This document shows, one piece after another, positions 1 to 35,117 of a DNA stretch of 35,117 nt (its first letter is position 1; each line of letters begins with the position of its first letter). A program made the translations under genes and the position numbers. Location: the IMG/VR virus record IMGVR_UViG_3300006810_000164, positions 1 to 35,117 of that record, one strand, 5' to 3'. Below the pieces are notes generated by a model. That model was not told where the DNA came from and did no database searches. It saw only the letters and a program-made list of their open reading frames with translations. The stretch is from a virus.

Positions 1-32
1 ATCTAATTAGATAACAACCCGTATTAATTGGG

Positions 33-63
33 GGGGGCGGGTATTTTATTCGCTCCCTTTTTT
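33..63 (+). terminator. Rho-independent terminator at window start
   Basis: GGGGGCG (33-39) pairs with CGCTCCC (51-57), with one G-T wobble and an 11-base loop, and is followed by a T-rich run from 58. It would end transcription of a gene lying left of the window. It overlaps an unusual run of eight G (30-37) in an otherwise AT-rich sequence. Confidence 0.75.
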
Positions 64-83
64 ATTTTAAAAGGAATATAAAA

Positions 84-536
84 ATGAAAATAAGTAGAAA
101 AAGACTGAGAAGAATGATTATGGAAGAGTTAAGTTATAGCTCTAAAAATAAAAGACAATTAAATGAAATTGGTATGATTGCTGGGTTACCTTTAATGGTA
201 ATGATAGGTGCAGTAGGTTTTGCAACCGTTTCAGCAGCTGATAAGATTTTAAGAAAATTAAAGATCGGAGAATACGCAGAAATTGAGGAATTAATCGAAA
301 ATGATCCTGAATTAAAACAAATGATGGCGCAAGCTGGTGAAATGGTTACACAAGGTATGTCACCTGAAGAAGCGGTTAGAGAATTAGCAAGGCAAGATAG
401 TAGGGTTGCAGATAGAATTCGTGCTATTGAAAACAAATACCGTTCTGATACACTAGGTAGTTCGCCTTACGATCGAGCGCTAGGTACGACACCATCCCAA
501 CAGCCTGGATATCGTTTTGATTATGATGATCTTTAA
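84..536 (+). CDS. Small membrane protein with capsid-targeting-like leader
   Basis: A 150-residue protein of no recognised family. It opens with MKISRKRLRRMIMEE, a basic/hydrophobic leader ending in I-M-E that is shared in form with four other genes in the first 7 kb. One strongly hydrophobic segment follows (about residues 33-53, rich in M, A, G, V), probably a single membrane helix. The rest is acidic and helical, with a proline- and glycine-rich C-terminus ending in YDDL. The AAGGAA ribosome site 8 bases upstream supports the start. By analogy with T4 internal head proteins, the leader may direct it into the prohead and be cut off there, leaving a membrane-active protein that could be ejected with the DNA. 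That role is inference. The gene itself is well supported by its length, start signal and codon use. Confidence 0.8.
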   Translation: MKISRKRLRRMIMEELSYSSKNKRQLNEIGMIAGLPLMVMIGAVGFATVSAADKILRKLKIGEYAEIEELIENDPELKQMMAQAGEMVTQGMSPEEAVRELARQDSRVADRIRAIENKYRSDTLGSSPYDRALGTTPSQQPGYRFDYDDL

Positions 537-754
537 GTAACAATAAACTTATTGATAAAATCTTTTGTTTGAAAAGAAATTCTTTTATCATCTAACCATT
601 GAACTTTGTAGCATCTAGAATTAAAGTCTGATGCTACAATTTTTATTTGTGTATTATAGCCGTATATATTTAAGTCAACTACTTGGTTGACAGCTAACTT
701 ATTTCTTTTGCAGATTTTAATTAAAGCTGTTATTAGATTGATTATATTTTTCAT
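533..754 (-). CDS. Small minus-strand hypothetical protein
   Basis: A 73-residue protein of unknown function on the minus strand. The start is well supported: on the minus strand a CAGGAG ribosome site lies 7 bases before the ATG. The protein has a hydrophobic and basic N-terminus (MKNIINLITALIKICKRNK) and then alternating hydrophobic/polar stretches that suggest a small beta fold. Its stop codon overlaps the stop of the plus-strand gene before it, so the two genes are convergent with no space for a terminator between them. It is read divergently from the 888 gene, and both would start from the shared AT-rich region 755-887. It may be an early host-directed gene, but nothing in the sequence shows that. 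Confidence 0.7.
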   Translation of the reverse strand: MKNIINLITALIKICKRNKLAVNQVVDLNIYGYNTQIKIVASDFNSRCYKVQWLDDKRISFQTKDFINKFIVT

Positions 755-810
755 TGTTAACTCCTGTATTGTTTTATTATATTATAAACTATTTTTTTAG
801 GCGTTGCATT

Positions 811-837
811 TTTACATAAGTTTTTTCTTTGTATAAT
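811..837 (+). promoter_or_regulatory. Sigma70-like promoter for the 888 gene
   Basis: TATAAT at 832-837 with TTTACA at 811-816 (15-base spacing, short of the ideal 17). It lies about 50 bases before the ATG at 888. The minus strand of the same region has two overlapping TATAAT boxes (781-776 and 786-781) that could serve the divergent gene ending at 533, but no good -35 goes with them. Confidence 0.6.
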
Positions 838-842
838 AATAC

Positions 843-857
843 TGTGCATATCGCACA
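843..857. promoter_or_regulatory. Inverted repeat just downstream of promoter
   Basis: TGTGC-ATATC-GCACA, a perfect 5-base inverted repeat centred about 15 bases after the -10 box, so at or just after the transcription start. It could be an operator for a dimeric repressor or a small hairpin at the mRNA 5' end. Only one copy was noticed. Confidence 0.4.
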
Positions 858-887
858 ACTACACATTACACACACAAAGGAGCAAAC

Positions 888-1100
888 ATGAGTAGTAAAC
901 CATTTGAACTTAGAGCAGGCTTGCTAGGTCAAGCAGAAGGAATTTTATCACATAGATATCATCAAGAGTATGAAAGGCTTCGATATCTATGTGATAGGAA
1001 CTTGATCGATGCAAAAACAGTGACGTGGCCTGTTCCACCGACAACAGAAGAAATTATTGCTGAGGCTGAAAAACTATATAAGTTTGTTCAAACAAAGTAA
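888..1100 (+). CDS. Conserved small T4-type phage protein
   Basis: A 70-residue protein with a strong ribosome site (AAAGGAGCAAAC before the ATG), its own promoter and its own terminator, so it is a single-gene transcript that is probably highly expressed. The pattern PFELR at the start, then a helix with a Tyr/His-rich YHQEYERL segment, then P-P-T-T-E-E-I-I-x-E-A-E-K and a final FVQTK resembles a small hypothetical protein that I recall in marine T4-like phages (PFELR ... YP(T/S)-x-E-E-(I/V)-I-x-E-A ... FV). Its function is not known to me. The gene call is firm; the family link is from memory and has not been searched. Confidence 0.8.
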   Translation: MSSKPFELRAGLLGQAEGILSHRYHQEYERLRYLCDRNLIDAKTVTWPVPPTTEEIIAEAEKLYKFVQTK

Positions 1101-1130
1101 TATAGAAACTATAGATTCTGTAAGATAATT

Positions 1131-1158
1131 AAGGCTAGGACGATGTTCTGGCCTTTTT
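1131..1158 (+). terminator. Rho-independent terminator after the 888 gene
   Basis: AAGGCTAGGAC (1131-1141) pairs with GTTCTGGCCTT (1145-1155), with two G-T wobbles and a tight 3-base loop, followed by a T run to 1158. It isolates the 888 gene from the long gene starting at 1182. Confidence 0.8.
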
Positions 1159-1181
1159 AAATTAAAACAGATAGGATAGTA

Positions 1182-4019
1182 ATGTTATTAAATAGACTAA
1201 GTTTAAGAAAACTACTTTTTGAGCATTTATTAGTTGAATCTGCACAGCAAGCCTTAATTAGCAAATACCCTAAATTAGATACACAAGGGTATGTCGATTC
1301 GATAAATGAAATAAAAAACAAAAATAAATATTTACCTCTTCTTGACGCATTACTTGCAGACTATTCTTTGTCACGTGATTTTACAACAGATCACTTGATT
1401 CGCCATGGTGAAATTATATTTATGGTGCTTATGCATGAAAAATATTCTAATAGTCAAGCAATGTCAAACAACGACAAAGATGTGCAAGGAATCAAAGAAT
1501 ATTTACGAATGGTTCAAATTATTGACGACTTAGATGCCAAATTTTTTGCAAAAAACTCGTCACTTTATGACAACCTAATTCGTATAGATGCATCAGTAAC
1601 AGAAGATTATAAAGCTGAATTATTAGATAGAGAAATAGCAGAAGAAGATGATGACAGCATATCATTAGAACATGAAGTGAGACCGGGACTTAAGCTTTTG
1701 CAAATTATCGATGGCTGGCAAATACTTTTACCAATTAATTTAGAAGGCGGAAAAGCTATTGGTGTACAAGAGTGGTGCACTGTTAATAGCGATGCTTGGT
1801 TAACATATACTAATATGGGTAATACTTTATTTTATGTAGCCAAAGATCAAAACTACGACAGCTTAGGTGGGTACGGGTATGACTACGCCACTAGCCCCCA
1901 TAATTATGTTTCTATTGGCTTTAAAGGAAATAACATATACATACCTAGTGGTAACGCAGAATTAAGCGTTTGGGGAGATCAAGAAGGTGTAACTTATAAT
2001 AACTTGGCTAGAAGGTTAGGAAAAGAAGTATCAGAAAAAATTATAGCCTATATTAAGGAATACTTTAATAGAGGACAAGGATTACCATCAGGAAACTCTG
2101 CTAACCCAGCTGAATCAGCTAAAAGAGAGACTCGACGACAACAAGGAAAACTAGCAAGAGCGATAGGAAGAAATAAACGAATATTTGAGCAATATTTCTA
2201 CAATATCGGTGATCCTAACGCGCGGGCCGAGTTTGTTTTAGACACACTTGTAGGCACCGAGTTAAGTCAAAACATACTCGAACTTATAATGCTTAAATAC
2301 TGCATACTCAACAGAGACAGTGTTTTAATGGAATCTAACGCATACAAGGCAGGTGAATGGGAAACGATAGTTGTTGGTCTCTATATGGATGTACATATGA
2401 CCCCTTCTGACGACTTTAAAAATCAGATCGTTGCATGGCTGCTACAAGAAAATAATAGAATTCATTTGCAAAAACTTTTAGATGATAATTTTTATGACTA
2501 TTGCAAGCCTTATTTGTCAAATGAATCAGGTGTCGCATATGATCATGCTGACAGCCGTATAAATTATGAGTTATTTGCCAAGAGAAATATGCGTGGAATA
2601 AGTGTAGAAAACTATTTAAAGATGTTTAATCTTATTCCTTTTGAATTAATTGAATCTTATGAAAACTGGGATATAAGCTTAAACTTGCAATTATCTGATT
2701 TTGATCTAGGTTTTTCTAAAAGATTTAACGAAGGGCTAAATAACTCATACAATACTGACAAACCTACAATTGCACTAGCGTTTAGTCAAGTCTATAATAC
2801 CCCTAGGTTTGCATCATTACAAGATCAACTTTTCGAATCAATTTATGGTCCTCGTGAAGTAAAAATGAAATATACATCAATAAGGGATAGAAATCTTGTA
2901 GTTAATAATTTTTTAAAGCTCGATGAAATATTGACTAAAAAGAACAAGCTAGTACCCACAGAGGTAATAGAAGGCTATATAAGTAAACGTGTAGAAATGT
3001 ACAAGGAAAATTCACTAAGCGCTGCATCTAATTATGACATGTTAACCGAAGAGCATTTTAACCCATTTGTTCCAGAAATATCTGCGATTAAAGACCTGAC
3101 AAGAAAAGGTGTTCAAATACCTGAAAATGTAATAAACTCAATTAAAAAAGTTAAGTATTTTATTGATATGACAAATAGAGGCCCTAGAGATGCATATCGC
3201 ATAATCAAAGAAAGACCGGAATCTAAAATGGCGCAAGAATACACTGCTTTGATGTTTGCAAAAGCTGAGGCAATATATAATGCTAAAAAAGTGTGTATTT
3301 CTTATTTTTCCTCGAGAGACGATGTAAATTATTTTCCTAGATTCAAGCCGATGTCGATAGTGTTCGACATGGAGTTTATCTCTAAATATGAAGACAAACT
3401 AAAGTATGCATATCGAGTTATGGATATGTTAGAAGATATTGGTTCAAATGAAAGAGCTTCTTTTATTCGAGCATCATCTTCTTATTTTACCAAACTTAGA
3501 GACGATATCACGCCAGTAACCGGTCTCGAGAATAACATCAGACCTTTTGAATTAATAGATTTTTATGAAGATATCAGACTGAAAACAATTGAGGTCATGA
3601 CAAAAAATTCTTCAGAAGCACAGAAAAAAGATATCGATGAAGGAATGGCCGGTCTCTATAAACAAATATTAGAAAGCACTTCGCTGCTAAACTGGTACAT
3701 CTTCTTTAAAAATGACAGAGAGTTATTTAAGCAGTTTTGCATCGATGTTTATAGCAGTAGATGGTTTATGAAAAGTAGGCAACCTTATGAACTACTACCT
3801 ATTCAGGCAGCGTATAAATCAATTGAGGTTATGATTTACGCTCCGAACGAAGAGCTAGGAAGAATTACAATCGAACAAGCTAACGCAGATCTTCAAGACC
3901 TGATTCAAATCAGCAAAGAAGTAACAGATATAACAGGGGAATTCAAAGCTAGCATGTACAATCCAAGACCTTTTGTCGAAAGAGTTGACGAAGATGACGA
4001 AGAAGAAGATTGGGACTAG
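1182..4019 (+). CDS. Large leader-bearing protein with WCT motif
   Basis: A 945-residue protein that I cannot assign. It opens with a leader variant (LSLRKLLFEHLLVE, then S), where L-V-E/S fits the T4 prohead protease site. An acidic linker lies near residues 150-165. Residues about 165-300 hold a compact domain with W198-C199-T200, a Y-x-x-x-G turn, a LFYVA strand and a later YVSIGFKGNN stretch. This W-C-(T/A) ... G-x-x-(L/F)-(F/Y)-(Y/F)-(V/I) pattern resembles a domain I recall from large marine phage proteins of unknown function (from memory only). The rest is mostly helical, with a highly acidic C-terminus (EDDEEEDWD). There are no membrane segments or catalytic motifs that I recognise. 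It may be a large internal head protein, as T4 Alt is; that is inference. The ATG at 1182 has AGGATAG upstream. Confidence 0.75.
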   Translation: MLLNRLSLRKLLFEHLLVESAQQALISKYPKLDTQGYVDSINEIKNKNKYLPLLDALLADYSLSRDFTTDHLIRHGEIIFMVLMHEKYSNSQAMSNNDKDVQGIKEYLRMVQIIDDLDAKFFAKNSSLYDNLIRIDASVTEDYKAELLDREIAEEDDDSISLEHEVRPGLKLLQIIDGWQILLPINLEGGKAIGVQEWCTVNSDAWLTYTNMGNTLFYVAKDQNYDSLGGYGYDYATSPHNYVSIGFKGNNIYIPSGNAELSVWGDQEGVTYNNLARRLGKEVSEKIIAYIKEYFNRGQGLPSGNSANPAESAKRETRRQQGKLARAIGRNKRIFEQYFYNIGDPNARAEFVLDTLVGTELSQNILELIMLKYCILNRDSVLMESNAYKAGEWETIVVGLYMDVHMTPSDDFKNQIVAWLLQENNRIHLQKLLDDNFYDYCKPYLSNESGVAYDHADSRINYELFAKRNMRGISVENYLKMFNLIPFELIESYENWDISLNLQLSDFDLGFSKRFNEGLNNSYNTDKPTIALAFSQVYNTPRFASLQDQLFESIYGPREVKMKYTSIRDRNLVVNNFLKLDEILTKKNKLVPTEVIEGYISKRVEMYKENSLSAASNYDMLTEEHFNPFVPEISAIKDLTRKGVQIPENVINSIKKVKYFIDMTNRGPRDAYRIIKERPESKMAQEYTALMFAKAEAIYNAKKVCISYFSSRDDVNYFPRFKPMSIVFDMEFISKYEDKLKYAYRVMDMLEDIGSNERASFIRASSSYFTKLRDDITPVTGLENNIRPFELIDFYEDIRLKTIEVMTKNSSEAQKKDIDEGMAGLYKQILESTSLLNWYIFFKNDRELFKQFCIDVYSSRWFMKSRQPYELLPIQAAYKSIEVMIYAPNEELGRITIEQANADLQDLIQISKEVTDITGEFKASMYNPRPFVERVDEDDEEEDWD

Positions 4020-4040
4020 TAATTTAACAGAGGAGTTATT

Positions 4041-4622
4041 ATGACAATGTATATATTGCTAATTAGTATGGCACTGGCACAAACCTTTGACGTATACGTC
4101 GCACCTATACAAAAGCGTGTATACTCTAATCAGGTTGAAGCAGTCATCGGATCAAAATCTGCTTATGGATATAATACAGCATACTGGAAGAATGCCAAGT
4201 CTTTGACACAAAGAGGTACAAAAGAACCAATATCCTTAAATAATCTTGTTCGTTTTTATGATGAAGACACAATAGGATATGCATATAAAAATTGCAATTA
4301 TAATAGTGACTACAAAAAATGTGCAAATCAAAATAATCACTACACTGTTGAAACCCACATAACTGTGGATGATCATGAGATTGTCGTACAAATGATTCTG
4401 TACGCTCCTGACATGACCGTGATTAATATATCAAGTGTGTCTGAAAAGTCATCTGTCCGCTGGATTAGACAACAAGAAGTAACAGTTATACAAACACGTG
4501 AAGCAACAATTACGCATATGCCAAAAGAAGAGTTACCACTTAAATGGTTAATACCTGCAAATCTCATGAATGAGCAAATTAGAAGAGCAACAGCTGGATT
4601 GTGGGCAGGAGTAATATTATGA
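4041..4622 (+). CDS. Secreted hypothetical protein with signal peptide
   Basis: A 193-residue protein of unknown function. The first 14 residues (MTMYILLISMALAQ) are a short hydrophobic signal-like segment with A-L-A-Q before the mature start TFDVYV, so it is probably exported to the periplasm or outer membrane space. Two cysteines (in NCNYNSDYKKCANQ) could form a disulfide there. Beta-rich segments follow (HYTVETHITVDDHEIVVQMILY). GAGGAG lies 7 bases before the ATG. Its TGA overlaps the ATG of the next gene (ATGA), so the two are translationally coupled: a secreted protein together with a GNAT-like protein. Exclusion or envelope remodelling are possible roles, but the sequence does not show either. 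Confidence 0.75.
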   Translation: MTMYILLISMALAQTFDVYVAPIQKRVYSNQVEAVIGSKSAYGYNTAYWKNAKSLTQRGTKEPISLNNLVRFYDEDTIGYAYKNCNYNSDYKKCANQNNHYTVETHITVDDHEIVVQMILYAPDMTVINISSVSEKSSVRWIRQQEVTVIQTREATITHMPKEELPLKWLIPANLMNEQIRRATAGLWAGVIL

Positions 4623-5554
4623 AAATAACAAAGAAAAAGCTAAGAAAGATAATTAAAGAATCCGTAAAAAAGATATTGTTAGAAACAACTGATCATGACA
4701 AACTATTAGCAGAAATGCCTAATCTAATGTTAAAATACGAAGAAACATATGATTCGAATCAACAAGACGTTACGATTCTTGACTTATTTAGCGGTAATCG
4801 GTTAGTTGCATCAGCGACTTTGACAAAGCTGACCGGCCAATTGCACGGCCACCCAATTAAATTATCAAACCCTAATGAGGAGCATAGTGATGATTTAGGG
4901 AAAGATGAAGATGGCGTGATGAGGCATTGGAAAGAATCCGGATGTATTCCCAATACATACTCAGTTAGTTCTATATACACAAATATTAATTTTCAAAACT
5001 CAGGAATAGGCGAGTTAATGCTTGACTTAATTTTCTACTATTGTGAAGCTATTGCACCACTAAGCCCAGCAGGAATTACTACAGATTTTGAAGGCGGAAA
5101 CACTGCAATTATTAATTACATTATTAAGTCTAAGATTGGCGAAAGCGGAGGCGGTGTGTATTATAAACAATCAACTAGCGTTGGTAACCAACAAATGGAC
5201 TTTTTTGGTGCTACTACAGACCCTGACGACGATTGTTATTCTGAGTTATTTGATGACGAAGGTGTTTATGAGTTAGTCATCGATCAAGGTTATACAGAAG
5301 AAGAGGCGTATGCCGAGGTCGGCTATGGTTCATCGTATGATGAAAAATTTCCTTTTGGAACTACTAGCTCTTGGAGAAAAAGAGGAATTCAATCCATGGC
5401 GCCTGTCTGGGAAGAACTCACATCCAAAGCTTTGGATTTTAGTATTGGTGAAGACCGGATGCAAAATAAAAGATTATCAGGCTTTAGAGACGCTTATGAT
5501 AACACTCCCACCCCAGAAGAAATTAGTCGCCGTCAAAGAGAAAAAAATAATTAA
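4619..5554 (+). CDS. Leader-bearing GNAT-like acetyltransferase candidate
   Basis: 311 residues from the ATG at 4619. This start is chosen over 4601 because it gives an ATGA overlap with the upstream gene, has AGGAG 7 bases before it, and places the leader MKITKKKLRKIIKE at the N-terminus. I-K-E/S, and again L-L-E/T at 20-23, fit T4-type prohead protease sites. Residues about 110-160 look like the acetyl-CoA binding part of a GNAT fold: a strand, then FQNSGIG (125-131, the Q/R-x-x-G-x-G/A loop), then helix ELMLDLIFYY and the AGITTD strand. The same signatures, including the preceding CIPxT and a later D-x-x-G-(A/S)-T...DDC segment, recur in the protein at 28527, so the two are homologous. It could be an enzyme packaged in the head and injected to acetylate host targets. 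The fold is a motif-level call; the role is inference. Confidence 0.7.
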   Translation: MKITKKKLRKIIKESVKKILLETTDHDKLLAEMPNLMLKYEETYDSNQQDVTILDLFSGNRLVASATLTKLTGQLHGHPIKLSNPNEEHSDDLGKDEDGVMRHWKESGCIPNTYSVSSIYTNINFQNSGIGELMLDLIFYYCEAIAPLSPAGITTDFEGGNTAIINYIIKSKIGESGGGVYYKQSTSVGNQQMDFFGATTDPDDDCYSELFDDEGVYELVIDQGYTEEEAYAEVGYGSSYDEKFPFGTTSSWRKRGIQSMAPVWEELTSKALDFSIGEDRMQNKRLSGFRDAYDNTPTPEEISRRQREKNN

Positions 5555-5896
5555 TTACAAGTACTTCTTCCAAGCGTGTTTTTCTCTTGTTTTTAAATAG
5601 TCTTTGTTGTAGTGATTATCATAAGCTTCCTTCTCAAACGGAATATTAAAATAAGCATCGTCGTTTGACATTCCTTGAACTTTGCCCTTAGCCCAATAGA
5701 AAACATATAGAACATAGAAAAGAATAACAAACAGTTCTCGTTGCTGCTCTATGTGTATCTTTTCGTGGTTTATTGTGATAGGATTGTCATAATCAGATCT
5801 TAAGATGATAAACGGGAAAAGGGTGATTGCACCGACTGAGATAAAGATAGAGAGTGCTTTTGTGATTTTGTCAGATTTAATAATTATAGGTTTCAT
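5555..5896 (-). CDS. Membrane HExxH putative metallopeptidase
   Basis: 113 residues on the minus strand from the ATG at 5896, chosen over a TTG 12 bases upstream because GGAG lies 6 bases before this ATG. A hydrophobic N-terminal segment (about 14-32) is followed by INHEKIHIEQQRE, an HExxH zinc motif at residues 44-48, then a second hydrophobic segment (FVILFYVLYVFYWA) and FEKEAY, which may give the third (Glu) zinc ligand. Small membrane proteins of this layout, with H-E-x-I-H then Q-Q and F-E-x-E-A-Y, occur in bacteria and phages, as I recall; their substrates are not known. A T4 late promoter box lies 41 bases upstream on the same strand, so it is probably made late, possibly for envelope or lysis work. 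Its stop codon abuts the stop of the plus-strand gene before it. Confidence 0.75.
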   Translation of the reverse strand: MKPIIIKSDKITKALSIFISVGAITLFPFIILRSDYDNPITINHEKIHIEQQRELFVILFYVLYVFYWAKGKVQGMSNDDAYFNIPFEKEAYDNHYNKDYLKTREKHAWKKYL

Positions 5897-5932
5897 TAGA
5901 TACTCCAAAATTTTGTTAACTTTAATAGTTTT

Positions 5933-5950
5933 GCATATATTTATATATGC
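5933..5950 (-). promoter_or_regulatory. Minus-strand late promoter within a palindrome
   Basis: GCATATAT-TT-ATATATGC is a perfect 8-base inverted repeat. Read on the minus strand it contains TATAAATA (5945-5938), the exact T4 late promoter -10 box, pointing to the HExxH gene. The plus strand reads TATTTATA here, so the box serves the minus strand only. Confidence 0.65.
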
Positions 5951-5974
5951 TTATTCTATGCAAAAGGAGAAAAA

Positions 5975-6220
5975 ATGGCACAAACTAAAAAATCACCTGC
6001 AACACTTGACAAGACTAGTCTAGTTGAAAAAGAAGTTGCAGTACTCAAAGAAGAAAATAAAAGATTATTAAAAGAAGTTGCTGATCTTAGAAAACTAGTA
6101 GAAGGTTTGACACTTAAGTTAGAAAAACATGATCATCCACAAAAAGCAGTCGTTGCCCAGGATAAAGCACTTAGAGCAGGATTGTTAAAGTTTAATCCTA
6201 AGATTGCTAGATATATCTAA
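5975..6220 (+). CDS. Small coiled-coil protein
   Basis: An 81-residue protein. Residues about 15-52 (from SLVEKEVAVLKEENKRLL to LKLEKH) have regular leucine/valine heptad spacing and many K/E pairs, a clear parallel coiled coil. The N-terminus is Lys/Thr/Ser-rich and the C-terminus (RAGLLKFNPKIARYI) is basic. AAAGGAG lies 7 bases before the ATG. Its function is unknown; small oligomerising proteins of this kind can be whiskers, head decoration or regulators. It opens a small plus-strand cluster with the two overlapping genes after it and is divergent from the HExxH gene. Confidence 0.75.
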   Translation: MAQTKKSPATLDKTSLVEKEVAVLKEENKRLLKEVADLRKLVEGLTLKLEKHDHPQKAVVAQDKALRAGLLKFNPKIARYI

Positions 6221-6223
6221 AGA

Positions 6224-6358
6224 ATGCCTAAAAAGAGAATTAAGATCGGGTTATTTGAAATTATCTTGGTTCTCTTTTTAATATATTTTAATACAATTAT
6301 TTTATTTAATCAAATAAAAGATTGCTTAGTTTATTTTAAAAAAAAATTTACAAGATGA
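6224..6358 (+). CDS. 44-residue single-span membrane microprotein
   Basis: The short ORF runs from ATG 6224 to TGA 6358: a basic start (MPKKRIKIG), then one long hydrophobic helix (LFEIILVLFLIYFN and on through TIILF), then a basic tail (YFKKKFTR). This is a typical inner-membrane microprotein with a charged residue at each end. It begins 4 bases after the stop of the coiled-coil gene and its TGA overlaps the ATG of the next gene as ATGA, so all three are likely read as a unit. The ribosome site is weak (AAAGA), which fits coupling. Holin-like or signalling roles are possible but not shown; one helix is short for a classical holin. Confidence 0.6.
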   Translation: MPKKRIKIGLFEIILVLFLIYFNTIILFNQIKDCLVYFKKKFTR

Positions 6359-6756
6359 AAATAACAAAAAATCAGTTAAGGCGTATAATATTGAAGGAGC
6401 TAGCCAGACTTTCATATGCTAGTAAAGAGCAAGGTTATACATACGGATTAGACCATATTAGTAAAAGAGATAAGGCTGCTGACGATATTATCGGCCATAC
6501 ATGACTGACGCATGTTAAGCGGAAGGATTCCGCTATTAGCGAAGTAGGTAAAGTACTTTGGCATAGCCTAAACAAAGATGGCATAATCGAAATATATGAC
6601 GTAGAATGGCCTAAAAGTGGAATTGAAACTGATATTCCTGCCATTTTGTTAGAAAAAGTAAAAGATAGTGATGACTTAGGAGAAGCTCATGAGTCTCACG
6701 GTGTAAAAGGGCATGAAAAAGATTTACTTAAGTCTGATAGAAAATATAAAAAATAA
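6355..6756 (+). pseudogene. Leader-bearing gene interrupted by in-frame TGA
   Basis: A 134-codon frame opens with the leader MKITKNQLRRIILKE and is stopped at codon 50 by TGA (6502-6504), but the same frame stays open for 83 more codons to TAA at 6754-6756. The part after the TGA reads as normal protein (LTHVKRKDSAISEVGKVLWH and so on, ending in a Lys-rich HGVKGHEKDLLKSDRKYKK). The stop is followed by CTG, and UGA-C is a leaky context, so low-level readthrough is possible. A mutated TGG (Trp) or CGA, or a base error, is equally possible. No other gene in the window uses TGA as a sense codon. The N-terminal 49-residue product may still be made. Function is unknown. Confidence 0.65.
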
Positions 6757-6789
6757 GATATATATATAAAAGAAGCTTTAGGAGAGTAT

Positions 6790-7080
6790 ATGAGTAAAAA
6801 AATCAACAGAAACAAATTAAGAAAAATGATTATTGCTGAGGCAAAAAATATGATATCAGAAATGGGAATGGGTGGCGCACCACATCCAGATTCACCTGAG
6901 TATGAAACTACAGCACAGGTTATTCAAAATTGCATTATGAGCTGTATCCATGCAGGAAGATGTGATCCCATGCGAGTTCAAATGATGACTCAAGAAATGT
7001 GTGAAGACTACGGATGTCCACAATATGCTGATTATTGCGCTCAAAGAGTTATTTCTGCATGTCAAAGAATGGGCTTGTAA
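6790..7080 (+). CDS. Cysteine-rich leader-bearing small protein
   Basis: A 96-residue protein. The leader is MSKKINRNKLRKMIIAEAK; I-A-E/A is the best match in the window to the T4 capsid targeting cleavage site, which in T4 internal proteins also reads I-A-E/A. The rest holds seven cysteines spaced C-x3-C-x5-C-x12-C-x4-C-x6-C-x7-C within about 45 residues, plus many methionines. The cysteines could bind zinc or form disulfides. AGGAG lies 6 bases before the ATG. TATATAAA (6763-6770) upstream could be a degenerate late promoter. It is proposed as packaged cargo on the strength of the leader; the mature function is unknown. Confidence 0.75.
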   Translation: MSKKINRNKLRKMIIAEAKNMISEMGMGGAPHPDSPEYETTAQVIQNCIMSCIHAGRCDPMRVQMMTQEMCEDYGCPQYADYCAQRVISACQRMGL

Positions 7081-7133
7081 TTAAAAATAAATTTAAATTA
7101 TTAGTAAAGTATTTGTTGAGTTTTTAGCCTAGT

Positions 7134-7141
7134 TATAAATA
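7134..7141 (+). promoter_or_regulatory. T4-type late promoter before neck genes
   Basis: An exact TATAAATA box lies 18 bases before the GTG start of the gp13-like gene. In T4 this box is read by RNA polymerase carrying gp55 and activated by the sliding clamp. It implies that the phage encodes that late sigma system outside the window. Confidence 0.75.
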
Positions 7142-7159
7142 AAGATATGAGGTAAAAGC

Positions 7160-8308
7160 GTGGCAAATTTTGAAAATACATCTAGTCCGACTCCTTTTGG
7201 AATATATGATAGCGAAACAGAATTTATTTCTGATGCTGATAATATCGTTACTTTTGTTAAGCGCAAGCTAGGTGACGATATTCTTTCTGTAGAACTTACA
7301 AAAAAACAAATTTGGGGTAACTTCGAAGAAGCAACCTTAGAATATAGTTCAATATTAAATCAATACCAAGCCAAGTCTCAACTGGTAAACTTTTTAGGTT
7401 ACGCCACTGGGAGCATGACCGGAAGTGAAGAAAAATTCATAAGAGAAAATTTAGAATTTTTAGGAAGATTTGCAGAGCCATACGCAATGGAAGCAGGAAT
7501 TGGTGGATCATACAATTCTCTATCAGGTTCAATTCAATTAGAAATAGGACGTCAAGACTATAATATTTATACTGAATTAAGCGGGGCGAACGGTCTTCTT
7601 TTTGATGACACAAAAGGTAAAATTAAAATTGAAGAAGTTTTTCATTACAACCCGCAAGCTGCTTACAGGTTTTTTGACACTACTAGTGCAATCAATTATT
7701 TAAATAATGAATTTTCTTTTGAATCTTTTACTCCTGAGACAGTCTTTTATATTCTTCCTGTATATGAAGATATACTTAGAGGTGGGCAACTTGACCTGTC
7801 CAATAGAGTTAGACGGTCAAATTACTCTTACAAGATTAATGGTACAAATTTTAGAATATACCCACTACCAACAACCGAAACAAAGCTATTTTTAAGAGTT
7901 CGACAATATCCAGACCCACTTTCCCCTTCATATACTGATGCAACCGTGCACGGCGTATCAAATATGAGCAATCTTCCTTTTGGAAATGTCAAATACAATA
8001 GAATTAATAGTATAGGGCGTCAGTGGATCAGAAGTTATACTCTAGCCATTTCAATGGAGCAGTTAGGTTATATTAGGAGTAAGTTTGGAAGTATTCCTGT
8101 ACCTAACGCAGAAGTCTCTCTAAACGGTTCTGATTTAATTAGTAACGGTAGGACAGACAGGGATGGACTTAAAGAAAAATTAAGAGAAATGTTGGAGTCG
8201 ATGACGTATGATAAGTTAATGGAAACGCAATCGACAAGATCAGAATTAATTCAAAAACAACTAAAGTATATACCTATACCAAATGGTAAAGCAATTTTTT
8301 ATGGATAA
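7160..8308 (+). CDS. gp13: Neck protein gp13-like (head completion)
   Basis: 382 residues from a GTG start with GAGGT upstream. In T4, gp13 with gp14 completes the neck that joins the filled head to the tail. The assignment rests on position (first of a 13-14-15-18-19 order) and on features I associate with marine T4-like gp13: an N-terminal helical stretch in which a short segment after the start reads ADNIVTFVKRKLG, then KKQIWGNFEEATLEYSS, and a long mixed alpha/beta body. It is longer than T4 gp13 (about 309 residues). The C-terminal helix (DGLKEKLREMLESM) may sit in the connector. Transcribed from the late promoter just upstream, together with the genes that follow. Confidence 0.65.
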   Translation: MANFENTSSPTPFGIYDSETEFISDADNIVTFVKRKLGDDILSVELTKKQIWGNFEEATLEYSSILNQYQAKSQLVNFLGYATGSMTGSEEKFIRENLEFLGRFAEPYAMEAGIGGSYNSLSGSIQLEIGRQDYNIYTELSGANGLLFDDTKGKIKIEEVFHYNPQAAYRFFDTTSAINYLNNEFSFESFTPETVFYILPVYEDILRGGQLDLSNRVRRSNYSYKINGTNFRIYPLPTTETKLFLRVRQYPDPLSPSYTDATVHGVSNMSNLPFGNVKYNRINSIGRQWIRSYTLAISMEQLGYIRSKFGSIPVPNAEVSLNGSDLISNGRTDRDGLKEKLREMLESMTYDKLMETQSTRSELIQKQLKYIPIPNGKAIFYG

Positions 8309-8313
8309 TTATT

Positions 8314-8979
8314 ATGGCTAGACTTTTTATCACACCAAGAGAAATGAACTTTATTAACGATATTGCAAAAGAAGTTATTAAAGATGTTGTTGGGCAAAAA
8401 ATTTATTTGTTTCAAATATCAGAAATTAAGTCAAAAGTTCACGATGTATACGAAGAAAGCAATGACAAAGTTTTTGAAACGCCTATTGAATTAGATTGTT
8501 TAGTACAATATAGCGCACAAGAAATAAGAACAAACCGTTTTGGTTCAGAAGAATATTATTCAATTGAAGCTTATATACAATCACGCGATTTACTAGATAA
8601 GGGAATAGAAATACTAGAAGGTGACTTCTTTTCTTATGGAAATACTTTTTTTGAAGTTATTAAAGCACCTTTGACAAATACTATTTTTGGCCAAATTGAA
8701 CATAAGCGCTTTGTAACAATTACCGGACGTCAATCCCGCAAAGAACAGTTTCTTGCCAAAGTCTTTGGGCCTACTTCTGAGGACTATTCTGATGCAGACG
8801 CCATTCAAGAAACTTTTGTTCAACAACGAGGGGCTAAGAAAAATAAATTAGGTGAAACTGCTGATGTTAGAGATCTACAAAAAAACGGAGTACTTGATGC
8901 TCCTATTACAGGGCCTAAGGAAGTTTCACCCTTAGGTGATGACACCGGTGCCGGGTCATCATTTTATGGAGATGATTAA
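8314..8979 (+). CDS. gp14: Neck protein gp14-like
   Basis: A 221-residue protein, close to T4 gp14 (about 256). With gp13 it forms the neck collar. Features that fit include the N-terminal FITPREMNFINDIAKEVI helix, the DFFSYGNTFFEVIKAP segment typical of gp14 (region that lists the topology of a connector protein), and the I-T-G-R-Q-S-R-K-E-Q-F stretch. The C-terminus is Gly/Asp-rich and flexible. Its ribosome site lies inside the end of the previous gene (GGA only), and its TAA overlaps the next ATG (TAATG), so 13-14-15 are coupled. Confidence 0.7.
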   Translation: MARLFITPREMNFINDIAKEVIKDVVGQKIYLFQISEIKSKVHDVYEESNDKVFETPIELDCLVQYSAQEIRTNRFGSEEYYSIEAYIQSRDLLDKGIEILEGDFFSYGNTFFEVIKAPLTNTIFGQIEHKRFVTITGRQSRKEQFLAKVFGPTSEDYSDADAIQETFVQQRGAKKNKLGETADVRDLQKNGVLDAPITGPKEVSPLGDDTGAGSSFYGDD

Positions 8980-10181
8980 TGTCTAATAAAAAAAATCCAC
9001 AAAAAAAATTAATAATTAAAAAGTTTAATGGGGATAATGTACCTGAAGATTTTAACTTTCCATCAATTGGTATTGAAGATGTTGACCGCGCGATGTTTGA
9101 TTTATTTGACAAGGTTTTAAATTTTGAAACTAGTTCAAACGGTGTTTCAAATAAAGTCCCAGTTATATTTGCAACAGGTGAAAGATTTGCCTTGACTAGG
9201 AGAAAAAGACCGGTAAGAGATCGAAACAACACAAACATTTTACCACTTATAAGTATACAAAGACAAAACTTTGATATTGGCCCTAGCCAAGGAGGTAAAG
9301 GTACAGCAATATCTTTTAGGGCACAACCAAATTACACAATAAAGTATAGACTGTCAAAAAAAGATAGAAGTTTTCAAAACTTAATAAATAAAGCAGGAAT
9401 TCAAAATCAAGATAATGTACACGATAAAAGTCATTTTCAAAACACTAGTACATCTTTAAATTCAGTTGAAGGTACTGTTGCTTCAAGAAGAGAAAAAAAT
9501 AATCTAAAGTTTTCTAGAAACGCAACAGTTAATTTAAAAAGCGATATTGAGACAAATATATTTGAAATTATTCAAGTTCCTTATCCGTATTTTTTTACCT
9601 CTACTTATAATGTTGTATTTTGGGCACAATATATGTCACAAGCCAATCAAATGGTTGAATATCTATTCAATAATATAGACGTTCCTGGTGGTGAGTTTGC
9701 AATTAAAACAAGAGAAGGATTTGAACTAGTTGCTTTTTTAGGTGATAATTTAAATTTTGAAAATAATTTTGACAGTATGACAGATGATGAAAGAATAATT
9801 AAGTATTCTTTTGATATTACAATTCCTGGTTATTTAATTAATCCAGGATTACCGGGTAATCCAAACCAGTTAAGAAGTTTTTATTCTGCTCCTTTTATTG
9901 ATTTTTCATACTATGATAATGCGTCACCCGTTGTCACAAACTATCAACCAGAAAATACAAATGATAAAATTATTAAAAATGCTTTAACAGATTTAACAAA
10001 TGTAAATGAATTAATTCTGCAGAGAGGAGAAACAACAGAAAATATTTCTGAATATATAACTAATCCTTTTTCTCAAAAAGGTACAAACGAGATTGTAAAG
10101 ATAAAATCGTCAAACACTAGAACAGGTGAATCTGTATTATCAGGAAAAATTATAAAAGAAATTGACAGTCAATTCGAATAA
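8979..10181 (+). CDS. gp15: Tail completion / sheath stabiliser gp15-like
   Basis: 400 residues against 272 in T4. T4 gp15 forms the ring that caps the tail tube and sheath and binds the neck. The conserved signature is seen at residues about 55-105: VPVIFATGERFAL (T4: VPITYAS-x-E-x-F), then ILPLISIQRQNFDI (T4: ILPRINLHLVDF), followed by strands of a terminator-type fold (TREGFELVAFLGD; IKYSFDITIPGYLINP). The extra length is mainly a Lys/Asn-rich insertion at about 115-180 and a long C-terminal tail. The gene starts on the stop of gp14. Confidence 0.75.
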   Translation: MSNKKNPQKKLIIKKFNGDNVPEDFNFPSIGIEDVDRAMFDLFDKVLNFETSSNGVSNKVPVIFATGERFALTRRKRPVRDRNNTNILPLISIQRQNFDIGPSQGGKGTAISFRAQPNYTIKYRLSKKDRSFQNLINKAGIQNQDNVHDKSHFQNTSTSLNSVEGTVASRREKNNLKFSRNATVNLKSDIETNIFEIIQVPYPYFFTSTYNVVFWAQYMSQANQMVEYLFNNIDVPGGEFAIKTREGFELVAFLGDNLNFENNFDSMTDDERIIKYSFDITIPGYLINPGLPGNPNQLRSFYSAPFIDFSYYDNASPVVTNYQPENTNDKIIKNALTDLTNVNELILQRGETTENISEYITNPFSQKGTNEIVKIKSSNTRTGESVLSGKIIKEIDSQFE

Positions 10182-10239
10182 TTACCTAAGACAATTAAAC
10201 TAATTATGAATACTTATACAAGTAATAAAGGAGAGATCG

Positions 10240-11085
10240 ATGGCAGAACAAACATTTAGGTCTCCGGGTTTTTTCGAAAGAGAAGTTGATTTAACCCAGA
10301 GAGCGGTAGAAATTGATGGTGTCCCTGCAGGCATAATTGGAACTGCAACACAAGGGCCGGCATTCGTACCTGTCACTGTTGGATCATTTATTGATTTTGA
10401 GAGAAAATTTGGAACGTTAACAAAAGATTATTTTGGTCCATTTGCAGTAAGAGAATGGCTTAAAAATAGATCGTCTGTGACCTATGTAAGAGTTTTAGGT
10501 GCAGGTGCGACTTCTACTGCTGCACATATTGAAACTACTGAGGCTAACGGAACGGTTCCAAATGCAGGATTTATTGTAAAAGGTACAGCATCGGAAGATA
10601 GGTGTCACAAAGGATCGGTTCAATTTTTAGTGGCAGCTCATGACATTAATGAAAATGAATCTGCAGGCTATCCGCTCTTTACTGATAGCGATGCATATGA
10701 TACATCGTCAGAGATTAAGATTGCACGTGCAATGTTATTTATGGCATCCGGTTCGCAAGCATATGTGTTAAATCATAATCAAACTTTTTCAGCAGGTAAC
10801 AGTACAGATAGCGCAACTATCAAAAATTATAACGGTGGTAGTGATGAAGGTACTTTTAAGCTTGTACTATCGAGTGCTTTAGGGAGTTCATTTTCAAATG
10901 ACGAAGGTACCCCGGGGATAAAAATCTATACTGCATCACTGGATCCTTCTAGTAAACACTACATAGGAAAGTTTTTAAACACCAACCCGGACCTCTTTCA
11001 TTCTGAACAACACTTATTATATGCAAACTTGAAATTCCTTCAGAAATTGCCAAAGTCACATATCATGTATCTAACCCAACTGTAG
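10240..11085 (+). CDS. gp18: Tail sheath gp18-like copy 1, N-terminal part (frame broken)
   Basis: The first 281 codons of a sheath gene that should run to 13325 (about 1,028 residues). AAGGAG precedes the ATG. The N-terminus (FRSPGFFEREVDL, then GVPAGIIGTA-x-x-GPAF, then FGPFAVREWL) is the sheath signature and matches the second copy at 13350 almost position by position. At about 11029-11031 the frame is lost: codons read GCA AAC TTG AAA, whereas one more T (GCA AAC TTT GAA ATT CCT) would continue correctly into the frame that stays open to 13325. The last 18 or so residues before the TAG at 11083 are therefore out of frame. No classical slippery heptamer is present. It is either a true one-base deletion in a redundant gene or a sequencing/assembly error. 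Confidence 0.75.
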   Translation: MAEQTFRSPGFFEREVDLTQRAVEIDGVPAGIIGTATQGPAFVPVTVGSFIDFERKFGTLTKDYFGPFAVREWLKNRSSVTYVRVLGAGATSTAAHIETTEANGTVPNAGFIVKGTASEDRCHKGSVQFLVAAHDINENESAGYPLFTDSDAYDTSSEIKIARAMLFMASGSQAYVLNHNQTFSAGNSTDSATIKNYNGGSDEGTFKLVLSSALGSSFSNDEGTPGIKIYTASLDPSSKHYIGKFLNTNPDLFHSEQHLLYANLKFLQKLPKSHIMYLTQL

Positions 11086-13325
11086 GTATAGTTTCTGGTA
11101 GTGATAACAATAGCGGTGCAGGGATTAATTTTAGAGACACATTTGGAAGATTTGACACCAGATATCAAACTGCAAAAACAACACCTTTTATTTCTCAGCC
11201 TTTTGGAACAAAAGAATATGACTTATTTTACTTTGAGTCTCTTGATGATGGTGAAATTGGTAATACTCGCGTAAAAGTATCAATATCTGATATTAAAAGA
11301 TCTACAAACCCCAAAAATAAATACGGTACTTTTACTGTTTTAGTAAGAGATTATAATGATACTGATACAAATATTAAAGTTTTGGAGCAATATTCGCAAT
11401 GCTCATTAGACCCTAGAGACGAAAATTATATTGCAAATAAAATAGGCGACTTTAAAGTCTATTATAACTTTGATGCAGCTCAAGAGTCTGAAAGAAGATT
11501 AAATATTGGAGGGAAGAGGCCAAATCGCTCAAGATATGTTAGGGTTGTAATGAATGCAAATGTTGAAGATAGAATCGTACCTGAAGATTCATTGCCTTTT
11601 GGTTTTAGAGGAATTCCTGTTCCAAAATTAAATGATAATCTAACAGATTCTATTTCCGGGACAGATTCACCCAGGCTAGGATATGTTATATCTAGTGACG
11701 ATACTTACGGACTCACAGGATCAATTGTACCACCTGTGCCTATGCGCTTTAAAACAACTAGAGGTGCTATTAATAGTTCTCCATCATTTACCGGTCAGCC
11801 GGGTGGATTAGAACTAGCAGACAAAAGATACTTCTGGGGAGTTCAAACTGAAACCTTACCCTTGACAGGTACAATAGGAAACGCAACAACTCAACCAAAT
11901 GCTTCTTCAGCAAAAAGTGAATTGGTAAAAAGTTATGGAAAATTCTTAGGAATACAAAAATTAGATGGTTTAACCACCGGTTCAGCAGCAGATACTTTTA
12001 ACAATAATAAGTTTACATTAGCAAAGGTAGCTTTTTACAATCAGATTGCAACTAGCTCAACAATCGAAGACTCTATTTCAAGCACTATCACAGGATCTGC
12101 AGATCTTCATATTAAAGAAGCAGCTTATATTAGAAACGGTATTTTAGAAACAAAAAATTATACAATCACAGATGATGTAGGATCAATACAGCGTGTAACA
12201 TTAGCAACGTTGGCTGCTGCAAGATCTGAAAAATATTTTAATAGATTTATTGATTATAATAAGTTTACAAATATTCTTTATGGTGGATTTGATGGCTTAA
12301 ATATTCTTGACAAAGATAACAGATTAATGAATGACAGAGCTAGCTCTATGGACGCTTTAGGAAAAGCAAATTTATCAAATGGAGAATTTACACACGAAAA
12401 CTTGCATGAAGATTCAAGCCCAGGTAGTGGAAAAGATAATAATATTATTAGTGCTTATAGAACAGCTGCCAAAATCATTACTGATCCATTTGCATCGCGT
12501 GTTAATATCGTTGCAGTTCCTGGAATCAAAGAACCTTTTGTTACTGATTATCTATCAGATGCTGTCAGAGATTACAGTCATGCAATTTACTTAATGGATA
12601 TTCCATCATATGACGATTCAGGTAACAGAATACACGATACACTAACATTACCTAGCGTTCAAGAAACTGTTGATTCTTTTAATGCTAGAGCAATTGACAA
12701 CAATTATGTAGCAACTTATTTTCCTGATGTTGTTATGAATGATAATATTAATAGAACTAGTCAAACAGTTCCTTCTTCAATTGCAGCATTAAAAGCTCTA
12801 GGATATAATGATTCAATTGCATATCCTTGGTTTGCACCTGCAGGATTTAATAGGGGTGCGTTAAATGATGTTATTAATTCAAAAGTAAGGCTAAACGCCG
12901 AAGATAGAAATATTCTTTATGAATCTAGAATTAATCCTATCGCAAACTTTCCAGACGGCGGTTTTGTTATTTTTGGCCAAAAAACATTGCAACAAGATCG
13001 ATCATCACTGGACAGAGTTAACGTAAGAAGAATGCTTTTAGAAGTAAAAAGAGTCATATCTGATATTGCTAACAAATTAATTTTTGAAAACAATACGCCG
13101 CAAACACGCGCAAGATTTGTTGCTAAAGCAACACCTTTACTAGGCGCAATTCAATCGCAACAAGGTATTGATCAATTTAAAATTGTTATGGATACGTCTA
13201 ACAATTCTGAGTTGGATATTGAAGAAAACAAGCTTAACGGAAGAATTATTTTAGTCCCTACAAGAGTAGCAGAATTTATCTCTATTGACTTTATAATTAC
13301 TAACGCAGGTGTTAGCTTTGAATAA
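11031..13325 (+). CDS. gp18: Tail sheath gp18-like copy 1, remaining part (frame broken)
   Basis: Open frame continuing the sheath after the one-base disruption near 11030, with no start codon or ribosome site of its own at the junction (the first usable alternatives, such as TTG 11382, have none either). It encodes about 764 residues: the variable middle domains, then the conserved C-terminal sheath domain with FGFRGIPVP, the nucleus NIVAVPGIKEPFVTDY, the P-W-F-A-P-A-G motif (YPWFAPAGFNRGAL), FGQKTLQ, LDRVNVRRMLLEVKR and a final EFISIDFIITNAGVSFE. All of these have counterparts in copy 2. Sheath subunits polymerise around the tube and contract on infection. If the disruption is real, this part is probably not made and the phage relies on copy 2. 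Confidence 0.7.
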   Translation, partial: EIPSEIAKVTYHVSNPTVGIVSGSDNNSGAGINFRDTFGRFDTRYQTAKTTPFISQPFGTKEYDLFYFESLDDGEIGNTRVKVSISDIKRSTNPKNKYGTFTVLVRDYNDTDTNIKVLEQYSQCSLDPRDENYIANKIGDFKVYYNFDAAQESERRLNIGGKRPNRSRYVRVVMNANVEDRIVPEDSLPFGFRGIPVPKLNDNLTDSISGTDSPRLGYVISSDDTYGLTGSIVPPVPMRFKTTRGAINSSPSFTGQPGGLELADKRYFWGVQTETLPLTGTIGNATTQPNASSAKSELVKSYGKFLGIQKLDGLTTGSAADTFNNNKFTLAKVAFYNQIATSSTIEDSISSTITGSADLHIKEAAYIRNGILETKNYTITDDVGSIQRVTLATLAAARSEKYFNRFIDYNKFTNILYGGFDGLNILDKDNRLMNDRASSMDALGKANLSNGEFTHENLHEDSSPGSGKDNNIISAYRTAAKIITDPFASRVNIVAVPGIKEPFVTDYLSDAVRDYSHAIYLMDIPSYDDSGNRIHDTLTLPSVQETVDSFNARAIDNNYVATYFPDVVMNDNINRTSQTVPSSIAALKALGYNDSIAYPWFAPAGFNRGALNDVINSKVRLNAEDRNILYESRINPIANFPDGGFVIFGQKTLQQDRSSLDRVNVRRMLLEVKRVISDIANKLIFENNTPQTRARFVAKATPLLGAIQSQQGIDQFKIVMDTSNNSELDIEENKLNGRIILVPTRVAEFISIDFIITNAGVSFE

Positions 13326-13349
13326 CGCATACAAATGGAGTAAACTATT

Positions 13350-16325
13350 ATGGCAGAATTAACATTTAAATCACCGGGTATCAGTACTAGAGAAATTGAT
13401 TTATCACAAACAAGATCTTCTAGGCCTGTCGGTATACCAGCTGGAATTATTGGAACTTCTTTAGAAGGTCCAGCTTTTATCCCTTTGACATTTGCAAATT
13501 TTAATGATTTTGTAACAACATTTGGGGCATCAGATGGTGAAAAATTCGGGCCAATTGCTGTAAGTCAATGGTTGACAAATGCTCAGTCAGTTACCTATAT
13601 GAAAGTCCTAGGAATAGGCAACGGAAAACAAAAAAATGCAACAACAGGTAAAGTAACAAATGCAGGTTTTGTTGTGGGTGATAGAATAATTCAAAATAAT
13701 GGTTATGCAGGTGACAATCCTTACGCCAATACAGGAGCCGGCTCTGTTGAAGGTAGAACTTACTTTTTAGGAAGCTTTATGTCAGAATCTGCAGGAAGTA
13801 CTATTTTTTCTGATCCGGGCATACAAACAGGGCCTAATTCAGTTTCTATTCTTAGAGGGGTAATCTTAGCACCTAGTGGCGTAGTTCTTCATTTGTCTGG
13901 TAATAATATGGCAGATACATCTGCACCAAGTAAGTCGCAAACTGCAACTAACGGAAGCACCCTGGCCGGCCAAAAAGGTTCGCTTACTGGATCGATTAAT
14001 ATAAGCAGCCAAGAATTTGTAATGATGATGAATGGTTATTCCAATTCTGATACTGGAAAGACGACAGTATTAACTGCATCTTTAGATATGACAGCACCAA
14101 ATTATTTTAAAAACGTATTTAACACAGATCCGCTTAAGATAGAAGAAGAAGGTCACTATCTTTATGCATCATACGACATATACCCAGATATGGCAACAGT
14201 CACAGGAAGTGGAGTTGTTGAAGCTAGTGGTGTGAGTGGAAACTTAGAAGACGCTATATTTTTATTAACATCGTCAGCAGGAAGAGGATCAGCTAGCTCG
14301 AGCACAGAAGTTGACTATGAAGATTTTGAATACAGATATACGCATGCATCTTCTCCTTTTGTAATATCTCAAAATTTTGGTAATGCTCCTCATAACTTGT
14401 TTAAAATTCATGCGCTGTCAGATGGCGAAGGTATATCTAATAGATATAAGATATCAATTGAAAATATTAAAAAATCAACATCAACTTCTGACTTGTACGG
14501 TACTTTTGATTTAGTTATTAGAGACTTTTATGATACAGATCCTTATCCAGTTGTTTTGGAAAGTTTTAGAGGTTTAAGTCTTGACCCCGGGTCTGATCGT
14601 TATATTGCCAGGGTTATTGGTGATCAAAACATAAGATATAATTTTGATGTTGCCGAAACATCACAAAAAATTATTGTTGAAGGGAATCATCCAGTTAGAT
14701 CTAGATATATTAGAATCGAAACGACCCTAGCACTAGAAGACGCGTCGATTCCTAAAACCTCGTTACCTTTTGGGTTTAGAGGTCCTAATCATTTAGTTAC
14801 TAGTGGTTCTTTGTTGGCAACAGTAGACCCGGGTAGTAATTTAAGTAATACAGACATTACTAAAAGAATAATTGAACCGCCGATTCCTTATAGGGAAAGT
14901 GTTGCTATTGGTACTGGTTTGCTTAAAAAGTCTGATTCTAGATATTACTGGGGCGTGCAAACTATGCGTAAAACAAACCCGGCGCAACCTAATTTGACTA
15001 GTCTTTTTGACAATAGTTTTGATGCATTTACTAAGCATTTTCCAAATAATAGAATTAACACGCTTAATTTTTCAGTTGGTAATAATGCAGGTACAGCAAA
15101 CGTAGCCGGTAGCATTCTAGACAGTGATTTATTTAATAAAAATAAGTTTTCTTTAGAAAATATACAAGTTCGTACCGGCTCAGATGGCCTCGCGGATCCG
15201 GATCAATGGCTAAGTGCTTCTTATGTTAGAGATGGCAATATTACACCATCCAGTACAAACAAAACAAGGGCATTTGAAGAAAGCGATTTAGGTAAAGTTG
15301 CTAATACTAAGTTTGCTAAATTTACCATGATTCTCCAAGGTGGGTTTAACGGTGTTAATATTTTCAATAGAGAAAAGAAAAACCTGACAAATATAGCAGC
15401 AAGAAGAGAATATATTGAGTCACAATCTACAGCCACTCAACAAAGTACAATTGCGGCATATAGAAAAGCTATCGACTTAATGGCATCAAAAACAGATGTA
15501 GATATTCAATTACTAGCATTACCTGGAATTAGACACCCGTCAATTACTGATTATGCAATTCAAAAAGTAGAAGATAGATTTGATGCTATGTATATTATGG
15601 ATATCGAAGAAGTAGATCAATTAAATAATGTTATAACTTCTTCTGTGCAAAAGCCAAATGTTCAAAATACAGTTGTTAACTTAAGTGGAAGATCCCTTAA
15701 TTCGTCATTTGCTGCAGCGTATTTTCCGGATGTTATTGTTACAGATCCAACAACAAAAACATTAGTACAAGTTCCTCCATCAGTTGCAGTGTTAGGTGCA
15801 TACTCATTTAATGATAAGGTTTCTCACCCTTGGTTTGCACCGGCAGGTTATGCAAGAGGTGCTTTAAATAGCGTCGAATTACCTTCTGTTAAACTTAATA
15901 GAACTAACTTAGATGACTTGTATGGCGCAGACATCAATCCTATTACAGAATTTCCTAATACCGGTGTGACTATATGGGGACAAAAAACTTTGCTGGCGTC
16001 TAATTCAGCATTAGACAGAATTAATGTTCGTAGGCTTTTAATTGATGTTCGTAGAAAAGTTAGAAGTGTTGCAAACAGTCTTTTGTTCGAACCTAACAGG
16101 GAAGAAACATTAGATAAATTTAATTCATTGGTTAACCCTATTTTACAAAGAGTTCAAGAACAAAACGGTGTTGACAGATACAAAGTCATTATTGACACAA
16201 CGACTACAACTCAAGCAGATGTTGAAAATAATACAATACGTGGAAAAGTTTATTTGCAGCCTACACGTTCAATTGAGTTTGTTTCACTAGATTTTGTTGT
16301 TACAAATGCTGGTGCAAATATTTAA
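13350..16325 (+). CDS. gp18: Tail sheath protein gp18-like copy 2 (intact)
   Basis: 991 residues, longer than T4 gp18 (659), which forms the contractile sheath. N-terminal FKSPGISTREIDL and GIPAGIIGTSLEGPAF, then an enlarged variable region (about 110-560), then the conserved C-terminal half: LALPGIRHPSITDY, HPWFAPAGYARGAL, TIWGQKTLL, LDRINVRRLLIDVRR and EFVSLDFVVTNAGANI, the last part supplying the strand that links subunits in known sheaths. GGAG lies 9 bases before the ATG. It starts 24 bases after copy 1 ends and is directly followed by the tube gene. Divergence from copy 1 is high in the middle, so this is an old duplication rather than a recent one. Confidence 0.9.
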   Translation: MAELTFKSPGISTREIDLSQTRSSRPVGIPAGIIGTSLEGPAFIPLTFANFNDFVTTFGASDGEKFGPIAVSQWLTNAQSVTYMKVLGIGNGKQKNATTGKVTNAGFVVGDRIIQNNGYAGDNPYANTGAGSVEGRTYFLGSFMSESAGSTIFSDPGIQTGPNSVSILRGVILAPSGVVLHLSGNNMADTSAPSKSQTATNGSTLAGQKGSLTGSINISSQEFVMMMNGYSNSDTGKTTVLTASLDMTAPNYFKNVFNTDPLKIEEEGHYLYASYDIYPDMATVTGSGVVEASGVSGNLEDAIFLLTSSAGRGSASSSTEVDYEDFEYRYTHASSPFVISQNFGNAPHNLFKIHALSDGEGISNRYKISIENIKKSTSTSDLYGTFDLVIRDFYDTDPYPVVLESFRGLSLDPGSDRYIARVIGDQNIRYNFDVAETSQKIIVEGNHPVRSRYIRIETTLALEDASIPKTSLPFGFRGPNHLVTSGSLLATVDPGSNLSNTDITKRIIEPPIPYRESVAIGTGLLKKSDSRYYWGVQTMRKTNPAQPNLTSLFDNSFDAFTKHFPNNRINTLNFSVGNNAGTANVAGSILDSDLFNKNKFSLENIQVRTGSDGLADPDQWLSASYVRDGNITPSSTNKTRAFEESDLGKVANTKFAKFTMILQGGFNGVNIFNREKKNLTNIAARREYIESQSTATQQSTIAAYRKAIDLMASKTDVDIQLLALPGIRHPSITDYAIQKVEDRFDAMYIMDIEEVDQLNNVITSSVQKPNVQNTVVNLSGRSLNSSFAAAYFPDVIVTDPTTKTLVQVPPSVAVLGAYSFNDKVSHPWFAPAGYARGALNSVELPSVKLNRTNLDDLYGADINPITEFPNTGVTIWGQKTLLASNSALDRINVRRLLIDVRRKVRSVANSLLFEPNREETLDKFNSLVNPILQRVQEQNGVDRYKVIIDTTTTTQADVENNTIRGKVYLQPTRSIEFVSLDFVVTNAGANI

Positions 16326-16362
16326 TACCATATATATATTTATATAAAAACAGGAGACTATT

Positions 16363-16854
16363 ATGGCAGAAACACTTTCAGTAACAGACTTACTACCAAA
16401 TAAGTTTGAACCGAAAAGAGATTATAGATGGGTTTTAGCAATTGAAGGTATTGATTCATTTTTAATATCTGATACAAAAAGACCTGACATATCAATTGAC
16501 AAAGATGAAATCCCTTTTATTAATAGCTATAGAGTTGTTTCTAAAGGTAAGGTTAAGTTTGGCGGAATATCAGTTAAGCTTCATGATCCGATTGCACCTT
16601 CAGGTGCACAGCAAGTAATGGAATGGATCAGAACTCACTATGAGTCTGTTTCAGGAAGAGCCGGATATGCAGATTTTTACAAAAGAGATCTTCAACTTAA
16701 GCTTTTAGATCCTATTGGTACAGTTATTGAATTGTGGGATATTAAAGGCGCAATCATTACGAGCGCTAATTTTGGAACACTTAGTTACGGTAGTGGAAAT
16801 ATGTTATCAATCGATCTATCATTAGAAGTTGATAATTGTGTATTGCAATTCTAA
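16363..16854 (+). CDS. gp19: Tail tube protein gp19
   Basis: 163 residues, exactly the length of T4 gp19. It polymerises into the inner tube within the sheath. The fold is seen in its order of strands and helix: YRWVLAIEGIDSFLI, the DISIDKDEIPFINSYRVV region, KVKFGGISVKLHDPIAPSGAQQVMEW, then a helix and the strands DLQLKLLDPIGTVIELWDIKGAII and MLSIDLSLEVDNCVLQF. Position directly after the sheath gene is the T4 order. AGGAG lies 8 bases before the ATG. A terminator follows. Confidence 0.9.
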   Translation: MAETLSVTDLLPNKFEPKRDYRWVLAIEGIDSFLISDTKRPDISIDKDEIPFINSYRVVSKGKVKFGGISVKLHDPIAPSGAQQVMEWIRTHYESVSGRAGYADFYKRDLQLKLLDPIGTVIELWDIKGAIITSANFGTLSYGSGNMLSIDLSLEVDNCVLQF

Positions 16855-16889
16855 GCCTTGATTTAAATAAAAATTGTTTACTTTGTTAT

Positions 16890-16920
16890 AAATCCTCTGT
16901 ATTGTTATAGAGGATTTTTT
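16890..16920 (+). terminator. Terminator after tail tube gene
   Basis: AAATCCTCT (16890-16898) pairs with AGAGGATTT (16909-16917) around a 10-base loop, followed by a T run to 16920. The first bases of the stem overlap TATAAATC (16887-16894), which is one mismatch from a late promoter box and could restart transcription for the gene at 16940. Confidence 0.75.
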
Positions 16921-16939
16921 ATTTAGGAGAGACATACAT

Positions 16940-17743
16940 ATGCAAAACAAAAACATGCCTACTAGTAATATTTTAAAAGATGATTTTGGTTGGGAGGTAC
17001 CATTTGAGACAGTACCTTTGCCTTCTAGAGGCGTTGTATACCACCCGGACAGCAAGTTATGTAATAAAGAGTCTATTAGCATAAAAGCAATGACAGCGCT
17101 AGAAGAAGACATACTGTCTAGTCAGGCTTTTATTAAAGAAGGTACATCAGTAGCACGTGCAATTCAGTCTTGTATCGTAGAAGACAATGTTGATGTTGAT
17201 GAAATGATATCAGGTGATAAAAATGCACTTATGATATCGATGAGAATTACAGGTTACGGCTCTAGATACCCTGTTTTGCATTCATGCGCAAACTGTGGAG
17301 CTCAAAATGAAGTTGACGTCCAGCTAAACGAGTTAGCTATTAATCGATTAAAAGAAGAGCCAATCGTCAAAGGAGAAAATAAGTTTAAATTTCTGTTACC
17401 TGTCTCAGGAAAAGAAGTTATTTTTAAATTTTTAACCGGATATGATGAAAAAGAAGAAAAAATTAAAAAGCAAAGAATGAAAAGCATGGGTATTAATTTA
17501 GATAATAACGTTACTTCCTTTTTGGAACAATCAATATTATCAATTGACAATATTACCGATAAAAATAAAATATCGCATTTTATAAAACACATGCCTGCTA
17601 TGGATTCTAGAAAACTAAGACTTCATATAATAAATCAGGAGCCGGGGATAGATATGACTTGGAAATATGTTTGCAATTCTTGCACTCATAATAATGAGTT
17701 AGGCATACCAATATCTACAGAGTTTTTTTGGCCCAGTACATAG
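16940..17743 (+). CDS. gp26: Baseplate/tail assembly protein, T4_baseplate (PF12322)-like, gp26 type
   Basis: 267 residues. The family signature is clear: VPLPSRGVVYHPDS, then the MTALEEDIL helix, VARAIQSCIVEDNVD, and SGDKNALMISMRITGYGSRYPV. A two-knuckle zinc site is likely: HSCANCG (Cys at about 115 and 118) and VCNSCTHN (about 245 and 248). In T4 the members of this group (gp26, gp51) act in hub assembly. Placed directly before the tape measure, it sits where tail assembly chaperones are found in other tailed phages. AGGAG lies upstream of the ATG. The gene ends in EFFWPST after a run of seven T (17723-17729); a shift of frame there would fuse it to the small ORF that follows, giving about 348 residues. 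Confidence 0.8.
   Translation: MQNKNMPTSNILKDDFGWEVPFETVPLPSRGVVYHPDSKLCNKESISIKAMTALEEDILSSQAFIKEGTSVARAIQSCIVEDNVDVDEMISGDKNALMISMRITGYGSRYPVLHSCANCGAQNEVDVQLNELAINRLKEEPIVKGENKFKFLLPVSGKEVIFKFLTGYDEKEEKIKKQRMKSMGINLDNNVTSFLEQSILSIDNITDKNKISHFIKHMPAMDSRKLRLHIINQEPGIDMTWKYVCNSCTHNNELGIPISTEFFWPST
17723..17730 (+). promoter_or_regulatory. Possible +1 (or -2) frameshift site, T7-G
   Basis: The zero frame reads GAG TTT TTT TGG. A slip of +1 (Phe-tRNA moving from TTT to the overlapping TTT) or -2 leads into the frame of the following small ORF, which is open from 17703 and has no ribosome site at its first ATG. This is a candidate recoding site; no experiment or alignment supports it yet. Confidence 0.35.
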
Positions 17744-17783
17744 CTGGCGCGAAAAAATACTAGAAGAATTTTTTCTGCTCCAG

Positions 17784-17987
17784 ATGCACCTCAACATGTC
17801 TTATTCAGAGGTCAAAAGATTACCAATACGATATCGCCATTGGTTTTTAGACAGAGTTGCGAGGCATTTTAAAGAGAAAAATGAAGCAATTGAAAAAAGA
17901 TATAACAAAGATGCTAGTCACAGTAACGACAATTTAAATAATTTGGCAATGTTTGAACAACAAATCAATGATAAGTTAAAAAAATAA
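17784..17987 (+). CDS. Small protein before tape measure, possible frameshift extension
   Basis: 67 residues from the ATG at 17784: MHLNMSYSEVKRLPIRYRHWFLDRVARHFKE is the kind of short sequence (S-Y-S-E ... L-P ... R-x-W-F-x-x-R) found in small tail assembly proteins next to tape measure genes. No Shine-Dalgarno sequence precedes this ATG, unlike nearly all neighbours. The frame is open back to 17703 and, from 17730 on, encodes protein-like sequence (GPVHSWREKILEEFFLLQ) that continues smoothly into it. It is therefore likely read as the C-terminal part of a frameshift fusion with the 16940 gene, as lambda G/GT is, or by reinitiation. The C-terminal half is charged and helical. Confidence 0.65.
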   Translation: MHLNMSYSEVKRLPIRYRHWFLDRVARHFKEKNEAIEKRYNKDASHSNDNLNNLAMFEQQINDKLKK

Positions 17988-18026
17988 TTTTGTGCATACT
18001 TATTATTATTATCAAAGGAGTGATTG

Positions 18027-19946
18027 ATGCCACCAAACACACCAAATAACCAGGATACATCACAGAGTCAAACTTCTCAAAGCGCGCAAGACATTATTAG
18101 CGACCAATTAGGTGATTTAAGCAATAGTGCAGATGATGCTACAAAAAGCATGTCAAGATTAAGTGATGAGACTGAAAAAGCCGGCGACAGTGCAAAGTAT
18201 CTTGGAGTTGGAGCAGTAAGTTTGATAACAGCGCTTAGTACTGTTGATGGTCAAACGGGACGAATTGCCCGAAGTATTATGAAAGGAGTAACAACACTAG
18301 CAGAAGAAACTTACAACAGCCAAGCAGAAATTGCCAAAAATATGAATCATATGTTGGATCCCTATACTAAACTTAATGAATCAATTGGAGGAATTACAAG
18401 AGAAATGTTTATAAGTGGCGAAGAAATGAATGCATTTTCTGCCACAGCTTTTGAAACAACGCAAGACTTTCAAAAAGCTTTTGCTGGAATTGGCGATTCT
18501 GCAATTACTTTTAAGTCTAATAGCGGTGATATAAAAAACGCATTTAAATCTCTTTTCCCGACAGAAGAAGATATGCGAGATGCTTATGACATGGTAGGTC
18601 AGCTCAATAAAGGAATTGCTGAAGGATTTGCAATAATGAGCGATGAACTAACTAAGACTGAAAGGGTTAGAATGGTCGCACTAGCACGAGCAACAGGTAC
18701 TGATATAAAAGTACTTAAAGAATTGACAGAAAAGCAATTTGCATTTACAGGAGAAGCTAGCACAGATGTTATTGAAAAAATAACAGCGACAGCTGATGCG
18801 TTGGCAACTGCAACAGGTTTGCCACTTCAAACTCTTAAAAATAGTATTATTGAGATAAAACAAGATACAGAACTATTTGGTGATATTGGTGAAGACGCAG
18901 CCGGCCGAATTGCTGCTTCTTTAAGTATGCTAGGCACATCTTTTCAGTCTTTTAAAGCAATGACCGGTCAATTTATGGATTTTGATAGTGCTGCAAAAAA
19001 AATGGGTGACTTATCTGCGATGTTTGGTATTCAAATGGATGCAATGGAAATGACTTATTTGGCAAATGAAGATCAAGAGGAGTTTCTATATAGAATAAGG
19101 GAAGATATTCTTGCATCAGGTGTAGACGTAGAAAACATGTCAAATGCCAGACTAAGAATGCTTAAATCGCAACTTGGTATGAGTTCTGTAGAAGAAGTAA
19201 AAATGTTTTTAAAAGAAGACAGTGCTTTTGACGAAATTGGTCAAGAAGGAATTGCAGCAGCAGCAGCACAGGCTGAAAACTTAGACGGAATGACAGTTGC
19301 AATCAAAAAATTTGCTGAAACAGGTAACGAAGCCCTTAGATCTATTGATACAGAACGCGCTGTTCAAATGGCTGCAGCTTCTTCAGAAATGGTAAGAGAG
19401 CTTAGCAATAGCGTAACACTATCAGGAGAAGTAGCTGCAAATTTTCAAAAAGTCAACCTGGCAGGATCAGAAAATATTGAAGCCTATAAATCAATGCTTT
19501 CTGGGTATAATGGTGTTATTGTTGATGGTGCTAAAATGTTAGGAAACGCTACATCATCAACAATTCAAGGTATTGCAGACACGTCAGCTAAAGGTGTAAA
19601 TTTAATAACTAGCGCATTAGGACAGTCGACGGAAGCTGCTAATTGGTATAGTAATGTGACCACGCCTCCTGTAACTGTTCAATACGAAGTTGACACCACC
19701 GCGATTAACGACGCTATTGTTTCTGGTTTTAATCCTGCGGCAGAATTAATGCGACAAACCAGTCAACAAACCGGTCAATTAACTGTTGGTCTAACCCAGT
19801 TAGTAACACAAATGAAACAGCCTAGTACACAAACTGTTAACGTAAATTTAGACGGTCAGCAACTAGGATCATCAATGCTGAATATTATAACTAGACCTGG
19901 AGTAACAAATTCAGCCGGGCAATCTTTGGTAGTTGCAGGAGGATAA
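18027..19946 (+). CDS. gp29: Tail tape measure protein, gp29-like
   Basis: 639 residues from the ATG at 18027, preferred over the TTG at 18024 because AAGGAG lies 6 bases before it. It is near the length of T4 gp29 (590), so a tail of T4-like length is expected. The N-terminus is Gln/Ser-rich, followed by long, mostly helical segments of repeated pattern with many Ala, Thr and Met, a hydrophobic stretch near residue 60 (YLGVGAVSLITALST), and an Ala-run (GIAAAAAQAE). The C-terminal part (NVNLDGQQLGSSMLNII) resembles the conserved end of many tape measure proteins. It lies inside the tube, sets its length and leaves it at infection. Confidence 0.85.
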   Translation: MPPNTPNNQDTSQSQTSQSAQDIISDQLGDLSNSADDATKSMSRLSDETEKAGDSAKYLGVGAVSLITALSTVDGQTGRIARSIMKGVTTLAEETYNSQAEIAKNMNHMLDPYTKLNESIGGITREMFISGEEMNAFSATAFETTQDFQKAFAGIGDSAITFKSNSGDIKNAFKSLFPTEEDMRDAYDMVGQLNKGIAEGFAIMSDELTKTERVRMVALARATGTDIKVLKELTEKQFAFTGEASTDVIEKITATADALATATGLPLQTLKNSIIEIKQDTELFGDIGEDAAGRIAASLSMLGTSFQSFKAMTGQFMDFDSAAKKMGDLSAMFGIQMDAMEMTYLANEDQEEFLYRIREDILASGVDVENMSNARLRMLKSQLGMSSVEEVKMFLKEDSAFDEIGQEGIAAAAAQAENLDGMTVAIKKFAETGNEALRSIDTERAVQMAAASSEMVRELSNSVTLSGEVAANFQKVNLAGSENIEAYKSMLSGYNGVIVDGAKMLGNATSSTIQGIADTSAKGVNLITSALGQSTEAANWYSNVTTPPVTVQYEVDTTAINDAIVSGFNPAAELMRQTSQQTGQLTVGLTQLVTQMKQPSTQTVNVNLDGQQLGSSMLNIITRPGVTNSAGQSLVVAGG

Positions 19947-19949
19947 AAA

Positions 19950-20162
19950 ATGAAAGAAAAAATACTTATTGAGATATGTAAAAAATATAATATTAATAGT
20001 TTGGATGTTGAACAAAAAAAAATTATTGAAAATAAATTAGAAAATATATTTTCTAGTCTTTCTCTAATTGAAAAGCTTCAAGGTGATATACTCTCTGATG
20101 ATCAAAAAATTAAAAATTTTGCTAATATGATTGAAGACTACTTAAAGGATAAACATGGCTAG
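19950..20162 (+). CDS. Small helical tail protein
   Basis: A 70-residue protein with AGGAGG before its ATG, starting 4 bases after the tape measure stop and overlapping the next gene by 8 bases. It is Lys/Glu/Asn-rich and fully helical, with leucine/isoleucine spacing that suggests a helical bundle. No family recognised. Its place between the tape measure and the baseplate genes suggests a role as a small assembly chaperone or baseplate part; this is inference from position. Confidence 0.7.
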   Translation: MKEKILIEICKKYNINSLDVEQKKIIENKLENIFSSLSLIEKLQGDILSDDQKIKNFANMIEDYLKDKHG

Positions 20163-23100
20163 AGAAACCCTTAAAGATTTTTTAAACAAGCGAGGATCCA
20201 CAGCAGATTCTATATCTTACATAAGAGAAGACAGTAAAAATGGGTTAGGTATAGATCCTAATACGGGTGACGCACTTTTAGATCTTCTAAATGAAAACAG
20301 TGGACTTTTAGGTGATTACCTAAGTTTTCTTACCAAGGAAGAAAACAATTCATTTCAAATTAAACCTGGTAACTCTGAGGGTACTTCTTTAAAAAGAGGG
20401 GACAGTCTAGATATAGCTGATAATCAAGGTGCAGAAAAAGTATTTATTGAGCAGGGCACAAATCTAAAAAGTCATCTTAATGAATATAGCAACAGTGGAT
20501 ATATAACAAATGCAGGAGGAGATTTATCTAGAATTGTAGAAAAAACAGGTAGTCCAAACAATCATAATATTCTTAAAGATGTTGAAGGAAAACCTTTAGA
20601 TAATTCTGGTAAAACTTTATCTGACCCAGAAGGCGATGCAAGTAACGTCGTACAAGAAATAAATAAAGTTTTTTTAAAAAACAATAGATTTTCTAATGTA
20701 GGTAACAATAGCAAGAATGCTTTTGCTGAACTACCTGCAAACTCACAAAACTTTGATGATGAGCTAAAACTAAACGTTCAAAATGAATTTGGAAACTATA
20801 ATAAAGATGAAAATTTAGTAACTTTTAATGATCTTAAAGAGATAGGAAAGTCTCTTTTGTTAAGCACGTCAGGTTTTAGTGAAGAACTTGAAAAAGGGTC
20901 TAGATTGGCATCTGGTAATACAGGATTTAACTCACTAGACATAGATGATCTTAGAGCAAAAAATGCAAAAGGATTTCCTAACAAAAACGACATATCGGTT
21001 AGGGACGGAAGAGGTGATTACTTTATTAAAGATCCCAACGCAAAAAATAGTAAAAGTTACGGGACAACTTATAATACAGAAATGAACTTTCAAGGAAAAG
21101 GATCAGATCTTTTAAATATTGAAGCAGCTGCATCAATGTATGCACTTAAAAAAATAGCATCTGACTTTTTTAATAGTTTTCTAGAAAAACTAAGAATTCA
21201 GGACAGAAATAGCTTAGAAGCTGAAGCTGAAAGTATTATTACAAAAAATGCAAGTGTAGACGTTGGTACTTACATGTTAGGAAAATCAAGATATACATCT
21301 TCTGTTAAAATAAGTAATGAAATTCTATCAAACCTATTAACAAATACAATATACCCATACGGAGATGCTGTTGACAGAGGACTAGAGGTAATATTTTCAA
21401 ATGAGTTAAATAACTTACCGGTGTCTCCTCGTGCAGGTTCTTTTAGAACAACTAATAAAGATAAGAACATAGTTCAAAGTTCAGGGTTTTGGCTAGCAGT
21501 GTCTAGATCGATTTTAAAATCTTTTGATCAAATTATATCAAAATACACTGACGAATCTTTTGGGATAAGTGATGAAAATCAGCTATTTTTAATCTATAAA
21601 GATATTATTGAATCTAACAAATTTATTCAATTTTATAACACCATGGCAGCAATTGGTGACATTAGTTTGTCTGCGACCGATGGGGAAAAAATAGACATTC
21701 CGATACCGGGAAGTTCACTAGAAGGAAATAAAAGGAGTGCAGAAAAACTAGGTGCTGGGAAGGAGTGGGCTGCAGGTATGGGAAGATATCCAAGAGGGGA
21801 AGGACGATATGCATCTGAGCTTTCTTGGAATCAAGATGCATCACCTTCCATGTATATTTTGCCTGCGAATGTTATTAGGGCAGCAACTAAACTAAACAAT
21901 CTTTATAAAGGAGTAAACCCAGCAAGAGGAATGTTAGGTAGTTCCCTTGTGGATAAAACATACTTTGGTTTAGATGTTGATGGTAGCTACAATAGGATTC
22001 CAAAAGAAGTTGTTAAAAGCTTAGAAGATGATTTAGAAGCCGAGTATGTTCCTTTCTATATACAGGACTTAAGAACAAATGAAATAATATCATTTAATGC
22101 CTTTTTAACAAACTTAACTGATAATATTGCATCAAACCACAACGGGGTCTCAGGTTATGGACGTCTAGACGAAGTCAAAATATACAACAATACAAAAAGA
22201 ACAGTTGCAGTTGGTTTTATTCTTATGGCAACAAATAGAGAAGATTTTGACTCGATGTGGTACAAGATTAATAAGTTAACAACAATGTTGTATCCACAAT
22301 GGACACCCGGATCCATGGTAAGTACTGATGGTGTTTCTAAGTTTTATCAGCCGTTTAGTCAAGTCATAGGCGCTTCACCTATTGTTAGAATGAGAGTAGG
22401 GGACATTATTAAATCAAACTACTCTAGGTTTGCTTTGGCCAGGACTTTTGGAATTGGTGACGCAAGTGTTAAGGCAAATCCTAGTTTAGAAAGTGGAGGG
22501 TCATCCAGTATTGCTGGTGCTATTGGTTCAATATCAGACGGTCAAGTAGGAAACGTCTTGAACCTCGTTCAAGACGTTGCATTAAAACTTTGGTTAGCAG
22601 TTTTTGGAAGCCCTATGTCAATAGGTGACCTTATTTTTAATTCTATTCCTATGCCTAAAAGTAATTTTAAGAGAATTGTTAAAAACTTAGGGCGAGATGT
22701 AGCGCTCAAAGCACTTTCTGGTTTTTTAATTAACGGTTTTGCAAATCCACTTGCTGTCGACAATATTATTAGACAACTTAGAGATCCGGATCACAATTGG
22801 GAACGTTCTAGCAAGTTAGGTAAAACAAGGGAAAAAGCAAATGATGTGATATCAAACATGTCTTCGCTGTTCCCCGATACAGGATTAAGTGATGGTCTAA
22901 GTATATTTAGCAACGACGATAATCAAAGTGCAGGTCTTTTAAAAATGATGATACTAAAACCTAACACTAATAACGGTTATTTTTCTCCTGACACAAAAAA
23001 GACATATTTGATAGCTAGAAGATTGAACGTTCGTGTTGTTGATTCGGGTTTAGGATTAGAAGGAATGCCTGGCGGCAAAAGAGGTTATAAAGTAAAAGTA

Positions 23101-23694
23101 GTTGATCTTAGTGCACCTCAAGATTTATTTGGAAAACATTTAAACGTAGTTCATCCTGATATTTTACCAGACCCCTCAGCTTTATTTTCTTCAAGTATTA
23201 TGGGGTTGACACTGTATGCAACAGACCCAGTTGGTTCAATAGGCGATGCATTAACATCAGTTTTTGACGATGCTGCTTTGAGCATGGGTTTGCCTTCTGA
23301 GTCAATTGATGCGATAAGCACATTGCTTTATGCTTCTAATACTAGTCTTTTTATGGAGCCTGGAATTAATCCATTTACTAGAGCATATGAAACCACAGCT
23401 GGCCGAGGTCTAGCAGGTGTGATCAATGGAATTAATTTTAATTGGTTGGATTACCCATGGGAGACTGACTTTAATGCACGTGCTCCCATGGGGTGCAAGA
23501 TCACTTTTAATTTTGATGTTATTCACGACATACCTCCAGGTCTAGACCATAGCGGCTACAATAGAGCTCCGCTTTATAATGTAGGAGAAGTAATGAAAAA
23601 TATATCAGGAGATCCATATAGTGATAATGGAAAAGGGGCGGAATTTAGTTTCAAAAAAGGAAAGTCGACAAGGCTTAAAATAAGGAGGTCATAA
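20155..23694 (+). CDS. Very large baseplate / tail tube initiator protein
   Basis: 1,179 residues, unusually large. The first 400 or so are polar, Asn/Gly/Ser-rich and low in hydrophobic content, like flexible or fibrous sequence. Residues about 630-790 hold a recognisable tail core: VPFYIQDLRTNEIISFNAF, then GRLDEVKIYNNTKRTVAVGF and MWYKINKLTTMLYPQW, which I associate with proteins at the baseplate end of the tube (gp48/gp54 role in T4). The C-terminal part (about 1,080-1,150) has PMGCKITFNFDVIHDIPPGLD, a strand-rich end typical of tail tube initiators. It follows the tape measure as gp48/gp54 do in T4. The role is likely; the exact T4 counterpart is not certain. Confidence 0.65.
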   Translation: MARETLKDFLNKRGSTADSISYIREDSKNGLGIDPNTGDALLDLLNENSGLLGDYLSFLTKEENNSFQIKPGNSEGTSLKRGDSLDIADNQGAEKVFIEQGTNLKSHLNEYSNSGYITNAGGDLSRIVEKTGSPNNHNILKDVEGKPLDNSGKTLSDPEGDASNVVQEINKVFLKNNRFSNVGNNSKNAFAELPANSQNFDDELKLNVQNEFGNYNKDENLVTFNDLKEIGKSLLLSTSGFSEELEKGSRLASGNTGFNSLDIDDLRAKNAKGFPNKNDISVRDGRGDYFIKDPNAKNSKSYGTTYNTEMNFQGKGSDLLNIEAAASMYALKKIASDFFNSFLEKLRIQDRNSLEAEAESIITKNASVDVGTYMLGKSRYTSSVKISNEILSNLLTNTIYPYGDAVDRGLEVIFSNELNNLPVSPRAGSFRTTNKDKNIVQSSGFWLAVSRSILKSFDQIISKYTDESFGISDENQLFLIYKDIIESNKFIQFYNTMAAIGDISLSATDGEKIDIPIPGSSLEGNKRSAEKLGAGKEWAAGMGRYPRGEGRYASELSWNQDASPSMYILPANVIRAATKLNNLYKGVNPARGMLGSSLVDKTYFGLDVDGSYNRIPKEVVKSLEDDLEAEYVPFYIQDLRTNEIISFNAFLTNLTDNIASNHNGVSGYGRLDEVKIYNNTKRTVAVGFILMATNREDFDSMWYKINKLTTMLYPQWTPGSMVSTDGVSKFYQPFSQVIGASPIVRMRVGDIIKSNYSRFALARTFGIGDASVKANPSLESGGSSSIAGAIGSISDGQVGNVLNLVQDVALKLWLAVFGSPMSIGDLIFNSIPMPKSNFKRIVKNLGRDVALKALSGFLINGFANPLAVDNIIRQLRDPDHNWERSSKLGKTREKANDVISNMSSLFPDTGLSDGLSIFSNDDNQSAGLLKMMILKPNTNNGYFSPDTKKTYLIARRLNVRVVDSGLGLEGMPGGKRGYKVKVVDLSAPQDLFGKHLNVVHPDILPDPSALFSSSIMGLTLYATDPVGSIGDALTSVFDDAALSMGLPSESIDAISTLLYASNTSLFMEPGINPFTRAYETTAGRGLAGVINGINFNWLDYPWETDFNARAPMGCKITFNFDVIHDIPPGLDHSGYNRAPLYNVGEVMKNISGDPYSDNGKGAEFSFKKGKSTRLKIRRS

Positions 23695-23999
23695 TGTCAT
23701 TTTCAAGATATAGTTTTTCAAATAGGAACAAAGACTTACTAGGCCGGTCTTACATAACAAATTCAAAAGCTTCTTATAAGATATTTAAGGCTGTCGAAAA
23801 TGGATTAATAGACTATAGTACTAAAACTTTAGAAGTAGGTGAAAGATTAGATCAGCTTGCTGGTGTTTATTATCAGGATTCTTCATACTGGTGGGTAATT
23901 GCTGCAGCCAGTGGAATTGGTTATGCTTTGCAAGTACCACCGGGTACAATTTTAAGAATTCCTAATAATTTATCGTCAATATTTGGAGTAATAGTTTGA
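23694..23999 (+). CDS. gp53: Baseplate wedge gp53-like / LysM-like protein
   Basis: 101 residues, about half of T4 gp53 (196). The core GERLDQLAGVYYQDSSYWWVIAAAS aligns by eye with gp53 of T4 (PEELANAIYGNPQLYWVLLM), followed by a turn and LQVPPGTILRIP, the last strand of a LysM-like fold. In T4, gp53 clamps the wedges around the hub. The short length leaves little besides this domain, as in the P2 X-type tail proteins. AAGGAGG lies before the ATG, and its TGA overlaps the next start. Confidence 0.75.
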   Translation: MSFSRYSFSNRNKDLLGRSYITNSKASYKIFKAVENGLIDYSTKTLEVGERLDQLAGVYYQDSSYWWVIAAASGIGYALQVPPGTILRIPNNLSSIFGVIV

Positions 24000-26900
24000 G
24001 CAAATATGATAAAATATCCAATTATAATGTTGTTAATGAAAATTTTAACAATATCGTTAGAGAATTTGAAGGTTATCTTTTAGGCCTTTCTAAGAATGAC
24101 TTTTTACTTTTTAATGACAATCTTAACGTAGCAGAGCAACTAGAATATCTTGCAGAAGCCGCTAGTGTTGCAGGTCAATACGACAATGATCAAATATTTA
24201 AAAAAGAAATAGCTCCTAAAATATTTGACAGGACAACAGGTGGTTATTTTATACAAGACTATACTAGGTCTTCTCAGCTAAATAGTACAGAAAAAATTGA
24301 CAATATGGGTGAATATCTTCATTTAATTTTTGGTGAAGGGAAAGGGTTTTCAACAGATTCTTTTGATATCAGTAATAATGTAGAAAGATTTTCAGACTGT
24401 GTTGTTGAAGTTGCTCAAAGCGGAAGTGAAGGAAGCGCACCATATGCTATATCTAAAATATTACCCTATGTCAATATTTTAAAAATAAACAGACAAAATA
24501 AAAAAGATAATCAAGGTAATGATATAAAAGATGCAAACGGGGAAATAGTAAAAGAAATATCACACACTGGTTTGAATGTAGAGGAAGACGACGGAGGAGT
24601 AATTTACCCAGGATTAGGAGTTGACCCGGGTAATCCAGGGCCTACTGTCCCAAATAGGCTTACCACACCTTCTTTGACAGCGCAAACAATACGCATAGAT
24701 GGAGTGGGCATCAACGGCCGTCAAGGGTCACATTTGCCTATATTTTTTGGTGGTATTCCACCTATTGAAATGTCTAGATGTGTTCCTTATTTAGATGTAA
24801 AAATTATTAGCACAGACTTTGGAGAAATTGATAGATTAAATCAGGTTTCTTTTATGAGGTTTGTTAAAAATGGCCCTAATGGTGAATATACAACATATGA
24901 TGGAATTGGAGCACTAAACAATACAGCTGATATTATAGGCGAACAAACTTCTAAATCAGGTACAAAAAATAAAGTATCTAATATGAATATTTTTACTAGC
25001 CCGCAAACAATGGCTAATGCAAATATTAATAGGATGAACGGAGAAGGTACTTTTGACCAGACAATTGAAACTAGTCTTTTTGGTGCAAAAAATCAAAACA
25101 ATCCTGTATACGAACCCATCTCACCTTTTTTGACTCTCAAATCTTTTGATGTTAGTATTACAGGAGCAGGAGCAGGACTTTTTGCTTCAAAGTCAGGAAG
25201 TCTTAAATTAATACTTCATGATCGATCTAGAATGAAGGATCTAGCACCTCTTTTAGCAACAGATAGATTTGCAACAACTAAGATACAGATAGAATTTGGC
25301 TGGAACCATCCTGACGGTACAGTAGGTGGTGAAAATATTATAGGACAATATCTCGACGGGCTTAAAGACATACACATTTACCAGGTTGTTGGATCTGATT
25401 ATAGCTTTGGGGATGGAGGTGCAGTTGATATAACTGTTAAACTTGTTGCTTACGGCTTTAGAGAGAATAAAAAAGTTCATTGCGGTGCCGGACCGTTTGT
25501 ACCAATTAATAGTTTGACTGATTTAATTGAAACTGCTGTTTTTCAACTTAACTCAAAAATTAATCAAGACAAAGATTACCCTCCTGAGGTTAGGCAAAAA
25601 TTAAAATTAAACGCAAGAAGTGCTAGAAGTTTAAATTCAATTGTCACTTGGGAAGAATGGAAGTTTATAAGTGAGTATTTAGGAAAAGATAAGTCAAAAG
25701 ATGAACTTTTAAATATTATTAAGGCTGTTTTATCTCCGGAAGTAGATGATGACAATAGTAATCTAGCTGCTGAAAATGCCCTAAGAACTGTATTGAATAA
25801 AGATGAAAATAAAGAAACTTTAATTAGATCGATGTTTGGAAAAATTTTTGGACTTAGAAGAGACTATAGTACTCCTTTTGTGTATTCTTTTCATAAAAAC
25901 TTAAATACAGATGTAATAGGTCTTATTGATTATAAGTCTGCCAATCGATCTTCTATTGTAGATAAATACAGAATATTTAGAAACAGTAATAAAAAGTACA
26001 CAAATTTAAAAGACGATAAACCTGTGACTCTAGGAAAACTTTTAATGTCATTTGTAGGTTGGCCTTTAGCTTCGACATGCGCATACGATGAAGTACAAAT
26101 GATATTTTATCCTTTAAATCACCATGCGGGTCTAGCCAGAGGTCATACTACAGCTAGTTTACCAATACCACTTAATCGTGTAGAGGAAATGTTAATTGAT
26201 CAAATTAATAAAAATTCTCACATAACAGTTGAAACGTTTGTAAACCTCTTAGAAAGAAAACTAATAAGAGATAGAGCACTTCCTGCTTATGGATTTTCAG
26301 AAATAACATCTTTGTCACAGATTGAAAGACTTAAGGATAACAAGACACCTGATCAAAAGTTCTGGTCTATGATACAAATACTTGTAGACACAAACGGGCA
26401 AGGGCTAAATGAGAGTGATGAAACAGATAAGCAGATTAAAAGTCTCGTTGACAAAACAATCCGTTCCGGAACTGATTTGACAGCTGGGAATAGCGAGGCA
26501 TCATTTAATGCCACTCCCGATAATATCAAACCTAGAATAAGAGAACTTTATAACGATCACATAACAAAACTTAAAAACAGTATTGATACGGAGATACGAG
26601 CTAAATGTAAATCTTATTATGAAAAAGATGGACTAGGACTAGCTGAACCAAAATTTGTTCCCCCTAACTTAGCAATGGTGTTTGAAACTGTACCTGCAAT
26701 TGATATTCAAAATGTTGTAGAGGGAAGTTTTGTATCTAATTTATGGGAAGGCGTTAAAAACGGAATTGGTCTAGAAAATAATGAGTCAAATGGATTAACT
26801 GAAAAAACCATTCTTAGAATTCATGTATACGATGAAGAGTCAGTGTCATCACCTGAAGATGCAACTTTATTAAGTGCAATTAATAATAAATCTGCATCTA

Positions 26901-27409
26901 GTCAAATAATTGGAAAAAACAAAGACGAAGAAAGCATAAGAGAGCTTATTGATAAACTATCTTTTGGAGAAATGAAAGAGTACATAAAAAGAAACGTTCC
27001 TACTTTGGTATACGGAGCTAGTACATCAACTGTTAAGTCTTTATCAGTTAGCGCAAATACTTCCGGTGATTTAGCTAACGTTTTAATGATAGAAGCATAC
27101 GGTGGTTTGCAAAACGGTCAAGTCGATGGACAAAGCTATGATACTAGTTTTGAAGAAGTTGTAGTATTTCCTAATACAGTATCAGTAGGGATGTTAGGTA
27201 TGCCTATGATAAGTAGAGGGACAACCCTTTTTATTGATTTTGGGACAAATACTAGTTTAGATGGTATATACACAGTTACATCAGTTTCTCATAACATTGG
27301 TCCTGGAGAGTTTTCGACAACATTGCAGCTATCTCCTACCGGTCAAGGTGCTGTTACATCCTTTAAAGATAAGTTAGCTAATGCTATAGCTTTAAATAAT
27401 TCTCAATAA
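23996..27409 (+). CDS. Baseplate hub protein, very large
   Basis: 1,137 residues from a TTG start that overlaps the previous stop (TTGA), with GGAG 8 bases upstream; there is no in-frame ATG nearby. A beta-rich core begins near residue 385 (LKSFDVSITGAGAGLF, then GSLKLILHDRSRMKDLAP and TKIQIEFGWNHPDG), continues with VDITVKLVAYGFRENKK, and a C-terminal domain near 1,055-1,125 reads VVVFPNTVSVGMLGMPMISR, then TLFIDFGTNTSLDGIYTVTSV and GEFSTTLQLSP. This C-terminal layout is that of tail hub proteins (gp27 / gpD class). The Pro/Gly-rich stretch at about 205-225 looks like a linker. No lysozyme or needle domain is visible. Confidence 0.7.
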   Translation: MSKYDKISNYNVVNENFNNIVREFEGYLLGLSKNDFLLFNDNLNVAEQLEYLAEAASVAGQYDNDQIFKKEIAPKIFDRTTGGYFIQDYTRSSQLNSTEKIDNMGEYLHLIFGEGKGFSTDSFDISNNVERFSDCVVEVAQSGSEGSAPYAISKILPYVNILKINRQNKKDNQGNDIKDANGEIVKEISHTGLNVEEDDGGVIYPGLGVDPGNPGPTVPNRLTTPSLTAQTIRIDGVGINGRQGSHLPIFFGGIPPIEMSRCVPYLDVKIISTDFGEIDRLNQVSFMRFVKNGPNGEYTTYDGIGALNNTADIIGEQTSKSGTKNKVSNMNIFTSPQTMANANINRMNGEGTFDQTIETSLFGAKNQNNPVYEPISPFLTLKSFDVSITGAGAGLFASKSGSLKLILHDRSRMKDLAPLLATDRFATTKIQIEFGWNHPDGTVGGENIIGQYLDGLKDIHIYQVVGSDYSFGDGGAVDITVKLVAYGFRENKKVHCGAGPFVPINSLTDLIETAVFQLNSKINQDKDYPPEVRQKLKLNARSARSLNSIVTWEEWKFISEYLGKDKSKDELLNIIKAVLSPEVDDDNSNLAAENALRTVLNKDENKETLIRSMFGKIFGLRRDYSTPFVYSFHKNLNTDVIGLIDYKSANRSSIVDKYRIFRNSNKKYTNLKDDKPVTLGKLLMSFVGWPLASTCAYDEVQMIFYPLNHHAGLARGHTTASLPIPLNRVEEMLIDQINKNSHITVETFVNLLERKLIRDRALPAYGFSEITSLSQIERLKDNKTPDQKFWSMIQILVDTNGQGLNESDETDKQIKSLVDKTIRSGTDLTAGNSEASFNATPDNIKPRIRELYNDHITKLKNSIDTEIRAKCKSYYEKDGLGLAEPKFVPPNLAMVFETVPAIDIQNVVEGSFVSNLWEGVKNGIGLENNESNGLTEKTILRIHVYDEESVSSPEDATLLSAINNKSASSQIIGKNKDEESIRELIDKLSFGEMKEYIKRNVPTLVYGASTSTVKSLSVSANTSGDLANVLMIEAYGGLQNGQVDGQSYDTSFEEVVVFPNTVSVGMLGMPMISRGTTLFIDFGTNTSLDGIYTVTSVSHNIGPGEFSTTLQLSPTGQGAVTSFKDKLANAIALNNSQ

Positions 27410-27450
27410 TCATATTGTAAATTTTTACTATTTTGTAGTATATAAACTAT

Positions 27451-28512
27451 ATGACTTATGAAATTAAAAAAGATAAAAGATTCAATATTATTATTTCAGG
27501 TGAATATTCACCAACTGGAAATAAAATAAAAATAGACAATTCGTCAATTGACAATATTGATATTGAAAGTTTGAATAGAATTCGTATACTTTCTAATTTA
27601 GAAAAAATTAAAACAATTAAAGAATTCTATTCAAACTTTTTTATGTCGCTAAATTGTCAGACAGTTTTAGACTATAAAAGAATGTTAGGGTTCAAAAAAA
27701 CAAAAGAGTATATTGACTATTTAAAAGAAGAAATTAATTCATCAGTTTGCATGATAACTAGTTATCATTATGAAATATTTCCTCTGAGAAAAAAATGTTA
27801 CTTAGACTTAAATGACGTTTTATATGAAGGAAATATATTAGAAAAACCAATATATGACCACAGTGGTGTGACCGGTAGAACTAGTATTAAAAAAGGATTT
27901 AATTACCTCACACTAAAAAAAGAAAACAGAAAAAAACTAAAATCTACAAACAAAGAAAATATTTTAGTCGAAGTTGACTTTAAGTCTTGTGAACCGTTCT
28001 TTTATTTAAAGTCACAGGGGCATAAGATTAATCAGAATGATGTTTATTCATGGGTTTGTGATAATTATAATATTAAGATAAAAGATCGATCCAGGGTTAA
28101 GCGCGGGATATTAGCTTTAATATATGGAGCTAATGAGTATACAATTTCTAAATTAATGGGAGTAAAAGAATCTGTCGCTCTTGATATTAAAAAAGACTTA
28201 GGCGTAACAGACTTAAATGATCGATTAGAAAAAGAGTTTATCGAAAATGGATATGTTTTAAATTACTACGGAAGACCAATAACAAGTAATAACAATTTAG
28301 TTAACTACTGGATTCAATCTTCAGCAGTTGATTTTTGCTCATTAGCTTTTTTACAGTTTTATAATCATCAAAATATTGCACCTAGTTTTTTTATCCACGA
28401 CAGTATGACTTTTGAAACATCGTTAAAAAGATTTAATGATATCAAAAATATTGTATCTATAAAAGAAAAACATTCAAACATAGAAATACCAGTGGAATTT
28501 AATCTATTATAG
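27451..28512 (+). CDS. Minimal family A DNA polymerase (palm and fingers only)
   Basis: 353 residues. Family A motifs are in order: TGRTSIKKGFNYLTLKKENR (141-160, equal to TGRLSS...NLQNIP of Pol I); motif A VEVDFKSCE (catalytic D176; E181 in the place of the steric-gate E710); motif B R213-x3-K217-R-G-I-L221-A-L-I-Y225-G; Q289-S-S-A-V-D; motif C H316-D317-S318. No 3'-5' exonuclease or 5' nuclease domain is present, and the N-terminal 130 residues are too short for a full thumb. Position 762 (E. coli) is Leu, and the usual Glu after the motif C Asp is Ser, as in T7 RNA polymerase (HDS). K-R in motif B also matches T7 RNAP. A gap-filling, primer or replicative role is open. No Shine-Dalgarno; TATAAACT at 27441 sits just before the ATG. 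Confidence 0.8.
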   Translation: MTYEIKKDKRFNIIISGEYSPTGNKIKIDNSSIDNIDIESLNRIRILSNLEKIKTIKEFYSNFFMSLNCQTVLDYKRMLGFKKTKEYIDYLKEEINSSVCMITSYHYEIFPLRKKCYLDLNDVLYEGNILEKPIYDHSGVTGRTSIKKGFNYLTLKKENRKKLKSTNKENILVEVDFKSCEPFFYLKSQGHKINQNDVYSWVCDNYNIKIKDRSRVKRGILALIYGANEYTISKLMGVKESVALDIKKDLGVTDLNDRLEKEFIENGYVLNYYGRPITSNNNLVNYWIQSSAVDFCSLAFLQFYNHQNIAPSFFIHDSMTFETSLKRFNDIKNIVSIKEKHSNIEIPVEFNLL

Positions 28513-28526
28513 TAATAATTACTATT

Positions 28527-29780
28527 ATGAGAAAAATAAAAGAAATCAAAACCGGAGCTTTTCGTCCTAGTATAGACAGTATAGGTTTAGGTACACATAA
28601 TAGAACAATGGGAAGGTCTAGTCCGTCCACCGGTGCAGACTCTTGGTTTAGTAGATATTCCCAGTCTCCGCCTAATATAGTTTTAGATGATGAAGAATAC
28701 GAAGAAGATGAAGATATGATATTGGAAAATAGAGTATATAAAAACGGTAAATACTGTCTAATAGAAACTTTAAATAACTTATTAGAACAGCCTGACTATG
28801 TTACTCCTTATAGGATTATGGCCGATAAGATTAATCAAGCATCCCAAAAAAGAAAAGAAAATGTTAGAAATTTAGATAGTTTAGAAGACATGGTTGAAGA
28901 TCCAATAGATGAAATGTCTGCCGGTGGCGTTGCAGGCGTTGCTGTTCCTTTAGGTCATACGAGTAAAGGAAAACCTGAGACTAAGTCACAAAGAAGAAAA
29001 CGACAAAAGTACAATAGAGAAAAAAGCTATCCACTTGGTGAAAATTTCCACCAGGATATAATTAAAGAAGGCTGGCGCGAATTGCTTTCAACTATAACAG
29101 CAGGAAATATTGATCATAGAAAAAGGTTAGAAATAGAATACGAGTCGACATTGGATGATATAGCATTATATATTGACTCTAGTAATAAGCATATTAACAT
29201 ATACACCTATATACCAGTAGGTTTTAACGGAAGCTCCGCTGTAATTGATGTATATAACCCACCTAAGTTGGTAGGTTTTATTAAATCAAGATTGCTTTCT
29301 TCTAAATCGAATCCTTGTATACCGAAAACTTTTCACGTAAAAGTGTCAGCTGTTGCTAAAGATTTTCAAGGAAAAGGTATGGGTAAATTAATTTACAATA
29401 TCTTAGCAACTGTTGCAAAAAGCAAAGGTGCAGGAATAACCTCAGATCATAATGTCTCGACCTCTCCATCCGCTACTAGGGTCTGGAATAGTATGGATAG
29501 GAACCCAAACTATACTAAAAGAGTTACGAAAGCAGGAAATGATAAATTTGATTATAACGGATCAACACCTTTTGATACAGAAGATGATTGCAAGAGACCT
29601 GGGATGGGTGAACCTGCTATTGATCATAGCCTAGAAATAATTGCTGGTATTGATGATCAAATGGAAGTCATGGAGAGAAGACATAAGAAATACACATCCG
29701 ATGCAATAAGAATGAACGCATCAGCCATGAGAAGAAAATTAAAGCATTCCGGTTCTGATACCTTTGACGAAGTTTATTAA
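28527..29780 (+). CDS. GNAT-like protein, paralogue of the 4619 gene
   Basis: A 417-residue protein. Residues 1-160 are polar, with an acidic run (DDEEYEEDED, 54-63) and a basic patch (KSQRRKRQKYNREK). HQDIIKE/GWRELL (175-187) fits the prohead protease pattern I-x-E/G and could be an internal maturation site. The C-terminal domain shares a row of features with the 4619 protein: CIPKTFHV, then FQGKGMG (280-286, acetyl-CoA loop), helix KLIYNILATVA, AGITSD, and a D-x-x-G-S-T...DDC segment. It is probably a GNAT-type acyltransferase. The start has no Shine-Dalgarno sequence, like the polymerase gene just before it (14 bases away), with which it may be co-transcribed. Confidence 0.7.
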   Translation: MRKIKEIKTGAFRPSIDSIGLGTHNRTMGRSSPSTGADSWFSRYSQSPPNIVLDDEEYEEDEDMILENRVYKNGKYCLIETLNNLLEQPDYVTPYRIMADKINQASQKRKENVRNLDSLEDMVEDPIDEMSAGGVAGVAVPLGHTSKGKPETKSQRRKRQKYNREKSYPLGENFHQDIIKEGWRELLSTITAGNIDHRKRLEIEYESTLDDIALYIDSSNKHINIYTYIPVGFNGSSAVIDVYNPPKLVGFIKSRLLSSKSNPCIPKTFHVKVSAVAKDFQGKGMGKLIYNILATVAKSKGAGITSDHNVSTSPSATRVWNSMDRNPNYTKRVTKAGNDKFDYNGSTPFDTEDDCKRPGMGEPAIDHSLEIIAGIDDQMEVMERRHKKYTSDAIRMNASAMRRKLKHSGSDTFDEVY

Positions 29781-29888
29781 TAAAAAATTAATTTTTTTAA
29801 TAAATTTTCTCTTAACACAGTAATATATTAAAGTTCAATTAATCATTTAGATTTTGAATATTACAAGTTAGACATTAAAGGAGAAAAT

Positions 29889-30674
29889 ATGGCACTTGAT
29901 TTTGACGCGATTAAACGCAAATTAGACAAACTTAGTGGTAATACTACCAGCAGAAATGTAATGTGGAAACCTGAAGAAGGGCAAGAATATAAGGTAAGAC
30001 TTCTTTCTTTCCCTAACAACGACGGTCAACCATTTAAAGAGCTTATGTTCTATTATAACATTCCAGGACAAAGAGGCCTTCTGGCACCAAGTCAATTTGG
30101 TAAGCGTGACCCAGTTCAAGAACTTATTACAAAGCTTCGTGATGAAGGAACAAAAGAAAGCTATGAAATGGCAAAGAAATTGTATCCTAAAATGCGTGTA
30201 TATGCTCCTGTCTTAGTTCGAGGAGAAGAAGGTGAAGGTGTTCGAATTTGGTCATTTGGAAAACTAGTATATCAGTCTTTATTATCTCTTATGATGGATG
30301 AAGATTATGGTGATATTACAGATCTTAAAACAGGAACTGATCTTAAAATTAAGTGCACCAAAGCACCTGGTCAGCAATGGGCAAAGACTGAAGTATTACC
30401 TGTTCGAAAGTCATCTGCACTCTCTAGTGACGCAAAACAAGCTAAACAATGGGTTGATGACATTCCTGATATCGATAGTATTTTTCAAATTAAGTCTTAT
30501 GATGAGTTATCGAATATCATCAATGGATGGCTTAACGGTGATGAAGTCGAAACTGAAGGTTCAGAATGGGGAACAAAAGGTAGTTCTACATCAGATACTG
30601 ACTCTAATAATGGAGAAAATTCAGATAGCTCATATTCGAGTTTAGATGATGCCTTTTCTGACTTAATGAGTTAA
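29889..30674 (+). CDS. gp32: Single-stranded DNA binding protein gp32
   Basis: 261 residues (T4: 301). The N-terminus (LDFDAIKRKLDKLSG) is the basic cooperativity region, the OB-fold core follows (YKVRLLSFPNNDGQPFKEL, then KKLYPKMRVYAPVLVRG, EGVRIWSFGKLVYQSLL, TDLKIKCTKAPGQQW), and the C-terminus is a Ser/Asp/Glu-rich acidic tail ending in SSLDDAFSDLMS, which in T4 binds partner proteins. The zinc-binding Cys/His set of T4 gp32 is absent: only one Cys is present. AAAGGAG lies before the ATG. The 108-base AT-rich leader (29781-29888) has no clear promoter that I can defend; in T4, gp32 represses its own translation through such a leader. A strong terminator follows. Confidence 0.9.
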   Translation: MALDFDAIKRKLDKLSGNTTSRNVMWKPEEGQEYKVRLLSFPNNDGQPFKELMFYYNIPGQRGLLAPSQFGKRDPVQELITKLRDEGTKESYEMAKKLYPKMRVYAPVLVRGEEGEGVRIWSFGKLVYQSLLSLMMDEDYGDITDLKTGTDLKIKCTKAPGQQWAKTEVLPVRKSSALSSDAKQAKQWVDDIPDIDSIFQIKSYDELSNIINGWLNGDEVETEGSEWGTKGSSTSDTDSNNGENSDSSYSSLDDAFSDLMS

Positions 30675-30710
30675 GTTATATCTAACAAAAATATTAAGTT
30701 TTATATTTTT

Positions 30711-30737
30711 AAGCCCGAATTTATTCGGGCTTTTTTT
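30711..30737 (+). terminator. Strong terminator after gp32
   Basis: AAGCCCGAAT (30711-30720) and ATTCGGGCTT (30723-30732) form a perfect 10-pair stem with a 2-base centre (so a 4- to 6-base loop in practice), running into seven T. This is the strongest terminator in the window. Confidence 0.95.
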
Positions 30738-30744
30738 GTTTTAT

Positions 30745-30753
30745 TGATATAAT
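30745..30753 (+). promoter_or_regulatory. Extended -10 promoter for the 30795 gene
   Basis: TGATATAAT: TG-n-TATAAT is a perfect extended -10 element (TATAAT 30748-30753), 42 bases before the ATG. No -35 box is seen at the right distance, where the terminator stem lies. It is the first signal after the gp32 terminator. Confidence 0.65.
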
Positions 30754-30794
30754 TACTACTAAAGACAAAATATTTGTAAAAAAGAGGTGTAATA

Positions 30795-32861
30795 ATGGCA
30801 ATGACAAACTATGCTTATGTTTTAGTTGAATCAAATAGGCAAAAATCAATACAGAGCAGAAGGTGGTTAAAACATAATCCAGGGTTAATACAAGAAAGCT
30901 ATGATGCTATAACATTTGAATCGATTAATTTTGAAAATTTTTATAAAAGAAATAAGATCATTATTGATGAAGCACACAATCAAATATTAGAACACTACGG
31001 TTTTTCAAACAGTGATATTGAATATCTTAGAGAAAACTGGCTAAAAGACTTAGCTATTGATATTGGTATTGGTGCAGGTTCTATGATACCTGGTATCGGA
31101 TCTGCAATTGCTACTGGTGGTGTTTTTTATTATCTTAATAGAGCATTAAACGCAAATCAAAGAGGAGAAATGTTTACAGCCTTTATGGAAGTATTTAGTG
31201 CAATCATGACCAGCGCATCAGTAGTTCCGGCTATAGGAACAGCTTTGACTGCTATTGGAAAAGGACTAATGGCACCTGTCAAAGGATTTCTAGGTCTATT
31301 TAAAGGTGGTGGAAAAATTGCAACTGCTTTTGCTAAGATATTTTCTTGGTTTGGAAAAGGAGCACCTGCAGCAGAAAAAGCAGTCGCTGAAGAAGCAGCA
31401 GTAGTTGTATCATCAGCTGCTAAAGAAGCATCAGCAATTGGGAAAGGCCTAGAAAAACTAGAAGGCCCGCTTGAAACCCTAGCAAAATCGCTTAAAGATA
31501 CAAACTCAGTTTGGTATAAAATAGCAGATAAAATTCCAGGTGGAAAGAAAACACTTGAGTTATTAGCTAAAGGTGTAGAAAGTATTAGAAGTATTGGAAG
31601 CTTAATAACAAAACTAGGAAAAGCAGAAGGAGATGAAGCACTTGCAGCTGTTGCCGGGAGTATTGATGAAGTTGCTGAAGTAGGTGGAGCTATAGGTAAT
31701 GAAGCACTTAAGGCGGAAGCAACAGCCTTAAAGGCAGAAAAAGCAGCTTTGCAGCGGGAATTATCAGCAACTGCAAAAGAGGCACGTGCAGCATCTAAGG
31801 CAGCAAAAACTAGTAGAGAAGCTGCTGCAGCAACCGATGCACTTGATGCAGCAGCCGATGCAGCTAGACTAGAATTAAGATCTGGGTTTAAAGAAGTTGA
31901 AAGAGCTATGAAAGCAGGAGAATATGTAGATCCTAAACTTGTCAATCAAATTTCCGATGCAACTTTGGCCAAAGCTGACGACATTGCAAGAGAAGCCGCT
32001 GAAGTACTGCCAGATGCATTTAAAAATATGAGTCCCGATGAAATAGCAAACGCATTTTTTAAGGATGGTTCCCAGATAAGCTCATTTAAATCTCAGCTTA
32101 AAAAAGCAGGAATGCTTTCTGATGACTTAGCAAGACTAACAGGGGATGAATTTGCAATAGAATTTGCAAAACAATTCAAAAACGGCCCAGTGGAAATTGC
32201 AGACATTGTAAAGACAGCATCTGGAGTAGTGTCTGTACACGTAAGAGGCGCTAATGGTGCAATATTAAAAGCAACCCCTATGAATATATTTAACATGTTT
32301 GGCCCAGAAGAAGGATTCAAAGCATGTATGAAAATATTTGAAGGAGGAATTGAGTCAGCAACAGCTGAAGCTCTAAGAGTTGCAACTAAAGAAATGACAG
32401 AAGCAGCAACAGAAGCAGCCGCAAAAAGAGGCGTTGCAACAAATATTGCTAAGAAAATAAAATTGATAAATTCACAACTTGACGATATCATTCCTAGGAT
32501 AGTTACAGAAACAATGGAAGAAGTTGCTGAATCCGGTGCAAGAGAAGTAGGGGAAGAAGTTGCAGAAGAAGCTATAAAAAATACTCCGGGATTGCTTAAG
32601 GCAATGCTGAAAGGCGTTCAAAAAAGAGCATACGATCGTTTGGCTGTTTATTTAATTAAAGCTTTAGAAATGGATGATGTTGAAAAGAGACAGGCGACTT
32701 ACGGAACAAGAGATGATGGAAGAATGACTAGTGACGAAAGAAGTGATGCTCAAGGATTAAATGAATATTTTGAAATGAGACAATTGAATAATTTAATTAG
32801 AGAGTCAAGAAGAAGATCTAGAATAATTAAGGGTCAAAAATTATCTAGATTGATCCATTAA
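30795..32861 (+). CDS. Large Ala-rich protein, internal virion/pre-toxin-like candidate
   Basis: 688 residues with no firm family. N-terminal YVLVE/S fits the prohead protease site. Residues about 75-190 hold a glycine-rich hydrophobic region (LAIDIGIGAGSMIPGIGSAI, then IMTSASVVPAIGTALTAIG and MAPVKGFLGLFKGGGKI): the doubled IPGIG / VPAIG pattern recalls pre-toxin and membrane-active segments in phage and polymorphic toxin proteins (from memory). About 190-560 is Ala/Glu/Lys-rich with coiled coils. The C-terminus reads RQLNNLIRESRRRSR, so an L-x-x-L-I-R-E/S leader-like motif sits at the end, rather than the start. GAGGTG precedes the ATG. It may be a head-internal protein that helps DNA cross the membrane; this is inference. 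The long minus-strand frames opposite it are composition shadows. Confidence 0.7.
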   Translation: MAMTNYAYVLVESNRQKSIQSRRWLKHNPGLIQESYDAITFESINFENFYKRNKIIIDEAHNQILEHYGFSNSDIEYLRENWLKDLAIDIGIGAGSMIPGIGSAIATGGVFYYLNRALNANQRGEMFTAFMEVFSAIMTSASVVPAIGTALTAIGKGLMAPVKGFLGLFKGGGKIATAFAKIFSWFGKGAPAAEKAVAEEAAVVVSSAAKEASAIGKGLEKLEGPLETLAKSLKDTNSVWYKIADKIPGGKKTLELLAKGVESIRSIGSLITKLGKAEGDEALAAVAGSIDEVAEVGGAIGNEALKAEATALKAEKAALQRELSATAKEARAASKAAKTSREAAAATDALDAAADAARLELRSGFKEVERAMKAGEYVDPKLVNQISDATLAKADDIAREAAEVLPDAFKNMSPDEIANAFFKDGSQISSFKSQLKKAGMLSDDLARLTGDEFAIEFAKQFKNGPVEIADIVKTASGVVSVHVRGANGAILKATPMNIFNMFGPEEGFKACMKIFEGGIESATAEALRVATKEMTEAATEAAAKRGVATNIAKKIKLINSQLDDIIPRIVTETMEEVAESGAREVGEEVAEEAIKNTPGLLKAMLKGVQKRAYDRLAVYLIKALEMDDVEKRQATYGTRDDGRMTSDERSDAQGLNEYFEMRQLNNLIRESRRRSRIIKGQKLSRLIH

Positions 32862-32864
32862 TTA

Positions 32865-32893
32865 TTGAAAATATCGAACGTTTGATATATACT
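32865..32893 (+). promoter_or_regulatory. Sigma70 promoter for uvsX
   Basis: TTGAAA (32865-32870), a 17-base spacer and TATACT (32888-32893), 25 bases before the uvsX ATG. This is the best host-type promoter in the window and suggests early or middle expression of the recombination/replication genes. Confidence 0.8.
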
Positions 32894-32917
32894 CTTAATA
32901 ACAAGAAAGGAGTGTAT

Positions 32918-34081
32918 ATGACAAATAAAGATGATTTTACTTCACAATTAATTAAGTCTCTAAATAAGGACTATAAAACAAAAGTAGCTTATAATTTGGC
33001 TGAAGATGAAAGCCCAACGCAAGTAAAAAGATGGGTTAGCACAGGTTCTAAACTCTTAGATTATATTTGTGCAAATCAAGAAAACGGAGGGTTTCCTGAG
33101 GGTAGAATTGTTGAAATGTTTGGTCCACCGTCTATTGGTAAGTCACATATCGCAACACAGATTGCAAGAAGTACCCAAAAAATGGGTGGTATTGTTGTAT
33201 ATATTGATACAGAAAACGCAACGAGTATTGAGAATCTAGGAAATTTAGGTGTAGACGTGTCCCAAAGATTTGTATATGTAGATACACATTGCACTGAAGA
33301 AGTTCTAGATCTTGCAGAAAAAACTATTCTTAAAGCAAAAGCATTAGATAAAGATGTACCCGTTACGATCATTTGGGATAGTGTGGCAGCATCATCACCA
33401 AAAGCCGAGCTCTTAGGAGACTATGATAAAGAAAGTATTGGATTGCAAGCACGAGCAATTTCAAAAGGAATGAGAAAAATTACTGGCGTAATTGGACAAA
33501 CAAATAGTTTACTAGTTTGTTTAAATCAAATTAGAACAAAAGTAGGAGTTATGTATGGAGATCCTGATACTACACCCGGAGGTAAGGCAATACCTTTTCA
33601 CTCATCTATACGAATCAAATTGGGAGCAGGACAACAAATCAAAGAAGGCGACGATGTTATCGGTATTAATGTCTGGGCTAAGACAGTTAAAAATAAAGTT
33701 GCACCGCCATTTAGGAAAGTAGCATTTCAAATTCACTTTGGAAAAGGCATTGTTGAGCACGAGGAAACATTTGACTTGTTAAGAAAACACGGCATGGTAA
33801 ACTGTGGTGATCGATCCTATCAGATATCTGGGACAGGTGGTTGGAAAAATATTGAAATGTTTGACGAAACTGGTACTTTGATTGAGTCCAAAAAGTTTAG
33901 AAAAACAGAATTTAATGAAATTATGACAGATAATTTTTGGGGCCCTGTTGTTGATATTATTTTAAAAGATGCGATGGTTAAAAAAATGGGAACTAGTGAA
34001 GGTGTAGAAATAGACTCTGACTCTTATGAAGAAATTAGATCACTTAATGATATGTTAGACTTTGAAGAGAGTGATATTTGA
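32918..34081 (+). CDS. uvsX: UvsX, RecA-like recombinase
   Basis: 387 residues from the ATG at 32918 (T4: 391). This start is chosen over a TTG 36 bases upstream because AAGGAG lies 7 bases before it and the TTG lies within the promoter. Walker A is GPPSIGKS (69-76), the catalytic Glu is in DTEN (E99), Walker B is VTIIWD (D154), and the DNA-contact loop region has LNQIRTKVG followed by DTTPGGKAIPFHSS. It coats ssDNA (with gp32 displaced by UvsY in T4) and drives strand invasion for recombination-dependent replication. The acidic C-terminus (DFEESDI) is usual for the family. Its stop overlaps the next start (TGATG). Confidence 0.93.
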   Translation: MTNKDDFTSQLIKSLNKDYKTKVAYNLAEDESPTQVKRWVSTGSKLLDYICANQENGGFPEGRIVEMFGPPSIGKSHIATQIARSTQKMGGIVVYIDTENATSIENLGNLGVDVSQRFVYVDTHCTEEVLDLAEKTILKAKALDKDVPVTIIWDSVAASSPKAELLGDYDKESIGLQARAISKGMRKITGVIGQTNSLLVCLNQIRTKVGVMYGDPDTTPGGKAIPFHSSIRIKLGAGQQIKEGDDVIGINVWAKTVKNKVAPPFRKVAFQIHFGKGIVEHEETFDLLRKHGMVNCGDRSYQISGTGGWKNIEMFDETGTLIESKKFRKTEFNEIMTDNFWGPVVDIILKDAMVKKMGTSEGVEIDSDSYEEIRSLNDMLDFEESDI

Positions 34082-35058
34082 TGGTTAAAGATAGAGTACT
34101 TATTTTTGATGCACTTAATGTTTTTATGAGACATTATATGGCGCATCCAGCAATGTCAGATAATGGTGAACAAATAGGTGGAATTGTGGGGTTTTATTAT
34201 AATTTAGTTAATTTAATTGAAAAATGTAAACCAGAGTCTGTCATTGTTGTATGGGAGGGCGGAGGATCAAAAAGAAAGCGAGACATATATCCAGACTACA
34301 AAAAAGGTAGTAGACCTGCAAAAATGAATAGGTACTACGATAATGATGAAATACCTGACAGCATTGCAAATAGAAATTTTCAAATCAAAAATCTAGTAGG
34401 AATATTATCTAATCTACCAATTTGTCAAGTCTATATTGAAGATGCAGAAGCCGATGATGCGATAGGTTATATTTGCAAGTACAAACTATCAAACAAAAAT
34501 AAAGTAATAGTCTCCGGAGACCATGATTTCTATCAACTAGTCGACGATAATTGTATTATCTATTCTCCTAACTCTAAGTCTTTTGTCGATAAAAAGACCG
34601 TAATTAAAAAATACGGAATACATCCGAACAACTTTTGCCTTGCCAAATCAATGGTAGGCGATAAATCAGATAATATACCAGGGGTACCCGGTCTAGGATT
34701 TAAAACGCTAGCTAAAGAGTACGGATCGATACTTTTAAAGGAAGATTTTGATAATAACACTTTACAACTATTCATTGATAACGACGTTAAACACAGTGAT
34801 AATCCAAAGAAAAAGCTATATAAAACCATTAAAGACAGTGAAAAGTTAATAGAACGTAATGTGAAGTTGGTCAGATTGGATGTAGATAACCTAGTACATA
34901 TGCAAACTAAAAGAATTGATGAAAGTATTGAAAATTTTAAGCCGACATGGAATAATATAAACGCAATTAAATACCTTAAAGAGAATAATATAAAAAATAT
35001 AGACATACTACAACATGGCTATTTATTTAAAACTTTAACCCAAGGAAAAATAATATAA
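34081..35058 (+). CDS. rnh: 5'-3' exonuclease / RNase H, FEN family
   Basis: 325 residues (T4 Rnh: 305), starting at the ATG in TGATG. The acidic metal-binding clusters are all seen: FDALN (D10), EADDAIGY (123-130), SGDHDFYQLV (D147, D149), and GDKSDNIPGVPGLG (193-206), the last leading into the helix-hairpin-helix (KTLAKEYGS). The basic arch segment is KRKRDIYPDYKKGSR. In T4 it removes RNA primers during lagging-strand synthesis, together with gp32. Because a Pol I-type polymerase core is also encoded, the pair may do the job of a Pol I split into two proteins. It is coupled to uvsX and to the gene that follows. Confidence 0.9.
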   Translation: MVKDRVLIFDALNVFMRHYMAHPAMSDNGEQIGGIVGFYYNLVNLIEKCKPESVIVVWEGGGSKRKRDIYPDYKKGSRPAKMNRYYDNDEIPDSIANRNFQIKNLVGILSNLPICQVYIEDAEADDAIGYICKYKLSNKNKVIVSGDHDFYQLVDDNCIIYSPNSKSFVDKKTVIKKYGIHPNNFCLAKSMVGDKSDNIPGVPGLGFKTLAKEYGSILLKEDFDNNTLQLFIDNDVKHSDNPKKKLYKTIKDSEKLIERNVKLVRLDVDNLVHMQTKRIDESIENFKPTWNNINAIKYLKENNIKNIDILQHGYLFKTLTQGKII

Positions 35059-35117
35059 TGAATGCAATGGCAAACAATAACTACTTTTCTAAATACGGCA
35101 AAGATTTTCAAGAAAAG
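35058..35117 (+). CDS. gp41: Replicative DNA helicase gp41-like (partial, runs off the window)
   Basis: The ATG at 35058 overlaps the previous TAA (TAATG), and only 20 codons are in the window. NNNYFSKYGKDFQEK resembles the start of DnaB-type gp41 helicases of T4-like phages, which often begin with a (F/Y)-x-x-Y-G-x-x-F-Q-x-K segment. The order uvsX, rnh, 41 is reasonable for a T4-like replication block. The short piece makes this a tentative call. Confidence 0.5.
   Translation, partial: MNAMANNNYFSKYGKDFQEK

Follow-up and report, generated by a model that had tools for sequence, protein, structure and literature searches.

A shared N-terminal leader in T4-superfamily phages is a likely head-targeting propeptide and is carried by a probable selenoprotein

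Phage T4 directs internal proteins to its head with a capsid targeting sequence (CTS) of 10 to 19 residues, which the gp21 protease cuts after L/I-x-E, and these internal proteins bind gp22 (PMC9026906). Head propeptides are also described from phiKZ-like giant phages, where the diverged head proteins gp53 and gp54 of SPN3US begin with identical residues and a gp21-related protease cuts after x-x-E (PMC5694885). Bacterial selenoprotein genes combine an in-frame TGA with a bSECIS stem-loop, for which the constraints are a loop of 3 to 9 nt containing a G, a stem of 4 to 16 bp, and a spacing of 16 to 37 nt (PMC13188914). Virus-encoded selenoproteins are known from poxviruses, namely, GPX of molluscum contagiosum and fowlpox (PMC8310308); in the open-access literature that we searched, no earlier report of a phage selenoprotein was found.

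We analyzed a 35,117-nucleotide stretch of viral DNA (IMG/VR record IMGVR_UViG_3300006810_000164, positions 1 to 35,117; here called the window; all features given below lie on the + strand) in which five genes begin with a short leader. Like the CTS of T4 IPI, IPII, IPIII, and Alt, this leader is a short N-terminal module on unrelated proteins with an (L/I)-x-E end, and like T4 the phages that carry it have an S77 protease, a gp22-like scaffold, and a gp23-like capsid protein whose long N-terminal pro-region ends in L-x-E. Unlike the T4 CTS, its upstream part is basic (MKITKxQLRxII, versus MKTYQEF in T4), it often offers two candidate cut sites, it marks 10 to 30 genes per genome, partly in tandem arrays (about 20 genes in genome G011), and it also occurs on a protein encoded beside the protease. 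A leader HMM gave T4 IPI, IPII, and IPIII scores below 0 bits, that is, no detectable similarity, and direct homology to the T4 CTS was rejected on this ground. The leader shares with SPN3US gp53 and gp54 the recurrence of N-terminal residues on diverged proteins; however, the SPN3US propeptides are mostly about 100 residues or longer and are cut after A-x-E or S-x-E, whereas the leaders here span about 14 to 22 residues with L/I-x-E. A text search of the literature for the leader sequence gave no match.

A first-pass annotation, made from sequence alone, had claimed that five genes in the first 7 kb carry leaders with one shared motif, LR-x-(I/L/M)(I/L)-x-E, that these leaders end in (L/I)-x-E, and that the bodies behind them are unrelated. 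All five leaders are present, at 84, 1182, 4619, 6355, and 6790, and both the (L/I)-x-E end and the unrelatedness of the bodies hold for all of them. The single motif held only in part: three of the five (84, 1182, and 4619) fit exactly, whereas those at 6355 and 6790 are one residue longer, with the end retained as LKE and IAE. A second (L/I)-x-E follows downstream in the leaders at 84, 1182, 4619, and 6790 (QLNE, LLVE, LLE, and ISE) and is missing from that at 6355. A regular-expression search matched four times in the window, never in 300 shuffled copies of the window's ORF N termini, and never in randomly chosen viral contigs totaling 520 kb; the HMM used to score the window leaders, which was trained on leader proteins of the same phage group, found none of 3,129 shuffled N termini at ≥8 bits.

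The first gene (84..536; 150 aa) opens with MKISRKRLRRMIMEE (84..167; 30.9 bits), in which I-M-E occupies residues 12 to 14 and the second site, QLNE, ends at residue 28; past the leader lies a hydrophobic segment, and the protein has no confident family. No family was found for the 945-aa "WCT" protein (1182..4019), whose leader is MLLNRLSLRKLLFEHLLVES (1182..1238; MLLNRLSLRKLLFE-HLLVE), a pattern kept in its orthologs. Because this leader scores just 1.8 bits, we regard it only as a divergent family member, a standing that depends on its orthologs (e.g., MLLTRRIFRKLIFEALLLE) and on bridging forms (e.g., MKITRRQLRRLLSERLLVEA). The third protein (4619..5554) carries MKITKKKLRKIIKESVKKILLET (4619..4684; MKITKKKLRKIIKE-SVKKILLE; 30.3 bits) on a GNAT-fold acetyltransferase-like body. 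Its earlier label as GNAT-like is supported by PDB matches, nearly all of the top ones being GNAT enzymes (best E value, 0.008); its structure model is of low confidence (pLDDT 55). A second GNAT-type protein (28527..29780) lacks the leader and is fused to a different N-terminal module. The fourth gene (6355..6756) encodes a 133-aa probable selenoprotein with leader MKITKNQLRRIILKEL (6355..6399; MKITKNQLRRIILKE; 26.7 bits). The fifth (6790..7080; 96 aa) joins MSKKINRNKLRKMIIAEA (6790..6861; MSKKINRNKLRKMIIAE-AKNMISE; 11.5 bits) to a Cys-rich body, and its IAE/A site, which the annotation had equated with that of T4, is that of IPIII. A neck/head-tail adaptor gene (7160..8308), which served to find relatives, marks where the block of leader genes ends.

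Computationally, a single N-terminal module (a basic helix with I/L-x-E at residues 12 to 14 and often a second L/I-x-E at 18 to 22) recurs on unrelated proteins, hundreds of them, in large, uncultured phages of the T4 superfamily that have an S77 gene. We found it on 409 proteins, whose bodies fall into 303 clusters, with the consensus MKITK-x-QLR-x-IIKE|E...(L/I)xE|; among 135 nonhomologous members, MKITKxQLRxIIxEE is the only shared part. The breadth of bodies and the absence of any similarity score to the T4 internal-protein leaders bear out the earlier inference of a tag class distinct from that of T4. In a sequence logo in which E14 was not forced, E14 reaches 91% and I12 reaches 93%, [LIVM]xE is enriched at E18 to E22 (28% at E22, versus about 2% background), and information falls to about zero beyond residue 22, where conservation stops. 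The leader forms a basic amphipathic helix with a charge of +3.9. Pfam matched only a few of the bodies (pentapeptide repeats, DnaJ, HNH, EF-hand, and DUF5824), and PHROG matches were mostly unnamed. The leader is common in IMG/VR yet nearly missing from a phage collection of 50,697 records, and a search of cellular genomes totaling 257 Gb found it in just four contigs, at least two of them phage-like.

Leaders within a genome are more similar in their codons than codon usage predicts (same-codon rate, 0.58, versus 0.36 expected), with no such excess in the bodies. This similarity and the long array in G011 could be read to mean that the leader acts chiefly at the DNA level, as a recombination cassette for capturing new genes, and that its peptide has little function. 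We consider that reading very unlikely: the residues persist although about 42% of same-residue codons differ between leaders, and diverged genomes still keep leaders on orthologous proteins and on the core protein.

The leader is tied to the S77 (gp21-type) prohead protease. S77 was present in all 17 leader-selected records of ≥150 kb and in 4 of 50 random records (a control whose lengths were unmatched), and no leader-bearing record that has a head module is without it. Another 27 leader-bearing records lack S77; searches of these for terminase, capsid, and HK97 capsid genes found none, and we take them to be fragments because terminase and capsid genes are also missing. The outcome that would have refuted the annotation's idea, a leader common in phages without a prohead protease, was thus checked with both sets of leader-bearing records and did not occur. 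Alternative head systems were also considered for S77-negative records and rejected, with neither S78 (13 tested) nor HK97 capsids (27 tested) found. The co-occurrence of leader and S77 partly reflects the shared ancestry of one phage group.

Gene order adds to this association. In a contig identical to the window, the S77, scaffold, and capsid genes lie just upstream (S77 at L332:2095-2697), and the leader genes of the window lineage sit between capsid and neck. The gene that directly follows the protease, which encodes a candidate core protein, often carries the leader itself: an HMM built from cargo leaders only matched 14 of 30 genes adjoining S77, none of 497 random ORFs, and none of 32 capsid proteins. 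A rival explanation is that the leader is a host-directed helix, binding membrane, nucleoid, or RNA polymerase, on early take-over proteins, with the S77 link due to shared ancestry. In its favor, the leader is a basic amphipathic helix, many bodies resemble small accessory proteins, and the T4-type late promoter TATAAATA is depleted rather than enriched upstream of leader genes; late expression is unsupported by this route because the promoter is not enriched. Against it stand the leader on a protein whose gene accompanies those for protease, scaffold, and capsid, the placement of the window-lineage genes between capsid and neck, and the absence of the leader from any head-bearing record without S77. 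We therefore judge a host-directed helix unlikely and favor head targeting.

Whether the leader is cut can be approached from the capsid precursor, whose pro-region has L-R/K-E|A/Q/S at its end in almost every relative. This L-x-E end and the leader on the gene beside the protease are support that the annotation had not predicted. Several points count against a propeptide: besides the lack of late-promoter enrichment and of similarity to the T4 CTS, residue 15 (P1' for a cut behind E14) is Glu in most leaders where T4 IPII and IPIII have Ala, and the 1182 leader of the window scores so low. The leader might instead stay uncut and serve only for docking, to the prohead core or to some other part of the virion, with (L/I)xE a helix-packing pattern; conserved I12 and E14 could reflect helix register, and cleavage has no direct data. 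This too seems unlikely, since a second [LIVM]xE of variable spacing is enriched just where conservation stops, the 6355 and 6790 leaders keep L/I-x-E despite a one-residue register shift, and the capsid pro-region of the same genomes has the same kind of end. The likely reading is thus a prohead-core targeting propeptide that S77 cuts and that follows the logic of the T4 CTS without its sequence, which supports the earlier inference of a modular head-loading tag for injected cargo; packaging, cleavage, and injection are all inferred, with no virion proteome available.

The gene at 6355 had been read as a broken ORF, and this claim failed. Its in-frame TGA (6502..6504), at residue 50, is retained in 28 of 28 homologs with no sense codon in any, and coding conservation extends on both sides; given the TGA in all homologs, simple decay and sequencing error were rejected. 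The most conserved stretch of the protein is IGHT-U-LTH. Cyanophage homologs align to the family at E = 1.9e-7 with the site masked (hhalign), and 12 of 12 place Cys, not Trp, at this position. Starting 13 nt past the TGA is a SECIS-like hairpin (6518..6534), with a 7-bp stem (6518-6524 with 6528-6534) and loop GGA; all cells are paired across 26 sequences (100%), and five of seven pairs show double compensatory changes. It meets every bSECIS constraint (7 bp, 3-nt loop with G first, 20-nt spacing), although an Rfam search at the site gave no match. The structure model is confident for the leader helix and an SH3-like barrel (an SH3/KOW-like C-terminal domain), with no PDB match below E = 0.001. 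The stop-spanning screen also returned other clusters, which were judged to be either tandem genes or shadows of conserved genes read antisense or out of frame.

Decay could be proposed instead, as could ordinary programmed readthrough with Trp or some other residue inserted: the TGA would be a stop in genome annotation, no phage tRNA-Sec scored above the cutoff, and there is no proteomics. The universal TGA, the aligned Cys whether or not the site is masked, the covarying hairpin at SECIS spacing, and the conservation centered on the site make this unlikely. We conclude that the product is very probably a leader-tagged phage selenoprotein, selenium incorporation itself being inferred. In its in-frame TGA, Cys homologs, stem-loop at model distance, and loop G, it resembles bacterial bSECIS selenoproteins; unlike these, it is phage encoded, bears a putative head-loading leader, and has only phage relatives in the data searched. 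It shares virus encoding with poxvirus GPX, which by contrast are host-acquired enzymes of eukaryotic viruses, whereas the 6355 family is phage specific and from DNA phages.

In the mechanism that we propose, the basic helix would dock tagged proteins on the gp22-like scaffold, which is strongly acidic (charge about −50), during head assembly; S77 would cleave (L/I)xE behind its Glu, which is also how the capsid precursor would be processed; and the freed cargo would remain in the head and enter the host along with the DNA. Leaders would move from gene to gene as a cassette, in keeping with their raised same-codon rate. Predicted cargo includes the GNAT-like enzyme, HNH, DnaJ, and pentapeptide-repeat proteins, and the probable selenoprotein, whose TGA would be decoded as selenocysteine through the SECIS hairpin with host Sec machinery. 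We lean, by a modest margin, toward a bolder reading: that the tag forms a second capsid-targeting class with no sequence relation to that of T4, and that in an uncultured marine group of the T4 superfamily it drives a large, fast-changing arsenal of 10 to 30 proteins injected by each phage, a head-packaged, injected phage selenoprotein among them.

Virion-carried proteins are normally found only through proteomics of cultured phages. A recognizable tag would allow sequence alone to flag virion-carried, probably injected proteins among the thousands of unknown proteins of marine phages, and the rarity of the leader in the phage collection beside its abundance in IMG/VR points to a pool of host take-over proteins that is still untouched. 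Independently of the tag, the Sec/Cys pair is of interest both as a kind for which we found no earlier phage report in the open-access literature searched and because it predicts selenocysteine-decoding hosts for these phages.

The window (35.1 kb) is identified as a T4-superfamily myovirus record from its ORF lists and family hits, which include a neck gene, two tail sheath genes, a tail tube, UvsX/RecA, and gp32-like and PolA-like proteins. As the first-pass annotation observed, five genes lying within its first 7 kb (at 84, 1182, 4619, 6355, and 6790) begin with a common leader; the pattern as written is exact in three of the five, while 6355 and 6790 have one additional residue ahead of the Glu and retain (L/I)-x-E despite it. 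A leader regular expression gave four clear matches in the window and none in 300 shuffles of the window's ORF N-termini or in random viral DNA totaling 520 kb. The description of one leader protein (4619) as GNAT-like is supported by a window paralogue and by fold matches, though the structural model is weak. That paralogue (28527-29780, forward strand; GNAT hits sub-threshold) lacks the leader and joins the GNAT module to an N-terminal module that is free-standing in the related record G013 (113366-113854). The first tail sheath gene (10240-13325) is divided over two frames, probably by a frameshift or assembly error in the window record; its G013 counterpart is undivided (1048 aa, G013:129221-132367).

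By a degenerate DNA pattern, the leader is common in IMG/VR; a somewhat narrower pattern matched only seven stretches across 257 Gb of cellular genomes, distributed over four contigs. Two of these contigs are likely binned phage, judging from the 305-kb size of one and the identical size of the other (101,404 bp) to an IMG/VR phage record. NHDW01000006.1 (L301, L305, L306) and PBIO01000025.1 (L302, L304), each with several leader genes, look like jumbo phages and are binned in bacterial MAGs (Methylococcaceae, Halobacteriovorax), which may be a host hint or mis-binning. Among 451 N-termini selected solely on residues 1 to 5 and L8, I12 reaches 93% and E14 91%, a second [LIVM]xE ends at residues 18 to 22 (28% at E22 alone versus a background of ~2%), and information is approximately zero from residue 23 onward. 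Alignment of 135 unrelated members gives the consensus MKITKxQLRxIIxEE and nearly nothing beyond. The 409 bodies after the leader form 303 sequence clusters (242 singletons), and most tagged cargo matches no known family. The 201-kb genome G011 has ~30 leader genes, some 20 tandemly arrayed at 146 to 161 kb, and, among relatives with long records, the two closest carry no fewer than 12 and 17. Near-duplicate leader proteins of 763 to 764 aa (MKITKRRLRKILLESLLLES...), also without a known family, lie a short distance apart in G013 (G013:C1 28709 and 31000, minus strand; L227). Same-codon sharing among G011 leaders is 0.58, versus 0.36 expected from codon usage, and bodies show no sharing beyond expectation; leaders therefore appear to spread as cassettes. 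No enrichment of T4 late promoters was found at leader genes.

The proposal that the leader is a capsid-loading tag would be refuted if the leader were common in phages without a prohead protease, and a search for such cases found no counterexample. The T4-gp21-type protease (S77) is present in 27 of 30 large records that carry either the leader or the neck gene of the window, in 17/17 leader-selected records of ≥150 kb, and in 4/50 random records (not length-matched). None of the 27 leader-bearing virus records that lack S77 has a capsid gene, a terminase above cut-off, or an HK97 capsid; these records are therefore taken as fragments missing the head module. We regard this co-occurrence as a passed test and not as proof, because much of it is shared ancestry. 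The window stops before the head module; a contig identical over the compared region extends 8 kb further upstream, with the order S77 protease, leader-like gene, more small genes, gp22-like scaffold, gp23-like capsid, and the window's leader genes. The leader-bearing genome G001 has two adjoining full-length major capsid protein genes (G001:C1:139110-141017 and 141082-142962).

Two further supports were not predicted beforehand. First, the gene immediately 3' of S77, where by analogy with T4 a prohead-core gene would be expected, bears the same leader (e.g., MAKISKSMLKGIVKECLVEILAEG, MKLTRAKLKDLIKECIVEVLAEG, and MKITKEHLRQIIKEEVEAALSEE). A leader HMM built without S77-adjacent genes matched 14/30 of them at ≥8 bits and, at that cut-off, 0/497 random-contig ORFs, 0/3129 shuffled N-termini, 0/32 capsid N-termini, and 0/24 scaffold N-termini. 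Second, the capsid pro-region ends in ...LLENQAAQ(V/L)L(R/K)E, followed by A, Q, or S, in nearly all relatives; the presumed main site of S77 is therefore L-x-E, the motif that also terminates leaders.

The leader gene at 6355 to 6756 (forward strand, 133 aa) had been called a broken ORF; this reading failed, and the gene probably encodes a selenoprotein. Its in-frame TGA (6502-6504, forward strand; residue 50) is retained in 28/28 distinct homologs found, and the residues around it (IGHT before, LTH after) are the protein's most conserved stretch; TGA serves as an ordinary stop elsewhere in the same genomes. A SECIS-like hairpin 13 nt 3' of the TGA on the same strand (7-bp stem, 3-nt loop, G first) meets a published bacterial model (PMC13188914). 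Across 26 sequences, 100% of its pair cells are standard and 5/7 pairs show both-side changes, and shifting the partner by 1 to 3 columns lowers pairing to 46 to 61%. Profile alignment linked the protein to distant cyanophage homologs (E = 1.2e-8, or 1.9e-7 after masking of the Sec site), which have Cys at the TGA position in 12/12 cases, and the family was the largest TGA cluster in a screen for stop-spanning conservation. We consider it likely that the product is a phage selenoprotein, the selenium itself being inferred, and that its cyanophage relatives are Cys forms. No phage tRNA-Sec scored above cut-off, so host machinery would be needed; a tRNA-Sec gene is reported in Basilisk-like phages (PMC6145125). 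We found no report of a phage selenoprotein in the open-access literature searched, with incomplete coverage. G013 (G013:C1:36680-37040) and the phage genome G014 encode tmRNA (tags ANNNAHFESVALAA and ANNNNFYDVALAA) and several tRNAs. Two fusion proteins (L029:8054-9277 and L013:4027-4680) have a leader at the start and an internal leader-like segment directly ahead of the selenoprotein domain, as if they might be polyproteins cleaved at internal leaders.

The T4 capsid targeting sequence is a 10- to 19-residue propeptide that binds core proteins; gp21 cleaves it C-terminal to L/I-x-E, and ejection later delivers the cargo to the host (PMC9026906). The T4 sequences differ from the leader (MKTYQEFIAE before A in IPII and IPIII; MKTFKEFTST in IPI), and the leader HMM scores IPI, IPII, and IPIII leaders negatively; the leader is therefore T4-like in working and not a member by sequence. 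Mean net charge is +3.9 over leader residues 1 to 14 and ~-50 for the gp22-like scaffold, suggesting that a basic leader helix may dock on the acidic scaffold core; that the leader would then be cut, the cargo retained in the head, and injected into the host is inferred at each step. The capsid-loading interpretation is thus supported, with packaging and cleavage unproven, and the leader system is likely a variant of T4-type capsid targeting, in which the inferred packaging and cleavage would extend to an unexpected cargo, the probable selenoprotein.
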